DNA of 64,000 nt from Gammaproteobacteria bacterium (lineage in GTDB: Bacteria; Pseudomonadota; Gammaproteobacteria; Steroidobacterales; Steroidobacteraceae), in NCBI GenBank assembly GCA_021323735.1, contig JAJPKM010000035.1:1-64000 (forward strand). The letters run 5' to 3'. Position 1 is the stretch's first letter, and each line of letters begins with the position of its first letter. Shown here piece by piece: positions 1 to 64,000 of this stretch. Under the pieces are notes generated by a model. It made no database searches, was not told where the DNA came from, and saw only the letters and a program-made list of their open reading frames with translations. Both the position numbers and the translations under genes were made by a program.

Positions 1-222
1 CTGTACACGGCGAAGGGGGCCGGCTCGCTGCTGGTGCCGGTGGCGGCGATCATCGCCAAGGATCATGGCTGGGGGGCGGTGTTCACGGTGGGCATGTGCT
101 TCAACATCCTCGCCGCACTGCTTGGCCTGTTCGTGCTTCGGCCCATGCGCATCCGCCACTTCGCCAAGAGCCGCAGCGATTTCCCCGCATCGGCAACGGG
201 TGCGGCACCGGCGCCAAACTAA
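1..222 (+). CDS. OFA-family MFS transporter, C-terminal fragment
   Basis: Only the last 73 codons are present; the gene enters from the left edge in frame 1 and stops with TAA. The visible part starts LYTAKGAGSLLVPVAAIIA and runs through a final transmembrane helix (FTVGMCFNILAALLGLFVL) into a basic cytoplasmic tail (RPMRIRHF). The YTAKG..SLLVP motif followed by a last helix and LRPMR is typical of oxalate/formate antiporter-like (OFA) MFS proteins. Members exchange small carboxylates across the inner membrane. The substrate cannot be told from this fragment. The outer-membrane porin downstream may serve the same uptake route, but that is inference. Confidence 0.75.
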   Translation: MYTAKGAGSLLVPVAAIIAKDHGWGAVFTVGMCFNILAALLGLFVLRPMRIRHFAKSRSDFPASATGAAPAPN

Positions 223-561
223 GCCAGTACCAGACGCGTTGATTGTCCCTACTCAGGGCGTCATTGGGCAACGCGCGCGGGGTACCCTTGTTGCTAATAA
301 GAGACTTTGTTTCGCAGAGATAATCATATATGGTATACCACGAAGCAACATGAAGCGGAGTGGCACTCCGACTGGTTTAGAGCTGATGGCAAATGGGGGT
401 GGTTGAAATGGCATGTGTCATTGCCTCTGCGTTTTCGATTTTCTATTCAACTGCGCCACTCAGGTGCGGTTAACACTCTCTTGCGCGTATCGGCAGCTCA
501 TCAGGTGACAGTGAATTCCTAAAATCGATTCGAATATACGACCTTTATGAGGGAACAAACG
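223..561. other. Intergenic region upstream of porin
   Basis: About 340 bases with no convincing gene. They hold a perfect 10-bp palindrome (TGGTATACCA, 331-340) and relatively AT-rich DNA just before the porin start. Short reading frames here have no ribosome binding site or recognisable product. The region probably carries the porin promoter and an operator. Confidence 0.5.
331..340. promoter_or_regulatory. Palindrome TGGTATACCA, candidate GntR-type operator
   Basis: A perfect palindrome about 220 bases upstream of the porin start and 110 bases after the MFS gene. The GTATAC core with flanking T/A symmetry resembles operators bound by FCD-type GntR regulators. No regulator gene lies nearby in the window, so the assignment rests on sequence form alone. 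Confidence 0.3.
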
Positions 562-2358
562 ATGGTTAATCTAAGACTGGCGAGGCCTATGCTGATGGCG
601 CTGACAGCATGTGCCGCGAATTTTCTCGTCCAGGGCAGCGCCTTGGCCGATGATGCGCAGGAGAATAAGGCGCTCAAGGAGCAGATGCGGCAAATGCTAC
701 AGCGCATGGATGCCTTGCAGAAGCAAGTCGATGCGTTGTCCAACAAACCCGCGCCGCCACCTGCTGTTGTAGCTGCACCACCGGCCGCTCCGCCCGCTGC
801 CGTGGGTCCGGCGACGGCGAAGCAAGCGCCTGCGGAACCGGCGTTTGAAAAATTTGCCAAGGGATTTTATGGCACGCTGGACGTGTCTACCGACTACTCA
901 ACCAAGGGTGAGTCTGAGCTGGGGGCTTTCCACTATGCATGTGTCGATCCCGCGAATCCTGCTTTGGGATGTGCCCAGAACGGCCAGAAGATAGGCCCGG
1001 TCGGCCGGGTAGGCTGGCAGGCGGATCTGTCGACCAACAAGTCGGTGCTCGGCTACCGGGGATCGCACCTCATCCCCGGCACCAAAACCGAATTCATTTA
1101 CCAGATCGAGGCCCAGCCGGCGATCACGTCTGCCCCGGGCGCAAGCACGGGCTATACGGCACAGTCGAACGTCACCAAGGCAGGCATCGGCTATGGCGAC
1201 TCCTTCGTCGGTGTCTCCAACAATGACTGGGGTAAGTTGAAGTTCGGCACCACCTACACGCCGTACAAGAAATCCACGGATCGCATGAATCCCTTCTCCG
1301 GCATGTTGGGCGACTACGCGGTGATCATGGGCAATTCCGGCGGCGACAACCGCGTCGAATTCGGAACGCGGATCGATCACTCGGTATGGTATGAATCGCC
1401 CAAGTTCGGCGGTGTGTTCAGCTTCGATGCCTTGTTCTCTCCGGGCCAGAATCGCACGCCCTACAACACTGCCCAATCCTCCGGCTCGCCGGATTGCGCC
1501 GGCGGCAACGTCCCGGGCAGCGGCAATCTGCCGCTGGCCTGCGCCGACGGTGCCTTCGACAACGCCTGGAGCTTCGACCTGAAATTCGAGAGCGGCCCCA
1601 TCTACGTGACGGCAGCCTATGAAATTCACCAGGGTGTAAACCGCGGCAGCGACGGCATCGGTTCCAACAGTCCTTTCTACGGCACGCTCTTCAACGTCAA
1701 CAATACCGTCGATCCGGCTTCCGGTGCGGTGCTTGCGAGCGTTTGCACGACGGCATCGCCGATAATCGATTGTGGCGACTACAACACCTTCTCCGCGGAA
1801 TTCCCGGCAGCCGCAGCGGTTGGATCCCCCGGCCTCATCGGCGACGTCGTGAACGAGACCGCCTTCAAGGTGGGCGTGCAGTACACGTTCAGCTTCGGGC
1901 TGGCCTTGAGCGGCATCTACGAAGAGCTGCATCGTAATCTTCCCGCCGATCTGCAGTGGCAGAACGAGCGGCAGAGAAACGGCTTCTGGTTCGCGGGAAC
2001 CTATGACTTGACTGCGAAGGATAACTTCAGCATCGGCTGGGGACACGCCGGCGCTACGCCGGGCGATCCGGGCTGTCAGCACAACTACAATCCCAACAGC
2101 CTCGACAACCACGCCAACCTGTACACGGCCGCGTTGAAACATCGTTTCGACAAGAACCTGTACTGGTACTTCGACGTCGCGGATACGGTCAATCACGGCA
2201 ACGCGCACTATGACTTGGGCGCCGGTGGCCGCGGTGTGACGACCGATTGCCATGACGGCACGACGCAGGCGTTTACCGACTACAGCAGCGCGGGTCCTAC
2301 GACCTGGGGTGGCTGTCATGAGATCGGCGTCTCGACCGGATTGCACTATACGTTCTGA
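562..2358 (+). CDS. Outer-membrane porin with N-terminal coiled coil
   Basis: A porin-like beta-barrel protein of 598 residues. I chose the ATG at 562 over the one at 547 because GAGGGA lies about 8 bases before it and the product then opens with a normal signal peptide ending near QGSALA. Next come a short heptad-rich segment (ENKALKEQMRQMLQRMDALQKQ), a Pro/Ala linker, then about 500 residues of alternating beta-strand sequence. The last residues, GLHYTF, end in the aromatic residue expected for BAM-dependent barrel insertion. The coiled coil plus linker suggests a trimeric DcaP-like porin. The substrate is unknown. Position after the OFA transporter suggests carboxylate uptake (inference). 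Confidence 0.8.
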   Translation: MVNLRLARPMLMALTACAANFLVQGSALADDAQENKALKEQMRQMLQRMDALQKQVDALSNKPAPPPAVVAAPPAAPPAAVGPATAKQAPAEPAFEKFAKGFYGTLDVSTDYSTKGESELGAFHYACVDPANPALGCAQNGQKIGPVGRVGWQADLSTNKSVLGYRGSHLIPGTKTEFIYQIEAQPAITSAPGASTGYTAQSNVTKAGIGYGDSFVGVSNNDWGKLKFGTTYTPYKKSTDRMNPFSGMLGDYAVIMGNSGGDNRVEFGTRIDHSVWYESPKFGGVFSFDALFSPGQNRTPYNTAQSSGSPDCAGGNVPGSGNLPLACADGAFDNAWSFDLKFESGPIYVTAAYEIHQGVNRGSDGIGSNSPFYGTLFNVNNTVDPASGAVLASVCTTASPIIDCGDYNTFSAEFPAAAAVGSPGLIGDVVNETAFKVGVQYTFSFGLALSGIYEELHRNLPADLQWQNERQRNGFWFAGTYDLTAKDNFSIGWGHAGATPGDPGCQHNYNPNSLDNHANLYTAALKHRFDKNLYWYFDVADTVNHGNAHYDLGAGGRGVTTDCHDGTTQAFTDYSSAGPTTWGGCHEIGVSTGLHYTF

Positions 2359-2392
2359 GCCGCGTCAGCGAGTCGGCCACGACTTCGCACGT

Positions 2393-2424
2393 GAGGCCGG
2401 GGGCAAACGCCCTCGGCCTCTTTT
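2393..2424 (+). terminator. Rho-independent terminator after porin
   Basis: A 12-bp stem (GAGGCCGGGGGC pairing with GCCCTCGGCCTC, one G-U pair) with an AAAC loop, followed by TTTT. It lies 35 bases after the porin stop codon. Confidence 0.85.
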
Positions 2425-2532
2425 CGGAAGTAATCAACGCCGCGCCGCTGCCCTGGCATTGCGGGTGACTTACCATTGAGTACTTAGGTCATCGAATGAC
2501 CCGTACTGCTGCGGCGATCCCATCAGGAGAGA

Positions 2533-3315
2533 ATGATGGCTGTAACTCGACGATTTTTCCTGCTCTCGTCCGCGGTGCTGTCGGTCGGGTGCAGCATGCG
2601 CCGTCCGGAAGCCGTGCAACCAGTCGGCACCGCTGCGGCCGCCGGGTCGCCGGTGGTTCGTCCGCCGGCCGTGGGGCAGTCGTGGCGCTATACCAAGCGC
2701 GATATTTTTACTCACACCATCGTCGATGATCAGATCGATCGCGTGGCCGCAGTGGGCAGCACCATCGATATCGATTCTCGCAGTGAAACTTCCAAGCAGG
2801 CGAGTGCCGACCCGAAATGGGGCGCCGCTTGGCTGCGCAAGTACATCCCGCGCCGCGAGGTGCCCGAGGGGCCGTTGCCGAGCGAGATACAGTCGCCGTG
2901 GGGGCAGGTCTTGGTGGACCCGCATTGGGGCCAGGTGCAGGTCTATGAGGTTCCCATACCGCTTTGGCCCGCTCAGTTGACCCCCGGCTGGAAGGCCCAT
3001 GTCAATACCAAGTACAAGACGCCCAGCAACCAGGACGGATTGCCTTGGGATCAGACCATGGCAGCGCATGGCTGGGAGACCATCAGCGTGGCGGCCGGGA
3101 ATTTCAGGGCGCTGCGATACACCAACATCATCAATTTCAAGTCCACCGACTTTTCACGAGAGAATTCTCAGCGGAAGGAAACGCTTTGGTTTGCACCTGA
3201 AGTGGGGCGCTGGGTCGCTCGCGAGAGCACAGGTATTTACTACATAGAGGATTCCTCCGTGGACACGCCTTACGACGAACCTGGGTTTCGCTGGGAACTG
3301 ATCGAGTGGACCTAG
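2533..3315 (+). CDS. Putative lipoprotein of unknown function
   Basis: A 260-residue protein preceded by AGGAG. The N-terminus TRRFFLLSSAVLSVGC is a lipoprotein signal with the lipobox LSVGC, so the mature protein should begin at Cys20 or so and be membrane anchored. The leading TRRFF is Tat-like, but export through Sec is equally possible. The remainder is soluble and rich in Trp/Tyr (WRYTKRD, LWFAPEVGRWVARE), which suggests a compact beta-rich domain. I recognise no enzyme motif. It sits alone between the porin terminator and the SPOR-domain gene. Confidence 0.65.
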   Translation: MMAVTRRFFLLSSAVLSVGCSMRRPEAVQPVGTAAAAGSPVVRPPAVGQSWRYTKRDIFTHTIVDDQIDRVAAVGSTIDIDSRSETSKQASADPKWGAAWLRKYIPRREVPEGPLPSEIQSPWGQVLVDPHWGQVQVYEVPIPLWPAQLTPGWKAHVNTKYKTPSNQDGLPWDQTMAAHGWETISVAAGNFRALRYTNIINFKSTDFSRENSQRKETLWFAPEVGRWVARESTGIYYIEDSSVDTPYDEPGFRWELIEWT

Positions 3316-3435
3316 GAAAGTGGCGCCGGTGTTGACATAACCCTCGCGTCCGTCGCGGGGAGAGACGCGCGTCACGCTTTCATTCCCATTGCTTCGTCAA
3401 TATCGTGCGCAACCACTGTTCTGGGAAAGGGATGT

Positions 3436-5154
3436 ATGGCTACGCCGATAAATGCGCCCATGGCCGGCGAGATCTGGCATCTTAGCATCGAGGACTTGTT
3501 CCAACCCCTTCAAGAAGCGCCGCGCCTGGGTGGTGACGGCCCCTTCGTCATCAACCTCAGCGCATCGACTGCTCCCATCAGCATCCCCACGGAACCCTTT
3601 GCCGGCTGCAGCGAAGCGTACGTATATCAAATTCAAGTGACGGAGGACGGAAGGACTCGGTATCGCCTGCGCCTCGGTCCCTTTGCGAGCGAAGACGAGG
3701 CCGATGCCGTTCTCATTGAAGTGCGCGACACCTACCCCGGTGCTCTGACGGCCACCGCCGGTGCCGCGGACTTACGTGTCATTGCGACGAAGGCCGCGAA
3801 GGCCGACGCGCGCCCGCAGCGCCCGGCGCGCACGCAGGCGCCGCTTGAAGTGCCCAGCGTCAAACCGGTTCCCGAACAAACCACCACGACGAAGCCTGCC
3901 GCCGATGCGGCGAATATGGACGCGGCCGAGTCCGAAATCTCCATCGACATTGCGTGGTCCACACCGGCGCAGGTCGTTCCGCCGCCTGTGCCGCTGAGCA
4001 GTGTACCGATCGCGGCAACTGCCGCTCCGGCAGTTGCACCCCAGCAGGGGGCGTCTGGGGTCGCACCCAAGCCGGCACCGCCGACAATCGTGCCTCAGTC
4101 GGCAGCGGCGATGGCACGCAAACCGCCTGCACGGGCAGCTGCTCCCAAGCAGACCGCGGCGGTAGCGCCACCCAAGGTTGCTCCGCCGACAATCGCAGTT
4201 CAGCCCGCTGCGCCGGCAGCGACGCTCAAGCCCGCGCAGACGGCCGCGCCCATGCCCATGATGACACCCGTGCTCAATGCGATTGAGCCCGCGCCGATGC
4301 CGATGGCGGCTCCCGTTCTGACCGAAGAGGTCACCGTCAAACCCAAAGCGATGCCCACGCCTATGCCCGTACAGAAGACGGGGCACGCGATGAGCCAGTC
4401 CGCCCCCGTGCAAACCGCCGTGCCGCCCATCAAGGCGCCGACTACGCCGCCGATTCGGATGGCGCCACCCGCGGTGAGTCAGCCGACCCCCGCGCAAACC
4501 GCAGTGCCGCCAATCAAGGCGCCGGCGGATAAAGCGGCGACGCCACCCAGACAGTCGGTTGCGCTTGGAGCTAAGCCTGCCGCCCCGTTCCGCTCGCAGG
4601 TCTTCAGGCCGTTGGCGGCGAGGCTCACTTCACTGCAGCCAGTCGTTGTCGCAACCGCGCCCGCACCTGCCGTGCGCGAGGTCAAGAAACTGGACCAGCC
4701 CCTGGAGAGCTTGGAGTCGACTCAAACGATGCGGGCACTGACCGCGACGGAACTGGAGGACGACGAAGAGCGGTGGTTCGTCATTCAACTGGCGTCGGCG
4801 GATCGCGCGTTCGACCCGGACACCGTGCCGAACTTGGACATCTTCAGCGAATACCGGCTGTATTCCGTGGCCGGAAACGATCAGGGCCACATCGTGCATG
4901 CCTTGCGCTTGGGATTCTTCCGCGAAGAGATCGGGGCAGTCGCCGTGGCGAGCTACCTGGGTGCTTACTGGGACAAACCGACCATCAAGCGCGTGAGCCT
5001 GGCGGAACGGGAGCGATTCGGCGACCAGCGCGTGGAGGCGCGCAAGGACGTGGGCGCTACCGGCAGACATGCCGTCATCGAAATCACCGATGAACTGGTC
5101 GCGCGGCGCCGGCGGGCAGGACAGTCTTCGGCGCCGGCTCCGCGGAATACTTGA
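3436..5154 (+). CDS. SPOR-domain protein with two SPOR-like modules
   Basis: A 572-residue protein without a signal peptide or membrane segment at its start. Residues about 60-110 (YVYQIQVTEDGRTRYRLRLG, then PFASEDEADAVL) have the SPOR pattern of an aromatic-glycine strand followed by a helix. A second SPOR-like module lies near residues 445-520 (WFVIQLASADRAF, ALRLGFFREEIGAVAVASYL). The two are joined by about 320 residues of Pro/Ala-rich low-complexity sequence with the repeated phrase QTAVPPIKAP. SPOR domains bind denuded peptidoglycan glycans at division sites. The lack of an obvious export signal is odd; the role may be cytoplasmic or use an unrecognised route. Confidence 0.65.
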   Translation: MATPINAPMAGEIWHLSIEDLFQPLQEAPRLGGDGPFVINLSASTAPISIPTEPFAGCSEAYVYQIQVTEDGRTRYRLRLGPFASEDEADAVLIEVRDTYPGALTATAGAADLRVIATKAAKADARPQRPARTQAPLEVPSVKPVPEQTTTTKPAADAANMDAAESEISIDIAWSTPAQVVPPPVPLSSVPIAATAAPAVAPQQGASGVAPKPAPPTIVPQSAAAMARKPPARAAAPKQTAAVAPPKVAPPTIAVQPAAPAATLKPAQTAAPMPMMTPVLNAIEPAPMPMAAPVLTEEVTVKPKAMPTPMPVQKTGHAMSQSAPVQTAVPPIKAPTTPPIRMAPPAVSQPTPAQTAVPPIKAPADKAATPPRQSVALGAKPAAPFRSQVFRPLAARLTSLQPVVVATAPAPAVREVKKLDQPLESLESTQTMRALTATELEDDEERWFVIQLASADRAFDPDTVPNLDIFSEYRLYSVAGNDQGHIVHALRLGFFREEIGAVAVASYLGAYWDKPTIKRVSLAERERFGDQRVEARKDVGATGRHAVIEITDELVARRRRAGQSSAPAPRNT

Positions 5155-5180
5155 AACGCCTTACACCCAAGATTCGACCC

Positions 5181-5200
5181 GCGCGACGCATGCGTCGCGC
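5181..5200. repeat. Perfect 20-bp palindrome between convergent genes
   Basis: GCGCGACGCATGCGTCGCGC is its own reverse complement. It lies between the stop codons of the SPOR gene (5154) and the small minus-strand membrane gene (5232). In RNA it would fold as an 8-bp GC stem with a CAUG loop on either strand. No T-run follows, so a bidirectional transcription block is possible but not shown. Confidence 0.5.
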
Positions 5201-5231
5201 CGACGAGGCCAGCGCGGGGTTTCGGCCCAAG

Positions 5232-5564
5232 CTACGGCACCGCGCGTTGTCGTTCGCGCTTGCGCCGTTCCCGGAAAGGATGGTTGCCCGGCGACAGGTT
5301 GTGCGCCGCGCCGTGCTCGAGTGAAATGGGCTCAGGGTTCGCGGCCTCCGTCTCGCTGAATCCTTGCAGCTGCATGACCCTGGGGAGCTGCGTTCGATCT
5401 TGCGGCTCGGACAATCTTGCCGCATGCAGTGCCCGCAGTGCCGCTTCGCGGCGGCGTTCCGCGGCGCCGACCTCGCGCCAACGAAGGTACTCCGCTCGCA
5501 CATAGGCTGCGGACAACCCGATTCCGCCGAGGACGAAAACCATCAACGCAACATCGAGACTCAT
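5232..5564 (-). CDS. Small membrane-anchored protein, unknown
   Basis: A 110-residue protein with one N-terminal transmembrane helix (VALMVFVLGGIGLSAAYV), then a charged, Arg-rich helical region (LRWREVGAAERRREAALRAL) and a hydrophilic tail. The start is supported by GAAGGGTG about 7 bases upstream. It is convergent with the SPOR gene and lies downstream of the cytochrome c gene on the same strand, separated by 160 bases. I recognise no family. It may be real because of its helix and ribosome site, but it is short. Confidence 0.5.
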   Translation of the reverse strand: MSLDVALMVFVLGGIGLSAAYVRAEYLRWREVGAAERRREAALRALHAARLSEPQDRTQLPRVMQLQGFSETEAANPEPISLEHGAAHNLSPGNHPFRERRKRERQRAVP

Positions 5565-5723
5565 TCAATCACACCCTTCAACAAATCCCACGGCACCTGA
5601 GCGCTAGACGTGAGGGTTGCTTGATTGATTGCAAGTGTCGAACTAAAGATCCTTTTGCGCCGCCTAAGTTCCCCGTGAATTGTAACTTGGCAGAATCTGC
5701 CTATATAGTAAAATAACGCTGCG

Positions 5724-7058
5724 TCAATTCTCGGCACGCAAAGCTGCCACGCGCGCGGCAGTCAAGTCAGAACCCTTGACGCCGTAGCGTGCCGTCACGA
5801 AATTGGCCACGGCCGCGATCTCGTCATCCGAGTAGGCGGCGCCGAAAGCAGGCATATTGTTCGCGTCGACCGGTGAATGGCGATGCCCGCCGCCAATGAT
5901 TACCTGCGCGACATTCGTGGCCGTCGGATCATTGACCGAACGGGTGCCGATCAGCGTCGCGAAGGGGATGACCGGACTCACGCCGCTCCAGCCATGGCAC
6001 CCCGCGCAAGCGCCTTCATAAACCGCTTTGCCATGCGGATTCGCCTCGGGGGCTGTGACTTGCGCAGTGACCGCGGGCGTAAGTTTGGGTTCCGGCAGAT
6101 CGGATGTCGTCAGGGCGGGCACCGAGCGCAGATAGGTCACCATGGCGGAGATGTCGCTGGCTTTCAAATATTTCAGGCTTTCGTCCACCGCTTCGCCCAT
6201 TGGGCCCGACGCGCTGCCGCGTCCCTCGGCATGACCCGCGGACAGGTAGTTCGCCAAGTCGGCATCGCTCCATGCGCCGACGCCGCTCGCTCGATCGGCC
6301 GTGATGTTGTAGGCGCGCCAGCCGGCTTGAACGGCGCCGCCGAATTTCTCCCGGTTATTCAAGGCGAAGAAAAGGTTTCGTGGTGTGTGGCATTCGCCGC
6401 AGTGGCCCATGGCTTCCACTAAATACGCACCCCGATTCCACTCAGGACTGCGATCGAGATTCGGTTCGAAGCGTCGGTCGGAGTTGAAAAGCGCCGACCA
6501 CACGCGCATGAGGCTGCGTTGGTTGAATGGAAACGCCAATGAATTCTTCGGTGCCGGCGCGTGAACGGGCCGGAGTGTGAACAGGTAGGCCTTGATGGCG
6601 AGCGCATCGGTGTCGGACATGTAGGTGTAGCTGGGGTACGGCATCGCCGGATAGAGCTTGGTGTTGTCGCGGCCTATGCCTTTGTGTACGGCGTCGAGGA
6701 AATTCGCGTCGCTGTAGTTGCCGATGCCTGTCTCGGCATCGGGCGTGATATTGGTGGAGTAGAGGGTTCCAAAGGGCAGGACGAAAGCGCGTCCACCCGC
6801 AAATGCAGTGCCGTCCGGGGCCGTGTGGCATACCGCGCAGTCCGCCGCGCGGGCCAGGTACTCGCCGCGTTCCACCAGGCTCGCGGCCTTCAGTTCCGGA
6901 GCGGCGCCTGTGGGGTCCTCGCCATGATACGCCGCCAGCGCAACGGTCTTGCCGCCGGCAAAGCCCAAGGCACTCGGTCCGAGAACGATGTAGACGACGA
7001 TGATGATGCTCAAGGCGATGATCGTCGCGAAAGCCCACAGCACCGGATGCTTTTTCAT
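5724..7058 (-). CDS. Membrane-anchored triheme cytochrome c, electron acceptor of the Mo-hydroxylase
   Basis: A 444-residue protein with an N-terminal membrane anchor (residues about 7-28) and three c-type heme sites: CAVCH (74-78), CGECH (220-224) and CAGCH (351-355). Three-heme subunits of this layout pass electrons from periplasmic dehydrogenases to the respiratory chain. The start codon overlaps the stop of the molybdenum subunit by 4 bases (ATGA). The three genes (2Fe-2S, Moco, cytochrome) therefore form one operon, and the cytochrome should serve as the partner of that enzyme at the outer face of the inner membrane. A similar subunit occurs in alcohol and gluconate dehydrogenases, but the neighbours here point to a molybdenum hydroxylase. 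Confidence 0.9.
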   Translation of the reverse strand: MKKHPVLWAFATIIALSIIIVVYIVLGPSALGFAGGKTVALAAYHGEDPTGAAPELKAASLVERGEYLARAADCAVCHTAPDGTAFAGGRAFVLPFGTLYSTNITPDAETGIGNYSDANFLDAVHKGIGRDNTKLYPAMPYPSYTYMSDTDALAIKAYLFTLRPVHAPAPKNSLAFPFNQRSLMRVWSALFNSDRRFEPNLDRSPEWNRGAYLVEAMGHCGECHTPRNLFFALNNREKFGGAVQAGWRAYNITADRASGVGAWSDADLANYLSAGHAEGRGSASGPMGEAVDESLKYLKASDISAMVTYLRSVPALTTSDLPEPKLTPAVTAQVTAPEANPHGKAVYEGACAGCHGWSGVSPVIPFATLIGTRSVNDPTATNVAQVIIGGGHRHSPVDANNMPAFGAAYSDDEIAAVANFVTARYGVKGSDLTAARVAALRAEN

Positions 7059-9250
7059 GCGACACCCACTTTCCCGAAGGGCAGCGCGTGAACGCGCTTG
7101 CCGGTGGCGGCGAAAATCGCGTTCGCGACGGCCGGCCCGATCGGTGCCACGCCGGGCTCGCCCACGCCGGTGGGCGGTGCGGTCGAGGGCACGATGTGCA
7201 CTTCGATTTTGGGCATTTCATTCATCCGCAGCACCCGATAGTTGTTGAAGTTGCCCTGCTCGACGCGGCCGTCCTTCAGGGTGATGGCGCTGTGCATTAC
7301 CGCGCCCAGTCCAAATCCGATGCCGCCTTCCATCTGCGCGGTGATGATGTCCGGATTGATGGGCGTGCCGCAGTCCACCGCGCACACTACGCGATCCACT
7401 TTGACATTGCCGTCCCGATCGACGGTGACTTCGGCCACTTGTGCGACGAAAGTCTTGAACGCTTCGGCCACCGCAATGCCGCGTCCCCGTCCGGGCGGCA
7501 GTGGACCTGCGTTCCACCCGGCCTTTTCGGCGGCGAGTTCCAGCACGGCCTTCATGCGCGGCTCGTGTTCCAGCAGCTTGCGTCTGAACGTGAAGCCGTC
7601 CACGCCGGCTACATGTGCGGCTTCATCGATGAACGCTTCGACGGCAAACGTGGTGTGCGAGCTGCCTACCACGCGCCACCAGAGCACCGGTACCCCGGTT
7701 TTGGTGGTGGACAAGTCCACCGCGATATTGGGGATGGCGTAGGCGATGTTCGCGGCGCCCTCCACCGAGGTGGAATCGATGCCGTCCTTTATCCCTGCGG
7801 CGAATATGGTATCCGCAATGATCGACTGGCCCACGATCACATGATGCCAGCCGGTCAGTTCGCCCTGTGCATTGAGGCCCGCCTCGAGCTTGTGAAAGTA
7901 CATGGGGCGGTACAGGCCGCCATGGATGTCATCCTCGCGCGTCCACTGCAGTTTTATCGGTGTGCCGTCGGCGCCGAATGCCTTGGCGATGGATACTGCT
8001 TCCACGATGTAGTCGGAGATGGTGTTTGCCCGCCGGCCGAAAGAGCCGCCGGCATACAGGGTATGAATGCTGACCTGCTTCGGGTCCAGGCCCGCGGTGT
8101 GCGCGGCATTGGCTTGATCGATGGTCTGAAATTGGTCCCCGGCCCAGATCTCACAGCTGCTGGCGTCGAGTTTGACCACCGCGTCGAGCGGCTCCATCGG
8201 TGCATGGGCGAGGTAGGGGAATTCATAGCTGGCGGAGACTCTACGGGTCGCATCGCCGATGGCCTTGTGGGCATCGCCTACTTTGCGCGCGGACAGCGCC
8301 GGCTGATCGGCGAGGCGCCGGTACTCGGCCATCAAGGCGGATGAGCTGCGCTTCTCCGCTTTCGAGTCATCCCACTCGATCTTCAGCGCATCGCGCCCCA
8401 GTTTGGCGGCCCAAAATCCCTTCGCCACCACGGCAATGCCGCCCGGCACCTGTACCACCTTGACCACGCCGGGCACGGCGGCCGCGGCTGTCGCGTCGAA
8501 GGATTTTACCGTCGCACCGAATAGCGGCGGCCTCTTGAGCAGGGCAACCAACATGCCCGGCAGCACGAAGTCCAACGTGAATTGCGCGCTGCCGTCGGTT
8601 TTCGCCGCCGCATCCACGCGCGGCGGGCGGGCCCCGATCAGCTTGAAGTTCTTCGGATCCTTCAGCACCACGTTGTCGGGAACCGGCAAGCTGAGCGCGG
8701 TTTTTACCAGCGAGCCGTAGGTTGCCTGACGTTTGCCGGCGGCGTGATAGACCATGCCCTTGTCCGTGGTCAGTTCTGCCACGGGAACGTGCCAGTCCTT
8801 CGCGGCCGCGGACAGCAGCATCGCACGGGCTTTGGCACCGGCGTCACGGAGTTGCGCCCAGGAGTTGGCCATGGCCGAACTACCGCCGGTGCCTTGCAGC
8901 GTGCCGAAGACCAGATTGGCGTAGCGCTTGGCATCGGCGGGCGCACTCTCGACGCTCACCGTGGTCCAATCCGCATCGAGTTCTTCGGCCACGATGGTGG
9001 CGATGCCGGTGTAGGTGCCCTGGCCCATTTCCAGATGCTTGGCAATCACCGTGACGCGGTTGTCCGATCCGATGCGCAGGAAGGCGTTGGGCGTAAAGGT
9101 CGCGCCCGGCGGCGTCACCGCCGCGACTGCGCGGCGGCCCGTCGCGGCCCATTCGAAGCCAATGGTGAGCGCCACCACGGAAGCCGTGCCCGCGGTCTTG
9201 AGGAAATCGCGGCGCGTCGGCAGAGAGGAACGAACTGGTTTATGTGTCAT
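7055..9250 (-). CDS. Molybdopterin subunit of xanthine dehydrogenase-family enzyme (IorB-like)
   Basis: A 731-residue protein with a Tat signal ([10 protein letters not shown] followed by a hydrophobic stretch), so it is exported folded with its cofactor. The Moco-binding domain carries the GGSFGRRAN loop and, near the C-terminus, [17 protein letters not shown], whose Glu is the catalytic base in this family. The size and single-chain Tat form match the beta subunit of isoquinoline 1-oxidoreductase and related aldehyde or nicotinate dehydrogenases. These hydroxylate N-heterocycles or oxidise aldehydes with water as oxygen source. It lies 4 bases after the 2Fe-2S gene and overlaps the cytochrome gene. 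The substrate is not decided by sequence. Confidence 0.9.
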
Positions 9251-9254
9251 GGTC

Positions 9255-9716
9255 TTAGACCTTCAGGGATTGCGCGGCCGAATGAATCGCGGCGCGGATG
9301 CGCTGGTATGTCGCGCATCGGCAGATGTTGCCGCTCATGGCGCTATCGATGTCTGCATCGGTCGGTGCGGCATTCTTCTCCAGGAGTGCCGTTGCCGACA
9401 TGACTTGTCCGGATTGGCAGTAGCCGCATTGCGGTACCTGCAGTTCCACCCAGGCCGCCTGCACCGCTTTGGCCTGTTTGCTGTGCAACCCTTCGATGGT
9501 GGTGATGTCGCGGCCCTCGACGGCCGACAGCGGCATGACGCAGGAACGAACGGCTTGGCCATCCAGATGGACGGTGCAGGCACCGCACATTGCCATGCCG
9601 CAGCCAAACTTGGTTCCGTGCAGGCCGGCGACTTCGCGCAGTGCCCAGAGTAAGGGCATGCTCGGATCGGCATCCAAGGTGGCAGTCTGGCCGTTGAGAC
9701 GAAAGGTGGTAGGCAT
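9255..9716 (-). CDS. 2Fe-2S subunit of the molybdenum hydroxylase (IorA-like)
   Basis: A 153-residue protein. I placed the start at the ATG at 9716 ([14 protein letters not shown] follows) because GGAG precedes it and an upstream extension adds only non-family sequence. The plant-type ferredoxin cluster is bound by C39, C44, C47 and C59 ([11 protein letters not shown]). The second cluster in the helical domain uses C97, C100, C132 and C134 ([12 protein letters not shown]). It is the electron-transfer small subunit paired with the Moco subunit just downstream and probably travels with it through Tat as a complex. Confidence 0.93.
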
Positions 9717-9759
9717 GGGAGGCTCCGTGTTTGGTCCGATTCTACGACCAGCCGGCCTC

Positions 9760-9840
9760 AATACAAGGCCCGGTCTCAATACAAGCCCGCTTCATACAAG
9801 ACTGTTTAATTGCAGGACCGATTAATACAAGACCGGTTTC
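9760..9840. repeat. Degenerate tandem repeat, about 16-18 bp unit
   Basis: Five tandem units related to ATACAAGACCGGTTTC lie between the 3' end of the dehydratase gene and the start of the 2Fe-2S gene. Unit starts are about 9760, 9778, 9794, 9809 and 9825. The last unit reaches the dehydratase stop codon. Units vary at several positions and there are no spacers, so this is not a CRISPR array. It occupies the promoter region of the molybdenum hydroxylase operon. Confidence 0.7.
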
Positions 9841-10795
9841 ATGCAGACACTGGCGAGGCTTCTTTGGGCTTGAAATCAACCACCGTGGTGTTGCCGCCAC
9901 AAATCAGCACTCCCACGCGCTCACCCGGCGCAGGCTTGTACCCGCCGGAGGTCAACGCGGCGAGGGCGGCGGCTCCCCCCGGTTCCGCTACCATGCGCAG
10001 CTGCGTCCAGAGGCTGCGCTGCGCCTCCAGGATGGCATCGTCGGAGACCAGGACGGTTCTGTCGATATGCCGTTGAATGATGGGAAATACCCATTCTCCG
10101 ACTCGGCGCGCGCCCAAGGATTCCGCCGCGATGCCGCCGGCTTCCGCATCGACCGGGCGCCCAGCCTCGAGCGCGCGCGTGAGCGTCGGCGCCAGGGTCG
10201 GCTCGACGGCGATGAGCTTGATCCTTGCGCCATACCAGGCCGCGATGCCGGCAATGAGTCCGCCGCCACCCACCGCGACCAGCAGCGTCGTGAGCCCCGC
10301 GGCCTGTTGCTCGAACTCCAGGCCCACCGTGCCCTGGCCCAACATGGTCTCACGCTGGTCGAAGGCGTGGATGGGCATGGCGCCGGACTCGGCGACCCAG
10401 GCCTCGCTCGCGGTGAGCGCGTCGGCGTAGCGCTCGCCGGTAATCACCAGTTCCGCGCCGTATTCCCGGATTTGCCGGATCTTCGCCGGCGAGGCGATGC
10501 GGGGCACGAATATCTTGGCCGGTACCTTGAGTTTCATCGCCGCGAAGGCCACGGCGGCGCCGTGGTTTCCGCCCGAGGCCGCAACGACGCCGGCGCCCGG
10601 CAGCTTTCGCGTCAGCAGACTGGTGAAGGCACCGCGCGCCTTGAATGAACCGGCATGCTGCAGGGATTCGAGTTTCAACACGAGCTGTGCGCCCAAGACA
10701 CCGAAATCTGCCCCACCGACCTCGATGATGGGCGTGCGCCGTATATGCGGCGCGATGATCGCGTAAGCCCCGCGAATGTCGTCGGTCGAGATCAT
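9839..10795 (-). CDS. PLP-dependent threonine/serine dehydratase-like enzyme
   Basis: A 318-residue fold-type II PLP enzyme. The internal aldimine lysine is K52 in the motif GSFKARGAF. SGGNHGAAVAFAA binds the substrate carboxylate and VGGGGLIAGI holds the phosphate. I used the ATG at 10795 (MISTDDIRGAYAIIAPHIRRTP), which is where family members begin. It lies 10 bases after the amidase stop, so the two genes are probably co-transcribed. The family includes threonine dehydratase, serine racemase and hydroxyectoine-pathway dehydratase. No C-terminal ACT regulatory domain is present, so this is a catabolic-type rather than a biosynthetic IlvA. Confidence 0.85.
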   Translation of the reverse strand: MISTDDIRGAYAIIAPHIRRTPIIEVGGADFGVLGAQLVLKLESLQHAGSFKARGAFTSLLTRKLPGAGVVAASGGNHGAAVAFAAMKLKVPAKIFVPRIASPAKIRQIREYGAELVITGERYADALTASEAWVAESGAMPIHAFDQRETMLGQGTVGLEFEQQAAGLTTLLVAVGGGGLIAGIAAWYGARIKLIAVEPTLAPTLTRALEAGRPVDAEAGGIAAESLGARRVGEWVFPIIQRHIDRTVLVSDDAILEAQRSLWTQLRMVAEPGGAAALAALTSGGYKPAPGERVGVLICGGNTTVVDFKPKEASPVSA

Positions 10796-10805
10796 TCGGC
10801 ACCAC

Positions 10806-11774
10806 TCACTCGAACACGATGCGCGGAAAATAAAACGCCACCGTCCAGTTGGGTACGTCGACGATTTCGCTGATGCGTAGATCGCCGCAAACGCTGCATA
10901 GCAGGTAAGCATCGATCGCGGGCATACCCTGCGTCCGACAGAGATGCTCGACCATCGAGCGGACAGAGGCGCGTGCCGCCTGCATCAGGTCCGGTCCGAT
11001 TCCGGTCGTGACCTCGTATCCCTTGGCGTCCAAGTGCCGGGTGACTGGTCCTGATGTTCTGAACCGCGGGAAACTCAAGGGCGTTTGCTTGATCAGGTCG
11101 AACTTGAGCGCCACGCGCATGGGGCTTTCGATGGCCGTGCCGCATACCTCGCCATCGCCCTGTGCCGCATGGGTGTCGCCCACCGAGAACAGAGCGCCCG
11201 GCACTTCGACGGGTAGAAACAATTCGGCCCCAAGACTTAAGTCCCTGACATCCATGTTGCCGCCCACGCGACGGGGCGGCACGATGCTGTGCAATCCAGG
11301 CTCCGCCAGGGCCAGCCCGATCGTGCCGGTGAAGGGCTTTAAGGGCACCTTGCCCCAGCGGCCGAACAATGCCGGACTCAAAGTCCCTGCATCGTATTGC
11401 CACAGGTGCAGCGCAGGCTCCTTGAAGTCCTCGGCCAACAGGCCAAAGCCGGGGATGTTGGCAGTCCAACCCCAACCCGACGGCTCGAATGCCAGCAGCG
11501 TCACCTTCAGGATGTCGCCGGGTTCCGCGCCCTCAACATAGACGGGGCCCGTCACCGGATTGATCTTGCCGAAATCCATGCGGCCGACGTCGTCGACCGT
11601 GGAGGCTTGCCCGAGCTGTCCGCCGGATGCGTCTACCACGTCGAATTCCAACGACTCACCGGCGGAAATTCGCGCCGCGGGCGCCAGGCTGCGGTCCCAG
11701 CCGTGGTGCCGGTGATGGATGGTATGTCGGTGGGCGGTGGTGGTCATCGGCGGCCGGGCTTTGTTGATCGCCAT
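10806..11774 (-). CDS. Acetamidase/formamidase family protein, cytosolic
   Basis: An enzyme of about 320 residues. Family signatures include GPVYVEGAEPGDILKVTLL, GWGWTANIPGFG, the metal-ligand segment VGDTHAAQGDGEV and the C-terminal SVCGDLRISEIVDVPN. The family hydrolyses short amides to ammonia and an acid. The start is uncertain: the ATG at 11774 is given, with alternatives at 11810 and 11747, and none has a strong ribosome site. There is no signal peptide, unlike the paralogue at 14832-15947. It is the first gene of a unit with the PLP dehydratase and is divergent from the APC permease. Confidence 0.85.
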   Translation of the reverse strand: MAINKARPPMTTTAHRHTIHHRHHGWDRSLAPAARISAGESLEFDVVDASGGQLGQASTVDDVGRMDFGKINPVTGPVYVEGAEPGDILKVTLLAFEPSGWGWTANIPGFGLLAEDFKEPALHLWQYDAGTLSPALFGRWGKVPLKPFTGTIGLALAEPGLHSIVPPRRVGGNMDVRDLSLGAELFLPVEVPGALFSVGDTHAAQGDGEVCGTAIESPMRVALKFDLIKQTPLSFPRFRTSGPVTRHLDAKGYEVTTGIGPDLMQAARASVRSMVEHLCRTQGMPAIDAYLLCSVCGDLRISEIVDVPNWTVAFYFPRIVFE

Positions 11775-11844
11775 TGTACGGAATCTTCGCAATTGCGCGA
11801 GCCGAATCATCGTCCGCCACGCCTCGACGACACCCGATCCGTCT

Positions 11845-11884
11845 CGCTCACGGCCACGGGGGAATACTCGGACAGGCTCCTAGG
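11845..11884 (+). repeat. Dispersed palindromic repeat, copy A (single arm)
   Basis: Contains GAATACTCGGACAGGCTCC preceded by a GCTCACG-like segment. The same arm recurs near 34375, 34415, 35126 and 55883. This copy lies in the divergent promoter region between the amidase and the permease. Confidence 0.65.
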
Positions 11885-11918
11885 TTCCGGATAAACTGTA
11901 GCCAAAAGGAGCCCGCGA

Positions 11919-13256
11919 TTGTCGATCGAAGAATTCGGATACCAAGATCAATTGCACCGCGCGCTCACGACCAGGGATCTGGTCATCTACGGAATGATTT
12001 TCATGGTGCCCATCGCACCCTATTCCGTGTTCGGCTTCGTGTACGCCGACGCCAAGGGCATGGTTGCGCTGGCCTACCTGGTGGGTCTTGTCGGCATGTT
12101 CTTCACCGCGTTGAGCTATGCCTCCATGTCCCGCGCATTTCCCCTCGCCGGTTCGGTGTACACCTACGCGCAGCGCGGCCTGCACGAAGTTGCGGGTTTC
12201 TTCTCCGGCTGGCTCATACTGCTCGATTACATACTGATCCCCTCGCTGCTGTACCTGCTCAGCGCGGTCGCGCTGCGGCCCATACTGCCCGGCGTGCCTC
12301 AATGGATTTGGCTGGTGGTGTTCATCACCTTCAACGCGGCGGCGAACCTCGTCGGCATTCAGTTCACGGCGCGCGTGAATCGCTACCTGCTGGTCATGGA
12401 ATTGGTGGTGCTTGCGCTGTTCGTGGTTCTGGGGTTGCTCGCGCTGCAGGCAGGCCAGGGCGCCGGAACTCTCACGCTGAAGCCTATTTACGATCCGCGC
12501 GTGTTCTCCTTCGCCACCGTGGCCGGCGCAACGTCGATCGCCGTGCTGTCCTTTTTGGGCTTCGACGGCATCTCCACGCTGGCGGAGGAAAGCCGCAGCG
12601 GCAAGGAGGCGGTGGGCCGCGCCACCGTGCTGTCCCTGGTGCTGGTGGGCGCGTTGTTCATGCTGCAGACCTGGATCGCCACGGACTTGAGCGTCGGAAT
12701 GCATTTTTCGTCCGCGGAGACCGCGTTCTTCGAAATCACCGAGCGCGCGGGCGGGGCGTGGCTGCGGCTGATCACCATCATTGCCGTCGTCATTGCCACC
12801 GCGATCGCCAATGCCATGGCCGCCCAAGCGGCCGTGTCGCGCATACTCTTCGCCATGGCCCGCGACGGCAAGCTGCCGGCGATTCTGGCGAGAGTGCATC
12901 CGCGCTTCAAGACTCCCTATGTGAGCACGCTGGCGGTAGCCGGCATCTCGCTGGCGGCGGGCCTGCTGTTCGCCGAGCGCATCGATGATCTTGCGCGGGT
13001 GGTGAATTTCGGCGCGCTCACCGGTTTCGTGCTGCTGCATTTGTCCGTCATCAATCACTACTTCATCCGCCGGCACAGCGGGGATTGGCTGCGCCATTTG
13101 ATCCTGCCGCTCATCGGGCTGCTCATCATCGTCTATGTGCTGTACGAAATGGATCGTGCGGCAAAGATCTTAGGTATGGCCTGGATCGTGCTGGGCATCG
13201 TTTATTTCGCCGTGCTCACGGTCTGGATCAAGAAGCCCGCCGCCTTGAAGATTTGA
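11919..13256 (+). CDS. APC-family amino acid/polyamine permease
   Basis: A 445-residue membrane protein with about 12 transmembrane helices. The start is TTG, supported by AAGGAG 8 bases upstream. The first helix carries MIFMVPIAPYSVFGFVYADA and helix 3 begins with FPLAGSVYTYAQRGL, followed by GFFSGWLILLDYILIPSLLY. This pattern is typical of APC-superfamily permeases close to putrescine importer PuuP. It probably imports an amino acid, amine or amide by proton symport. It diverges from the cytosolic amidase gene and is followed 13 bases later by a MATE exporter. Confidence 0.88.
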   Translation: MSIEEFGYQDQLHRALTTRDLVIYGMIFMVPIAPYSVFGFVYADAKGMVALAYLVGLVGMFFTALSYASMSRAFPLAGSVYTYAQRGLHEVAGFFSGWLILLDYILIPSLLYLLSAVALRPILPGVPQWIWLVVFITFNAAANLVGIQFTARVNRYLLVMELVVLALFVVLGLLALQAGQGAGTLTLKPIYDPRVFSFATVAGATSIAVLSFLGFDGISTLAEESRSGKEAVGRATVLSLVLVGALFMLQTWIATDLSVGMHFSSAETAFFEITERAGGAWLRLITIIAVVIATAIANAMAAQAAVSRILFAMARDGKLPAILARVHPRFKTPYVSTLAVAGISLAAGLLFAERIDDLARVVNFGALTGFVLLHLSVINHYFIRRHSGDWLRHLILPLIGLLIIVYVLYEMDRAAKILGMAWIVLGIVYFAVLTVWIKKPAALKI

Positions 13257-13269
13257 AAGCGCGGAGGCA

Positions 13270-14643
13270 GTGACGACAACCCATCCCGAGACTGAAACGG
13301 CGCCGTACCAGCGCCCAAGCATCTGGCAGCTGGCCGCGCCTTCGATCATGTCCAATCTCATGTTCTCGATGGTCGCGATGGTCCAGACCAAGTTCGTGGG
13401 CGGCATGGGCGCTGCTTCCGTGGCCGCGGTGGGCGCGGGTCAGCGCGTATTTTTCGCGTTGCAGGCCTTGCTGATGGCGATCGGAGTCGGCACCACCGCG
13501 CTGGTTGCACGTTCCTGGGGGGCGGGCCGGCAAGAAGAGGCCAGCCGCATGACCTCCGCCTCGCTCATGCTCGGCGGCCTCGTGGGCTTAGGTCTGATGA
13601 TATTCGGCATGGCCTTCTCCCACCAGATCGCCGGCGTCTTCGGTCTGGATGAGCATGCTGCGCAACTGGCTGCGGGCAACATCTTCTGGCTCGCGGCATT
13701 CATCATCGGATTCGCCATCGACATCATTCTCTCGAGCGCATTGCGTGCCGCCGGAAACGCCTGGACCCCTCTGCTCTTCGGCCTGGCGGTGAACCTGGTA
13801 AACCTGCCCCTGCTCTATGCCTTTATCCTCGGAAATCTCGGCGCCCCGCGCATGGGGTCGGCCGGGGCCCCGTTCGCTTCCGGCTTGTCCTTCACGCTCT
13901 GCGGCGCCGCGCTGGTGTCCCTATGGATGCGGCAGAAGTTGACCATCAAGTTCTATCCCGGCGATCTGTTTCAAAAGGCGCGTTACCAGCGATTGCTGCA
14001 CATCGGCTATCCGGTGGCTCTGGAGCAGCTCGTGCTGCAGTTCGGATTTTTCCTATTCATGTCGCTGATCGGGCATTACTACGGCACCGAAGCCTTCGCC
14101 GCATACAACGTCGGCGTCAACATGCTGAATGCGGCGATGGTGGTCGGCAGCGGATTTTCCATCGCCGGCGCCACGCTGGTGGGCCAGCACTTGGGGGCGG
14201 GCGATGCGGAGGGGGCTGCCCGCAGCGGATGGCGCGCCTGCGGCATGGCGGTCGCTGCCATGTCACTCATCGGTTTGATCACCGTGCTCAACGCATCGGC
14301 GCTCGCCCGATTTTTCCTCGGATCGGATGAAATCGCGGTGCTGCGCACCACGGAATTCGTCTACATCATGGCCGCCATGCTGCCGCTGCTGGGTGTCGAC
14401 ATGGCCATCGGCGGCTCATTGCGCGGCGCCGGCGATACGCGGTTCCCGCTCATGACCTCGTTTCTCGGATTGATCGGCATGCGCTGCGCCTTGGCGGCGA
14501 TATTTGCTTTGTTTCACCTGCCGGTGGTCTGGGTGTACAGCTCCATCATCGGCGACTACATGCTGAAGGGCGCTCTGCTGATCTGGCGCTTCAAATCGGG
14601 CCGGTGGAAACACGCGCTGGTCAAGACGGCGGCCGCGGCCTGA
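13270..14643 (+). CDS. MATE-family efflux transporter
   Basis: A 457-residue protein starting at GTG with GGAGG immediately upstream, 13 bases after the permease. It has the 12-helix MATE pattern in two halves. Typical segments are APSIMSNLMFSMVAMVQTKFVG in helix 1, GVGTTALVARSWGAG after helix 2, and the second-half match GSGFSIAGATLVGQHLGAG. The C-terminal helix ends in a basic tail. MATE proteins export cationic drugs or metabolites using a sodium or proton gradient. Co-transcription with the permease suggests export of a product or toxic analogue related to the imported compound, which is inference. Confidence 0.9.
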   Translation: MTTTHPETETAPYQRPSIWQLAAPSIMSNLMFSMVAMVQTKFVGGMGAASVAAVGAGQRVFFALQALLMAIGVGTTALVARSWGAGRQEEASRMTSASLMLGGLVGLGLMIFGMAFSHQIAGVFGLDEHAAQLAAGNIFWLAAFIIGFAIDIILSSALRAAGNAWTPLLFGLAVNLVNLPLLYAFILGNLGAPRMGSAGAPFASGLSFTLCGAALVSLWMRQKLTIKFYPGDLFQKARYQRLLHIGYPVALEQLVLQFGFFLFMSLIGHYYGTEAFAAYNVGVNMLNAAMVVGSGFSIAGATLVGQHLGAGDAEGAARSGWRACGMAVAAMSLIGLITVLNASALARFFLGSDEIAVLRTTEFVYIMAAMLPLLGVDMAIGGSLRGAGDTRFPLMTSFLGLIGMRCALAAIFALFHLPVVWVYSSIIGDYMLKGALLIWRFKSGRWKHALVKTAAAA

Positions 14644-14720
14644 TGGGCGCGATTCATCAGCCGCCGGCGGACCCGTGGCCGGAAGCCGACGGAGCTTCCA
14701 TCCGTCTTGAATAACTCCGG

Positions 14721-14774
14721 CCTGCGGATATGGACAGGTGACACTGAGAAGTGATCTTGTCCAATGTCCGCAGG
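14721..14774. repeat. Inverted repeat between convergent genes
   Basis: Arms CCTGCGGATATGGACA (14721-14736) and TGTCCAATGTCCGCAGG (14758-14774) pair almost fully around a 21-base loop. It lies between the MATE gene and the exported amidase gene, which converge. It may act as a bidirectional transcription stop or be the relic of a small mobile repeat. Confidence 0.55.
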
Positions 14775-14831
14775 GAATGACGGTTACCTGTGCCAGCACC
14801 GGCAACTGGTGCTGCAGCCGGATCCAGTGGC

Positions 14832-15947
14832 TTAGCGCGCTCCGGGCTTGTAGTTCACGAACACGGATTTTGGAATCAGGCAATGCACGCCCTTGCGGAT
14901 ATCGACCACCTGCGATACCCGGCAATCGCCCACGATTGAGGTGAGCGCGTAGGATTCCTCGCGGCTCATGGGCACGATGGTTTGCCTCGAGAGCCAGTTC
15001 ACCGTTTGATCGACGGCGATTTTCATGGCCTGATTCAGGTCCTCGTCAAAGCCCATGAATACCCAGTCGGTCTTCGTTTCCGCCCAGGGCCATTCGGTCT
15101 TCAAGTCCTTGCGGACAATGGGCTTGATCTCGATTTCCTTGTACGAGCATTCCAACGCCGTCAAGTTCACCTCGCCGTTGCCCTGGCGGCAATGCGAGTC
15201 ACCGGTCCAGATCAGGCCACCCTTTTGAAACACGGGCATGTACAGGATCGAGCCGGCCTGGAGTTCGTTCACGTCCATGTTGGAGCCGTTCTTCCACGGC
15301 CGCAGGGTGCTGGTACGGCCCTTGGCATCCTTGATCGGCGGTCCGGCCTTGGCGTCCGGTTCATTCGGGTCGACGCCGACCGCAAAGGTTCCCGGAAAGG
15401 GCTTCAGATCGATGACGATGCCCGGTTTGAACTGCGTCTGCATCTTCGCCAGGTCGAGTTTGTAATAGCGCACGAATCCTTCGGGAAATTCGGACGCCAA
15501 TTGCCCGACCGTGGGGAAGTCCTTGCCCGGTATGTTGAAATTGAAGGCATCCGCTTTGGGGACGATTTTCAGAATGTGAATCTCTAGCGTGTCACCAGGC
15601 TCGGCTCCCTCGACATAAATCGGTCCGGTGATGGAGTGCGGACCGCCGCCCGGATTGCCCTTGCGCAGCTTGACGATTTCATCCATGCCGACGCCTGGTT
15701 TGATCTGCCCGAGGGAATGGGACAGCGTCTCGATGGACACCGTATCCCCCGATTTTACCGTCAGCTTCGGCTTTTCATTCACGTCGTACCAGCCCCATTG
15801 CACGTTCTCCGGCGTTGCGGGCAGTACGTAGTGCTTCGATACGCCGCTCTCCTCCGCCTGCGCGACGCCGGCAAAACCTAAGATCAAGGCCGCGGTAGCC
15901 GCGGCGGCGCGCAGTGTTTTCGCGGAAAACCCAGTGTTCGAATGCAT
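14832..15947 (-). CDS. Exported acetamidase/formamidase family protein
   Basis: A 371-residue protein with a Sec signal peptide (LRAAAATAALILGFAGVAQA), so the enzyme is periplasmic. It shares with the cytosolic paralogue the segments GPIYVEGAEPGDTLEIHIL, the metal-binding WTGDSHCRQGNGEV and SIVGDCRVSQVVDIRKGVHC. GGGAGAG precedes the ATG. It is longer than the cytosolic form, mostly through inserts around residues 120-230. Having one periplasmic and one cytoplasmic member around a permease suggests staged hydrolysis of related amides, but the substrates are unknown. Confidence 0.88.
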   Translation of the reverse strand: MHSNTGFSAKTLRAAAATAALILGFAGVAQAEESGVSKHYVLPATPENVQWGWYDVNEKPKLTVKSGDTVSIETLSHSLGQIKPGVGMDEIVKLRKGNPGGGPHSITGPIYVEGAEPGDTLEIHILKIVPKADAFNFNIPGKDFPTVGQLASEFPEGFVRYYKLDLAKMQTQFKPGIVIDLKPFPGTFAVGVDPNEPDAKAGPPIKDAKGRTSTLRPWKNGSNMDVNELQAGSILYMPVFQKGGLIWTGDSHCRQGNGEVNLTALECSYKEIEIKPIVRKDLKTEWPWAETKTDWVFMGFDEDLNQAMKIAVDQTVNWLSRQTIVPMSREESYALTSIVGDCRVSQVVDIRKGVHCLIPKSVFVNYKPGAR

Positions 15948-16125
15948 GTTGGCTCTCCCTCAATTGCCGATGTTTTTCTGATGCATGGATTCTGGCACAT
16001 CGAAGCTGCCGTGCGTAGCCGGATTCCTAGGAGTCCGCACAGGTCCTTGAAATGGGGGGTCGCCCGCGGCTGACCGCGCGAATTTGCTACTATCAGCCCG
16101 GCAGCTTTCAAGGAGGATGGGGCTA

Positions 16126-16428
16126 ATGACAAGTCCGGTGATTGATACATACGACGTGCTCGATGCGGCGACTGCCGCAGCTATCCAGTCTCGCCGGGAG
16201 AGGTTATTGCGGATTGCCAAGGGCAATGGGATCCGGGTGTATGTGGCTTACGGGTGTGCGGCAATTATTGCCATCTGCTCGATCGCGGCCTTGGTGGCCG
16301 GTGACCGGAAAGTAGCGATGATTCTGGCCAGCCAATTCTGTGTGTTGATCGTCTTTGTCTTGCTCGCAACCAACGCGGCTCGAAGGAAGGCTGTGCGTGA
16401 ATTGCGCGACATGAATATCTCTATCTAG
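16126..16428 (+). CDS. Small two-helix membrane protein, unknown
   Basis: A 100-residue protein. The ATG at 16126 is preceded by AGGAGG at 9 bases, which decides it over an in-frame ATG at 16084. Residues about 42-60 (VAYGCAAIIAICSIAALVAG) and 66-84 (MILASQFCVLIVFVLLATNA) form two transmembrane helices separated by a short charged turn. Both termini are basic. No family is recognised. The gene starts the run leading to the AIG2-like gene, 15 bases downstream. Confidence 0.6.
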   Translation: MTSPVIDTYDVLDAATAAAIQSRRERLLRIAKGNGIRVYVAYGCAAIIAICSIAALVAGDRKVAMILASQFCVLIVFVLLATNAARRKAVRELRDMNISI

Positions 16429-16443
16429 CGCTCTTGTGCAGCA

Positions 16444-16794
16444 ATGGACGATTTGACCGTCACCGTGCTGCTCTTCTCTTACGGAACACTGCAAGACCGC
16501 GCCGTGCAAATGGCGAATTTCGGACGGCACCTCAGCGGTCGCCCCGACTCATTGCCCGGGTACACACTCGTACCGATCCTGATTCGGGACCCGGCAGTGG
16601 TGGCGTTGAGCGGAAAGACGCATCATTCGATTGCGCAGCGAGGCTCGAAGCCCACCGATGAGGTACAAGGAACAGTTTTTGAAATCACCGCGCAAGAACT
16701 CGCCGCCGCGGATCGATACGAAGTATGGGAATACACGCGCGTATCGGTGACCTTGAAATCCGGTGCACAAGCATGGGTGTATATTCGGGCTTGA
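16444..16794 (+). CDS. Gamma-glutamylcyclotransferase (AIG2-like) family protein
   Basis: A 116-residue protein with the GGCT-fold signature LFSYGTLQD near residues 10-18, which forms the substrate pocket. The expected catalytic acid follows in AADRYEVWEYTRV (E93). The length suits the short AIG2-like branch. Family members cleave gamma-glutamyl peptides or amines to 5-oxoproline, though many bacterial members lack a proven substrate. It lies just outside the conjugation block and is probably a chromosomal neighbour of it. Confidence 0.8.
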   Translation: MDDLTVTVLLFSYGTLQDRAVQMANFGRHLSGRPDSLPGYTLVPILIRDPAVVALSGKTHHSIAQRGSKPTDEVQGTVFEITAQELAAADRYEVWEYTRVSVTLKSGAQAWVYIRA

Positions 16795-17003
16795 AGGGCA
16801 AACCCAGAACCACGGGCCATTTCGTCTCTCAGGATGCCCGAATGCGCGAGATGCCCAAGCTGTTCAAGATGCGCTGCGGCGCACGCGGGTTGAATACTTC
16901 CGTATCTTTGCGAAGGCAGTAATTAATCGGGTTCTAGTTCCTCTCTGCTCCCAACAAACTGTGCCTCGCGACATGGTCGCGTCACACACTTCAAGGAGTA
17001 GAC

Positions 17004-17402
17004 ATGAATAGCTTCACCATTACCGCCGTGGGCAATCTCGCCAAGGATCCTGAGCTCGCTGTCAAAGGCGATACGACGTACGCACGCATTTGCCTCGTGG
17101 GCAACGATTACGCCGGCAAGGATGAGGACGGCCATCCTCGAGAGGCGGTTACCAGCCTCTGGTTCGTGGCCTTCGAGAATCTCGGAGAAACGATTGCCAG
17201 AAATGCGCGCAAGGGCGATCAGCTCATCGTGCAGGCCCAAGTGCGATCCAATATTTGGACCGACAAGGATGGCGAAAAGCAGTACGACCATTCCTTCGTC
17301 GTTCAGGATTTCCGCTTTGGCGCTCCGGGCAAGGCCAAGCGCGAGCAGCTGGCGGCGCGGCGATCCGAGAGCGAGGTGGGAGCGCTGGAAACGGAAAGCT
17401 AG
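17004..17402 (+). CDS. ssb: Single-stranded DNA-binding protein, element type
   Basis: A 132-residue protein with an OB-fold pattern: FTITAVGNLAKDPEL at the start, then LWFVAFENLGETIARNARKGDQLIVQAQVRSNIWTD split over two strands. The ATG is preceded by AAGGAG. It lacks the acidic DDDIPF-type tail of chromosomal SSB and ends in a short acidic stretch (ALETES), as is common for plasmid or ICE SSBs. It opens the conjugation block and would coat transferred single strands in the recipient. A short inverted repeat (GCGAC-ATG-GTCGC) lies about 25 bases upstream. Confidence 0.85.
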   Translation: MNSFTITAVGNLAKDPELAVKGDTTYARICLVGNDYAGKDEDGHPREAVTSLWFVAFENLGETIARNARKGDQLIVQAQVRSNIWTDKDGEKQYDHSFVVQDFRFGAPGKAKREQLAARRSESEVGALETES

Positions 17403-17531
17403 GCCGAGGAATTCATGAACGGCGGATGAGTTCGACGAGTGCAAGAATACACAGATTGAATATGCCGATCGCTCATGAGTAGCTCAGGTCAGCCAGCAAC
17501 TATTGTCTCCAACCGGAAAGGGAATTCCGCC

Positions 17532-17846
17532 ATGTATCATTTCTCACTCTCGCTCCGTGCCGTCTTGCTACGCATGGCGGCGGCCCATTTGCTGGTCACG
17601 ATGGTCTGTGTGCCGGACTTGGCCATCGCCCAGGCCTCGCCATTCCTGACCGGCGCCAGCGCCTTGCAGACCAACATTCTCGCCTGGTTGACGCCGGTCG
17701 CCATCATTTTGGTCATGGTCCTGGGCGGCATGGCGATGGCAAACCGCATGTCGTGGGGCTGGTGTCTTGGTGCGATTTTGGGAATAGCGATCGGCTTTGG
17801 CGCGCCTCAAATCGTCGCATGGGTTCGTGGCATGTTCGGCGTGTAG
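17532..17846 (+). CDS. virB2: VirB2/TrbC-family conjugative pilin
   Basis: A 104-residue precursor with a long signal sequence ending near DLAIAQA. Two hydrophobic helices (TPVAIILVMVLGGMAMA and CLGAILGIAIGFGAPQIVAWV) follow, separated by a short polar loop. This is the prepilin layout of VirB2/TrbC. The ATG at 17532 is chosen over 17475 because AAAGGGAA precedes it and the signal peptide is then of normal length. It is the major subunit of the T4SS pilus. The virB3 gene follows after 8 bases. Confidence 0.85.
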   Translation: MYHFSLSLRAVLLRMAAAHLLVTMVCVPDLAIAQASPFLTGASALQTNILAWLTPVAIILVMVLGGMAMANRMSWGWCLGAILGIAIGFGAPQIVAWVRGMFGV

Positions 17847-17854
17847 GGGGCAGC

Positions 17855-18211
17855 GTGAGCAATCTTGATTCCGGTTTGACGGCCGACCCCCTGTTTGTCG
17901 GCGCGACGCGGCCGCCGATGCGCTGGGGCGTCACGTATTCGGCACTGCTGTTCAACATGGTGTTTACCATGGAGGCCTTCCTGCTGACCAAGAATCTGCT
18001 CACGCTGCTTCTATGCGCGCCCATTCATGGCGTGTGCATGCTCCTGTGCGCACGCGACGCACGCTTTTTCGATCTCGTGCTGCTGTGGGGGCGGACCCGT
18101 CTACCTGCGGTGTTCGCCAATCTGCGCGTCTGGAAGGCGAGCAGCTACAGCCCTTTAGTTCTGGATCTGCCGAATCGCCGCGGGCGGCGCGATCGGGAGC
18201 TTGCGCCATGA
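17855..18211 (+). CDS. virB3: VirB3-like inner-membrane T4SS protein
   Basis: A 118-residue protein beginning at GTG, with GGGGG a few bases upstream. The sequence TADPLFVGATRPPMRWGVTY followed by a hydrophobic hairpin (ALLFNMVFTMEAFLLTKNLLTLLLCAPIHGVCMLLC) is the VirB3 signature. VirB3 is a small inner-membrane partner of VirB4. Normally virB4 follows directly; here the two are separated by 1.7 kb holding an inverted ATPase gene. Confidence 0.85.
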   Translation: MSNLDSGLTADPLFVGATRPPMRWGVTYSALLFNMVFTMEAFLLTKNLLTLLLCAPIHGVCMLLCARDARFFDLVLLWGRTRLPAVFANLRVWKASSYSPLVLDLPNRRGRRDRELAP

Positions 18212-18246
18212 GTCCACCCGTATTTGGATGTAAGCTCTTGGCCGCC

Positions 18247-19485
18247 TTATTTCAGGTCATTTGACAGATACGGCAGCAGCAAGCCCTGCTCGCTACTGGC
18301 GATGAAGGGGCGGCTGGCGGGAAACAAGCTTGGAATATTGACCACCTGCAATAGTACCCACAGTCGCATGAAACGCTCGCGGTAGCGCACCCTACTGCCG
18401 CGCTTTTCCAAAATCGCATTGTTGCCTTTCAAGAAGGGACGCAGTGCCGCGCCCACCGAGCTGTTGTTTTTGAAGCCCGCGAAGCGAATAAAAGAGTCGG
18501 TGGAGGTCTCTTCATCTTCCCGGATAGCGGTGGCAAAGAGCACGCGCCGTTGTGCAGGAGTAGCCGATTCAAGGATCAGTTCACCACGCCGGCTCACCTC
18601 GGCGAGCAGCGCCGAAAACGCGCGTTTGAGCTCCTCTTGCCCCAAGCGCCCCGGTGTCGATTGTGTCCACAAGTGATAGGCAAGCTGTTGCTGGTCATTC
18701 GGCGATTCCCCAGCCAAGGCAAAAATCGCCTGCAGGGTGTCCGCGGACAATTCGCGCTTACCGCGCGCGAATTGCTCCTTGAAGAATTTCGCCATGTCCG
18801 CTTGTGGGATCGGCCCCACATCGAGAATCGTCGCGGATTGGTAAAAATGACTGCGCTCTGCGGTAAAGAGTTCGAGCATTGAGCCCCGGGCACTGCCGGC
18901 GAAGAGGTAAGCTACATGGGTGTGACGCTGGATTTCGGCACGCAGCACTCCGAGCAAGTGACGCGCCTCGCGCTCCTCAAGATTCTCGACGATCTCCTGG
19001 AACTCGTCGAAGAACACCACCAGCGGCCGCCAGTGACTCGCCCGCTCGATTGCGTCCATGGCGCGAATCACGGTAGAAGCCTTTGGCTTAGTCCGAGCGC
19101 TCACCGAAAAAATTCCATGCAAGCTCAAATTCACTTCGCCGATGAACGTAAGGGCCTCTTTCAGGGGTTCCGGCAGGTGCTTGGTGAGCGCCCGATGCGC
19201 TTCGAGCGTCGTCGAGAGCCGCAGTAGCAGCCGATCAATGAAATCCTCAACGGAGTCGAGGCCTCGCAGATCAACCGCCACTAGCACCCGATCCGGCCGG
19301 GTCAGCGTATGCTCGACCAAGCTCGATTTACCCATACGCCGGTCACCGAGTAGAACGATTCGTCGCTGATGGGCGGCCGCCTCAAGTACGCTCGACTCGA
19401 GCTGGGGGCGCGAACAGAAGGGTTTACCCGGGATCAGCACCTGGCCATATACAAAGGGATTGGGAATCGTCGCGGCGGTACTCAT
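18247..19485 (-). CDS. AAA (archaeal-type/STAND-like) ATPase inserted between virB3 and virB4
   Basis: A 412-residue protein with a P-loop (LGDRRMGKSSLVEHTL, residues about 45-60), a Walker B strand followed by FDEFQEI, and a sensor-like FAGSARGSML. A C-terminal region (TPAQRRVLFATAI to WVLLQVV) resembles the winged-helix end of PF01637-type ATPases. This family occurs in regulators and in defence or toxin-like genes; no partner gene is present. The ATG at 19485 has GAGTG upstream, and an in-frame GTG at 19512 is an alternative. It opposes the T4SS genes and has its own palindromic operator (19520-19547), so it appears to be an independently expressed cargo gene. Confidence 0.75.
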   Translation of the reverse strand: MSTAATIPNPFVYGQVLIPGKPFCSRPQLESSVLEAAAHQRRIVLLGDRRMGKSSLVEHTLTRPDRVLVAVDLRGLDSVEDFIDRLLLRLSTTLEAHRALTKHLPEPLKEALTFIGEVNLSLHGIFSVSARTKPKASTVIRAMDAIERASHWRPLVVFFDEFQEIVENLEEREARHLLGVLRAEIQRHTHVAYLFAGSARGSMLELFTAERSHFYQSATILDVGPIPQADMAKFFKEQFARGKRELSADTLQAIFALAGESPNDQQQLAYHLWTQSTPGRLGQEELKRAFSALLAEVSRRGELILESATPAQRRVLFATAIREDEETSTDSFIRFAGFKNNSSVGAALRPFLKGNNAILEKRGSRVRYRERFMRLWVLLQVVNIPSLFPASRPFIASSEQGLLLPYLSNDLK

Positions 19486-19945
19486 GGCATCACTCGCTGT
19501 GAGTTTCAACACTGATAAATGTTAAATTTAACACAAATATGTGTTAATCGACAACCAATGGTAACGCAAGCCCGACGCGGGCGTTTGCAACTCTCGTGAC
19601 GTGCAGTCTATTTTCCGGATGTGTTCCTGTTAGTGAGCTGCACTCGACTCAAAGGACCTAAGATTCGGAGCGCACTGCCCGATTCCGGTGAGGCCAAGCG
19701 TGAGCAGGGCATGCTTTTTTTGCGCAGATTGGTGAATAGGGTAACGACTTTCCGTTTTTACGCGAACTCAACAGTTAGTCGGATTCAGTTTCTGGGGAGC
19801 TTCTCCCAGACTGCCTGCCACGCGACGGACGAAATTTCTCGCGCCGCGCAGTACGGCAGTCAATACTCATGAACAGCTTCACAATGACACCTGTCGCCAA
19901 CGTTGTCGGAGTACTGAGGGCGATGCAGAGCATGGAGGTTGCATC
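19486..19945. other. Intergenic region between ATPase and virB4
   Basis: About 460 bases. The left end holds the palindromic operator and an AT-rich promoter zone for the ATPase. The right end holds an ssb-like open frame that runs into virB4. A frame at 19621-19872 starts at GTG, lacks a ribosome site and resembles nothing I know, so I do not call it. Confidence 0.5.
19520..19547. promoter_or_regulatory. Overlapping palindromic operator upstream of the AAA ATPase
   Basis: TGTTAAATTTAACA (19520-19533) is a perfect 14-bp palindrome. It shares its right half with TTAACACAAATATGTGTTAA (19528-19547), an 8-bp inverted repeat around AATA. Together they give three TTAACA-type half sites in an AT-rich island directly before the ATPase start. 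The placement suits repression of that gene by a dimeric regulator. Confidence 0.6.
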
Positions 19946-19958
19946 GTGCGGACACTGA
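19869..19958 (+). pseudogene. ssb-like N-terminal remnant or leader ORF before virB4
   Basis: A 29-codon frame starting MNSFTMTPVANVV. Its first codons closely resemble the ssb start (MNSFTITAVGNLA), also at DNA level, and then diverge. It ends in TGA after overlapping the virB4 start by 13 bases. It has no clear ribosome site. It may be a relic of a second ssb copy or a short leader that couples translation to virB4. Confidence 0.35.
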
Positions 19959-22411
19959 AGCGCGCGGCTGCTTTACGCCGCGAAATTTCCGCCGCCGATC
20001 GGATTCCTTACGCTGCGCACGTCGCGCCGTCGATTGTCAGGACAGTCTACGGCGACTATATCCAGGCGTTTCGCCTCGGCGGCGCGAGTTTCGAAAGCAG
20101 CGATGATGGCGAGCTCAACAACTGGCACGAACGACTGAATGTCTTGTGGCGCAACATCGCCGGTCCGAATGTAGCCCTATGGACTCATGTGATTCGGCGC
20201 CGGGCCGGAATTGCCGCCGGTGCGGGGGCGCGCGGATCCTCCGAGTGCTTTTTCGCGGATGGGTTGCATGAGAAATACCGCCGTCGCCTGGCGAACGAAA
20301 CGCTGATGATGAACGAAGTGTACCTTGCCGTGGTGCATCGTCCGACCGCCGGCATGGCTGGCGGACTCGTGTCGAAGTTGCTCGCGGGAGTGCAGCCCCG
20401 TTCGACAATCATATTGGCCGACGCGCTCGATGCGTGCGAAAAACTCGCGCAGATCTTGCAAGCGTCGCTGGCGCGATACGAACCTGAACTGCTGGGTGTC
20501 TATCAGACCGCGAACCGTTGGTGTTCATCGTTGCTCGAATACCTGGGCCTGCTGGTCAACGCCGAGGGACAGTGCATACCGCTGCCCATGGGACCATTGA
20601 ACGCCGCGCTGGCCACCTCCCGGCTGTTGTTTGGCACCGAGGCGATCGAATACCGTTCGCCGGTCGGCATCCGGGTCGGCGCAATATTGGGCATCAAGGA
20701 GTATCCGACGCCCAGTGTTGTGGGCATGTACGATCGGCTCTTGTGCGCGCCGTTTGCATTTGTCGCGACGCAGTCCTTTTCATTCCTGACCAAGTCCACC
20801 GGCCAGTCCTTGCTACAGCGCCAATTCAACCGAATGGCCAACGCCGGCGATTTCGCGGTATCACAAGCCGCAGAGCTCAAAGAAGCTCTCGACGCGCTGA
20901 CCAGCAACGAGTTCGCGATGGGTGATCATCATTTCTCACTGCAGGTGCTTGCCGACATCGTGGAAACAGATACGGGGTTGGCGGCCGCCCGGCTCAAGCC
21001 GCTCAACGATGCGATCGCCCTGGCTCGCAGCTATCTGGCGGACACCGGTATGCTGGTCGCCCGGGAAGACTTGGCCTTGGAGGCTGCCTTTTGGTCGCAG
21101 CTGCCGGGAAATTTCCCTTTGCGGCCGCGCAAGGCGCCGATTACCTCGCGAAATTTCGCAGCCATGTCGCCATTCCACAATCATCCCCTCGGCCGCGAGC
21201 ATGACAATCACTGGGGCGACGCCTTGAGTCTGTTCATCACCAGCGCCCGTTCTCCTTACTACTTTTCGCTGCATGCGAGCGATCCGTCGGATCCCGATGG
21301 CGGGAGCCGCAAGGACACCGGTCATACGCTGATTTGTGGTCCTACCGGCTCGGGGAAGACGGTTTTCATTGGTTTCCTGGTCGCCATGCTTGCCCGCCAG
21401 GGCGCCACCCAGGTGATTTTCGATAAGGACTGCGGCCTGGAGATCTTGGTGCGCGCGCTTGGCGGCGACTACCTGCCGTTGAAGAATGGAAGCCCGACCG
21501 GCTTCAATCCTCTGCAGCTCCCAGCCACTCCCGGCAACGTGGAATTCTTGAAAACTTGGTTGCGTGAATTGAGTGGCACGGAACATCGATCCTCCCACCG
21601 GGACGCGAGCGCAGTTCGTGAGAGTGCCGACCTGGATCAGGCATTGCGCGGTACCTTAGGTCTGGAGCCGGCTTCGCGACGACTGTCGCGTCTGGTGGAA
21701 TTTCTCGATCCCACTGATCCTGAAGGGCTTCACGCGCGACTTTCCCGCTGGTGCCATTTGCACCGCGGCGACTATGCCTGGGTATTCGACAACCCTCGCG
21801 ACACCGTGGTGTCGCGATTGTCGCGCCACGCACTGGTGGGATTCGACGTGACCGAATTTCTCGACCATGAGCTCACGCGCGCACCCATCACGCTGTATCT
21901 TTTCCATCTGGTACGCCAGCTTCTCGACGGCCGCCGGTTGGTGTGCTGGATGGACGAGTTCTGGCGCCTGCTCAGCGACCGCGCCTTCGAGAACTTCGCG
22001 AAAGATGGGCCCAAGACATGGCGCAAATTGAATGCCGTCATGTGCCTGGCCACTCAAAGCCCGAGTGACGTGCTGGACAGCCCCATCAGCCGCACGCTCG
22101 TGGAGCAGACGCCGACCAAGGTGTTTTTCCCGAATTCCGACGCGGATCGCGAGGAATACACCCAAGGATTCGGTCTCACGGAACGTGAATACCAGTTGAT
22201 CAAGGAGCAATTGGAACCGGGGTCACGCATGTTCCTGGTCAAACAGGCGCATCACAGCGTGGTGTGCCAATTGGATTTGAAGGGTTTCGACGGCGAATTG
22301 GCGGTGATCTCAGGCCGCACCCAGCAAGTTCAGCTCATGCAGCGAATCATTTCATCCACCGGCGCCGATCCCAAAGCTTGGTTGCCGCAGTTCCTCGCCG
22401 CACAACATTGA
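19946..22411 (+). CDS. virB4: VirB4-family conjugative transfer ATPase
   Basis: An 821-residue protein starting at GTG, with GGAGG 7 bases upstream. The Walker A motif CGPTGSGKTVF lies near residues 464-475. Downstream come the DKDCGLEILVRALGG strand, VCWMDEFWRLL (Walker B) and CLATQSPSDVLDS. The long N-terminal half is the VirB3/VirB6-contacting domain of CagE/TrbE/VirB family ATPases. It powers pilus assembly and substrate transfer at the inner membrane. The full length suggests it is functional despite the upstream insertion. virB5 follows after 11 bases. Confidence 0.93.
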   Translation: MRTLKRAAALRREISAADRIPYAAHVAPSIVRTVYGDYIQAFRLGGASFESSDDGELNNWHERLNVLWRNIAGPNVALWTHVIRRRAGIAAGAGARGSSECFFADGLHEKYRRRLANETLMMNEVYLAVVHRPTAGMAGGLVSKLLAGVQPRSTIILADALDACEKLAQILQASLARYEPELLGVYQTANRWCSSLLEYLGLLVNAEGQCIPLPMGPLNAALATSRLLFGTEAIEYRSPVGIRVGAILGIKEYPTPSVVGMYDRLLCAPFAFVATQSFSFLTKSTGQSLLQRQFNRMANAGDFAVSQAAELKEALDALTSNEFAMGDHHFSLQVLADIVETDTGLAAARLKPLNDAIALARSYLADTGMLVAREDLALEAAFWSQLPGNFPLRPRKAPITSRNFAAMSPFHNHPLGREHDNHWGDALSLFITSARSPYYFSLHASDPSDPDGGSRKDTGHTLICGPTGSGKTVFIGFLVAMLARQGATQVIFDKDCGLEILVRALGGDYLPLKNGSPTGFNPLQLPATPGNVEFLKTWLRELSGTEHRSSHRDASAVRESADLDQALRGTLGLEPASRRLSRLVEFLDPTDPEGLHARLSRWCHLHRGDYAWVFDNPRDTVVSRLSRHALVGFDVTEFLDHELTRAPITLYLFHLVRQLLDGRRLVCWMDEFWRLLSDRAFENFAKDGPKTWRKLNAVMCLATQSPSDVLDSPISRTLVEQTPTKVFFPNSDADREEYTQGFGLTEREYQLIKEQLEPGSRMFLVKQAHHSVVCQLDLKGFDGELAVISGRTQQVQLMQRIISSTGADPKAWLPQFLAAQH

Positions 22412-22422
22412 AGGAGCAAGTC

Positions 22423-23133
22423 ATGCGTAGCCTCAAATTTTGTCTGCCGATCGCATTCCTGGCCGCATCGATGCTGAAAGTCCCCACAGCCCTGGCACAA
22501 TGGGCGGTCGTCGATGCGCCCGCCATCGTGCAATTGATTCAAGAAGTACAAACCACGGCGCAGCAGCTGGCCACCGCGAAAGCTCAGCTGCTGCAGGCCG
22601 AGCAATCACTGCAAACCATGACCGGCGATCGCGGTATGGCGCAGCTGTTGAACGGAACAGTACGAAACTACCTGCCGTCGAACTGGGCGCAGGTGAGCGG
22701 AGTTCTTCAAGGCGCCGGCGGATTCTCTGCCCTGTCGACGGATGTGCAAAGCGTGATGAGCACCAATGCAGTTCTTTCGCCCCAGCGGTTGGCGAACCTG
22801 CCGGCCGGCGGGCAGCAGCTCGTCCAGAGTGAACGGCAGTGGAGTGCCATGCAGCAGGCCTTGTCGCATCAGGCGCTGTCCGGCGCCAGCGACCGCTTTG
22901 CATCGATTCAGCGTCTCATTTCGGCCATCTCCGGTGCCGCCGATCAGAAAGGAATATTGGATCTGCAGGCGCGGATCAGCGCAGAGCTTGGCATGCTGCA
23001 AAACGAGCAGATCAAGGTCCAGATTCTCAATCAATCCGTGCAGGGGCAGCAGGCTGCTCTGCGGCAGCAGGTCCGCGAACTGGTCATCGATGGCCACGGC
23101 AGTTTCAACGGCCGTTTTCAGCCGATTCCCTGA
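22423..23133 (+). CDS. virB5: VirB5/TrbJ-like minor pilus protein
   Basis: A 236-residue exported protein. The ATG at 22423 has AAGGAG directly upstream and gives a clean signal peptide (FLPI..MLKVPTALAQ type, cleaved near residue 26). The mature part is helical, with VQLIQEVQTTAQQLATAKAQL and a C-terminal amphipathic stretch (GMLQNEQIKVQILNQSVQGQ), as in TrbJ/VirB5 proteins that sit at the pilus tip. It lies between virB4 and virB6, the expected place. Confidence 0.82.
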   Translation: MRSLKFCLPIAFLAASMLKVPTALAQWAVVDAPAIVQLIQEVQTTAQQLATAKAQLLQAEQSLQTMTGDRGMAQLLNGTVRNYLPSNWAQVSGVLQGAGGFSALSTDVQSVMSTNAVLSPQRLANLPAGGQQLVQSERQWSAMQQALSHQALSGASDRFASIQRLISAISGAADQKGILDLQARISAELGMLQNEQIKVQILNQSVQGQQAALRQQVRELVIDGHGSFNGRFQPIP

Positions 23134-23139
23134 CCGCAC

Positions 23140-24198
23140 ATGGGATTCTTCGCCACATTTTGGTCATGGTTGAATGGGCAGCTCGCGGCCTACATCGGCG
23201 ACAACACATCGCGATTGGCAGCCGCCCTCGAGCCGGCCGTCGTCACGCTCGCGACCATCTACGTCATGGCATGGGGCTATTTGCACCTGACCGGAAAGAT
23301 CGCTGAACCATTCGAGGCGGGTTTGAAGCGCGTAGCATTGATCGCCTTGATCCTCGGCGTGGGCTTGAGACTTTGGCTCTATAACACGGTCATCGTCGAT
23401 ACCTTTTATAGCGCTCCTGCGCAACTCGTAGCGTCGGTGGTAGGGGCGAGCGATCCTGTGGGAACCATCGATGCCATTTGGGACAGCGGCGGCACGGTAG
23501 CCGGGAACCTGTGGCAAAAGGGCGGCTTGCTCTCGGGTGACTTGGGATTCTACCTGGCAGGTGCCGTGGTCTGGTGCCTCATCGGCGCACTGTGCGTCTA
23601 TGCGATGTTCCTGATCGCCTTGTCGAGCATCGCGCTTGCCGTGCTGCTGGCATTGGGGCCCTTGTTTATCGCGTTCCTCTTCTTCGACGCCACGCGGCGA
23701 TTCTTCACGGCCTGGATTGCCCAGCTGGCCAACTACGGCTTCATCACCATCCTCACCGTGATGGTCGCGGCGCTTCTGCTGAAGGTCGTGCAGTCGTACG
23801 CGGCTCAGACGGCGGCGCGGGGCGCGGCCATTCTCACGGTAGATGCCTTGAACATGATGTTGATGGCGTTTCTGGTGTTCTTGGTATTGCGCCAGGTCAT
23901 GCCCATTGCATCGGGCTTGGCCGGCGGCGCCTCGCTCAGCACGCTCGGCATCGCTGGCCGCGGCATCTCCTCCGGATTGGCGTCATTCCGAAAGAACCAC
24001 GCCGATCCTGCCAGGAACAAGGCGCGCCCGTACGTGAGGGACACCCTGGGTGAGGTCGGCAGCGGCGCGGCCGTCAGCGGTTCGGTGGGCAGCGGATCCG
24101 TCGATAGTGGTGCCGCCGTCAACGGCGCGGCCGTTAGCGGTGTCGCCGCAGAATCGCCTCCGGTGCTCGCCCGGAGTTGGAGAAATTGGCGGCGATAG
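23140..24198 (+). CDS. virB6: VirB6/TrbL-family T4SS channel protein
   Basis: A 352-residue polytopic protein. After an N-terminal amphipathic part it has several transmembrane helices (for example VVTLATIYVMAWGYL, VALIALILGVGLRLWLY, GAVVWCLIGALCVYAMFL, LAVLLALGPLFIAFLFF and LLMAFLVFLVLRQVMP). The GPLFIAFLFFDATRRFF motif is characteristic of TrbL/VirB6. The tail after residue 300 is a Gly/Ser/Ala/Val repeat region (GSGSVDSGAAVNGAAVSG), probably disordered. It forms part of the inner-membrane channel. It starts 6 bases after virB5 without a strong ribosome site, suggesting coupled translation. Confidence 0.85.
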   Translation: MGFFATFWSWLNGQLAAYIGDNTSRLAAALEPAVVTLATIYVMAWGYLHLTGKIAEPFEAGLKRVALIALILGVGLRLWLYNTVIVDTFYSAPAQLVASVVGASDPVGTIDAIWDSGGTVAGNLWQKGGLLSGDLGFYLAGAVVWCLIGALCVYAMFLIALSSIALAVLLALGPLFIAFLFFDATRRFFTAWIAQLANYGFITILTVMVAALLLKVVQSYAAQTAARGAAILTVDALNMMLMAFLVFLVLRQVMPIASGLAGGASLSTLGIAGRGISSGLASFRKNHADPARNKARPYVRDTLGEVGSGAAVSGSVGSGSVDSGAAVNGAAVSGVAAESPPVLARSWRNWRR

Positions 24199-24231
24199 GA
24201 AAGGACACTGATCTTTTACCAAGGATGGTTT

Positions 24232-24387
24232 ATGCGTGTGATGATTTGTCTCCTTCTCTTGTTGAGCGCCTGTTCCACACCCGCAGTTCGCTGCGACAGG
24301 CACCTCGAACCGATCAATGCGCCTGCCGCCAAGATTGCACCGGTCGCAGGGATCGCAGCCGCATCGACGGATCGGAGGCGGCCGTGA
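24232..24387 (+). CDS. virB7: VirB7-like lipoprotein (51 residues)
   Basis: A very short gene. The protein starts MRVMICLLLLLSACSTP, a lipoprotein signal with lipobox LSAC (Cys14). A second Cys lies at position 21 (VRCDRHLEPINAP), then a Pro/Ala-rich tail follows. Outer-membrane VirB7 lipoproteins have this size and stabilise VirB9. AAGGA lies about 7 bases upstream. Its TGA overlaps the GTG of virB8 by 4 bases. Size, lipobox and exact position between virB6 and virB8 support the call. Confidence 0.75.
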   Translation: MRVMICLLLLLSACSTPAVRCDRHLEPINAPAAKIAPVAGIAAASTDRRRP

Positions 24388-25133
24388 CGGGAGTACCGGC
24401 CCTCGAAGCATACTTTGCCGAGGCCGAGTCTTGGGATGCCGACCGTGCCGCGCAATCACGACGCAGCGCTCGCACCGCATGGTGGGTGGCTGCGGCGGGT
24501 TGGCTGTGTGCCATTGCCAGCGCGCTGGCCCTCGCGCTGCTTATGCCGCTGAAACAAGTGATTCCCTACCTGGTGCGGGTCGACGGGAGCACCGGCATTG
24601 TGGATGTCGTGCCGGTCTTCACCGGCCCCGCGACACCTGAAGAGGCGGTTACACGCTATTTTCTCACGCACTACGTGAGCGTATGCGAGCGCTTCAACTT
24701 TGCCACCGCTGAGAGCGATTATGAGGAGTGCGGTGCCCTTCATTCGGCACAGCGCAATCAGGCTTGGTATGCGCTGTGGACGGCGACCAACCCGAACTCG
24801 CCGCTGAATGTGCACAAAGACGGCAGCACCGTTCGAGTCCAAGTCAATTCGGTGAGCTTTTTTACTCGTGCCAGCGGCCTGACCGATCTCGCCCAAGTGC
24901 GGTATCTAAAAGCGGCGCGGCAGGGAGCCGGCGCCGAAGAAGTCTTCACCCACTGGGTCGCAACCGTTCAATACGCCTATGGCGAAGCGGCCAAGGATCC
25001 GAGGACCCGCCGCTGGAATCCCTTGGGCTTCAAAATCTTGGACTTCCGTTCAGAGCCCGAACTCGTTGGCGAAACGCCGGCGAAGGACTCGGCAGCGATG
25101 AAGGAGTCGACAGTGGCGAAGGAGACACGATGA
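24384..25133 (+). CDS. virB8: VirB8-family T4SS assembly protein
   Basis: A 249-residue bitopic protein starting at a GTG that overlaps the virB7 stop. The cytoplasmic N-terminus is followed by one transmembrane helix (WVAAAGWLCAIASALALALLM). The periplasmic domain has VIPYLVRVDGSTGIVDVVP, YFLTHYVSVCERFNF and the C-terminal WNPLGFKILDFRSEPEL, all typical of VirB8. It nucleates the inner-membrane complex and contacts VirB9 and VirB10. The ATGA overlap with virB9 shows translational coupling. Confidence 0.9.
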   Translation: MTGVPALEAYFAEAESWDADRAAQSRRSARTAWWVAAAGWLCAIASALALALLMPLKQVIPYLVRVDGSTGIVDVVPVFTGPATPEEAVTRYFLTHYVSVCERFNFATAESDYEECGALHSAQRNQAWYALWTATNPNSPLNVHKDGSTVRVQVNSVSFFTRASGLTDLAQVRYLKAARQGAGAEEVFTHWVATVQYAYGEAAKDPRTRRWNPLGFKILDFRSEPELVGETPAKDSAAMKESTVAKETR

Positions 25134-25957
25134 GCGCACGCACACAAACCCCAATGCTAAGTATCTGCGCGTTTGGCCTTGCGGCAACGGCCTGGCTGGC
25201 CGGCGCCCGGGCGGAAACCGTTCCGGCGAAGGGCTCGGTCGATGCCCGAATCCGAACCGCCATTTACGACGGCAACGAAGTCTATCGATTGCACGGCTTC
25301 GTCGGCTATCAGATCGATTTGGAGTTCGAGCCGGGCGAAACCTTCGTCGGCTTGGGATCAGGCGATTTGGAAGGGCTGGCATTCGTCGGCCAGGAAAATC
25401 ATCTGTTCTTGAAGCCAAAGGCGGCCAAGGTCGCGACCAACCTCACGGTGTTGACCAGCCACCGGCACTACCAATTCGACTACAGCGCCTCATCGCAGCG
25501 CCCCGGCGGGGATGACCTTATCTACGCCTTGCGGTTCACCTACGCGCCATCCACGGCTAAATTCGCCGCCCAGGCCGCGGCGAAGAAGCTCGACTCGCAG
25601 TTGGAGGGTGCCTCGAGCAATCGAACCCGCAACATCGATTATTGGTATTGCGGCGAACGTACCTTGCGGCCGGCCGCCGCTTCCGATGACGGCGTACACA
25701 CGCGACTCACCTTCGCCGTGAATGCGGACCTGCCGGCGATCTTCGTGCGCAACCAGGACGATAGCGAGTCGTTGTTGAACTTCAGCGTGGATGCGGGCGA
25801 TGTGGTCATTCATCGCGTGGCACAACGCTTCATTCTGCGCCGCGGGAAGCTTACGGGATGCGTCGTCAATCGCGGATTCGCCGGCGGCGGCAAACGCCTG
25901 GAATCCGGCACAGTGGCGCCGGAGGTGGAACGGCGTGTGCAAGGAGGCGTGCCTTGA
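25130..25957 (+). CDS. virB9: VirB9/TrbG-family T4SS core protein
   Basis: A 275-residue exported protein with signal peptide ending at AGARAE. The N-terminal domain carries IYDGNEVYRLHGFVGYQIDLEF and FVGQENHLFLKPK. The C-terminal domain, which pairs with VirB7 at the outer membrane, has NIDYWYCGERTLRPAA and a late FAVNADLPAIFVRNQDDSES segment split by loops. A free Cys in DYWYCG could pair with VirB7 Cys21, as in Agrobacterium (inference). The start overlaps virB8 by 4 bases and GGAG lies just upstream. Confidence 0.9.
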   Translation: MSARTQTPMLSICAFGLAATAWLAGARAETVPAKGSVDARIRTAIYDGNEVYRLHGFVGYQIDLEFEPGETFVGLGSGDLEGLAFVGQENHLFLKPKAAKVATNLTVLTSHRHYQFDYSASSQRPGGDDLIYALRFTYAPSTAKFAAQAAAKKLDSQLEGASSNRTRNIDYWYCGERTLRPAAASDDGVHTRLTFAVNADLPAIFVRNQDDSESLLNFSVDAGDVVIHRVAQRFILRRGKLTGCVVNRGFAGGGKRLESGTVAPEVERRVQGGVP

Positions 25958-27123
25958 ACGAGCAAGAGGCCGATTCGACCGTCCGCGGCGAGCGCGACGG
26001 CACGACCCTGCGTCAGCCGCCCTCGGTTCAATCGCGAATCAGCAATGTTCTGGCGATCTCGCTCATGAGTGTGCTGGGTTTGGGCATGCTTACCTGGTAC
26101 TACGCCAACACCATGACGCGCCAATCGCGAGCCCGTCAAAGCGCGCAGGCAGCGTCTGCGAAACGAGTACAAGGCGACACGCCGCTGCCGAGCTTGGGAA
26201 GGATCGATCCGCCGCCGGCCGCGGCCGAGCGACCGCAGCCGCCGTCGCAGCTGCCGCAGGATCAGCCGGCGCCAGCCCTGGCGGCGACGCTCCGCGAGGT
26301 TCCCCTCGCACCGGCGCCGAGCAGTGCTCCCTATGGCACGCCGCCGGTAAAAACTGCGGCGCGACTCGACCTCGAACGGCAATTGTCGGGAGCGGTGTTC
26401 TCCCCGCAGAGCGCTCCGATGCCGGCCTCCGCTCCAACCTCATCCACCTCGCCGTTTCCTCCGGGCCCGGATTCGAAGGAACCCGGTGAGTTGGGTCCGC
26501 TTATGAGGCCTAGTGTGACCACGGCGGTTCGCGCGCAGGTCCTGCCCACACAAAGACTGTTGCTGCCCAAGGGCGCGTTTCTCGATTGTACCTTGGAGAC
26601 CGCCATTGACTCGACGCTGCCCGGCATGACCACGTGCGTGATGGCGACCGATACCTTCGGCGTGGATGGACAAGTCGTATTACTCGAGCGCGGCACCAAG
26701 CTGGTTGGCGAGACCCGCGGGCAGGTGCAGCAGGGTTCGGCGCGAGTGTTCGTGCTGTGGGACGAAGCGCGTACACCGGCCGGCGTCATCGTACCGCTGG
26801 CATCACCCGGCGCCGATGAGCTGGGGCGTTCCGGGCTGCCGGGAAGCGTGGACCGGCATTTTTGGGAACGCTTCGGCGCCGCCATCTTGGTGTCGATCCT
26901 CGACGGAGGCACGCAGGCCGCGGTTCAATCCAGCCGCGGCAACAACGGCACCGTGATCGTCAATCCATCCGGAACGCAGGATGTCTTGGCAGACGTGCTG
27001 AAGGGAACCATCAACATTCCCCCGACGGTGGTCAAGCATCAGGGAGACCGCATCCAGGTACTGGTGGCGAGGGATTTGGATTTCAGGTCTGTGTATGAGC
27101 TCAAATCCGCTGCCGAGCGCTAG
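25954..27123 (+). CDS. virB10: VirB10/TrbI-family T4SS core protein
   Basis: A 389-residue protein beginning at TTG, with AAGGAGG about 7 bases upstream and a 4-base overlap with virB9. It has a cytoplasmic N-terminus, one transmembrane helix (NVLAISLMSVLGLGMLTWYY), a long Pro-rich periplasmic linker and a C-terminal TrbI-type barrel. The barrel contains LLPKGAFLDCTLETAIDSTLPG, then VLLERGTKLVGETRG and WERFGAAILVSILDGG. VirB10 spans both membranes and forms the outer-membrane gate. Confidence 0.92.
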   Translation: MNEQEADSTVRGERDGTTLRQPPSVQSRISNVLAISLMSVLGLGMLTWYYANTMTRQSRARQSAQAASAKRVQGDTPLPSLGRIDPPPAAAERPQPPSQLPQDQPAPALAATLREVPLAPAPSSAPYGTPPVKTAARLDLERQLSGAVFSPQSAPMPASAPTSSTSPFPPGPDSKEPGELGPLMRPSVTTAVRAQVLPTQRLLLPKGAFLDCTLETAIDSTLPGMTTCVMATDTFGVDGQVVLLERGTKLVGETRGQVQQGSARVFVLWDEARTPAGVIVPLASPGADELGRSGLPGSVDRHFWERFGAAILVSILDGGTQAAVQSSRGNNGTVIVNPSGTQDVLADVLKGTINIPPTVVKHQGDRIQVLVARDLDFRSVYELKSAAER

Positions 27124-28126
27124 CGGCGACGCCGAAGCCTCGGCACTCGCGCTTACCCTGCACCCACTGCGGCCGCTTTTGGGCCGCGACGATGTGATGG
27201 AGCTGTGCATCAATCGTCCCCATGAGGCATTTCTGGAAACTCCTTTGGGATGGCGGCGCGAGCACCTGGCTTTTGCCGACTTCGATTGGTGCAGCCGGCT
27301 GGCCAAGCTGATCGCCAATTTCACTCAACAGCGCATCGACGCGACCTCACCCCTGCTGTCGGCGTCGCTGCCCAGCGGAGAACGCGTGCAGATCGTGATA
27401 CCGCCGGCGACCACACCGGGATGCGTTGCGATCGCCATCCGCCGGCCGGCCGAGAGGGTTTGGAGCATCGAAGAATTGGCGGGTCGCGGAATATTTCGCC
27501 GCGCCAAGCAGGCCGCTCACTGTCTCGATGAGACTGAGCACGAACTGCTGCGACTGCTCAATTTGGGCGACTTCGAAGCATTCATGCGTCTCGCGGTGGT
27601 CAGCCGCAAGAACATCGTGGTGTCGGGTCCGACCGGTTCCGGCAAGACCACCTGGACCAAGGCATTGATTCGCGAGATTCCGAGCGACGAAAGACTGGTG
27701 ACCATCGAGGACGCCAAGGAACTGGTGCTGGATCGGCATCCCAATCACGTGCGTCTTTTCTATTCGAAGGATGATCAAGGCGTCGCGCGCGTCACACCCA
27801 GGCAGTTGTTGGAATCGTGTCTGCGAATGAAGCCTGACAGGATTTTATTGGCGGAATTGCGCGCCGAAGAAGCATTCGATTATCTGCGCAACGTCAATTC
27901 CGGACATCCGGGTTCCATCACCAGCGTTCACGCCACCAGTGCGGAACTGGCCTTTGAGCAGCTGGTGCTGCTGGTGAAGCAGAACCAGGGCGGCCGGGAG
28001 CTCGCCCGCAAAGATATCAAAAGCCTATTGTACATGCTGGTCGATGTGGTGATTCAGTTCGGCGTCGAGCGCCACGAACGATTCATCAAGGAGATCTGGT
28101 ACGACCCGGAGCGCAAGCGGCAATGA
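27095..28126 (+). CDS. virB11: VirB11-family secretion ATPase
   Basis: A 343-residue protein whose ATG lies 29 bases inside the end of virB10. The P-loop VVSGPTGSGKTTWTKAL is near residues 172-188. It is followed by VTIEDAKELVL (Asp box), RMKPDRILLAELRAEEAFDYL (Walker B) and the His box SGHPGSITSVHA. These are the complete motifs of the hexameric traffic ATPases that energise pilus biogenesis and substrate transfer. The weak ribosome site at the start and deep overlap imply coupling to virB10. Confidence 0.93.
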   Translation: MSSNPLPSASGDAEASALALTLHPLRPLLGRDDVMELCINRPHEAFLETPLGWRREHLAFADFDWCSRLAKLIANFTQQRIDATSPLLSASLPSGERVQIVIPPATTPGCVAIAIRRPAERVWSIEELAGRGIFRRAKQAAHCLDETEHELLRLLNLGDFEAFMRLAVVSRKNIVVSGPTGSGKTTWTKALIREIPSDERLVTIEDAKELVLDRHPNHVRLFYSKDDQGVARVTPRQLLESCLRMKPDRILLAELRAEEAFDYLRNVNSGHPGSITSVHATSAELAFEQLVLLVKQNQGGRELARKDIKSLLYMLVDVVIQFGVERHERFIKEIWYDPERKRQ

Positions 28127-29727
28127 GCGCGCTCCTGCATGGTTGGACGGGTATTCTCATGGGGTACGCTGCCGTGCAAGGGCCGATGGTCGCCGGTTTG
28201 GCGCGGGCGCGCGCGAGCTTCAAACAGTACGTGTTTTCGCCGATGGTAGCCGCGCCGCTGACCGCGGTAGCGGCAGTCGCCGCTGCTACCTTGAGCTTTC
28301 ACGGATCCGTACAGGTTGCCGCCGCCACAGGCATCAGCGCCGTGCTCGGCTACACGGGCGGCAAGGTGATCGCTCGGGGCGGTCCCCCCAACAGACTGCA
28401 TCAACGCGGCTCCCTCGTCGCGGAGCAGCAAGCGTCGGCGAAGACGCGGTCCCGCAGGCCTTCCGACGGCGCGGGGATTACCCTGGCCGGCCTTGAAGTG
28501 CCCGCGCAGGATGAAACCAAACATTTCAAATTGATCGGCACCACCGGCACGGGCAAAAGTACCGCAATCCAGGAGATCATGCATAGCGCACTGGCTCGCG
28601 GCGATCGCGCGGTCATTGCCGATCCGGACGGCGGCTACCTGCGGCGTTTCTACCGGCAGTACCGTGGCGACATCATCCTCAATCCCTTCGATGAGCGTTC
28701 GGTGAAATGGGATCTATTTGCGGAAATCCGCAAAGCACATGACATTGACCAGTTGGCGCGTTCGTTGATCCCGGATCATGACCTCGCGGATCGCAGTTGG
28801 CGAGGCTACGCACGCACCTTCTTTACGGCGGTAACCCGTCAGGCCCGTGAAGGTGGTGTTTCGGATGTGGACGAACTCTATCGCCTATTGGTAGTTGCCG
28901 ATGCTACCGAATTGCGCGGGCTCCTTCACGGCACGCCGGCGCAGCCTTTCCTGGATGAGGACAACAGCCGCATGTTCGATTCCATCCGTTCGGTGACGAG
29001 TTCCGCCGTAGGTTCGCTCGAGTACATTGCACAGCAAAATGGCGCCAGCTTCTCGGTACGCAACTGGGTCAGCGACGAACAGCCGGGTGTCCTGTTCATC
29101 CCCTACAAGGCAGGAGAGATCGCGGCGCTGCGCTCAACCATCTCCGGCTGGATGAGGCTCGCCATTTTCGAAACCATGAATCGAGGCGAGCAGAAGCAAG
29201 GCCTGTGGTTCGTCGTCGACGAATTGGACGCATTGGGCCAGATCGATGGACTCAAGGATGCGCTGGCACGGCTGAGAAAATTCAATGGACGCTGCGTCCT
29301 GGGATTCCAGTCGATCGCGCAAGTCTCCAGTACCTATGGCCAGGGGGAGGCCCATACGATTGTCGAGAACTGCGGCAATACTTTGATCCTCCGCTGTTCC
29401 GCGAGCGAGGGCGGCGGCACGGCTCGCTTCGCGTCGCAGCTCATCGGCGAGCGGGAGGTACTGCGGACTACGGTATCTACGAGCCGTCGCGCCAACGAGA
29501 GGTGGGAGTCCGTCTCGCGCAACGAACACTTTGCGGTGGAGGCCGCGGTTCTTCCGTCGCAGGTGGAGCAGCTCCCCGATCTCGCCGGATACCTGAAATA
29601 CGCATCGGATCCGACCTGGCAGAAGGTTCGTCTACACGCCCAGAGCGCATGGAATGATCTGAAATCGACCTCGATCGAGCCGCGCGCCGCCCGCCAGCAG
29701 CGATCGTTGGAATTCGATCATGAGTGA
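28123..29727 (+). CDS. virD4: VirD4/TrwB-type coupling protein, copy 1
   Basis: A 534-residue protein starting by ATGA overlap with virB11. Two hydrophobic segments lie in the first 85 residues. Then comes DETKHFKLIGTTGTGKSTAI, with Walker A near residues 137-144, followed by LWFVVDELDALGQIDGL (Walker B) and RCVLGFQSIAQVSSTYG. This is the TraD/TrwB AAD branch of type IV coupling proteins, which bring the relaxosome to the channel and pump DNA. A paralogue follows at 30235-31656 with nearly the same central motifs. Confidence 0.9.
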   Translation: MSALLHGWTGILMGYAAVQGPMVAGLARARASFKQYVFSPMVAAPLTAVAAVAAATLSFHGSVQVAAATGISAVLGYTGGKVIARGGPPNRLHQRGSLVAEQQASAKTRSRRPSDGAGITLAGLEVPAQDETKHFKLIGTTGTGKSTAIQEIMHSALARGDRAVIADPDGGYLRRFYRQYRGDIILNPFDERSVKWDLFAEIRKAHDIDQLARSLIPDHDLADRSWRGYARTFFTAVTRQAREGGVSDVDELYRLLVVADATELRGLLHGTPAQPFLDEDNSRMFDSIRSVTSSAVGSLEYIAQQNGASFSVRNWVSDEQPGVLFIPYKAGEIAALRSTISGWMRLAIFETMNRGEQKQGLWFVVDELDALGQIDGLKDALARLRKFNGRCVLGFQSIAQVSSTYGQGEAHTIVENCGNTLILRCSASEGGGTARFASQLIGEREVLRTTVSTSRRANERWESVSRNEHFAVEAAVLPSQVEQLPDLAGYLKYASDPTWQKVRLHAQSAWNDLKSTSIEPRAARQQRSLEFDHE

Positions 29728-30232
29728 TCGCGCCGTGGCGGACGACACGACCATGAAGCTCGGGCTCCTCATGGAGAGCGTCCAGGTTCATCAGAAGCTC
29801 GCGGAGGGCCAACTCGATAAACTTCGAGCTCACACCGCAGACCTCGATGCCGTCGTGCGCGACGAAATACGACGCACCATGGTCGATGAATTACAGATGC
29901 TGACCGCGGAAACCACCCGCGCAACCCAGGTTCTTCAGAGGCTGAAAGGAGCCACAGCCTGGCGCGGTACGGTGCTGAGCCTTGCCACCGCCATGCTCTG
30001 CAGCGGGATTCCGTTTGCCTTGGCACGCTGGGCCCTGCCTTCGCCCGCGGACATCGCAACGTTGCGCGCCCGACGAGAGGAACTGGCGGCGAACATAGCG
30101 AGACTCGAACAGCAGGGCGGCCGCATCGACTGGCGGCGATGCGGCGAAGCTAAGCGCCTTTGTGTCCGTGTGGACCGCAAGGCTCCAAGTTACGGCGAGA
30201 AGGCGGACTACTTCGTGATCGAGGGCTACTAG
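29720..30232 (+). CDS. Coiled-coil membrane protein between the two coupling proteins
   Basis: A 170-residue protein overlapping the first coupling-protein gene by 8 bases. The N-terminal 80 residues are helical and heptad-like (KLAEGQLDKLRAHTADLDAV). A transmembrane stretch follows (GTVLSLATAMLCSGIPFALA), then a second short coil (TLRARREELAANIARLEQQ) and a C-terminal domain with two Cys (RRCGEAKRLCVRV). I do not recognise a family. Position suggests an accessory of DNA processing or coupling, comparable in layout to small Mob or TraX-like accessory proteins. That is inference. Confidence 0.65.
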   Translation: MSDRAVADDTTMKLGLLMESVQVHQKLAEGQLDKLRAHTADLDAVVRDEIRRTMVDELQMLTAETTRATQVLQRLKGATAWRGTVLSLATAMLCSGIPFALARWALPSPADIATLRARREELAANIARLEQQGGRIDWRRCGEAKRLCVRVDRKAPSYGEKADYFVIEGY

Positions 30233-30234
30233 GC

Positions 30235-31656
30235 ATGAATGTTCCCGCAGTAGCGGAACGGCTGCAAAGCCCGAGCACCGTGCTGCTGGCGTCCGCGCTC
30301 ACGCTCGCGGCTGTGGTATGCGTGAGGTTGTGCGCTCGGGGATGGGCGTGGGGGCTGCGGCGCCGGGCCTTAAGCACGCACAGGCGCGGCGCGCTGGTCT
30401 CGGACGGCAGATCGATGCAGCGGCGCAGTGCCCGCCGCAAGAGATCATCTTCCGAGTGCTTGACCCTGGCTGGAATCGCCATTCCGCGGGCCGATGAGAC
30501 CAAGCATTTCAAGCTCATCGGCACCACGGGTACAGGCAAGTCCACCGCCATTCGCGAATTGCTGGGCTGTGCCATAGCGCGCGGCGATCGCGCGGTATTT
30601 GCAGATCCAGACGCAGGGTATGTCGAGCACTTTTACGACCGCTATCGCGGTGACATCGTGCTCAATCCCTTCGAGCGGCAATCCGCCAAATGGAATCTAT
30701 TCGCCGAGATACAGGAGAGCTTCGATGTCGAACAACTGGCGCGTGGACTGATCCCCGACGCTGAGGATGCTTCGGCGCGCGAGTGGCGTGGCTACGCACG
30801 CACCTTTCTCGCCGCAATCCTGCGTCGCTGCCGCTTTTCCGGCGCCGCCCACCCCGGCGAGTTGTGGCGTTTGCTGACCGTTGCGTCCGCGGACGAATTG
30901 CGGCCCATCGTCGCCGATACGCCGGCTCAGCCCTTTCTGGATCCGGACAATTCCCGCATGTTCGGGTCCATTCGTTCCGTCACCGGCTCCGCGATCGCGG
31001 CATTCGAGTACATCGAGCGCCAGCGCGGGAGTCTGTTCTCCGTCCGCGAGTGGGTCAAGGCTCGCGGGTCTCCCGGCATGCTGTTCATTCCGTATCGCGC
31101 CGGTCAAATCGCGGCGCTGCGCTCGTTGATCGCCACCTGGATGCACCTCGCTATTTTCGAAGCCATGAGCCAGCCGCCGCGTGGCGACCAGAGGCTGTGG
31201 TTCGTGGTCGACGAACTCGATGCCCTGGGCGCCATCGATGGACTAAAGGACGCCTTGGCGCGGCTGCGAAAATTTGGCTGCCGCTGCGTCCTCGGATTCC
31301 AATCCGTTGCGCAGGTCTCCAGTACCTATGGTCACGGGGAAGCACAGACTCTCGTGGAAAACTGCGGTAACACCTTGATCTTGCGTTGCTCAGGCAGCGA
31401 AAACGGCGGCACCTCGCTGTTTGCCTCTCGGCTCATCGGCGACCGCGAAGTACTGCGGCGACAGGAATCCCGTGGCCGGGACCGCGAAAGTGGCTTGGCG
31501 GCGCGTGGCGGACGCCGGTCGCGCAACACCACTTACAACCACGTGACTGAGCCGGCGGTGATGGCGTCCGAGCTCGAGCAGCTGCCCGATCTGTGCGGCT
31601 ACCTCAAAACTGCATCTTCCACGATGTGGCTCAAAGTCGCGTTCACCCCACGATAG
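30235..31656 (+). CDS. VirD4/TrwB-type coupling protein, copy 2
   Basis: A 473-residue paralogue of the upstream coupling protein. It has one N-terminal transmembrane segment (TVLLASALTLAAVVCVRL) instead of two, then DETKHFKLIGTTGTGKSTAI (Walker A near residues 94-101), LWFVVDELDALGAIDGL and RCVLGFQSVAQVSSTYG. All ATPase motifs are intact, so this is not a broken copy. The start is the ATG at 30235, 2 bases after the previous stop codon, with GAGGG 10 bases upstream. Tandem coupling proteins could serve different substrates. Confidence 0.85.
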   Translation: MNVPAVAERLQSPSTVLLASALTLAAVVCVRLCARGWAWGLRRRALSTHRRGALVSDGRSMQRRSARRKRSSSECLTLAGIAIPRADETKHFKLIGTTGTGKSTAIRELLGCAIARGDRAVFADPDAGYVEHFYDRYRGDIVLNPFERQSAKWNLFAEIQESFDVEQLARGLIPDAEDASAREWRGYARTFLAAILRRCRFSGAAHPGELWRLLTVASADELRPIVADTPAQPFLDPDNSRMFGSIRSVTGSAIAAFEYIERQRGSLFSVREWVKARGSPGMLFIPYRAGQIAALRSLIATWMHLAIFEAMSQPPRGDQRLWFVVDELDALGAIDGLKDALARLRKFGCRCVLGFQSVAQVSSTYGHGEAQTLVENCGNTLILRCSGSENGGTSLFASRLIGDREVLRRQESRGRDRESGLAARGGRRSRNTTYNHVTEPAVMASELEQLPDLCGYLKTASSTMWLKVAFTPR

Positions 31657-31658
31657 CC

Positions 31659-32123
31659 ATGCAAGTGCCCGACGCCAACGTTCGATCTTCCACCTATTAC
31701 ATTGCGCAGACCTCGGTGCATTGCCCATCCTGCAACCAATGCACGCGAGTGCTCGCCGTGGCTCTGCCCGCGCCTCACGAGGTCTTGATCGAAGACGAAT
31801 GGCAAGACGCCGACGTCAGCGCTTTCATATTTTACGTGACCGAGGTGCCGGAAGAGGTCCTGCAGCTGCTGACGCAGACATCCGGCTTCTTTCGCTCGAG
31901 TCGCATGGAAGATACGCCAGATCCCTGCTTGACGAATCACTGCGAGCATTGCGGCACGCCGGTGAGCGATGACCAACTGCACTGCGAGCCCGGCGGCTTC
32001 ATGCCGGGCTATGCGGATGAGGCGCAGGCCATTTCGCTCATTGAGGTACGCAAGGCTCTCCGAGCGGTGGCGGCGGGTTATGCAGTCGATCCCGAATTCC
32101 TTGTGCATACGCCTAAGCGTTGA
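31659..32123 (+). CDS. Zinc-ribbon protein of the conjugation block
   Basis: A 154-residue protein with two Cys knuckles: HCPSCNQC (C22, C25, C28) and HCEHCGTP (C95, C98), probably binding one or two zinc ions. The sequence between is acidic. It starts 2 bases after the second coupling protein and its TGA overlaps the TTG of the relaxase gene. No exact family is recognised. Similar small zinc-ribbon proteins occur beside mobilisation genes and may bind DNA or protein partners; the function here is inferred only from position. Confidence 0.65.
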   Translation: MQVPDANVRSSTYYIAQTSVHCPSCNQCTRVLAVALPAPHEVLIEDEWQDADVSAFIFYVTEVPEEVLQLLTQTSGFFRSSRMEDTPDPCLTNHCEHCGTPVSDDQLHCEPGGFMPGYADEAQAISLIEVRKALRAVAAGYAVDPEFLVHTPKR

Positions 32124-33079
32124 GCCGGGGATTGGCATCCTTGGCGATCTACTTCCTAAACCTCAAGACATTCGGCCGCTCCGGCGGCAGCAGCGCGGTG
32201 AGCGCCGCGGCGTACCGGGCTGGCGAGCGCATCCGCGACGAGCGCACAGGAAGGACCTACGATCACTCCGACCGCCAGGATGTCATGCACAAGGAAATCA
32301 TTCTCCCGGGTGAATTCGCCGCGGACGCCATGGGCTGGGCGGAAGATCGCGCCAGTCTATGGAATACCGCCGAGAGCGCCGAGACCCGCAAAAATTCACG
32401 CGTCGCCCGCGAGTATCTCGTGGCCTTGCCGGCCGAACTGTCTCACGAGCATCGCTTGAGTTTAGTAAAAGGATTTTCGCATGAGCTGGTCGAGCGTTAT
32501 CGTTTCGCGCTCGATGTCGCCATTCATGCGCCAAGGGATTTTCCCGGCAGCGATCCACGCAACTTTCACGCGCACCTGCTTGCAACCACGCGCGAGGTGA
32601 CCACAGAGGGCTTGGGGGCAAAGACTACGGTTGAATGGAGCGATGCAAGCCGCCGTGCGGCGGGACTCGGCCCTGGCATCAATGAGCTATTACATGTCCG
32701 GCAACGTTGGGCAGAGGCCACGAACGCTGCCCTTCAAGAGGCGCGCCTTGGCGCGCGCATCGATCATCGCACACTGGCGGCACAGGGCATTGACCGCGAA
32801 CCCACGCCGCATATTCCGCGCGCCGCGTTCGAAATGGAGCGGCATGGATTTCGAAGCGTGGTCGCCGAACGCATTCGTGAGGAATACCAGGCTAGGGTCG
32901 AGTCGCGGCTGCAGCGATCCGCGGAGCCGGCCGCTGCTGCGGCTGAACCCCAAAGCATCGAAGAGCTCAGAAAGCAGTCTGCGGAGAATTGGCGGCGTTG
33001 GCGCGAAGCGCAAGCGCAGCCTCAATCCAGCAAGGGCCATGCCGCAAGTCGCACGCGCGACGATGACCATTCGCTGTAG
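32120..33079 (+). CDS. mobA: MobA/MobL-family relaxase
   Basis: A 319-residue protein starting at TTG overlapping the previous stop. The N-terminus carries IYFLNLKTFGRSGGSSAV followed by SAAAYRAGERIRDERTG, with a candidate nicking tyrosine (Y32). The metal-binding histidines are seen in AIHAP (H136) and NFHAHLLATTRE (H150, H152). This is the MobA/MobL relaxase domain, which nicks oriT and stays bound to the 5' end. There is no helicase or primase domain, so it is a minimal relaxase. No oriT could be identified with confidence, although the 80 bases after the stop codon are the obvious place to look. Confidence 0.85.
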   Translation: MSRGLASLAIYFLNLKTFGRSGGSSAVSAAAYRAGERIRDERTGRTYDHSDRQDVMHKEIILPGEFAADAMGWAEDRASLWNTAESAETRKNSRVAREYLVALPAELSHEHRLSLVKGFSHELVERYRFALDVAIHAPRDFPGSDPRNFHAHLLATTREVTTEGLGAKTTVEWSDASRRAAGLGPGINELLHVRQRWAEATNAALQEARLGARIDHRTLAAQGIDREPTPHIPRAAFEMERHGFRSVVAERIREEYQARVESRLQRSAEPAAAAAEPQSIEELRKQSAENWRRWREAQAQPQSSKGHAASRTRDDDHSL

Positions 33080-33142
33080 GCGGCCGACTTGGCTAGACCT
33101 CCCCTTTGAGGAGCCTCGTGCGATTCGCCGGCGGCAATCTCC

Positions 33143-33148
33143 TATAAT
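33143..33148 (+). promoter_or_regulatory. Candidate -10 box TATAAT
   Basis: An exact TATAAT between the relaxase and the GIY-YIG-like gene. No good -35 box lies at 16-18 bases upstream (the nearest is TTCGCC), so this is a weak promoter call. A start point near 33155 would leave a leader of about 150 bases before the ATG at 33308. Confidence 0.3.
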
Positions 33149-33307
33149 GCACCGTTATTGCGCATCGATGCCAAAATCCCACCGAGTAGCCGCCCTCTGC
33201 AACATCTGGCGCAGAGTGCTATCGCCGAGCATCTGCAATGCGCCTTCGCCGCGGCTGACGGACTGATCGGCGCTCACTGCATCCACGAGCTATGGATGCG
33301 CGGAGCA

Positions 33308-33727
33308 ATGTCCGTTAACATTGAGCAAGCGCTCGAACAGCTCTGGAAAAGGGCTGCCGCATCCATACCGGAATGGCTGCCAATGCGCTATATCGACTGG
33401 TTGCCCGAGGCTTATGAAATCTCGTGCCAGTTCAAGGCCGTTGCCAAGGGACGATCGAACATCTATCTGGTGCTGCTGGACTTCACCGACCGCAATGGGC
33501 CGTATGGCCTGTATGTCGGCATGAGCAAGTACAGTCCGGCGCAGCGCTTCGATCAGCACAAGGCGGGGATCCGGGCGGCAGGCAGTGTTTTGAAGCGAGG
33601 TATCGAAGTGCTGACGGGACCGACCATGCATTTGCAATACATAAAGCGCAGCGAAGCAGTGCGCATCGAAGCTCAATTGGCGCAGGCCCTGGCCGCCGCG
33701 GGATTGGTGGTGAAAGGTGGGCACTGA
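33308..33727 (+). CDS. GIY-YIG nuclease-like protein
   Basis: A 139-residue protein read from the ATG at 33308; the frame stays open upstream to a TTG at 33158, so the start is uncertain. Core GIY-YIG features are present in order: NIYLVLL (51-57) as the GIY strand, GLYVGMSKYSPAQRFDQHKAG with YVG at 69-71, R80 and H84, and a candidate metal-binding Glu at E121 (RIEAQLAQAL). No DNA-binding domain is visible beyond residues 1-45. It lies just after the relaxase and could be a homing-type or element-linked endonuclease. The family call is by motif order only. Confidence 0.55.
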   Translation: MSVNIEQALEQLWKRAAASIPEWLPMRYIDWLPEAYEISCQFKAVAKGRSNIYLVLLDFTDRNGPYGLYVGMSKYSPAQRFDQHKAGIRAAGSVLKRGIEVLTGPTMHLQYIKRSEAVRIEAQLAQALAAAGLVVKGGH

Positions 33728-33728
33728 C

Positions 33729-34367
33729 ATGATTCTCATCGGGATGTTCGATTCACCGTTCGTGCGCCGGGTCGCGGTCAGCATGAATCTGCTGCGGGTT
33801 CCTTTTGAGCATCGCAATTGGTCGGTGGGCAAGGACTTTGAGCTGATTCGCCAGTTCAACCCGCTCGGCCGAGTGCCGGCGTTGGTGCAGGCGGACGGGG
33901 ATACCTTGATCGAATCGGCCGCCATCCTCGATTTTCTTGACGAGAATGCAGCCCTTGGGCATGCGCTCCTGCCCCGATCGGGGGAGGCCCGGCGAGAAGC
34001 GCTGCGTATCATGGCGATAGCCGTCGGCGGCGCGGAAAAAGCCGTGGCGCAGATCTACGAGACAGCGTTTCGCCCAGCGGAAAAGCGCTATCGCCCCTGG
34101 GTGGAGCGCTGCCATACCCAGATGCATGCCGCACTTGCCGAACTGGACCGCCTGTGCCAGGTGCGAGGCGGGGAGTGGTTGATCGGGAATCGAATTACCC
34201 AGGCCGACGTCACGGCCACTTGCGTCTATACCTTCTTGAGCGAGGCACTGGACATCAATCGGGATGCCGTGATGTATCCGGCGTTGAGCGCGGTGGCGGC
34301 GCGCTGCGAAGCGCTCCCCGAGTTCCGGTCGGTGAAAGCCGAATGGGTGGCGCCGGCAGGGCCGTAG
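33729..34367 (+). CDS. Glutathione S-transferase family protein
   Basis: A 212-residue protein. The start ATG at 33729 follows immediately after the previous stop codon. The N-terminal thioredoxin-like half has LIGMFDSPFVRRVAVSMNLL, the cis-Pro segment GRVPALV and the glutathione-contacting LIESAAILDFLDE. The C-terminal helical half has the N-capping motif region GNRITQADVTATCVYTF. These are standard GST features. The enzyme conjugates or reduces electrophiles with glutathione in the cytosol. It marks the return to ordinary chromosomal genes after the conjugation block. Confidence 0.88.
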   Translation: MILIGMFDSPFVRRVAVSMNLLRVPFEHRNWSVGKDFELIRQFNPLGRVPALVQADGDTLIESAAILDFLDENAALGHALLPRSGEARREALRIMAIAVGGAEKAVAQIYETAFRPAEKRYRPWVERCHTQMHAALAELDRLCQVRGGEWLIGNRITQADVTATCVYTFLSEALDINRDAVMYPALSAVAARCEALPEFRSVKAEWVAPAGP

Positions 34368-34374
34368 GAGACGC

Positions 34375-34450
34375 GGCTTACCGCGCGATACTCGGACAGG
34401 CTCCGGGAACCACCCGGCTCACACGGAATACTCAGACAGGCTGCTTAGGA
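34375..34450 (+). repeat. Dispersed palindromic repeat, copy B (two direct arms)
   Basis: Two arms in the same direction, GATACTCGGACAGGCTCC (from about 34387) and GAATACTCAGACAGGCTGC (from about 34426), separated by a CCGGCTCACAC segment. They lie between the two GST genes. Confidence 0.65.
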
Positions 34451-34463
34451 TTACAATATTCAG

Positions 34464-35129
34464 ATGCTCGTCGTTCACCATCTCAATAATTCCCGGTCGC
34501 AGCGGGTGCTGTGGCTGCTCGAGGAACTTGGCGTTCCGTACGAGGTGAAACGTTACGAACGGGATGCCAAAACCATGCTGGCTCCGCCGGCGCTGACTGC
34601 GGTTCATCCGCTGGGAAAATCCCCGGTCATCGTCGACGGCGATGCCACCGTGCCCGAGTCCGGCGCGATCATCGAATACCTGGTGGATCGCTACGGCCAG
34701 GGGCGCTTGATACCCACGGCGGGCACTCCCCAGCGCCTGCGCTATACCTACTGGCTGCACTACGCGGAAGGCTCTGCCATGACGCCGTTGTTGCTCAAAT
34801 TGGTGTTCGACCGGGTGGCGGCCAACCCTGCGCCATGGCCCGTGAGTGCCATCACTCGTCGAATCGCCGCAACCGTTACGCAGGCTTTCATCGGTCCGAA
34901 CTTGAAGCGCCACTTGGATTTCATCGAGGCGGAACTCGGCGCGCACACCTGGTTTGCCGGAGATCAGTTCACCGCTGCCGACGTGCAAATGAGTTTTCCG
35001 CTTGAGATCGCAGTGGCGCGAGGCGGATTGGACGCCGGCCGCCCCAGGACAATGGCATTTCTCGAACGTATCCACGCGCGCGACGCTTACAAACGCGCGC
35101 TGGAACGCGGCGGGAAATACGACTACTAG
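34464..35129 (+). CDS. Glutathione S-transferase family protein
   Basis: A 221-residue GST. N-terminal half: HHLNNSRSQRVLWLLEELGV, with the Ser region that activates glutathione, then HPLGKSPVIVDGD and VPESGAIIEYLVDRYG. The C-terminal half has WFAGDQFTAADVQMSFPLE. It differs clearly from the preceding GST, so the pair is not a recent duplication. It is flanked on both sides by copies of the dispersed palindromic repeat; the downstream copy begins at its own stop codon. Confidence 0.9.
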   Translation: MLVVHHLNNSRSQRVLWLLEELGVPYEVKRYERDAKTMLAPPALTAVHPLGKSPVIVDGDATVPESGAIIEYLVDRYGQGRLIPTAGTPQRLRYTYWLHYAEGSAMTPLLLKLVFDRVAANPAPWPVSAITRRIAATVTQAFIGPNLKRHLDFIEAELGAHTWFAGDQFTAADVQMSFPLEIAVARGGLDAGRPRTMAFLERIHARDAYKRALERGGKYDY

Positions 35130-35184
35130 GAGCCTGTTCGAAGTATTCCCCGTGGCTCACGCGGAGTATTCAGACAGCTAGCCT
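35126..35184. repeat. Dispersed palindromic repeat, copy C (inverted pair)
   Basis: The arm GGAGCCTGTTCGAAGTATTCC and the facing arm GAGTATTCAGACAGCTAGCC form an inverted pair around GTGGCTCACGC. It begins within the stop codon of the second GST gene. Confidence 0.7.
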
Positions 35185-35235
35185 GGCCGATCATGAGGTT
35201 TTGCTGATCGAGTAATTTCAAGCAGGGGGATTGCC

Positions 35236-37014
35236 ATGTGGAAGTCGCTTCAATTGGGCGCGGCGTGCGCTGCGCTGTTGATCGTCACGGCCTGTAATCA
35301 GTCGACCCCGCCGCCGCCGAAACCTGCAGGCCCATCGCCCGCGAGCGCTGCCTGGCTCAAGCTCACGAACGGCTTCATCGAAGGCTACATGATGGCCCAG
35401 CCGTTCTTTGCGGTGCAGGCCGGCCGCCATGAGTTTGACGGCCAGTTGCCTGATTTGAGCGCGCACGGACTGAAACGCGAGATTGCCCGGTTGCACGATC
35501 AGCGCGACCAAATCTCCGCCGTCGATCCGAATACCCTGCAGCCTCGGGAACGCTTCGATCGCGCCTACTTGCTCGCCGTACTCGACAGGGATCTGTTCTG
35601 GATCGAAAAGTCCGGGTTTCCCTTCAGCAATCCGGCCTGGTACTTGCCGCAACTCGATCCGGATGTCTACTTGAGCCGTAACTACGCGCCTCTGGAAGCG
35701 CGCATGAAGGCGTATATCAAGTACGCGCGCGGCATTCCCAAAGCGGCCACGGCCGTCAAGGAGAACCTCAAATCGCCTTTACCTAAACCCTATGTGGAAC
35801 TGGGTATCGCTCAATTTGGCGGGCTCGCCGATTTCTATGCGAAGAGCGTGTCCGCGGTGTTCGCATCGGTAGCGGACCCCGATCTACAGAAGCAGTTGAG
35901 CGATGCGGATGCCAATGCGGCGGCGGCTATGACCTCGCTGAAGGATTACTTGGTGGCCGAGCGCAAGAACGCCACGGACAAGTACGCTTTTGGAGCGGAT
36001 CTGTTCGCGCAGATGGTGAAACAGACCGAGCAGGTAGACTTGAGTTTGGAGCAGATAGAAGCGGCAGGACGCGCTGACCTTGACCGCAATACCGCCGCGC
36101 TCAAGGCGGAGTGCGATACCTACGCCCCGAAGGCGGCGCTGGCCCAGTGCGTCGCGAAAATGGCGGCCAACAAACCGAAAGGCGGTCCGGTCGAAGAAGC
36201 TCGCAACCAGCTCAAAATGCTCAAGGAGTTCATCGTTCAGAACAACGTGGCTTCCATCCCAAGCAACGATGAGGCCTTGGTGGCGGAAGCACCGCCTTAC
36301 AATCGAGCCAATGCCGCCTTCATCAATCCCTCCGGCCCCTATGAGAAGGGCGTGGTTTCCATCTACAACATTGCGCCGCCGGACCCGAAGTGGAGCAAGG
36401 CCGAACAGGCAGCCTACATTCCCGGCGAAGCGGCCTTGTTGTTCACGTCGGTGCATGAGGTTTGGCCGGGACATTTCCTGCAATTCCTGCACACCAATGC
36501 CAATCCCGACAAGCTCGAGGGGTTATGGGTGGGTTACGCCTTCGCCGAGGGGTGGGCCCATTATTGCGAAGAGATGATGGTCGAAATGGGTTTAGGCAAG
36601 GGCGATGCGGAAAAACATATCGGGCAGATCAGCGAGGCGCTGCTGCGCGATGTGCGATTGCTGTCCGCCATCGGGCTACATACGCACGGCATGACCGTCG
36701 CTCAATCCGAGAAAATGTTCCGCGAACAAGCCTTCCAAGACCCGGGCAATGCGCGCCAACAAGCAGCGCGCGGCACGTACGATCCGGCGTACCTGAACTA
36801 CACGCTGGGCAAACTGATGATCCGCAAGTTGCGGTCGGACTGGCTGGCGAAGGGTGCGGCGGCGGGTGCGAGCGCCGGTGCCGGTGCCGGTGCGGGCACA
36901 ACGGACATGGCACGTTGGCATGAATTCCATGACAAGTTCCTGTCGTACGGTGGCCCGCCGATTCCGCTGCTACGCAAGGAATTGCTGGGAGAGGGCGGCG
37001 GCAGCCTGCTGTAG
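35236..37014 (+). CDS. DUF885-family lipoprotein, putative metallopeptidase
   Basis: A 592-residue protein with a lipoprotein signal (AACAALLIVTAC; lipobox VTAC). The DUF885 core shows the metal motif HEVWPGHFLQF (His407 and His413) and the downstream EGWAHYCEEMM Glu/His segment, the expected gluzincin-like ligand pattern. AGGGGG precedes the ATG. Family members are membrane-anchored peptidases of uncertain substrate, common in TonB-rich proteobacteria. Near the C-terminus is a short Gly/Ala repeat (AAAGASAGAGAGAG), probably a flexible insertion. Confidence 0.88.
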   Translation: MWKSLQLGAACAALLIVTACNQSTPPPPKPAGPSPASAAWLKLTNGFIEGYMMAQPFFAVQAGRHEFDGQLPDLSAHGLKREIARLHDQRDQISAVDPNTLQPRERFDRAYLLAVLDRDLFWIEKSGFPFSNPAWYLPQLDPDVYLSRNYAPLEARMKAYIKYARGIPKAATAVKENLKSPLPKPYVELGIAQFGGLADFYAKSVSAVFASVADPDLQKQLSDADANAAAAMTSLKDYLVAERKNATDKYAFGADLFAQMVKQTEQVDLSLEQIEAAGRADLDRNTAALKAECDTYAPKAALAQCVAKMAANKPKGGPVEEARNQLKMLKEFIVQNNVASIPSNDEALVAEAPPYNRANAAFINPSGPYEKGVVSIYNIAPPDPKWSKAEQAAYIPGEAALLFTSVHEVWPGHFLQFLHTNANPDKLEGLWVGYAFAEGWAHYCEEMMVEMGLGKGDAEKHIGQISEALLRDVRLLSAIGLHTHGMTVAQSEKMFREQAFQDPGNARQQAARGTYDPAYLNYTLGKLMIRKLRSDWLAKGAAAGASAGAGAGAGTTDMARWHEFHDKFLSYGGPPIPLLRKELLGEGGGSLL

Positions 37015-37107
37015 CCCGAACAATTCACGAGTAACGGGGGCTCCCTCCGGACAATCCAGCCTAAGTGCCTCGTTTGAATAGCCTGCTGTAGGAGGCCGCT
37101 GTGGGAG

Positions 37108-37917
37108 TCAGGCGGAAGGTTCGCTGATGCCGACGAGAAGGCCGCTGTCCGCCCAGGTCCCCAAAAGACCGGCGGCGGCGGCGGGGATTTCATCCGGCGG
37201 AAGCCACGCGCTCAAGTCCTCGCAAATCTCGCCGAAATTGCGGCCGCGCAGGGCGGCATCGAGCGCTGCCGCCTCCACGTCGGTCATGGAACGGAAGTAG
37301 TTCTGCAGATTCTGACGCCACAGCAGCCACGCCACCGGTGCTTCGCCAAGTTCCGGCCGCGGCGGCGTCTCATCGCGGCTCATCGCCTTCCAAACGGCGG
37401 CGGTGTTCCAACTGAAGGTTAGCCGGCGCAATGAAGGGTGAAATGCGAAGGTCAGCGTGCTCCACTGTGCCGGATCCACGGCGGCCAGCGCCGTGCGGTC
37501 CAAGGCGTCCGCATCCTTGGCGTCGAACACTTCCGACAGGGTCCATTCCAGTAGGGCCACTTCCGAGAGGATGGGCGCCTCATCATACGGCGGGCAGCCC
37601 GCCATGAAAACATTCAAGTCGCGGCCGTACCAGCGAATCGAGCGAAACACCGAGGGGTGCCCCGCCACGTAGGCCTCGCCTAAGTTGAGCCAGGCCTCGT
37701 CGCCGAGCAGGCCATGAAGGACGGGGTAGGTGTCGTGCAGCGCGTCGATGAGTCGCACCTGGTAGGCATTGCGGTAAATGGCCAGGCGATCCGCGGCGGC
37801 CAGCGGTGGCGCATCCACGATGGCGGCGGTGACCGCACTGTCTTCACCCAGGAGATGGCGCTGCATGTCCTGCTGCAGCGCGCGCAGCTCGAGGGCGGGC
37901 GACGCAGCCGCAGTCAC
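37108..37917 (-). CDS. bufC: BufC-like DUF2063 DNA-binding-type partner protein
   Basis: A 269-residue protein beginning at a GTG that overlaps the stop of the MNIO gene by 4 bases. The N-terminal DUF2063 domain has LRALQQDMQRHLL, RLAIYRNAYQVRLIDALHDTYPVLHGLLG and AYVAGHPSVFRSIRWYG. The C-terminal part is a second helical/beta domain. Proteins of this type are the RiPP-recognition partners of MNIO (DUF692) enzymes in bufferin operons. It would deliver the precursor peptide to the enzyme in the cytosol. Last gene of the three-gene operon. Confidence 0.85.
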   Translation of the reverse strand: MTAAASPALELRALQQDMQRHLLGEDSAVTAAIVDAPPLAAADRLAIYRNAYQVRLIDALHDTYPVLHGLLGDEAWLNLGEAYVAGHPSVFRSIRWYGRDLNVFMAGCPPYDEAPILSEVALLEWTLSEVFDAKDADALDRTALAAVDPAQWSTLTFAFHPSLRRLTFSWNTAAVWKAMSRDETPPRPELGEAPVAWLLWRQNLQNYFRSMTDVEAAALDAALRGRNFGEICEDLSAWLPPDEIPAAAAGLLGTWADSGLLVGISEPSA

Positions 37918-38744
37918 GCGGCTTCCACGGCGTGGCGGCCGGCGATGTCGCGTGCCATGTCCAATTCCGCCACCAACTCGCCAAGTTCGGGAATGTTGTC
38001 GTCGCGTTCGATCATGGTCGGCACCTCGCCGAACAGAGCAACGGCTCGAGAATACAGATCCCATACCGGAGCCACGATGGGATGGTCGTGAGTATCGATC
38101 AAGTGGCCGCCCATGTCGCTGTGTCCGGCCAGATGAAACTGGCGCACGCGCGATGTCGGCATGGCCTGCAGGTACTGCAGGGGATCGAAACCGTGATTGA
38201 CGCTGCTGACATAGATGTTGTTGATGTCGAGCAGGATGTTGCAGTCCGCGCGTGCCGCGACCTCGCGCAAAAATTCCCACTCGCTCATTTCGTCGGCGTG
38301 AAAGCTTAAGTAGCTCGATACATTTTCCAGCAGGATCTGTCTTCCCAAGGCATCCTGCACTTGCCCTACGCGCTCGACCACGCAGTCCAAAGCCGCCTCG
38401 GTGTAGGGCAGCGGCAGCAGATCGTGCAGATTGCGTCCGTCGACTCCCGTCCAGCACAGATGATCGGAAATCCAATGCGGTTCGATGCGCGCGGCCAGCG
38501 CCCTAACCCCCGCCAAATACTCGAAGTCGATGGGATCGGTGCTGCCGATCGAGAGCGACACCCCGTGCATCACCAGGGGGAAGCGTTCGCGGATGCGTTC
38601 CAGGTAGTGCAGCGGCTTGCCGCCGGGACTCAAGTAATTTTCGGTGATGACTTCGAGCCAATCGATGGCGTGAGGCTCGCTCAAAATGGCCTCATAGTGG
38701 GGGGTTCGCAGACCGAGACCGAAGCCGGAGAGTTTATTCATCAA
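37914..38744 (-). CDS. bufB: BufB-like MNIO enzyme (DUF692), bufferin maturase
   Basis: A 276-residue protein of the multinuclear non-heme iron oxidase family. Signatures: GFGLGLRTPHYEAIL, WLEVITENYL, LVMHGVSLSIGS, ISDHLCWTG, LLENVSSYLSF, NILLDINNIYVSS and FHLAGHSDMGG. The conserved His, Asp, Asn and Glu residues of these motifs bind the iron ions in a TIM barrel. In described bufferin systems the enzyme converts Cys residues of the precursor to thiooxazoles that chelate copper. Genes before and after it match that system exactly. Confidence 0.92.
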   Translation of the reverse strand: MMNKLSGFGLGLRTPHYEAILSEPHAIDWLEVITENYLSPGGKPLHYLERIRERFPLVMHGVSLSIGSTDPIDFEYLAGVRALAARIEPHWISDHLCWTGVDGRNLHDLLPLPYTEAALDCVVERVGQVQDALGRQILLENVSSYLSFHADEMSEWEFLREVAARADCNILLDINNIYVSSVNHGFDPLQYLQAMPTSRVRQFHLAGHSDMGGHLIDTHDHPIVAPVWDLYSRAVALFGEVPTMIERDDNIPELGELVAELDMARDIAGRHAVEAA

Positions 38745-38771
38745 AGGATCAATTCATCGATGCATCAAGAT

Positions 38772-38802
38772 GAGGCCGGACCCAATGGCCCGGCCTCTTT
38801 TC
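38772..38802. terminator. Hairpin between bufA and bufB
   Basis: GAGGCCGG pairs with CCGGCCTC around a 10-base loop. The T-run lies on the plus strand, so it can terminate plus-strand transcription. On the buf transcript the hairpin lacks U-residues after it. There it more likely protects the upstream bufA message or lowers read-through into bufB. Confidence 0.65.
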
Positions 38803-38807
38803 AAGCC

Positions 38808-39065
38808 TTAGCTCTTCTTGGCTTTGGCCTGCGCGTCGTCGCAAGCTGCCTTGGTCATGGACACGAAGCCCTGGCCCTTGCAGCTGTTCATGCCCTTGCA
38901 GCTGTTCTTCGCAGATTTGCACTCGGAAGTTCCCTTGCAGGAGTTCACGCCCGTGCACTTGACCGTGGCGGCATCCGCGGCGAAGGCAGTGGTGGTGATT
39001 CCCGAGGTGAACAGCATGGCGGCAGCGGCAGCCATGGCGGCGGTCGACAGTTTATTGATCTGCAT
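38808..39065 (-). CDS. bufA: BufA2-type bufferin precursor (copper-binding RiPP)
   Basis: An 85-residue exported precursor. It has a Sec signal ending near TTTAFA (residue 29), then a mature peptide with six Cys at positions 37, 43, 49, 56, 62 and 75. The repeated pattern VNSCKG, SECK, NSCKG, MNSCKGQGFVSM matches the BufA2 class of periplasmic bufferin-type metallophores. GAGGAA lies 9 bases before the ATG. First gene of the operon with the MNIO enzyme and DUF2063 partner. Modified bufferins sequester copper in the periplasm. Confidence 0.88.
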   Translation of the reverse strand: MQINKLSTAAMAAAAAMLFTSGITTTAFAADAATVKCTGVNSCKGTSECKSAKNSCKGMNSCKGQGFVSMTKAACDDAQAKAKKS

Positions 39066-39509
39066 TTCTAGATTCCTCAGTTTATAAAAATAAAACGCAG
39101 CGGAATTGCTGCTCCTCTAAAAGACCCGGCCAACCGCGCCATTATTACGCATTTATCTAAGCTGATGCCTATTTCAATAGGACTACAGAGCCGTGCTCGG
39201 CGGCGTGTACCATCAGGCGGTAAATGACGGTTTCTTAATGTTCGTTCCGCCGCATCCAACCACTCGGTCCGGCCGAATACGCTTCTTCTTGGACGCGGTC
39301 GGCTCTAGAGTGGCCGGATCGGTAGGTCGCCTCTGGCCGCAACCGTGCCGGAACAGCAGCACCGTCCCCAATAACCTGTTGGCCGGGTCCCGCCCGGAGG
39401 ACGCCGCCAAAATACGGTGCGGCAGCACCGAGGAAAGGCTTGGCTTGGCCCCTGTTACAATGGCGCCCGTGCGATTCTCGCTGGCTCAAAGATCCAAAGT
39501 GAGGCGAGC
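39066..39509. other. Divergent intergenic region, bufA / sulfotransferase
   Basis: About 440 bases between two divergent genes. The left end is AT-rich (TTTATAAAAATAAAAC) and must hold the bufA promoter. The right end has TACAAT (39456-39461), a possible -10 box for the sulfotransferase gene, without a clear -35. Open frames in between have no ribosome site and look accidental. No operator for a copper regulator was recognised. Confidence 0.45.
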
Positions 39510-41408
39510 GTGAAGCTCGGCCGGAATGAGCTTTGCTCCTGCGGAAGCGGCAAAAAGTACAAGCGCTGCTGCGGGCAGGAACTCGCGGCCGCTCGTCTGG
39601 ATCGAAGCGCAGCGCCCCGGCAGACGGCCGGCGCCAGTGCCGGCCAGAGCGAGATTCAGAACAATCTGGGTAATGCGCATTTGGCACGAGGTCGGTTCGA
39701 CGAAGCGATGGCGTGCTATCGGCTGGCCCTCAAGATCAGTCCCGACGATGCCAGGACGCATGTCAATCTGGGCAACGTCCTCGGACACATAGGCAGGATG
39801 CAAGAGTCGATTGCCAGCAGCCGCCGGGCAATCGCGCTCGATCCTGCGCGGTGTGAAGCCCACAACAATCTTGGCCTCGCGCTCGCCGCCGTGGGGCAGG
39901 CAGAAGAGGCAGTGGCGAGCTATAGGCGGGCACTGGCGCTCAACGCCAACTACGTGGACGCACTCAATAATCTGGGCAATACGCTGCTCGATCTGGGCGA
40001 GCTTCGCGAAGCCGCCTACGTCTACGATCGAGCCGTGCGGCTCGACCCTCAGCGCGCCAGAAGTCACCGCAATTTGGGGAATGCACTGTTCCATTTGCGC
40101 TGGCTCGATGAAGCCGCGGCCAGTTACCGCCGGGCACTGGCGATCAACCCCGGCGAGCATGCGGCACACTTGGCTCTCGGCATGGTGCTGCGCCTGCAAG
40201 GACAGGCGGCCGAGGCGGAGGCCTGCTGCCGCGCTGCCTTGGCGCTCGAGCCGAATTCCGCGGAAGCACTGGCGTTTTTGGCGGACCTGTATGCGGACAA
40301 AGGCCAGTTCCGGGAAGCGCAGGAATCGTCGCAGCGGGCGATCGAGATCGATCCGGATCTTCCAAACGCCTGGGCCGGCATCGCCAGCCATCGCAAAATG
40401 ACGGATGCTGACCATGCGTGGCTCAAAGGTACTCAGGCCTTGGTTGCAAAGCGGCTGCCGCTCCGGCACACCATCAGTCTGTACTATGCGCTGGGCAAGT
40501 ACTTCGACGACACCAGGCAGTACGACGAGGCTTTCGCCAATTATAGGCAGGCCAACGAGCTGACCAAACGCTACGGATTGCGCTATGAGGCCGCGGCGCA
40601 TACCCAACGCGTGAACCGGATAATCGCCGGTTTTGACGCCGAATCGGTGCACCGCCTGCAGGCACGATCGCATTCGTCGGATCGTCCGGTATTCATCGTG
40701 GGCATGCCGCGCTCCGGCACTTCATTGACGGAGCAAATCCTCGCCTCGCATCCCGCCGTCTTCGGTGCCGGAGAGCTGACTTATTGGGGTAGGGCATTTA
40801 CCGCCTTTGAGACGGCGGGGCTGACCAGCGAGGCCGCCGCTGATCTCATCCCGGGCTTCACCGCCGCCTATCTCGACCGCTTGGCAGCGCTATCCAACGC
40901 TGCGCTCAGGGTGGTGGACAAGATGCCGGAAAACTTCCTGAACGCCGGGTTGATTCATGCGGCATTTCCACGCGCCCGAATCATCCACATGCGGCGCCAC
41001 CCGATCGATACCTGTTTGTCGATTTACTTCCAGTATCTGATGATAAATACCCACGCCTATTCGAACGACTTTACCGACTTGGCGCATTACTACGGCGAAT
41101 ACCAGCGGCTCATGGACCATTGGCGCGCCACGATTCCCGCAGAGGCGCTGCTGGAGATTCCCTATGAAGGTCTGATCGAGGATCAAGAGGGCTGGAGCCG
41201 GCGGATGGTGGAATTTGTGGGTCTCCCGTGGGATCCGCAGTGTCTCGATTTTCATAAGACCGAGCGTGTGGTTGCCACCAACAGCAACTGGCAAGTCCGG
41301 CAAAAGATCCATGCGGCATCCGCCGGACGCTTCAGAAACTACGAGAAATACGTAGAACCGCTGCAACGCCTGATGGACAATCCCAGCGTCGACGCTGGGG
41401 GCATATAA
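39510..41408 (+). CDS. SEC-C / TPR / sulfotransferase protein
   Basis: A 632-residue protein starting at GTG with GAGG upstream. Residues 8-21 (LCSCGSGKKYKRCC) are a complete SEC-C zinc motif (C9, C11, C20, C21). About eight TPR repeats follow (residues 45-320; for example NNLGNAHLARGRFDEAMACY). The C-terminal domain is a sulfotransferase with the PAPS-binding loop GMPRSGTSLTEQIL near residue 397 and MRRHPIDTCLSIYFQ. TPR-sulfotransferases modify proteins, often on tyrosine. The TPR array should bind the substrate and SEC-C may dock to the ribosome or Sec apparatus (inference). First of four tightly spaced genes. Confidence 0.88.
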   Translation: MKLGRNELCSCGSGKKYKRCCGQELAAARLDRSAAPRQTAGASAGQSEIQNNLGNAHLARGRFDEAMACYRLALKISPDDARTHVNLGNVLGHIGRMQESIASSRRAIALDPARCEAHNNLGLALAAVGQAEEAVASYRRALALNANYVDALNNLGNTLLDLGELREAAYVYDRAVRLDPQRARSHRNLGNALFHLRWLDEAAASYRRALAINPGEHAAHLALGMVLRLQGQAAEAEACCRAALALEPNSAEALAFLADLYADKGQFREAQESSQRAIEIDPDLPNAWAGIASHRKMTDADHAWLKGTQALVAKRLPLRHTISLYYALGKYFDDTRQYDEAFANYRQANELTKRYGLRYEAAAHTQRVNRIIAGFDAESVHRLQARSHSSDRPVFIVGMPRSGTSLTEQILASHPAVFGAGELTYWGRAFTAFETAGLTSEAAADLIPGFTAAYLDRLAALSNAALRVVDKMPENFLNAGLIHAAFPRARIIHMRRHPIDTCLSIYFQYLMINTHAYSNDFTDLAHYYGEYQRLMDHWRATIPAEALLEIPYEGLIEDQEGWSRRMVEFVGLPWDPQCLDFHKTERVVATNSNWQVRQKIHAASAGRFRNYEKYVEPLQRLMDNPSVDAGGI

Positions 41409-42205
41409 TGACGCATGCGGGCAAAGCAATGAGTAACACCACGAATGTAGACTTCAAACTGGAGGTGCCGCCACCGCCGCCGCCGCCCGTGGAATTGGCG
41501 CCGGAAATGCCGATCGCGGTGGCCTCGCAGGTTTACGCCAGGGTTGGACGCGTGCACATCCCCATGGTGTTTCGCCAGAATGTGGCCGACAGTATTTTCC
41601 AGAGGTTGCTCAACGCGGTGCCGTGGCGCCTGTCGTTCAACGAAGCCGGCGAGCACAGGGAAATACTCGGTGAGAACATCAAGCGTATGGGCGAAGACGC
41701 CTATCGGGAATTCCTCGAGGTGGTGGCGCGCCGCGGCCGCAGCGGTTTCCAGTACATATATCGCAGCTATCCGCTTTACGATCAATTCACCACGGCGCGC
41801 GCCGGCGGTGAGCCCTACTTGATGCAATTGATCGAATTCTTGAATTCAGGTGTGTTTCTCGCGGCGATGCGCCGGGTGACGGGAGATGATTCGATCGAGA
41901 TCGTGGACGCGAACGCAACGCTGTATGAGCCGGGGCACTTCCTGACCCGCCACGACGACGACATCGTGGGGAAAAATCGGGTGGCGGCCTATGTGTTGAA
42001 TCTAACCCCGCTGTGGTTGAGCGATTGGGGCGGGATTCTGACTTTCCACGACAAGGATGGCCATGTCTCGGAGGGCTACGTTCCCACATTCAATGCGCTG
42101 AACGTATTTCGAGTTCCGCAAATGCATGCCGTCTCGTATGTGTCGCCGCTTGCGGGTGCCGGCCGCTATAGCATCGCCGGGTGGCTGCGCCGCCGCGCCG
42201 CTTGA
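41408..42205 (+). CDS. 2OG-Fe(II) oxygenase (prolyl-hydroxylase-like)
   Basis: A 265-residue protein whose ATG overlaps the previous stop by one base. After a Pro-rich N-terminus (seven consecutive Pro) the double-stranded beta-helix contains the iron ligands H182 and D184 (TRHDDD) and H240 (QMHAVSYV). R253 (GRYSIAGW) is placed to bind 2-oxoglutarate. All four residues expected for catalysis are present. The layout matches prolyl 4-hydroxylase/Ofd-type enzymes, which hydroxylate protein side chains. Together with its neighbours it suggests post-translational tailoring. Confidence 0.85.
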   Translation: MTHAGKAMSNTTNVDFKLEVPPPPPPPVELAPEMPIAVASQVYARVGRVHIPMVFRQNVADSIFQRLLNAVPWRLSFNEAGEHREILGENIKRMGEDAYREFLEVVARRGRSGFQYIYRSYPLYDQFTTARAGGEPYLMQLIEFLNSGVFLAAMRRVTGDDSIEIVDANATLYEPGHFLTRHDDDIVGKNRVAAYVLNLTPLWLSDWGGILTFHDKDGHVSEGYVPTFNALNVFRVPQMHAVSYVSPLAGAGRYSIAGWLRRRAA

Positions 42206-42227
42206 TCCAGCCGAGCGACCCCCCCCA

Positions 42228-42884
42228 ATGGTACCCGCCAAGCTGCAGCTTCAGTCCTGGTTCGCAAGCCCCGTCGTGCTGACCCAGCATCCTGATCCGG
42301 CACGCATGAATGCTGAATTGGAAGCGCTGTTTCTGATGCGGGAGACGGATGAATTTCGCAACAAATTCGCCTCGCACATACCGCAGGCTGAACTCTTCGA
42401 AAGCGCGTTCAGCGTATTCAAATGGACTGAGCGCTGCGTGCTCGAGCTGCGGTCATTCATGCTCGACAACGTGGGCGCCGCGGTTGCGCATCTCAATGGC
42501 TACAAGCCTGAGGAAATGACCAAGCTGACGCTGGAAAATCACACCTGGTTTCACGTCATGCGCCACGGGGCTTCATTTGCGGCACACAATCATCCCAATG
42601 CCTCTTGGTCGGCCGTGTATTGCGTCCGCGCCGGGGAGCAGGTGCCCGGGCGTCCCGATAGCGGAGCACTGCGGTTTCTGGACCATCGGCCGGGATCCAA
42701 TGCCTTTCTTGACGCCGGCAATTCCAGTCTGCGCCGCGAGTTTGGCTTCGGCCACCAAGTGCTCAATCTCGTGGCGGGGCAACTGGTCATTTTCCCCGCC
42801 TATCTGGTGCATGAGGTAGCCACTTTTCTGGGCAAGGATCACCGGATTACGGTGGCCGCAAATTGTTGGTTCACCTCGAAATAG
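42228..42884 (+). CDS. Putative 2OG-Fe(II) oxygenase, TIGR02466 type
   Basis: A 218-residue protein. The ATG at 42228 is used; no strong ribosome site is present. The family-typical segment FAAHNHPNASWSAVYCVRAG (H120, H122) gives the proximal ligands, LVIFPAYLVHEV gives the distal His (H195), and HRITVAANCWF gives R206 for 2-oxoglutarate. This is the small PF13759/TIGR02466 group, whose members are almost all uncharacterised. Second of two different oxygenases in the cluster. Confidence 0.8.
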   Translation: MVPAKLQLQSWFASPVVLTQHPDPARMNAELEALFLMRETDEFRNKFASHIPQAELFESAFSVFKWTERCVLELRSFMLDNVGAAVAHLNGYKPEEMTKLTLENHTWFHVMRHGASFAAHNHPNASWSAVYCVRAGEQVPGRPDSGALRFLDHRPGSNAFLDAGNSSLRREFGFGHQVLNLVAGQLVIFPAYLVHEVATFLGKDHRITVAANCWFTSK

Positions 42885-42898
42885 CGGAACGATAAAAC

Positions 42899-44209
42899 AT
42901 GTCAGGCAGCACCCAGGACTTCACTCAGCCCGCAGCATCCCCACACCCGGGCACCGAGCCCTTGCTGCGCCAGGCCATTGAACTCAACCGTGCGGGCCGC
43001 TGGGAGGAATCGTGTCGTGTGTGGGAGCAAATACTGGCGCTCGATCCCGACCACGCGGACGCGCTCTACCATCTCGGCCACCGCTTACTGCAAGTCGGCA
43101 AGACGGCGGAGGCGAAGTCATATTTCGAGCGCGCTCTGCTGCGCGCGGCCGGGGCTCCGCTGGTGCACTTTGCTCTGGCCCAAGCCGCCAACAAACTCGG
43201 CAATGCCGACGACGAATTGGCGGCGATCAACCGCGTGCTCAGCCTCGATCCCTACTTCACCAACGCCTTGCTTGCCAAGGGCGCCTTCTACGAAAAGCAG
43301 GGAAAATTTCGCATGGCGGGGGCCAATTACCGCAACGCCTTGAAAACCCTGCGCCCGGGAACGGAAATTCATCCCCAGCTGCGCGCCACCATTGAACATG
43401 CGGCCAGAGTCGTCGATGACCAGCGGCGCGCCCTGGATGTTTATCTGAGCGGGGCCGTGCGCGAGATTCGCGATGCATCCGTCCCTTCGGAGCTGGAACG
43501 CTATGACGAATGTCAGGCGGTCTTTACCGGACTCAAAACCGCCTATGTCCAAAATCCGCTGCTGCTGCACTTTCCACGCCTGCCGGTGATGCAATTCTAC
43601 GATCGCGCTTTGTTTCCGTGGATCGAGAAATTCGAGTCGCATACCACGGCGGTTCGTAAGGAGTTGCAGGACGCGATGCGGACCCAGGATCTGGGGTGGG
43701 CGCCCTATATCGATCATCCCGACGGCGCGCCTTTGAATCAGTGGAGCGAACTGCAGCGCTCGAGCCGCTGGAGCTCGCTGTTCCTGTGGAAGGACGGACG
43801 GCCGATCGAGGAGGCTCTGGCGAAGTTCCCTGCGGCCGCGGCCGCATTGGCGGAGGTTCCCTTGAACGCCATACCAGGCAGGGGGCCGACGGTATTTTTC
43901 TCATCCCTTGCACCCAAGACCAAGATCCCGCCGCACACCGGCTCGACCAATGCAAGGCTGGTGCTGCACCTGCCGCTGATGGTGCCCGGCGGCTGCGCTC
44001 TGCGGGTCGGCAACGACACGCGTGAGTTCGCGGAGGGCAGGGCATGGGTGTTCGACGACACCATCGAGCACGAGGCGTGGAATGACAGCGACGCCCAGAG
44101 AATCGTGCTGTTGATGGACATCTGGAATCCCTTCCTCACGCAGACCGAGCGCGATCTGGTCGGCGCCCTGATGAGCGCGAACGAGCGCTACTACGCCGAA
44201 GAGCAGTAA
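42899..44209 (+). CDS. TPR - aspartyl/asparaginyl beta-hydroxylase
   Basis: A 436-residue protein with about three TPR repeats in residues 20-150, then an AspH-type cupin domain. Iron ligands are H346 (IPPHTGSTN) and H391 (TIEHEAWN); R401 in QRIVLLMDIW should bind 2-oxoglutarate. H357 in VLHLPL is the conserved family His. The TPR part probably selects a protein or peptide substrate. It ends the four-gene run and converges on the TonB receptor gene. Confidence 0.88.
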   Translation: MSGSTQDFTQPAASPHPGTEPLLRQAIELNRAGRWEESCRVWEQILALDPDHADALYHLGHRLLQVGKTAEAKSYFERALLRAAGAPLVHFALAQAANKLGNADDELAAINRVLSLDPYFTNALLAKGAFYEKQGKFRMAGANYRNALKTLRPGTEIHPQLRATIEHAARVVDDQRRALDVYLSGAVREIRDASVPSELERYDECQAVFTGLKTAYVQNPLLLHFPRLPVMQFYDRALFPWIEKFESHTTAVRKELQDAMRTQDLGWAPYIDHPDGAPLNQWSELQRSSRWSSLFLWKDGRPIEEALAKFPAAAAALAEVPLNAIPGRGPTVFFSSLAPKTKIPPHTGSTNARLVLHLPLMVPGGCALRVGNDTREFAEGRAWVFDDTIEHEAWNDSDAQRIVLLMDIWNPFLTQTERDLVGALMSANERYYAEEQ

Positions 44210-44278
44210 GCGAGCACCAAGCCTACGGCGCGGCCGGCATGGCCGGATGCCACGTCTCGATAAAAAGATGCGCCCAAT

Positions 44279-44334
44279 AAAAAGGGCCGCCAATCCTTGC
44301 GGAATGGCGGCCCTGAAAGCTGCTTTCGCAGCTA
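44279..44334 (-). terminator. Rho-independent terminator of the TonB receptor gene
   Basis: On the minus strand GGGCCGCCA and TGGCGGCCC form a perfect 9-bp stem (44284-44313) followed by TTTTT. A second small stem, AGCTGC-GAAA-GCAGCT (44318-44333), lies just before it. Both are between the receptor stop codon and the convergent hydroxylase gene. Confidence 0.88.
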
Positions 44335-44341
44335 TACCGGC

Positions 44342-47300
44342 TTAGAACTTATACGACAAGTTGACGAAGAACCGTCGACCCAGCGTATCGAAGCTCGAAG
44401 GATCGGTGTTCGCCTGAACGCCTGCCTGAATGTCAGTCGTGTAGATCGGCGGCTGCTTGTTGAACAAGTTCTCGACGCCGCCCACGATGTTGAGCGTCTT
44501 GGCGTAGTTGTAGCCCAGCGACAAGCGATGGACGACGTAGGACGGAGTACGCGGCGCCGCCGTGTCGTTTGCCGAGGTGCCATCGTTGTTAATGGCGATC
44601 ATGTGACTGATGAAGCGCGACTGCCAGCCCACCGTGAAGTCATGGACGTTGTAGTAGATCTGCGCGATACCCTTCACCTTGGGTTCGGCGCCTTGCAGCG
44701 TGCCCCCCAGCACATCGGTGATCGTGCCTCTGGTGTCGATGAAGGTACCGCCCTGCAGCTGCTGGAACTCTGATTCCATCAAGTACGTGAACAGCAGGTT
44801 CATGGTCAATTTCCCAGACCCGTCGGGCAGACCGAGGGAGGTCATGGGAACACCATAGTCAAGTTCCCAATCGATACCGGCTGTCTTCGCCGATCCGAGG
44901 TTGACCGTCGGATCGAAGATGTTGGTCACGTCGCCGGCGTTGTTACGCTGCACCAGCTGGCAATGCGGGTTGTTCGGGTCGAAGCCCGGATTCGCGTTGT
45001 TCTGGTCGAAGCAGAGTCCAAGAGTCGTGTTCGCGCCAACCGTGCCGATCTCGTTGTTGATCTGGTAGTGCCAGTAATCCAACGAGGTGGTCAGCTGCTG
45101 ATCGCCGGCAAACACCGAATTGAACACCACACCGAACGTGTAGCTGTTGGAGCTCTCGGGCTTCACATTCACATTGCCCGACGGGGTCGATTGCACCTGA
45201 ACGTTCGGTATCGCGTAAGCCTGGCCGGCGGTGTAATCAACCGCAGGGACGCCTTGCTTGATACACAGGGCCTGGACCTGAGCGGGAATGGGCCCATTGC
45301 TGTTGTCGCAGGGGTCGGCGTAGCCGGGCGAGTTGCTCGACGGAGGCGCGAACAAGTCCACCAGGGTGGGGGCGCGCACCGCGTGCGCGAACGACGCACG
45401 GAAGCCCACGTCATTGATCGGTTTATAGTTCAGCGTTCCGCCGTAGGTGCTGACCTTGCCGCCGATATCGTAATCCGAGTACCGGTACGACAGATCCGCG
45501 TCCAATCGCTTCACGCCCGGCAAATCGGCCAGGATGGGCACCGCTAATTCCGTGAAGTATTCCTTCACCACGTTCTGGCCCTCAACCGGCGGCACAGGAC
45601 CGCTCGGAATGCCGAAGGCGTCGCCGATCTGCTGATCGTGGTCGGGTACGGACGAGAAGGTGTTCCTGCGGTAATCCGCACCGAACAACAGGGTGACCGG
45701 CGAGGTGCCGCCCAGCTTGAACAAGTCACCCTGGATGGTGCCTTCCCAATTGGACTGCGTCGTGATCTGCGTGGTGAAGTTGTTCTCACCCACCGCCGCC
45801 GCGCAGGCCGGCGTGATCGAGCCGATGCCGAATATGCTGAAGTTGGACTGGTTACAACTGCCCACGCCCTTGTTGGTGCCGCTCAGAATTCCCTGGAAGG
45901 CGCTGATCGAGATATCGCCGTTGATCTGCACCGGTTCGCTGCCATGGCCAAAGCTGCCAAACACGTTCCAGTCGACCTTATGATCGGCAACTTCGAAATT
46001 GCCCTTGACGCCGGCCAGCAATTGGTAGACGTCGTTGCTGTTGATATCCTGGCGACCGCCCAGTTCAATGGTGCGGCGGGATATGGCAAAGTCCGCCGTC
46101 GGATCGGGTCGCGATGCCAAGAGCGCCGCCAATGGGGCCGGAATCGTCGGGCTATTGTACGGAATGTTGAAGGTGAACGGGACCACCAGGCCGTTGACGA
46201 CCTGCGAATAGGTCGACGCCGGCGTTGGCGCAAGCAGCTGATCCGAGGTATAGCTCGTAAAGTAGACTTGCTCGTAGACTTCGATGTTGTCGTTCGGGTC
46301 GTAGTGCCCTTCTTGGAAAATCTGCTTGCGAGTTTCGGGCAGTTGCAAGTAGTTGAGAGCGCCGAAATTGAACTTGACCGGGATGCCGCCGTAGCCCGGC
46401 TGGTTAGGAACCAAACCGATTTGATTGCCGCTGGCCTTTGCAGGCCGACAGAACAGCGTGCCGCCGGGATTGAAGCCGATGGCTGAGTTGGTCGCGCAGG
46501 AGCCCGGTGGCGATCCCGGGAATGCCGCGTCAAAAGCCGCCTGCGTGGGTCGGTTATTTGCCAGAGCTTGAGGAAGGCCCGTGTCTGTGCCGCCGAACCA
46601 GTTGGTTTCGCGGCCGCCCGGCAGGGTGCTCGAACCGGAGATGCTCAAATTGGGCCCGAGGGTATGTGCCGAGAATGGACGGGCGCCTTGGAACACCGCA
46701 TCGCGGTTATCGTACGACAGGGTTATCACCGAATTGCCCTTGCCGTCGGCGAAATTGCTGCCCAGGGTCAAGCTGGCGTCGCGCGTTTTGCCGTCGCTGT
46801 GCTGCGCATCCCAGCCGTAGCCGATATCCGCCTGCACGCCCTCGAAATTACGCTTCATGACGATGTTGACCACACCGGCCACGGCGTCGGAACCGTACGC
46901 GGCTGACGCGCCGCCCGATAGAATGTCAATACGTTCGATCAGCGCCGGCGGAATGGTATTCAAGTCCACCACGCCGCTGGAGTCCTGGGGCATGGCGCGC
47001 CGACCGTCGACCAGCACCAGGGTTCGCGTTGCGCCGAGTCCGCGCAGGTTGAGGTTGGCGAAGCCCTGATTGGCCGGATTGTTCGAGCTCGTCGTCACGT
47101 CCGGCGTGAGCTGCGGCAGCGCGTTCAGCTTGTTATCCAGCGAGACTGCGCCTGAATTAAAGAGGAAATCCGCGTTGACGCTGACTGTCGGCGCCGAGGC
47201 CTCGAAATCCGGCTTGACGATGCGCGTTCCAGTCACCACCACTTCTTCCAACGAAGTATTGGCGATATTGGTAGCACCGGTAGGTTGGACGTTTTGCACC

Positions 47301-47395
47301 GTTTGGGCGTGCGAAATGCCCGCCCCCACGCCCGACACTGCACCCGCGGCGAGTGCCAGACGTATAGCATGGGTCAAAGTACGATTAGTTCCCAT
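44342..47395 (-). CDS. TonB-dependent outer-membrane receptor
   Basis: A 1017-residue receptor with a signal peptide (ending ISHAQ) and a TonB box-like segment EEVVVTGTRI. The plug domain has LVLVDGRRAMP, IERIDILSGGASAAYGSDAVAGVVNIV. A long 22-strand barrel ends in RFFVNLSYKF, with the terminal aromatic residue. AAAGGAGC precedes the ATG. The large size and plug motifs match receptors of TonB-rich bacteria that import peptides, glycans or siderophores. Its 3' end faces the hydroxylase/sulfotransferase run, so shared function is possible but not shown. Confidence 0.95.
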   Translation of the reverse strand: MGTNRTLTHAIRLALAAGAVSGVGAGISHAQTVQNVQPTGATNIANTSLEEVVVTGTRIVKPDFEASAPTVSVNADFLFNSGAVSLDNKLNALPQLTPDVTTSSNNPANQGFANLNLRGLGATRTLVLVDGRRAMPQDSSGVVDLNTIPPALIERIDILSGGASAAYGSDAVAGVVNIVMKRNFEGVQADIGYGWDAQHSDGKTRDASLTLGSNFADGKGNSVITLSYDNRDAVFQGARPFSAHTLGPNLSISGSSTLPGGRETNWFGGTDTGLPQALANNRPTQAAFDAAFPGSPPGSCATNSAIGFNPGGTLFCRPAKASGNQIGLVPNQPGYGGIPVKFNFGALNYLQLPETRKQIFQEGHYDPNDNIEVYEQVYFTSYTSDQLLAPTPASTYSQVVNGLVVPFTFNIPYNSPTIPAPLAALLASRPDPTADFAISRRTIELGGRQDINSNDVYQLLAGVKGNFEVADHKVDWNVFGSFGHGSEPVQINGDISISAFQGILSGTNKGVGSCNQSNFSIFGIGSITPACAAAVGENNFTTQITTQSNWEGTIQGDLFKLGGTSPVTLLFGADYRRNTFSSVPDHDQQIGDAFGIPSGPVPPVEGQNVVKEYFTELAVPILADLPGVKRLDADLSYRYSDYDIGGKVSTYGGTLNYKPINDVGFRASFAHAVRAPTLVDLFAPPSSNSPGYADPCDNSNGPIPAQVQALCIKQGVPAVDYTAGQAYAIPNVQVQSTPSGNVNVKPESSNSYTFGVVFNSVFAGDQQLTTSLDYWHYQINNEIGTVGANTTLGLCFDQNNANPGFDPNNPHCQLVQRNNAGDVTNIFDPTVNLGSAKTAGIDWELDYGVPMTSLGLPDGSGKLTMNLLFTYLMESEFQQLQGGTFIDTRGTITDVLGGTLQGAEPKVKGIAQIYYNVHDFTVGWQSRFISHMIAINNDGTSANDTAAPRTPSYVVHRLSLGYNYAKTLNIVGGVENLFNKQPPIYTTDIQAGVQANTDPSSFDTLGRRFFVNLSYKF

Positions 47396-47702
47396 CTAAT
47401 TGCTCCTTTTATTTTAAAGACTTAGAATCTTTCAAAGACTTAGGATCCGCGAATCACCCGGGCGGATAGCTCCTCCCTCACCCCGGGTCAAGCGATGCCC
47501 GATTACACCACGTCAAGCATTGAAATCCAAGAGTAATTCTGTCGTTTTTCCGCCACGCTCAGTGTTTTTGCCGTGCAACGATCGTCACTCCGGCGCAACT
47601 TCGGGCCACGCACAGGCCATCAAACCATGGCATGGACGGGTGTTGGCCGGCAGGCAGCGTGCGGGAAAAACCCAGGCCTAATGCAGTGTTCTACCTGAAT
47701 TT
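47396..47702. other. Intergenic region upstream of TonB receptor
   Basis: About 300 bases. Near the receptor start a direct repeat, AAAGACTTAG followed by A/GATC, occurs twice 20 bases apart in AT-rich DNA, possibly regulator half sites or promoter duplication. The rest shows no gene or clear terminator. I see no Fur-like 19-bp box. Confidence 0.4.
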
Positions 47703-48482
47703 CTAAGGGTTGCCGCGGAGGCGAATCTCGAACAGTTTCGGCCAGTTCTTCCCCGTGACGAACAGGCGATCGCCCTTGGCATCGTAGGCAATGCCGTTGA
47801 GCACATCCGTTTGTCCAGGCACGATATCCGCGCGCTTCAATAAGCCGGAGAGATCGATGATGCCGATCACCTGACCGTTGGCCGGGTCGATGCGCAGGAC
47901 CCAATCGGTTTGCCACACATTGGCGTAGATCTCTCCCTTGACCCATTCCAATTCGTTCACATTGGAAATGGGCTTCCCCTCGATGGTGACTTGAATGCGG
48001 TGAGTCTCCTTCAGGGTCTTGGGATCCAGGAAGCGAAGTTCCGAAGTGCCGTCACTCATGATGATCGCGGAATCGTCGCGAGTCAGCGCCCAGCCTTCTC
48101 CCGGGTAATGAAACTGGCGCTGCACCTTGAATGTGGCGAGGTCATAGACGAAACCGAGATGAGATTTCCAGGTCAGGCTGATGAGCTGCCCATGCCAGTT
48201 CACGATGCCTTCGCCGAAGTACTGCGCCGGAATATCGAGCTTCTGCAGGACCTCGCCTGTTTCAAGGCGGACCTTGCGGATCGAAGAGTGCTCCTCCAGC
48301 CCGGTGCTTTCGTATAGAAAGCCGTTCAAATAAAACAGCCCCTCGGTAAAGGCCGTCGCGTCATGCGGATAGGTATGCACGATCTCGTAGCCATATCTTG
48401 GTACGGCCGCCTGAGCGTCCATGCACACCATTGCCAATAGCCCGATGATGAGCGGTGACTGAGTCGCAAAAGTCGGTATCAT
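47703..48482 (-). CDS. Secreted glutaminyl-peptide cyclotransferase
   Basis: A 259-residue beta-propeller enzyme. The ATG at 48482 has GGAAGA upstream and gives a signal peptide (SPLIIGLLAMVCMDAQA); an ATG at 48491 is an alternative. Family motifs include HDATAFTEGLFYLNGFLYESTGLEEHSSIR, split across blades, YFGEGIVNWHGQLISLTWK and NVNELEWVKGEIYANVWQTD. The enzyme converts N-terminal Gln of peptides or proteins to pyroglutamate in the periplasm. It lies upstream of the TonB receptor on the same strand and is divergent from the LEA-type lipoprotein. Confidence 0.9.
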   Translation of the reverse strand: MIPTFATQSPLIIGLLAMVCMDAQAAVPRYGYEIVHTYPHDATAFTEGLFYLNGFLYESTGLEEHSSIRKVRLETGEVLQKLDIPAQYFGEGIVNWHGQLISLTWKSHLGFVYDLATFKVQRQFHYPGEGWALTRDDSAIIMSDGTSELRFLDPKTLKETHRIQVTIEGKPISNVNELEWVKGEIYANVWQTDWVLRIDPANGQVIGIIDLSGLLKRADIVPGQTDVLNGIAYDAKGDRLFVTGKNWPKLFEIRLRGNP

Positions 48483-48489
48483 TTCTTCC

Positions 48490-48990
48490 ATGGTGCCACG
48501 GCTGCCGAGTAATTTGTTGCGCCTCGCGGGCGCATTGTCCTTGAGTCTGAGCCTCGCCCTAGGCGCCTGCTCCTTGGTCGGGCCAAAGTTCACGCGGCCG
48601 AACGTCTCCGTCATCCAAGTCGAGATGCGCGGCGGTAATCTGCTGCAGCAGACTTTTGCCGTGAAGCTCAATATTCAAAATCCAAATAGCCGGGCCTTGC
48701 CGGTTCGCGGGCTGCATGCGGAATTGACGGTGGGCGGGGAGCGGATCGCCAGCGGTGTCAGCGACCGCGCCATCATTGTTCCTGCCTTCGGCGAATCCGA
48801 ATTCGACATGACCATTACCGCCAACCTCGCCCTGGCGCTGCTCGAATTGACCGACAAGGCCAATCAGCATGGCGACTCGATCGACTACGAACTGATCGGG
48901 GCGGCCAGCATCGACCTGCCGTTCCTGCGCGACCTGCCCTTCAGGCAGAGCGGCACCTTCAAGTTGAGAGGTGCCCAGGGCTCGCAGTAA
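48490..48990 (+). CDS. LEA type 2 / WHy-domain lipoprotein
   Basis: A 166-residue protein with lipoprotein signal (SLSLSLALGAC; lipobox LGAC). The WHy domain follows: VIQVEMRGGNLLQQTFAVKLNIQNPNSRALPVRG, split over strands, then FDMTITANLALALLEL. The NPN motif in a beta-sandwich is typical of LEA14-like desiccation proteins. The start codon at 48490 overlaps the complementary upstream ATG of the cyclotransferase gene, so the two promoters must lie inside each other's coding region or share very little space. Confidence 0.8.
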   Translation: MVPRLPSNLLRLAGALSLSLSLALGACSLVGPKFTRPNVSVIQVEMRGGNLLQQTFAVKLNIQNPNSRALPVRGLHAELTVGGERIASGVSDRAIIVPAFGESEFDMTITANLALALLELTDKANQHGDSIDYELIGAASIDLPFLRDLPFRQSGTFKLRGAQGSQ

Positions 48991-49114
48991 CCGCGCAGCA
49001 CCGAGCTGCAACCGAGGCGTTCTGCTTATTGACCGTGTAGTACCGCGTCGTATGCGTATTAGCCCAGGCACCCGCGCGGCAACCGCGTGGTACCAATCGG
49101 TAACCGGTTGATAA

Positions 49115-49128
49115 ATAAAATATTTTAT
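49115..49128. promoter_or_regulatory. AT-rich perfect palindrome upstream of M32 peptidase
   Basis: ATAAAATATTTTAT is self-complementary over 14 bases and stands out in GC-rich DNA about 95 bases before the M32 gene. It may be part of an operator or promoter. The preceding 60 bases also contain an imperfect inverted repeat, CAATCGGT-A-ACCGGTTG. Confidence 0.35.
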
Positions 49129-49220
49129 CCGACCCCGGTGGTTTCTGCCGCCCTCGGGTCTGGTAAACTTCGGCGCTGACTAATAGCGCGGCGAGTCACC
49201 GGCCGCTTCAAGGGTCTTAA

Positions 49221-50720
49221 ATGGCTGCCTCGCCGTACGAGCAATTTGAACAAGAGTTTCGCCGCCTGCATGCGTTTCGCGGCGCGCTGTCGCTGCTGCG
49301 CTGGGATGCCGCGGTCATGATGCCGCGCGGAAGCGCCGATGTGCGCGGCGAGCAGCTGGCCGCGCTCGAGACCGAGCACCATGCGTTGCTCACGACGCCC
49401 AAGGTGGCGCGGCTGCTGGAGCGCGCCGAGGCCGGTGCGTCTCAGTTGGAAGATTGGCCGCTCGCGAACTTGCGCGAAATGCGCCGCCAACGCGATCACG
49501 CCATCGCCACGCCGCCGTCGCTCATTTCCCGCCTGGCCAAGGCCACCGCGCGCGCCGAAGTATTCTGGGTCGAGGCCAAAAAGGCGAATGACTTCAAATT
49601 GCTCGCGCCGCACCTGGAAGAAGTGGTCCACTTGGTCCGCGACAAGGCCGCGCTGCTCGGCCAGGCTCGCGGACTCGCACCGTACGATGCGTTGGTGGAC
49701 GGGTTCACGCCCGGCGTGTCGGCGGCGGACATCGACACCATCTTCAAGGCGCTGTCGCGCCGGCTTCCCGGCCTGATCAATCAGGCCATCGAAGTGCAAG
49801 CGGCGCATGCGCCGACGCCGTTCACCGGCAAGTTCAGCGTCTCGCGCCAGCGTTCGCTGGCCGTGGATGTGCTCAAAGCGCTGGGGTTTCCCTTTGACCG
49901 CGGCCGCCTCGATGAGAGCGAGCACCCCTTTACCGAAGGTGTGCCGGGCGACATCCGGGTCACCACACGATTCGACTTGACCGATCCATTCTCCGGCCTG
50001 CTGGGCGCGGTACACGAAACCGGCCACGCCATGTACGATTTGGGACTGCCCTTGAAATGGCGCGACCAGCCGGTGGGCAGGGATCGGGGGCTGGCGCTCG
50101 AGGAGAGCCAGTCTCTGCTGTTCGAGATGAACCTGTGCCGCAGCCGTTCATTCGTCAAATATCTGCGGCCGCTGTTGGAGAAATACCTGCAGGTAAGCGG
50201 ACCTGAGTGGCAGGAAGCGAATTTGTATCGCCAACTGATTCGTGTGCGCCGCAGCTGCATTCGCATGGACGCCGATGAGCTGACGTACCCGGTTCACATC
50301 ATGCTGCGCTATGAGCTGGAGAAAAAGATCCTCGAAGGATCGCTGCCCGTGGCCGATCTGCCGGAAGCTTGGAACGCCAATCTGGAGCAGCGGCTGAACA
50401 TCCGTCCCGCCAACGACGTCGAGGGTTGCCTGCAGGACATCCATTGGGCCGTGGGCCATTTTGGATATTTCCCTTCCTACGCCCTCGGTGCGGTGATCGC
50501 GGGTCAGCTCAATGAGGCGATGCGCGGGGCGCATCCATCGCTCGATGAGGAGATCGCCGCGGGCCAGTTCGGCGGGGTGATGGACTGGCTGCGCGACAAT
50601 GTGCACGGTATAGGCGCACGGCTGCCGGTGCAGGAATTGATCAAACAAGCGACCGGCAAGCCGCTGACGGCAGCCGCGTACTTGAGATACTTGGAAGCCA
50701 AGTATCTCGAAACTCCATGA
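49221..50720 (+). CDS. M32-family metallocarboxypeptidase
   Basis: A 499-residue protein of the thermostable carboxypeptidase (Taq) family. The zinc motif HETGH starts at residue 265, followed by ALEESQSLLFE with the third ligand Glu. The N-terminal segment LSLLRWDAAVMMPRGSADVRGEQLAALE and the C-terminal GYFPSYALGAVIAGQL are family hallmarks. Full length. The enzyme removes C-terminal residues from peptides in the cytosol. ttcA follows after 38 bases. Confidence 0.95.
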   Translation: MAASPYEQFEQEFRRLHAFRGALSLLRWDAAVMMPRGSADVRGEQLAALETEHHALLTTPKVARLLERAEAGASQLEDWPLANLREMRRQRDHAIATPPSLISRLAKATARAEVFWVEAKKANDFKLLAPHLEEVVHLVRDKAALLGQARGLAPYDALVDGFTPGVSAADIDTIFKALSRRLPGLINQAIEVQAAHAPTPFTGKFSVSRQRSLAVDVLKALGFPFDRGRLDESEHPFTEGVPGDIRVTTRFDLTDPFSGLLGAVHETGHAMYDLGLPLKWRDQPVGRDRGLALEESQSLLFEMNLCRSRSFVKYLRPLLEKYLQVSGPEWQEANLYRQLIRVRRSCIRMDADELTYPVHIMLRYELEKKILEGSLPVADLPEAWNANLEQRLNIRPANDVEGCLQDIHWAVGHFGYFPSYALGAVIAGQLNEAMRGAHPSLDEEIAAGQFGGVMDWLRDNVHGIGARLPVQELIKQATGKPLTAAAYLRYLEAKYLETP

Positions 50721-50758
50721 GCCGCGTGCCCTGTGGACGTAACCTGCGAGCTTAGCCT

Positions 50759-51613
50759 GTGAGCAATACGTTCAAGAAGCTTCAGGCGCAGCTGCGCGGC
50801 TCGGTCGGCAAAGCCATTGCGGACTACTCGATGATCGCCGACGGCGATCACGTCATGGTCTGCCTGTCGGGCGGCAAAGACTCCTACACCTTGCTCGACA
50901 TGCTGCTGAGTTTGCAGCGCAGTGCGCCGGTGAGTTTCGAAATCACCGCCGTGAATCTGGACCAGAAGCAGCCTGGCTTTCCCGCGCATGTATTGCCCGA
51001 GTATCTCGAAACCCTCGGTGTGCGCTATCGCATCATCGAACAGAACACCTACGCGGTGGTCAAGCGCGTGATCCCGGAAGGAAAGACGATGTGCGGCCTG
51101 TGCTCCCGGCTGCGGCGGGGTGCGCTGTATCGTTTTGCCGCCGAAAACGGCATCACCAAGATCGCGCTCGGCCATCATCGCGACGACATCGTCGAAACGC
51201 TGTTCTTGAACATGTTCTTCGGCGGTAAGCTGAAGGCGATGCCGCCGAAGCTGCTCAGCGAAGATCGCCGCCACATCGTGATACGGCCGCTGTGCTACGT
51301 GCCGGAGCGAATGATCACCCGCTACGCCGGCGCGCGCGCCTTTCCCATCATTCCCTGCACGCTGTGCGGATCGCAGCCCAATATGCAGCGCGGCGCCGTG
51401 AAAAACATGTTGCGGCAGTGGGAAAGTGAGTTTCCCGGCCGCATCGAGACGATTTTCTCCAGCATTTGCAATGTTTCCGGCTCGCAGCTCGCGGACTCTG
51501 AATTGTTCGACTTTGCCGGACTCGAGGGCCGTCGTGCGCCGTTGCCGGTGTCCGTGACCGACGCCCGAGAGGACGCGCCGGAGGAAGAATTGGTATGGAG
51601 CGACATTTATTGA
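50759..51613 (+). CDS. ttcA: tRNA 2-thiocytidine synthetase TtcA
   Basis: A 284-residue protein starting at GTG. The PP-loop SGGKDS is at about residues 37-42. Conserved Cys pairs MCGLC (near 110) and PCTLC (near 199) hold the 4Fe-4S cluster that delivers sulfur. [20 protein letters not shown] is diagnostic of TtcA. It makes 2-thiocytidine at position 32 of certain tRNAs. The 3' end overlaps the following metallopeptidase gene by 19 bases. Confidence 0.96.
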
Positions 51614-52650
51614 GGCAGGCGCAGCGGCGCAGGCCGCGGGCCGTTGCCTGGGAGGGGCTGTCGGACGAGCAGCTGCTCAGCCTGCGCTTCTGCGATTTGA
51701 AATTGCGGATTCGGAGCACCGACCTCGAGGATGCCGTCGAGCGCCTTTACGGCGAGTTGTCGATGCGCGGCATCCGCTTTCGCCCGCATTGCTGGCTCGC
51801 CCAGGAATGGTTTTCACCGGACGGCGTTCCGGGTATCGCGATACCGTTCTACCTCGCCCACAAGCGCCTGATCCGTCTCGAGCGCAGGTTCATGCGCGAG
51901 GTGGAGGGCGGCAACCGCAATTGGCTCATGCGCATCCTGCGCCACGAAGCAGGGCATGCCATCGATTCAGCCTACCGTCTGCGGCGCCGCGGCGGCTGGC
52001 GCGAGGTTTTCGGGCCGGCATCGCTGCCATACCCCGACACCTATCGGCCGCGGCCCGGCAGCCGGCGCTTCGTGCAGCACCTGGGCGCATGGTATGCGCA
52101 GGCACATCCCACCGAGGATTTTGCAGAAACATTTGCGGTGTGGCTCAAGCCCCGTTCGGGATGGCGGCGTGAATACGCAGGCTGGCCGGCGTATGCAAAA
52201 CTCCAGTTTATCGATCAGCTCGCCCGGGAAATCGGCGATCAAAGACCGCAGATTGCCGACCGCAGCACCATCGAAGACATCACGCACGAGACCGGCACCC
52301 TGCGCGAGCACTATGAACGGAAACTCGCGCGCTACAGGCTGCCGCGCCGGTCGAGCGCGGATGAATTGCTGCTCAAGGTGTTTACCGCGGTGCCCCGCAA
52401 CCGCTCCGCGCCCAAGGCTGCCGGTGTGCTGCGCGAGATGCGCGCCTCGTTGCGGCAGCAAATCAAGCGCTCGGGGGCTTTCAGCGAATACCTGCTGCAT
52501 CAGGTGCTGCGGCTGATGACCGAGCGCTGCGAAAGCCTCGATCTGTACGTCCGCGGTTCGCGGCGCGAGCTGCGCAGCCAGCTGTTGTGGATTGTGGCGC
52601 GTCTGGCGGAGTCATACGAAGAGCGCAAACTGCCGCGTGTGGCGCTGTGA
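51595..52650 (+). CDS. Putative HEAGH zinc metallopeptidase
   Basis: A 351-residue soluble protein without a signal peptide. The zinc motif HEAGH begins at residue 117 ([15 protein letters not shown]), and a downstream [15 protein letters not shown] gives a possible third ligand Glu. This is the pattern of gluzincin-like putative zinc-binding metallopeptidases. The C-terminal 120 residues are Arg-rich and helical. Start overlaps ttcA; the ATP-grasp gene follows after 7 bases, so the two are probably translated together. Substrate unknown. Confidence 0.8.
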
Positions 52651-52657
52651 GCGCGCG

Positions 52658-53692
52658 ATGAAGAAGCTTCGCGCCTTGGTGCTGGTACATTCGACGCTCG
52701 TGCCTCCCGAATCGCTCAAAGGTTCGACCGAGAAAGAGATCGAGGAGTGGCGCACCGAGTACGATGTGATTTCACATTTGAAGAAGGCCGGCCACGAGGT
52801 CATGCCATTGGGCTTGAGCGACAGCCTGTCGGAGCTGCGCCGTGCCATCACGGATTGGAAGCCGGGCATCGTGTTCAACCTGCTGGAGGAATTCGACGGT
52901 ATCGTCACCTACGACCAGCATGTGGTGGCATTCCTGGAACTCATGCACCAACCCTATACGGGATGTAATCCGCGCGGCATGCTGCTGTCCCGGGACAAGG
53001 TGCTGTCGAAGCAGTTGCTGTCCTACCACCGAATACCGACGCCGCAGTTCATGGTGTTTCCCCGCGGGAAGAAGGTGCACATCCCGAGGAAGTTGCGCTA
53101 TCCCCTGTTCGTGAAATCCTCCACCGAGGACGCCTCACTGGGGATAGCACAGGCGTCGGTGGTCGCCGACTCGAAGCAGCTGGTAGAACGCATCGCCTTC
53201 ATTCACGATCAAACTCATTCCGACGCGTTGGTGGAGGAATACATCGAGGGGCGCGAGCTGTACGTCGGCGTGATGGGCAATGACCGCCTCAAGGTGCTGC
53301 CGGTTTGGGAGATGACTTTTGGCTCGCTGCCGGAAAATCTGCCGGCCATCGCCACCCGCAAGGTCAAGTGGGACCGCGACTATCAGCAGCGCTACGGGAT
53401 CACCACGGCAGCCGCGGAAGCCTTGCCCGAGGGCACCGTGGCACGATTGGAGCAGCTCTCGAGGCGCATCTTTCGAGCACTGCATCTGACAGGTTATGCG
53501 CGCATGGATTTTCGTCTGAGGCCCGATGGCGAACTGTTCGTGCTCGAGGCGAACGCCAATCCCAACATCTCGGCGGCGGAGGATTTCGCCGCCTCCGCGC
53601 TCAAGGCCGGCATGAAGTACGGCGAGCTGCTGCACCGGATCGTGCAGCTCGGCGAGAACTATCCGGCCGCCTGGCGCGGGTTGGAGCCCTGA
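52658..53692 (+). CDS. ATP-grasp ligase, D-Ala-D-Ala ligase-like
   Basis: A 344-residue protein from the ATG at 52658. ATP-grasp features run in order: substrate domain with FNLLEEFDGIVTYDQHVVAFLE, YTGCNPRGMLLSRDKVLSKQLL, the ATP-binding Lys in YPLFVKSSTEDASLGI, EEYIEGRELYVGVMGN, and the magnesium site LFVLEANANPNIS. This is the Ddl branch, but Ddl is normally encoded in the cell-wall cluster and the pocket sequence differs. A peptide-forming ligase of other specificity is likely. Paired with the metallopeptidase upstream. Confidence 0.8.
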   Translation: MKKLRALVLVHSTLVPPESLKGSTEKEIEEWRTEYDVISHLKKAGHEVMPLGLSDSLSELRRAITDWKPGIVFNLLEEFDGIVTYDQHVVAFLELMHQPYTGCNPRGMLLSRDKVLSKQLLSYHRIPTPQFMVFPRGKKVHIPRKLRYPLFVKSSTEDASLGIAQASVVADSKQLVERIAFIHDQTHSDALVEEYIEGRELYVGVMGNDRLKVLPVWEMTFGSLPENLPAIATRKVKWDRDYQQRYGITTAAAEALPEGTVARLEQLSRRIFRALHLTGYARMDFRLRPDGELFVLEANANPNISAAEDFAASALKAGMKYGELLHRIVQLGENYPAAWRGLEP

Positions 53693-53702
53693 GGCGCCGG
53701 GC

Positions 53703-55802
53703 TCACGGCCGCATCCAGCGATTCAACCAGCCAAGTACCGTGTCGTACCACTCGATGCTGTCCGCCGGTTTCAATACCCAGTGGTTCTCGTTGGAAAAGT
53801 ACAGCAGCTCGCTGGGGATTCCGCGGCGCTGCAAGGCTGTGAACACCGACAGGCCCTGCGCGTCCGGCACGCGATAATCCTGCTGGCCATGAATCACCAG
53901 CATGGGACTGCGCCACCGGGCGACATAGTCGACGGGATTGAATTTGGTGTAGGCCGAGGGGTTTTGGTATTCGGGTCCGGAAAATTCGTGCTCCGGGAAC
54001 CAGAGTTCCTCGGTGGAGTAGTACATGCTGCGGTTGTCGAAGATGCCGTCATGGCTCACCAGACATTTGAACCGGTCCGGCCACTGACCGGCGATCCAGT
54101 TGATCATGAAGCCGCCATACGATGCGCCCAGTGCGCACACATTGTTCGCATCGAGCCAGGGATTCGCTTTGAGTGCCGCATCCAGTCCCAGCTTCAAGTC
54201 CTCGAGCGGCTTGCCGCCCCAGTCGCCGCTGATGGAATCGGTGAAGGCCTGGCCGTATCCGGTCGAGCCGTGAAAGTCGATCATGACCACGGCGTAGCCC
54301 GCACCGGCGAAGGCCTGCGGATTCCAGCGCCAGCTCCAGGCATTGCCGAAGCTTCCCTGCGGTCCCCCGTGGATCAGGAATGCGACCGGATACTTGCGCT
54401 CCGGCTTGAAATCGACCGGCTTGACCACGTAACCGAAGACATTTTCGCTGTTCCATCCGGCAAAGCTGAATTGCTGGTATTCGCCGAACTTGCGTTGTCC
54501 GAGCACGGCTTGGTTGAGATGCGTCAGTTGTGCCGGCTTGCCGCCGCTGAAACCCACCGCATAAAGATCGGCGGGATAGCCTAAATTGCTGGCGGTGTAG
54601 AACACCTTGGAGGAGCCCACCGCGAAGCCCTCGACCTCGCCTGCACCGGTGATGGCGGATGCCCTGCCGCTGGCGGCATCGATGGCCCAGAGGGGGCGCT
54701 GCCCCAGATGATCGGCGGTTGCAAATAAGGTTTTGCCGTCCTGCGACCAGGCAAAACTATTGATCGAGCGGTCCCAGTTCAGTGTCAGTGCACGCTTCAC
54801 GCCTGACTTGAGATTCAGGAGTACCAGGTGAAAGCGATCCGCCTCGAAACCCGGCCTGTCAGTCGCCACGTACGCCAATTGTGAACCATCGGGCGAGAAG
54901 GCGGGTTGTCCATCCCAGGCTAAGTTCTCGGCGGTCAGATTCTTCGGCAGACTGCCGCCGTCGGCAGCCACCGTATAAATGTCAAAGTTCGTCGACCACG
55001 CCTCGCCGGCCAAGCTGCGCACCGAGAACGCCACCTGGGCCCCGTCCGGACTGAAGGCATAATCTTCCCGGCCGCCGAACGGCTTGCCCGGTACATCGCC
55101 GATGCCACCGGTCAGATTGATCGGCGAACCCTGTGCCACGCCGCTGTCGCTCAAGCCAAGCGTGAACACTTGGGAGCGCCTGCCGTCGCTCCAACTGTCC
55201 CAATGGCGGATGAAAAGCTGTGTATGCAAGGCGCCCGTCGCCGACGAGTGTGCAGCGGCATCCAAACGCTGTTTTGTGCAAACCAGATCCGCACAGTCGA
55301 GAAATACCTCGAGGCTCACCAGGATCCGATCCGCGTTCGGCGAAACGTGGAAGCTGCCGACGTCCAGTGGCAAATTGGTTACCTGGGTGGACTCGGGCAC
55401 GGGCGTGTCGCCATGCGGCCCGGTGCCGACGGCGCTGATGCGCCAAACCTGGTTCGTGCCGCTGCGATTGGAGAGAAAGTAGATGTATTTTCCGTCCTTG
55501 CTCCACTCCGGTGAATTGGAGTTTGGGCCGCCGTCGGTGAGGCGCAGCGGCGTCGCCGCGCGCTTCCCGGTATCGAGCAGCCAGATGCTGGTGCGGCCCT
55601 TGTTCGCCTCCATGTCGGTGGTGCGCTGAGCGAAGGCCACGTGTTTTCCGGAGGGCGATACGGCAACGTCGGAGATGCGCTCCATGCGCACCATGTCTTG
55701 AATGGTGAAAGGCAGCGCTGGATCGGCCGTGGGGGAGGCTGCACCGGCTACGCCCGCCATGCACCAAAGTCCCAGGGCAGGAAGGAATCGTTCGGCAGAC
55801 AT
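53703..55802 (-). CDS. S9-family prolyl oligopeptidase-type peptidase, exported
   Basis: A 699-residue protein. The ATG at 55802 has AAGAGAG upstream and starts a signal peptide ending near VAGAA. The N-terminal beta-propeller shows repeated SPDG/WSKDGKYI blades. The C-terminal alpha/beta hydrolase has the nucleophile Ser in GASYGGFM, the acid Asp in HGQQDYRVP and the His in NENHWVLKP. LIHGGPQGSFGNAW is the oxyanion-hole strand. It cleaves oligopeptides or acyl-peptides in the periplasm. Confidence 0.94.
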   Translation of the reverse strand: MSAERFLPALGLWCMAGVAGAASPTADPALPFTIQDMVRMERISDVAVSPSGKHVAFAQRTTDMEANKGRTSIWLLDTGKRAATPLRLTDGGPNSNSPEWSKDGKYIYFLSNRSGTNQVWRISAVGTGPHGDTPVPESTQVTNLPLDVGSFHVSPNADRILVSLEVFLDCADLVCTKQRLDAAAHSSATGALHTQLFIRHWDSWSDGRRSQVFTLGLSDSGVAQGSPINLTGGIGDVPGKPFGGREDYAFSPDGAQVAFSVRSLAGEAWSTNFDIYTVAADGGSLPKNLTAENLAWDGQPAFSPDGSQLAYVATDRPGFEADRFHLVLLNLKSGVKRALTLNWDRSINSFAWSQDGKTLFATADHLGQRPLWAIDAASGRASAITGAGEVEGFAVGSSKVFYTASNLGYPADLYAVGFSGGKPAQLTHLNQAVLGQRKFGEYQQFSFAGWNSENVFGYVVKPVDFKPERKYPVAFLIHGGPQGSFGNAWSWRWNPQAFAGAGYAVVMIDFHGSTGYGQAFTDSISGDWGGKPLEDLKLGLDAALKANPWLDANNVCALGASYGGFMINWIAGQWPDRFKCLVSHDGIFDNRSMYYSTEELWFPEHEFSGPEYQNPSAYTKFNPVDYVARWRSPMLVIHGQQDYRVPDAQGLSVFTALQRRGIPSELLYFSNENHWVLKPADSIEWYDTVLGWLNRWMRP

Positions 55803-55882
55803 GATGGCTCTCTTGGTGGAGGTGAGCGGATTGTACTCCAGACTTGAAGCCCGCTTTGCGTAAGAATAGGCGTGGCCGTAAC

Positions 55883-55937
55883 GGGGAGCCTGTCTGGTAT
55901 TCCCCATGGCGGCTCACGCCGAATACTTAGCCTTAGG
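55883..55937. repeat. Dispersed palindromic repeat, copy D (inverted pair)
   Basis: The arm GGAGCCTGTCTGGTATTCC faces GAATACTTAGCC around a GGCTCACGC centre. It lies between the divergent S9 peptidase and HAD genes and covers alternative upstream start codons of the HAD gene. Confidence 0.65.
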
Positions 55938-55992
55938 AGTCATGCTTGCTGCCGATGAGAAAGATGTTGCCGTACCGGGCGGGATTTTCACC

Positions 55993-56664
55993 GTGAACCA
56001 CCCGCTGGTGTTGAGTCTGGATTTGGACGACACGTTGTGGGCGGTGGAGCCAGTGATGATCGCCGCGGAATCCGCCATGCAATCTTGGCTCAGGGAACGC
56101 CACCCGCGGGTCTTGGGTGTCCACACCACCGAGTCCCTGCGCGCGCTGCGGATGGCGATCGCAGAAAGATTCCCGGAGCGGCGTCATGACATGACCTTCC
56201 TGCGCCACCGGGCGCTGACCGAAATGTTCGCGCAGGCCGGGCAGCCAATCGCGCACGCCGATGAGGCCTTCGAAGTGTTCTATGCCGAACGCAACCGAGT
56301 CACCTTGTACGACGAGGTGGAAGCATCGCTGCAGCGCTTGAGCGGCCGCTATCGGTTGTTCGCCTTGAGCAACGGCAACGCCGATCTCAAGCGCTGCGGC
56401 GTCGCACATTGGTTCGAGGGGCACATCACTGCGATTTCAGCCGGCGCGCCCAAGCCCGATGCGCGCATCTTCAATCGATTGCTCGATGAGGCCGGCGTAG
56501 AAGCCGCAAGCGTAGTGCACGTCGGCGACGACCCGGACCTCGATGTCGTCGGCGCCGTGCAAGCCGGCATACAAGGCGTGTGGCTCAACCGGAACGGCAA
56601 GCCATGGCCCGCGCATTTGCCCCCGCCGTCGCGCACCATCTCGACGCTCGCAGAAATCATCTAA
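55993..56664 (+). CDS. HAD-superfamily phosphatase (YigB-like)
   Basis: About 223 residues from a GTG at 55993 (NHPLVLSLDLDDTLWAVEP follows), where the family normally begins; an ATG at 55942 and one at 55906 are also in frame, but the first residues would come from a dispersed repeat. HAD motifs: DLDDT (I), ALSNGNADL (II), Lys in SAGAPKPDARIF (III) and HVGDDPDLDVVGAVQAG (IV). The cap is helical, as in FMN phosphatase YigB. It dephosphorylates small metabolites. Confidence 0.9.
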   Translation: MNHPLVLSLDLDDTLWAVEPVMIAAESAMQSWLRERHPRVLGVHTTESLRALRMAIAERFPERRHDMTFLRHRALTEMFAQAGQPIAHADEAFEVFYAERNRVTLYDEVEASLQRLSGRYRLFALSNGNADLKRCGVAHWFEGHITAISAGAPKPDARIFNRLLDEAGVEAASVVHVGDDPDLDVVGAVQAGIQGVWLNRNGKPWPAHLPPPSRTISTLAEII

Positions 56665-56797
56665 CGCCTTAGCAGCCTATGCGCGCGACTGCTGACGAAA
56701 AGTACCTGGAAAAATAGGTATTTTCTGACTCCAGTTCGCGTTTTTCGCGTTCACTTGGGCGTAGCGTAGCCGATAGGATGGTATCAGCCTCAAAAGG

Positions 56798-57436
56798 ATG
56801 CCAAGCATGCAAGCGTCGTCTGCAGGGCCTCTTGTAGCGGTAAGTTCCTTGCGGGAATTCTTCCGTGATGCGTTTCACGCCGCGAGCGAACACCAACATC
56901 TGCACATCGATGAGCAGGCGGAGCAATACGTCGTCAACCTGCTGACCATGTTTTCACGCGCGGATGCATTGTACGAGCGAACGCCGGATGGGCTGCGTAT
57001 CAGGCCGCTCGCACACATGCTGGCCGATGCGCTGGACGCGCCGAGCGCCGGGGCGCGGCAGAGAAGCCTGCAACGGCTGGGGGACGTTTCATTGTTCATC
57101 GCCGGATTCTTCGCCCGCAGTTTTGCACGCAAACTGATCGACATCGACTATCACATCGCCATGGGCGGCAACGCCTACAGTTCCCTGGCGGACACCATGC
57201 AGCGCTCGATGTCGGGGCGCTGCGTCGCGGCCGTCTACGCGCAGCTGGCGGAAAAGTTCCAGGGTTTGGTCGACGCACTCAATGAAGTGAGCGACATGTC
57301 GTATCGGCACACCGATGCGGACATATTGCGGCTTTACGAACAGTGGATGAAGACCGGCAGCCGCCGGGCGCATGGATTGCTGCGCCAGCTGGGCGTGCAG
57401 CCGGTTACGGCGGCAGGCGCGCGCCGGGAGCACTGA
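56798..57436 (+). CDS. Conserved unknown protein (helical), first of a pair
   Basis: A 212-residue, mainly helical cytosolic protein. The ATG at 56807 (MQASSAGPLVAV) with AAAAGG upstream is an equally good start. Segments such as YVVNLLTMFSRADALYE and LGDVSLFIAGFFARSFARKLIDIDYHIAMGG suggest a compact helical bundle. I recognise no catalytic motif. It is followed by a second unknown gene after 1 base, so the pair forms an operon. Confidence 0.65.
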   Translation: MPSMQASSAGPLVAVSSLREFFRDAFHAASEHQHLHIDEQAEQYVVNLLTMFSRADALYERTPDGLRIRPLAHMLADALDAPSAGARQRSLQRLGDVSLFIAGFFARSFARKLIDIDYHIAMGGNAYSSLADTMQRSMSGRCVAAVYAQLAEKFQGLVDALNEVSDMSYRHTDADILRLYEQWMKTGSRRAHGLLRQLGVQPVTAAGARREH

Positions 57437-57437
57437 T

Positions 57438-58094
57438 ATGGTGCTGCGCGGCCTGCAGTCGCTGCTGGCGCGGCTGTACGATGTCGAGCAGCGGTATGAC
57501 GTGTACGATTTTTTAGTCACCGACCGCGGCGCGATGAGGGCGCGCGCGCCGCAGAATGACCGGCGCGAGCTGGACGAAGCGCTGCTGCTGGCGGAAACGG
57601 CCGATGGCGTCGACATCGCGCTGTACCTGGATCCTAAGCTGCTGCGCCGGCTGGAAGCGGCGGATCCGCATGAGGCATTGACCGAAGACAACCTGGCCGA
57701 CTACTGCACGGCGCTCGAAGGGGTCAGCCACTTCGTGTACTCCACGTGGCGCCTCGAGCGCGACTCGCCGGTATCTTTGCTCGAGCTGGAAACCCAGGCG
57801 GAGGTGGATAAGTACGCCGCCACGGTGTTTCTTCTCGCGGCTCAAACCGGCGGCGAGTCGTACCCGGCCCAGGTGCACGCGCGCCTGTTCGATCGCGTCA
57901 GTTTCGACGCGCGTCTCCAGCCGGACCAATACGAGCGCTACCGCACCGCGCACCGCTGCGCGGCGAATTACTGCCGCCGTCTGGAAAGACGCTTCGTCAA
58001 CAGGGGAGTGGCAAGGATCGAGGCGATGGTGCGTGAGTTGCGCGGATTCTATCGGCTGAGGCACGACGCCAAGGTGCGCCACGCGCTGGCTTGA
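57438..58094 (+). CDS. Conserved unknown protein, second of a pair
   Basis: A 218-residue protein starting at the ATG at 57438 with GGGAG upstream. It contains YDVYDFLVTDRGAMRA, EALLLAETADGVDIALYLDP and SHFVYSTWRLERD, then a charged C-terminal helical part. No known domain is recognised. Tight spacing with the upstream gene suggests a joint function. Convergent with the following minus-strand gene. Confidence 0.65.
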   Translation: MVLRGLQSLLARLYDVEQRYDVYDFLVTDRGAMRARAPQNDRRELDEALLLAETADGVDIALYLDPKLLRRLEAADPHEALTEDNLADYCTALEGVSHFVYSTWRLERDSPVSLLELETQAEVDKYAATVFLLAAQTGGESYPAQVHARLFDRVSFDARLQPDQYERYRTAHRCAANYCRRLERRFVNRGVARIEAMVRELRGFYRLRHDAKVRHALA

Positions 58095-58104
58095 GGCTCC
58101 TAGA

Positions 58105-58527
58105 TCAGTCCTTGGGAGGCTCGTCCTTGTCGGTCTGCTGGTTATCCTCGAATTGCTTCTTGAGCTTCAGCCATTCGCTGAGTTTGCGCAAATCCTTCTT
58201 CGCCGGTGGGGGCTTCTTCCCAAGCCGGCCGCTGTCGTAAGGATCGTAGCCCTTTTTCGTACCCAGCGGGTTGGCGCGTACGGTCTCGAAGGGCGTCGGC
58301 GCATCGTCGGCAATCGAAAGGGCCGGATGTTCGAGCTTTTGCAACCGTTGAGTCGAGACCTCGATCCCGAAGGCACCCGTCTCTACCTGCCATTCCCACA
58401 CCGCATTGCCGCGATCGTCGAATTTGACGCGACCGGTGGATTTGTCCCCGGTACTAACTTTCGAGCGAGGCTCATTCGCCTCGCCGGGGGCAGGTTTCGC
58501 GGCTGATTTAGACTTCTCGTCGCTCAC
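58105..58527 (-). CDS. Small hydrophilic protein, conserved hypothetical
   Basis: A 140-residue protein starting at GTG with AAAAGGG upstream. Both ends are Lys/Pro/Asp-rich and look disordered. The centre has VKFDDRGNAVWEWQVETGAFG and LGTKKGYDPYDSGRLG, which look like short conserved motifs. No enzyme signature. Likely cytosolic; function unknown. Confidence 0.65.
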   Translation of the reverse strand: MSDEKSKSAAKPAPGEANEPRSKVSTGDKSTGRVKFDDRGNAVWEWQVETGAFGIEVSTQRLQKLEHPALSIADDAPTPFETVRANPLGTKKGYDPYDSGRLGKKPPPAKKDLRKLSEWLKLKKQFEDNQQTDKDEPPKD

Positions 58528-58583
58528 GATACCCTTTTAGGGCAAGCGCGAGTTAAGTCAAGCCGGAGGCTTCTAAAAGCGGC

Positions 58584-58620
58584 GCAAAGTCACATTTGGA
58601 GGTGGAGCAAAGTCACATTT
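58584..58620. repeat. Direct repeat GCAAAGTCACATTT, possible IS relic
   Basis: Two exact copies (58584-58597 and 58607-58620) separated by 9 bases. The second covers the stop codon of the NUDIX gene. Short repeated termini of this kind occur at the ends of some IS21-type elements, but no transposase is present. Confidence 0.5.
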
Positions 58621-59146
58621 TCAGCTGATTTTGCGCCCGCAACAGCGCCATGGCGGTCTTGCCGTCGTTCCATTCGCCGCGCAGGACCAGGCCCATGGCC
58701 TCATCCAGCGCGAGCCACTTGATCTCCAATTCCTCATCGGCGTCCGGACTGGCGGCGCCGATGTGAAGATCACGCGCGAGGTATAGGTGGATTACCTCGG
58801 TGAATATTCCCGGTGCCGGGATATACAGGCCCAAGGAAGTCCAACGTGCGGCTTCCACCCCGGTTTCCTCCCGCAATTCGCGCACCGCGCACACCTCGGG
58901 CGGTTCGCCGGCGTCGAGTTTTCCCGCGGGAATCTCCCAAAGGAAGTCCTCCACGCCGTGCCGGTATTGGCGCACGACGCAGACGCGGCCATTGCCATCC
59001 ACGGCCACCACGGCAGCCGCCCCCGGATGACGCGCGAAGTCGATGTCGTACTCGCGTCCGTTTGCGTAGCGCAATCGCTCGGTGGAGACTTGGATGACGC
59101 GGCCGATATGTACGGGAAGGCTGGCGACGACCTTGGGTTTCAGCAT
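58613..59146 (-). CDS. NUDIX hydrolase (ADP-ribose pyrophosphatase-like)
   Basis: A 177-residue protein from the ATG at 59146 (MLKPKVVASLPVHIG), with CAGGA upstream. The NUDIX box is complete: G75, E81, and REL-x-EE-x-G at 89-96 in GKLDAGEPPEVCAVRELREE. The downstream LGLYIPAPGIFTEVIHLYLARDL is typical of the ADP-ribose/NudF group. It hydrolyses nucleoside diphosphate sugars. The last codons (KM, stop) fall inside a direct repeat, so the natural C-terminus may have been altered. Confidence 0.87.
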   Translation of the reverse strand: MLKPKVVASLPVHIGRVIQVSTERLRYANGREYDIDFARHPGAAAVVAVDGNGRVCVVRQYRHGVEDFLWEIPAGKLDAGEPPEVCAVRELREETGVEAARWTSLGLYIPAPGIFTEVIHLYLARDLHIGAASPDADEELEIKWLALDEAMGLVLRGEWNDGKTAMALLRAQNQLKM

Positions 59147-59299
59147 GAAAGCGAATCCTGCATGTGGAAAATGGCATGGGTGGTCAATTGGTGCGGCGAT
59201 CATCGCCGAATCTCGCGCCACTGTGTGATCTGCCTCCTCGCGCCGGATGCCGTGGATGCGTGATGCTCTCGCGGAGATCAAGGAGTTTTGTGTTCTAAT

Positions 59300-59315
59300 C
59301 TGGATATATGTACAG
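59300..59315. promoter_or_regulatory. LexA (SOS) box upstream of UvrD-family helicase
   Basis: CTGGATATATGTACAG has the CTG-N10-CAG frame and differs from the consensus CTGTATATATATACAG at only two bases; the flanking TA after CAG also fits. It lies 12 bases before the ATG of the helicase gene, a typical position for repression by LexA. Confidence 0.8.
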
Positions 59316-59327
59316 TATTAATAAGCT

Positions 59328-61415
59328 ATGATGAAAGTGAAGGCCAATGCGTTCGACCTGCTGAATCCCGGGCAGCGTCGCGCCGCCACGTTCGGGACCG
59401 CGGAGCCTGACAAGGGTGTCAGCGCGGGTCCGTTGCTCATCCTCGCCGGCGCCGGAACCGGCAAGACCAATACGCTGGCGCATCGAACCGCTCACTTGGT
59501 GCTGAACGGCACGGATCCCTCGCGCATCCTGATGCTGACTTTCACCCGTCGTGCCGCGCAGGAAATGATCAAGCGGACCCAGGGCATCGTCGCGGAAGTG
59601 ATGTCCGATCGCGGCAAGGCCGGCGATCGCAGCGTGATATCGCGGCTGATTTGGGCCGGCACCTTCCATTCGGTCGGAGGCCGAATCCTGCGGCTCTACG
59701 CCAAGCACTTGGGTCTCGACCCGAATTTTACGGTGCTCGACCGCGCGGACGCCGCGGACCTCATGGATGTAATCCGCCATGAGCTGGGATTTTCCGGGAA
59801 GGAGAAGCGCTTTCCGCGCAAGGACACCTGCCTGGCGATTTACTCGTATCGTGTCAATACCCGACTCGCGCTCAAGCAGACTATCGAGGAACAGTTCCCC
59901 TGGTGCCGGGAGTGGGAAGGCGATCTCACCCGTCTGTATCGCGAGTACGTCGCGCGCAAGCAGAAAAACCGCGTCCTCGATTACGATGATCTGCTGCTGT
60001 ACTGGCATGTCATGATGCAAACTCCTGCGCTGGCGCAGAGCCTCGCGAAGAATTTCGATCATGTGCTGGTGGACGAATACCAGGACACCAGCACCCTGCA
60101 GGGCGACATCGTTCATGCGCTCAAGCCCGACGGCAAGGGTGTCACGGTGGTCGGCGACGACGCGCAGGCCATCTATTCGTTCCGCGCCGCGGCGGTCGAG
60201 AACATTCTGGGCTTCGCCGAACGCTTCAAGCCGAAGGCCGAGATCGTGGTGTTGGCGCAGAATTACCGGTCGACGCAGCAGATATTGGATTCAGCCAATG
60301 CGCTGATGTCGGAAGGTGCGCGCCAGCATCGCAAGACGCTCTTGGGCACACGCCAATCCCCCCAGAAACCGCTGTACGTGGCGCTCGATGACGTACAAGC
60401 GCAGGCCGAGTACATCACCTCGAAGATTTTGCAGACTCGGGAGATCGGCGGTTCCTTGAAACGGCATGCGATTCTGTTCCGCAGTTCGCATCACAGCGAC
60501 GTGCTCGAGGTCGAACTCTCGAAGAAGAATATCCCCTTCGTGAAATACGGCGGCCTGAAGTTTTTGGAGGCTGCGCATGTCAAGGATGTCATGTCGGTGC
60601 TGCGCTGGGCTGACAATCCGCGAAACTCGGTGGCGGGCTTTCGGGTATTGAAACTGCAGCCGGGATTCGGTCCGGCAAGCGCCAAAGAGGCGCTGGAGCA
60701 CTTCGAGACCAAGGGTTTCGAGGCGAAGAGCCTGGCTGAGTTCGACGCGCCTCAAGGGGTGAAGATGGAGTGGAAGAGATTCTGCGCCCTGTTCGAAAAG
60801 CTTGCCGATCCGGCGACGCCTTGGCCCGGTCAAACAGGTTTGGTGAAGGATTGGTACAAGCCTCAGTTGGAGCGCCTTTACGACTCCGGCTGGACGCGCA
60901 TGGGCGACATCGAGCAACTCGAACAGTTGTCGGCACAGCACCCGAGCCGGGAGCGGTTCTTGACCGAACTGACGCTGGATCCTCCGCTCGCCACGGGCGA
61001 TCAGTCTGCCGGGGCTTCGAAGGACGAGGACTACGTCATCCTATCGACCATTCACTCGGCCAAGGGGCAGGAGTGGGATCATGTCTACGTGCTCAATGTC
61101 TCCGACGGCAATTTCCCGTCCGAATTCTCGGCCGGTAAACCGGAAATGCTGGAGGAAGAGCGGCGCTTGCTGTATGTCGCCATGACGCGGGCGCGCAATG
61201 AATTGCATCTGTGCGCGCCCCTGAAATTTGCGGTTACTCAGCAGGCCAAGAACGGCGACGCCCATGTGTATGGCGCCAAAAGCCGGTTCATGACCGACAA
61301 GGTCATGAACAGCCTGGAGAAAATTTCCGTACGCACCACGGTTGGAGTCGAAAACCTAAAGGCTACCGATGCGGCAACCGTCGATGTCGTCGCACAGATG
61401 AAGGAAATGTGGTGA
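59328..61415 (+). CDS. UvrD/Rep-family (SF1A) DNA helicase
   Basis: A 695-residue helicase. Motifs in order: Q motif LNPGQRRAA, Walker A AGAGTGKT (near residue 40), Ia MLTFTRRAAQEM, II DEYQDT (near 247), III VVGDDAQAIYSFRAA, IV VLAQNYRST, V TIHSAKGQEWDHVYVLN and VI YVAMTRARNELHL. All are intact. It is related to UvrD, Rep and PcrA but lacks their long C-terminal tail and is probably an extra, damage-inducible copy, given the LexA box. It unwinds DNA 3' to 5' in repair. Confidence 0.93.
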   Translation: MMKVKANAFDLLNPGQRRAATFGTAEPDKGVSAGPLLILAGAGTGKTNTLAHRTAHLVLNGTDPSRILMLTFTRRAAQEMIKRTQGIVAEVMSDRGKAGDRSVISRLIWAGTFHSVGGRILRLYAKHLGLDPNFTVLDRADAADLMDVIRHELGFSGKEKRFPRKDTCLAIYSYRVNTRLALKQTIEEQFPWCREWEGDLTRLYREYVARKQKNRVLDYDDLLLYWHVMMQTPALAQSLAKNFDHVLVDEYQDTSTLQGDIVHALKPDGKGVTVVGDDAQAIYSFRAAAVENILGFAERFKPKAEIVVLAQNYRSTQQILDSANALMSEGARQHRKTLLGTRQSPQKPLYVALDDVQAQAEYITSKILQTREIGGSLKRHAILFRSSHHSDVLEVELSKKNIPFVKYGGLKFLEAAHVKDVMSVLRWADNPRNSVAGFRVLKLQPGFGPASAKEALEHFETKGFEAKSLAEFDAPQGVKMEWKRFCALFEKLADPATPWPGQTGLVKDWYKPQLERLYDSGWTRMGDIEQLEQLSAQHPSRERFLTELTLDPPLATGDQSAGASKDEDYVILSTIHSAKGQEWDHVYVLNVSDGNFPSEFSAGKPEMLEEERRLLYVAMTRARNELHLCAPLKFAVTQQAKNGDAHVYGAKSRFMTDKVMNSLEKISVRTTVGVENLKATDAATVDVVAQMKEMW

Positions 61416-61418
61416 CTC

Positions 61419-61439
61419 GCGGGTAGCAGCGCTACCCGC
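61419..61439. terminator. Hairpin between convergent helicase and RRM genes
   Basis: GCGGGTAGC pairs perfectly with GCTACCCGC around a 3-base loop. It lies between the two stop codons. No T-run follows on either strand, so it may be a weak or Rho-assisted bidirectional terminator. Confidence 0.55.
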
Positions 61440-61445
61440 CGGGGT

Positions 61446-61748
61446 TCACCAGCGGCGTGACCCGCCGCCGCCACCACCGCCACTGCCACCGCCGGGCTTT
61501 CTCGGTGCCCGTTCTTGGGCCTCATTCACGCGCAGCGGCCGACCACCCATCTGGAAGCCATTCGTCTGTTGGATTGCGTTTTGCGCCTCACCGGCGGCCA
61601 TATCGACGAACGCGAATCCGCGAGGACGGCCGGTTTCGCGATCGTTGATGAGTTTGACCGATTCGACTTTGCCGTGTCGCTCGAAAATCGCGCGCACTTC
61701 GTCTTCTGTAGCGGTGAAGGGCAGATTGCCAACGTAGATCGTCGTCAT
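61446..61748 (-). CDS. Glycine-rich RRM RNA-binding protein
   Basis: A 100-residue protein with a single RRM. RNP2 is IYVGNL (residues 4-9) and RNP1 is RGFAFVDM (near 43-50). The C-terminal 20 residues are Gly-rich (SGGGGGGGSRRW). Small bacterial proteins of this type are cold- or stress-linked RNA chaperones. It is convergent with the helicase gene and precedes no other gene on its strand. Confidence 0.93.
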   Translation of the reverse strand: MTTIYVGNLPFTATEDEVRAIFERHGKVESVKLINDRETGRPRGFAFVDMAAGEAQNAIQQTNGFQMGGRPLRVNEAQERAPRKPGGGSGGGGGGGSRRW

Positions 61749-61956
61749 TCAACTGGTCTCACTGACATGCACGCAGTGAAGGTGAACTCAAGGATCTCCC
61801 CCTCGCGCGCGGTTTCAAAGCAGACACTCGTGCAACTTGCGGCGTCGAGGTCCGTACCAATCGGCCGTCCCCAATGCTTTCGGAAACGGCCTGATGACCG
61901 ATGCTACGCTCTGAGATAATTGTTGGCAAACCCCACATTTACGGCCAAAAGATGCG

Positions 61957-63912
61957 TTATTCGACTTCCAAGTAGGCGTAGCCGTTGAGCTCATTCTCAT
62001 AGAAGCGTTTGACCGCCTGAGCTTCCGTCAGCGACATCCGGCCTTCCTGCACGGCCCGTTCGCAGTCCCTGGCGATTCCCGGGTACAACTCATCGGTGTC
62101 GTATTCCATGTATTCGAGCACTTTGTTGGCGGTGTCGCCTTTGACGATTTCCTCGATCCACCACCCGCCATCGTCCTGTAGCCGAATGTGCACGACGTGC
62201 GTATCGCCGAACAGGTTGTGCAGATCGCCCAGAGTTTCCTGGTAGGCGCCGACCAGAAATGCCGCCAAGTAATAGGGCGCGCCCGGGATGAGCTCGTGCA
62301 CTTCCAAGGTGCGTTTGGTGACCCGGGGATGGACGAAGCGATCGATTTTACCGTCCGAATCGCAGGTGATATCGGCCAGCACCGCATTGCGCGTCGGCCG
62401 TTCGTTCAGCCGCTGGATGGGCATGATGGGGAAAACCTGGCCGATCGCCCAACTGTCCGGCAGGGATTGGAAAACCGAAAAATTGCAAAAATAAATATCG
62501 CTCAGCATGGCTTCGAGGTTTTCGATCTCCTCGGGTACCCGGTCGAGCTTGCGGCAGTAGTCGCGGATCTTGGCGCATGTGGCCCAGTAGAGCTTCTCCG
62601 CCAGGCCGCGAAATTCGAGGCTCAAGTACCCCAGATTGAACATCTGCAGCACCTGCTCGCGCGCCTGGAGCGCATCGTGATAGCACTCCACCAGGCGCCG
62701 CTCATTCACCGATCGGTAGCTGTCGAATAAATCCAGCACCGGTTGCGGGACTTCTTCCGAGCCGCGGTAGTCCTCGGCCGGTTTCCCGCTTACGTTGAAC
62801 TGGTCGAGCTTGGACGACCCCAGGGTATCGAATACCAGGAGGCTGTGATGGGCCGCGATGGCGCGCCCGGACTCGCTGATGATCATCGGATGCGGCACGT
62901 CGCGCGCATCGCACACGCTCTTGATACGGTACACCACGTCGCTGGCATACTCGTTGAGCGTGTAGTTCATCGAGGACTCGTAGTTGGTCCCGCTGCCGTC
63001 GTAGTCGACCCCCAGTCCGCCGCCGATGTCGATGTATGTGAGCCCCGCGCCCATGATCTTGAGTTCCGCATAGACATGCGCCAGCTCGTTGATGGCGTCC
63101 TTCACGCGACGGATGTCTTGGAGCTGGCTGCCCGGATGGCAGTGGACGAGCTGCAGGCAGTCGAGCATGTTGCGCTCTTTCAATAGCGCATAGAGGTCGA
63201 GAATCTCGCTGATGAACAAGCCGAACTTGGACTTCTCGCCGGCCGATTCGCGCCACCGTCCGGCGCCTTCGCTGGCCAGCTTCACGCGCACGCCGATCCT
63301 GGGCCTCACCCCATAGTGCTCGGCATGCTTGAGTATCAGGTGGATTTCCTCGTAATTCTCCACCACGGGAATGATGGTACGGCCGAGCTTGGTCGCGATC
63401 ATCACCGCTTCGATGTAGCTGTCGTCCTTGAAACCGTTGCACACCACGAGACGGTCCGGGGCATTCTCGGTGATGGCCATGACCGCCAGCAGTTCGGGCT
63501 TGGAGCCGACCTCTAAGCCGAAGCCGAATTCCTTGCCGTAGCGGTAAACCTCCTCGACCACCAAGCGCTGCTGATTGACCTTGATCGGGAACACCGCGGC
63601 ATAGCGATTCTTGTAGTCATTCTCGGTAATGGCGGTGGCGAATGCGTCCGCAAGATGGCGCAGCCGGTGCGCGAGAATATCCGAGAAGCGAACGACCACC
63701 GGCGTGTGCAGGTCGCGCGCTTTCAGTCCTTGGACCACTTCATACAGATCGATTTCGCGGCTCGCGTCCAGATTCGGGCGGATGACCACATGGCCTTGCG
63801 CATTGATCGAGAAATAGCCCTTGCCCCAGGCCTCGACTTGGTACAGGTCCAGCGACTCGGCGATCTTCCACGAGTGATTCGGTCCGTTGAGCGCTTTTGC
63901 GGGCGTGTTCAT
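61957..63912 (-). CDS. speA: Biosynthetic arginine decarboxylase
   Basis: A 651-residue fold-type III PLP enzyme. The PLP lysine is K111 in FPIKVNQQR. Other SpeA hallmarks are FGLEVGSKPELLAVM, VHCHPGSQLQDIRR, YIDIGGGLGVDYDG, SESGRAIAAHHSLLVFD and NFSVFQSLPDSWAIGQVFPIMPI, split over strands. It makes agmatine from arginine, the first step of putrescine synthesis. A short segment of another gene ends 1 base upstream on the same strand, so it is probably the second gene of an operon. Confidence 0.96.
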   Translation of the reverse strand: MNTPAKALNGPNHSWKIAESLDLYQVEAWGKGYFSINAQGHVVIRPNLDASREIDLYEVVQGLKARDLHTPVVVRFSDILAHRLRHLADAFATAITENDYKNRYAAVFPIKVNQQRLVVEEVYRYGKEFGFGLEVGSKPELLAVMAITENAPDRLVVCNGFKDDSYIEAVMIATKLGRTIIPVVENYEEIHLILKHAEHYGVRPRIGVRVKLASEGAGRWRESAGEKSKFGLFISEILDLYALLKERNMLDCLQLVHCHPGSQLQDIRRVKDAINELAHVYAELKIMGAGLTYIDIGGGLGVDYDGSGTNYESSMNYTLNEYASDVVYRIKSVCDARDVPHPMIISESGRAIAAHHSLLVFDTLGSSKLDQFNVSGKPAEDYRGSEEVPQPVLDLFDSYRSVNERRLVECYHDALQAREQVLQMFNLGYLSLEFRGLAEKLYWATCAKIRDYCRKLDRVPEEIENLEAMLSDIYFCNFSVFQSLPDSWAIGQVFPIMPIQRLNERPTRNAVLADITCDSDGKIDRFVHPRVTKRTLEVHELIPGAPYYLAAFLVGAYQETLGDLHNLFGDTHVVHIRLQDDGGWWIEEIVKGDTANKVLEYMEYDTDELYPGIARDCERAVQEGRMSLTEAQAVKRFYENELNGYAYLEVE

Positions 63913-63913
63913 C

Positions 63914-64000
63914 CTATTTCTCCGCGAGAAACGCCAGCCTTTGGGCCGGCGAGGGATAGCGACACACGTAGCCTCGTGTGCCTCCCACGACCTGCATTTC
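63914..64000 (-). CDS. C-terminal end of an unidentified gene upstream of speA
   Basis: An open frame enters from the right edge and gives EMQVVGGTRGYVCRYPSPAQ and a further eight residues before TAG at 63914-63916. Only 28 codons are visible, too few for identification. Polyamine genes such as speE often neighbour speA, so a spermidine synthase-like gene is possible, but this is a guess from position. Confidence 0.4.
   Translation of the reverse strand, partial: EMQVVGGTRGYVCRYPSPAQRLAFLAEK

What the first reader, a model, noticed from the sequence alone, without database searches (positions are those of the whole stretch)
39510..44209. Four-gene run: SEC-C/TPR sulfotransferase plus three 2OG-Fe(II) hydroxylases facing a TonB receptor
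Seen: four same-strand genes spaced 1 base overlapping, 22 and 14 bases apart. They encode a TPR-sulfotransferase with a complete SEC-C motif, two different 2OG-Fe(II) oxygenases (H182/D184/H240; H120/H122/H195) and a TPR-AspH hydroxylase (H346/H391). Known: each family modifies protein or peptide side chains, and TPR domains bind polypeptides. Inference: the cluster builds a hydroxylated and sulfated polypeptide, with the convergent TonB receptor as target or importer. No precursor peptide was recognised. Co-occurrence of three separate oxygenases with a sulfotransferase is not a pathway I can name.
Basis: partly seen in the sequence, partly recalled or inferred. Interest (0 to 1): 0.7.

Follow-up and report, generated by a model that had tools for sequence, protein, structure and literature searches.

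The report
Receptor-linked protein hydroxylase and sulfotransferase island
A bacterial gene group places enzymes that look like protein hydroxylases and a protein-tyrosine sulfotransferase beside an outer-membrane uptake receptor, the pairing recurs in other proteobacteria, and it may chemically decorate that receptor or a peptide that the receptor handles, which has not been tested at the bench.

Summary
The four genes and the convergent receptor are real and correctly described. The grouping is not chance. Of 22 order loci with a close TPR-AspH, 19 carry a TonB-dependent receptor (TBDR) and 19 a TPR-sulfotransferase within 10 kb; of 18 distant-AspH loci, 2 and 0. Seen from the receptor, 15 of 16 best core-TBDR hits have a sulfotransferase nearby, six of them without AspH. 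Nearest solved relatives of three enzymes modify proteins: human AspH, protein-tyrosine sulfotransferase, OGFOD1. The enzymes lack export signals. In six two-module loci true AspH-TBDR pairing beats all 63 swaps. The window is a divergent member: SEC-C sulfotransferase, TBDR outside the core clade. Best guess: cytoplasmic enzymes modify the receptor precursor before export (0.36); a peptide ligand is a close rival (0.32), since oligopeptide permeases and peptidases flank some relatives. The substrate is not shown. Ten searches of an open library found no description.

The parts
39510..41408 (+). SEC-C - TPR - sulfotransferase (Sulfotransfer_3, protein-tyrosine-sulfotransferase-like)
   Evidence: PF13469 2.6e-45, SEC-C 32.3 bits, TPRs; 8w5z 1.2e-8; 7 of 9 hits are protein-tyrosine sulfotransferases; profile, first 7 of 21; no hydrophobic N-terminus
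41408..42205 (+). 2OG-Fe(II) oxygenase, prolyl-hydroxylase-like (OGFOD1 relative)
   Evidence: PF13661 5e-20, PF13640 8.4e-15; OGFOD1 4nhx 6.2e-6; HxD...H seen
42228..42884 (+). 2OG-FeII_Oxy_5 (PF13759) putative oxygenase, substrate unknown
   Evidence: 58.3 bits, cut-off 27; TIGR02466 below cut-off; 3bvc, uncharacterised, 0.0012; one other hit at 0.34
42899..44209 (+). TPR - aspartyl/asparaginyl beta-hydroxylase
   Evidence: PF05118 1.3e-40; H346, H391, R401 invariant among 15 aligned; human AspH, oxygenase + TPR
44342..47395 (-). TonB-dependent receptor, convergent; not a member of the core module clade
   Evidence: plug and barrel; tree (sister to L075); (413.5 bits to the core profile; the 16 best hits have 1112-1412)
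37111..39065 (-). neighbouring bufferin RiPP operon: BufA2 (39065-38808), BufB (38744-37914), BufC-like; probably separate
   Evidence: NF050166 91.2 bits, cut-off 60; NF050167 390.9, cut-off 310; HvfC model 40.3, below cut-off 142; PF05114, PF09836

Best explanation
The cluster is one version of a recurrent protein-modification island attached to an outer-membrane receptor. Shown: the gene content, its conserved linkage, the protein-modifying relatives of three enzymes, and the lack of export signals. Inferred: the enzymes work in the cytoplasm on an unfolded secretory polypeptide, most likely the precursor of the co-encoded TBDR, held by their TPR arrays. AspH hydroxylates Asp/Asn, the OGFOD1-like and PF13759 oxygenases hydroxylate other side chains (Pro likely for the former), and the sulfotransferase adds sulfate, probably to Tyr, from PAPS. 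The decorated receptor is then exported by Sec and inserted, with altered loops or plug that change ligand or metal binding. In this window the SEC-C domain, which in SecA binds SecB, may bring the sulfotransferase to Sec-bound precursor.
For: Linkage from the AspH side: TBDR 19/22 and sulfotransferase 19/22; 14/14 and 12/14 where at least 6 kb flanks AspH on both sides; 18 distant-AspH loci 2 and 0. From the receptor side: 15 of 16 hits above 1100 bits have a sulfotransferase within 10 kb, six of them with no AspH nearby. Controls: 20 regions around the best-scoring sulfotransferases away from AspH, 2 with a TBDR-model hit; 18 regions around TBDRs away from AspH, 2 with a sulfotransferase. 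AspH and TBDR distances correlate over 70 pairs (r 0.53, highest of 1000 permutations 0.20); true within-locus pairing ranks first of 64. AspH-sulfotransferase fusion proteins exist (L050 by Pfam; cluster of three). Several sulfotransferase lineages sit at such loci (tree). The whole set recurs in Sphingomonas solaris L139. Protein-type relatives. No signal peptides. SecA metal-binding domain binds SecB: PMC8076867, passages.
Against: No modification was observed. No candidate target residue is universal in linked TBDRs; the core clade has an [YR]-D-[YF]-S-x-C loop that the window TBDR lacks. Of 53 named loci with at least 6 kb on both sides of AspH, 19 have no TBDR and 27 no sulfotransferase; 24 of all 80 have neither, eight of them Brevundimonas. 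One core TBDR (G109:C53) has neither partner, and six have a sulfotransferase but no AspH. The window TBDR groups with unlinked TBDRs. Oligopeptide ABC permeases and peptidases flank some relatives, which favours a peptide substrate. NCBIfam's best match for the AspH protein is the lipid hydroxylase OlsC, far below cut-off (90.4 of 450 bits). Joint inheritance of neighbours could give the pairing result without any enzyme-substrate relation, and L042 and L151 among the six loci are close relatives.
Confidence: 0.36

Rival explanations
1. The enzymes tailor or process a peptide or protein that passes through the TBDR, either made by the cell and exported or taken up from outside; the receptor is the gate and not the substrate.
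For: TBDRs import peptides and siderophores (established knowledge). OppB- or OppC-like permease genes lie near AspH in 7 of 81 loci (clusters CL19 and CL33; one member of each by Pfam), S49 peptidase in 14 of 81, prolyl oligopeptidase in 4, aspartyl protease in 6 (one member of each by Pfam). A table in PMC10040529 (passages) lists lasso B2, sulfotransferase and aspartyl beta-hydroxylase under near-consecutive cluster numbers. A short secreted protein (CL3sec) recurs in 8 of 22 and 33 of 80 loci. The window has a DUF885 protein upstream.
Against: The seven permease loci share other neighbours too and may be one inherited setting. No convincing precursor ORF in the three window spacers scanned; no CL3sec match in this genome; no lasso B2 gene on an AspH contig in 17 genomes. 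Not every recurrent neighbour was annotated.
Confidence: 0.32
2. The enzymes modify another cell component (lipid, surface polysaccharide, or general proteins such as translation factors); the link to the TBDR reflects shared regulation, for example by iron.
For: 2OG oxygenases need Fe(II) (established knowledge). AspH-fold lipid hydroxylases OlsC and LpxO are weak matches. piuC, an iron-dependent oxygenase gene, is adjacent to the receptor gene piuA (PMC11878004, passages); a PKHD-type enzyme occurs in relative loci.
Against: TPR + oxygenase architecture as in human AspH; the sulfotransferase profile is closest to protein-tyrosine sulfotransferases; AspH and the neighbouring TBDR are co-inherited pair by pair.
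Confidence: 0.21
3. Chance neighbourhood of unrelated genes.
For: Gene order and orientation vary; the window's sulfotransferase belongs to a SEC-C subfamily whose other SEC-C members lie away from AspH and TBDRs.
Against: Expected by density (about 59 Mb; my arithmetic) roughly 0.8 sulfotransferases and 4 TBDRs near 22 AspH genes; observed 19 and 19. The sister locus L075 has AspH convergent to a TBDR, with OG2 twice.
Confidence: 0.04

Closest known systems
PiuA-PiuC and Fiu-YbiX (TBDR beside a PKHD-type 2OG-Fe(II) hydroxylase)
   Same: A 2OG-Fe(II) oxygenase encoded beside a TBDR; PKHD-type enzymes occur at several relative loci.
   Different: The window has no PKHD enzyme but an AspH, an OGFOD1-like and a PF13759 oxygenase, plus a sulfotransferase. 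Fiu-YbiX is recalled; PiuA-PiuC adjacency is from passages of PMC11878004.
Human AspH (EGF-domain hydroxylase of the secretory pathway)
   Same: TPR + oxygenase domains; two histidines and an arginine at matching spacing.
   Different: Bacterial, no export signal or anchor seen; substrate unknown; domain orientation of the model differs.
Protein-tyrosine sulfotransferases TPST1/TPST2
   Same: Closest solved sulfotransferases by single sequence and by profile.
   Different: Fused to TPRs and SEC-C and without signal anchor; acceptor residue not known.
RaxST-RaxX of Xanthomonas
   Same: Bacterial sulfotransferase linked to a sulfated polypeptide (recalled; PMC4216712 seen as a search listing).
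   Different: No precursor peptide recognised here; the conserved partner is a TBDR.

Membership tests
Aspartyl/asparaginyl beta-hydroxylase (AspH) | PF05118 domain with two iron-binding histidines and a 2OG-binding arginine | tested here: met
   PF05118 139.2 bits, cut-off 22.6; H346, H391, R401 invariant in 15 sequences; human H679, H725, R735 appear in PDB titles; their roles are recalled
Aspartyl/asparaginyl beta-hydroxylase (AspH) | TPR domain N-terminal to the oxygenase | tested here: met
   Foldseek aligns the model to AspH oxygenase+TPR entries over 441-467 columns, TM about 0.43 (domain orientation differs); oxygenase alone 0.83 of 5apa
Aspartyl/asparaginyl beta-hydroxylase (AspH) | hydroxylates Asp/Asn in a protein | not testable with these tools
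   needs biochemistry
Protein-tyrosine sulfotransferase | PRSGT (PAPS-binding) motif and a conserved acidic residue after it | tested here: met
   VGMPRSGTSL...GAGELT; E36 invariant in 12 sequences and aligned with the acidic pair of 8w5z; functional roles recalled
Protein-tyrosine sulfotransferase | membrane-anchored in a secretory compartment | tested here: not met
   no hydrophobic N-terminus
TIGR02466 | score above NCBIfam cut-off | tested here: not met
   52.9 against 62.5
OGFOD1-type prolyl hydroxylase | HxD...H triad and sequence similarity | tested here: inconclusive
   H182/D184/H240 present; phmmer 6.2e-6 to OGFOD1; no NCBIfam hit
RiPP biosynthetic cluster | precursor peptide within the cluster | tested here: not met
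   no convincing small ORF in three spacers; lasso B2 not on AspH contigs; the adjacent bufferin precursor has its own divergent operon
Bufferin operon (neighbour) | BufA precursor and MNIO BufB above cut-off | tested here: met
   BufA2 91.2 over 60; BufB 390.9 over 310
Core TBDR subfamily of the modules described here | TBDR in the 42-tip core clade | tested here: not met
   window TBDR lies outside it and scores 413.5 bits, though it adjoins AspH and sulfotransferase

The most novel reading that the evidence does not exclude
Proteobacteria run a dedicated secretory-protein modification line: cytoplasmic AspH-, prolyl-hydroxylase- and tyrosine-sulfotransferase-like enzymes, brought to Sec clients by TPR and sometimes SEC-C domains, hydroxylate and sulfate particular outer-membrane receptors, each receptor paired with its own enzymes. 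This would be a bacterial counterpart of the animal ER/Golgi hydroxylation and tyrosine-sulfation steps.
Probability: 0.3. Interest if true: 0.88.

Novelty: new variant of a known kind. Interest (0 to 1): 0.63.

Why it matters
If the receptor is the substrate, some outer-membrane proteins carry hydroxylated and sulfated residues, a decoration I know of in no TBDR (recall, plus the searches named in the report), and ligand predictions for them would have to consider it. If the substrate is an imported or exported peptide instead, the enzyme-receptor pairing gives a handle on the ligands of a large set of orphan TBDRs. AspH with TBDR occurs in named isolates (for example Sphingomonas solaris L139, Lysobacter sp. 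L118, Arenimonas metalli L107, Peristeroidobacter agariperforans L087), so it can be tested with standard mass spectrometry.

Tried and rejected
Chance neighbourhood: rejected by density and by two-sided linkage. Lasso peptide: PF13471 matched in 7 of 17 genomes but never on an AspH contig. Bufferin as precursor for the cluster: BufB within 10 kb in 2 of 22 and 1 of 80 loci; no baseline was measured, so a weak link is not excluded. CL3sec as universal substrate: no match in this genome (an empty answer there is weak); its model (mean pLDDT 77) had no PDB match better than E 0.022; only a sub-cut-off VasI match in Pfam. One target residue in all linked TBDRs: none found; positions specific to the core clade are not shared by the window, apart from one tyrosine, Y637. 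SEC-C as a general Sec-targeting device of these clusters: rejected, it marks one sulfotransferase subfamily (WIN, L182, L183, L184, L186). TBDR clade strictly tied to AspH: rejected; TBDR with sulfotransferase occurs without AspH. Plasmid-borne island: 1 of 45 plasmid records with a match covers at least 80% of AspH; not followed. Labels cluster on the trees (TBDR 11 changes, fewest in 500 shuffles 15; sulfotransferase 10 against 19), but the samples were anchored on AspH, so I rely more.
Full report
WHAT IS THERE. Four genes lie on the + strand at 39510-44209 with 1 base overlap, then 22 and 14 bases between them, facing a TonB-dependent receptor (TBDR) on the - strand at 47395-44342. Pfam gives TPR repeats, SEC-C and Sulfotransfer_3 for gene 1; 2OG-FeII_Oxy_4/3 for gene 2 (OG2 below); 2OG-FeII_Oxy_5 (PF13759, OG5) for gene 3; TPR plus Asp_Arg_Hydrox for gene 4 (AspH); plug and barrel for the receptor. 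Gene 3 misses the TIGR02466 cut-off. None of the four enzymes has a hydrophobic N-terminus, while the receptor does. So enzymes and receptor would meet only in the cytoplasm, before export (inference).

Directly divergent, at 39065-37111 (-), lies a bufferin operon: BufA2 precursor and BufB maturase above NCBIfam cut-offs, and a BufC-like protein by PF09836. BufB is within 10 kb of AspH in 2 of 22 order loci (the window and L039) and in 1 of 80 named loci (L094). I treat it as a separate known system, without a measured baseline.

IS THE GROUPING REAL? A search of 147 genomes of the order with the AspH protein gave matches in 39 (60 match rows). I fetched 39 regions; rows left out were fragments, TPR-only matches, rows inside a fetched region, and two distant relatives. 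With profiles built from the loci, 22 loci with a close AspH (window, L033-L052, L068) show TBDR 19, sulfotransferase 19, both 17, neither 1; where AspH has at least 6 kb on both sides, TBDR 14 of 14 and sulfotransferase 12 of 14. The 18 distant-AspH loci give TBDR 2, sulfotransferase 0. By density in 17 genomes (96 sulfotransferase matches; 515 first-look TBDR candidates; about 59 Mb) I expect roughly 0.8 and 4 in 22 loci (my arithmetic). The profiles were trained on these loci, but a plain tblastn with the window's proteins gives TBDR in 18 and sulfotransferase in 18 of the 21 loci other than the window.

NAMED HOSTS. TBDR lies within 10 kb in 52 of 80, sulfotransferase in 37, both in 33, neither in 24; with at least 6 kb on both sides, 34 and 26 of 53. 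Against a strict rule, eight Brevundimonas loci have AspH with neither partner. The full window set (OG5, AspH, TBDR, sulfotransferase, OG2) recurs in Sphingomonas solaris L139, in another order. The nearest receptor on the tree is that of L075, a Steroidobacteraceae bacterium, which also has AspH convergent to the TBDR, two OG2 genes and two weak sulfotransferase matches (37 and 107 bits).

CONTROLS AND THE VIEW FROM THE RECEPTOR. Of 20 regions around sulfotransferases chosen away from AspH, 2 have a TBDR-model hit (50 and 317 bits). Of all 18 regions around the TBDRs that lie away from AspH, 2 have a sulfotransferase. Next I searched 32 genomes, 17 with and 15 without an AspH match, with a profile of core-module TBDRs. 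Of 16 hits above 1100 bits, 15 have a sulfotransferase within 10 kb and 9 an AspH; of the 9 hits at 600-1100 bits, 3 and 1; of 29 lower hits that I tabulated, 8 and 10 (54 of 76 rows used). Six of the 15 lie in five genomes without an AspH match (one of the window's own genus). One search scored only 11 candidates per genome, so absence from the whole genome is not certain, but no AspH was found in the fetched regions. Those five regions carry CL3sec in 5, PF13759 above 100 bits in 4, and a PKHD-type oxygenase in 3. So receptor plus sulfotransferase plus oxygenases is the stable association, and AspH is a frequent, not obligatory, member. Caveat: 6 of the 16 contributed to the profile; the six without AspH did not.

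CO-INHERITANCE. For 70 AspH-TBDR nearest pairs, distance matrices correlate with r 0.53 (largest of 1000 permutations 0.20). Six loci hold two modules; exchanging partners within a locus lowers r in 6 of 6, and the true pairing ranks first of 64. Two of the six, L042 and L151, are close relatives. This fits cognate pairs; joint inheritance of neighbours would give the same.

WHAT THE ENZYMES RESEMBLE. AspH: in the profile search TPR-only proteins score highest, and the oxygenase domain matches human AspH among the 60 sequences shown (6.8e-52). A confident model (pLDDT 91) has human AspH as its first 11 Foldseek matches, best 2e-18, with different domain orientation. Sulfotransferase: the profile's first 7 of 21 PDB sequences are protein-tyrosine sulfotransferases, best 4.7e-23. 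OG2: OGFOD1, 6.2e-6, and 4iw3 at 8e-4 (listed as putative uncharacterized; I recall a Pseudomonas prolyl hydroxylase). OG5: an uncharacterised structure at 0.0012. Elsewhere AspH and sulfotransferase occur as one protein (L050; cluster of three loci), PF13759 occurs fused to TPRs (L034), and a PKHD-type Fe(II) dioxygenase joins (L111 member). Animals use AspH and tyrosylprotein sulfotransferases on secretory proteins (established knowledge).

WHAT IS SPECIAL IN THE WINDOW. Its sulfotransferase belongs to a SEC-C subfamily: 5 of 122 frames (WIN, L182, L183, L184, L186) have CxCx8C[CH] and fall in one six-member clade. The four others lie away from TBDR and AspH; the sixth member, at the AspH-TBDR locus L100, is cut at the contig start. 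SecA's metal-binding domain, of the same type, binds SecB, and such domains in YecA and YchJ are proposed Sec accessories (PMC8076867, passages). The window's TBDR lies outside the core clade and lacks that clade's [YR]-D-[YF]-S-x-C...C-G-G-S loop. So the window is a divergent member that may have gathered its parts separately.

A RESULT THAT FAVOURS THE PEPTIDE RIVAL. Among the recurrent neighbours in the 81 loci, OppB- or OppC-like permease clusters occur in 7 loci, S49 peptidase in 14, aspartyl protease in 6 and prolyl oligopeptidase in 4 (one member of each checked by Pfam; loci). The seven permease loci also share other genes, so this may be one inherited setting. It still means that a peptide taken up through the TBDR is a serious alternative.

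MECHANISM. I think most likely (0.36) that the enzymes modify the receptor precursor in the cytoplasm. Shown: linkage, families, absence of export signals. Inferred: substrate, residues, order of steps, effect on uptake. Rivals: a peptide ligand or product (0.32), another target with shared regulation (0.21), chance (0.04).

LITERATURE. Ten full-text searches of the open library listed no paper that appeared, from titles, abstracts and the passages read, to describe a TBDR-AspH-sulfotransferase cluster; subscription papers are not covered. PMC10040529 (passages) lists lasso B2, sulfotransferase and AspH protein clusters under near-consecutive numbers in a halotolerance table; physical adjacency is not stated in what I saw. 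PMC11878004 (passages) says that piuC, an iron-dependent oxygenase gene, is adjacent to piuA.

Noticed in passing
window 37111-39065 (-): Bufferin operon BufA2-BufB-BufC-like directly divergent from the cluster; a BufB match also lies near AspH clusters in L039 and L094.
   Followed up: partly
L048, L050, L052: AspH-sulfotransferase fusion proteins next to TPR-AspH (Pfam checked on L050 only).
   Followed up: partly
L034:11984-13816: TPR protein fused to a PF13759 oxygenase, in the same kind of locus.
   Followed up: no
CL3sec, e.g. L096:11227-11820, L123:7385-7891: Short secreted-looking protein with two conserved cysteines and a beta-rich C-terminal half recurs beside AspH (8 of 22 and 33 of 80 loci); no family above cut-off.
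   Followed up: partly
core TBDRs, reference L036 receptor residues 238-276: Conserved loop [YR]-D-[YF]-S-x-C...C-G-G-S with near-invariant Asp beside an often aromatic residue and two cysteines; a candidate modification site.
   Followed up: partly
L102, L113, L122, L133, L138, L140, L146, L150: Brevundimonas TPR-AspH without TBDR or sulfotransferase, mostly near ribosomal protein L7/L12 and/or nusG genes (Pfam on one member each).
   Followed up: partly
L182, L183, L184, L186: SEC-C - TPR - sulfotransferases outside any receptor cluster; in L182, L183 and L184 in tandem with a second sulfotransferase.
   Followed up: no
L042:4116-7070 (G091:C5): Receptor gene interrupted by one in-frame TAG beside AspH and sulfotransferase genes.
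   Followed up: no
L105, L110, L117, L130, L136, L145, L149: OppB- or OppC-like oligopeptide permease genes near AspH and TBDR; S49 (SppA-type) peptidase in 14 of 81 loci.
   Followed up: partly
window 35236-37014 and 47703-48533: DUF885 protein and secreted-looking glutamine cyclotransferase flank the two operons.
   Followed up: no
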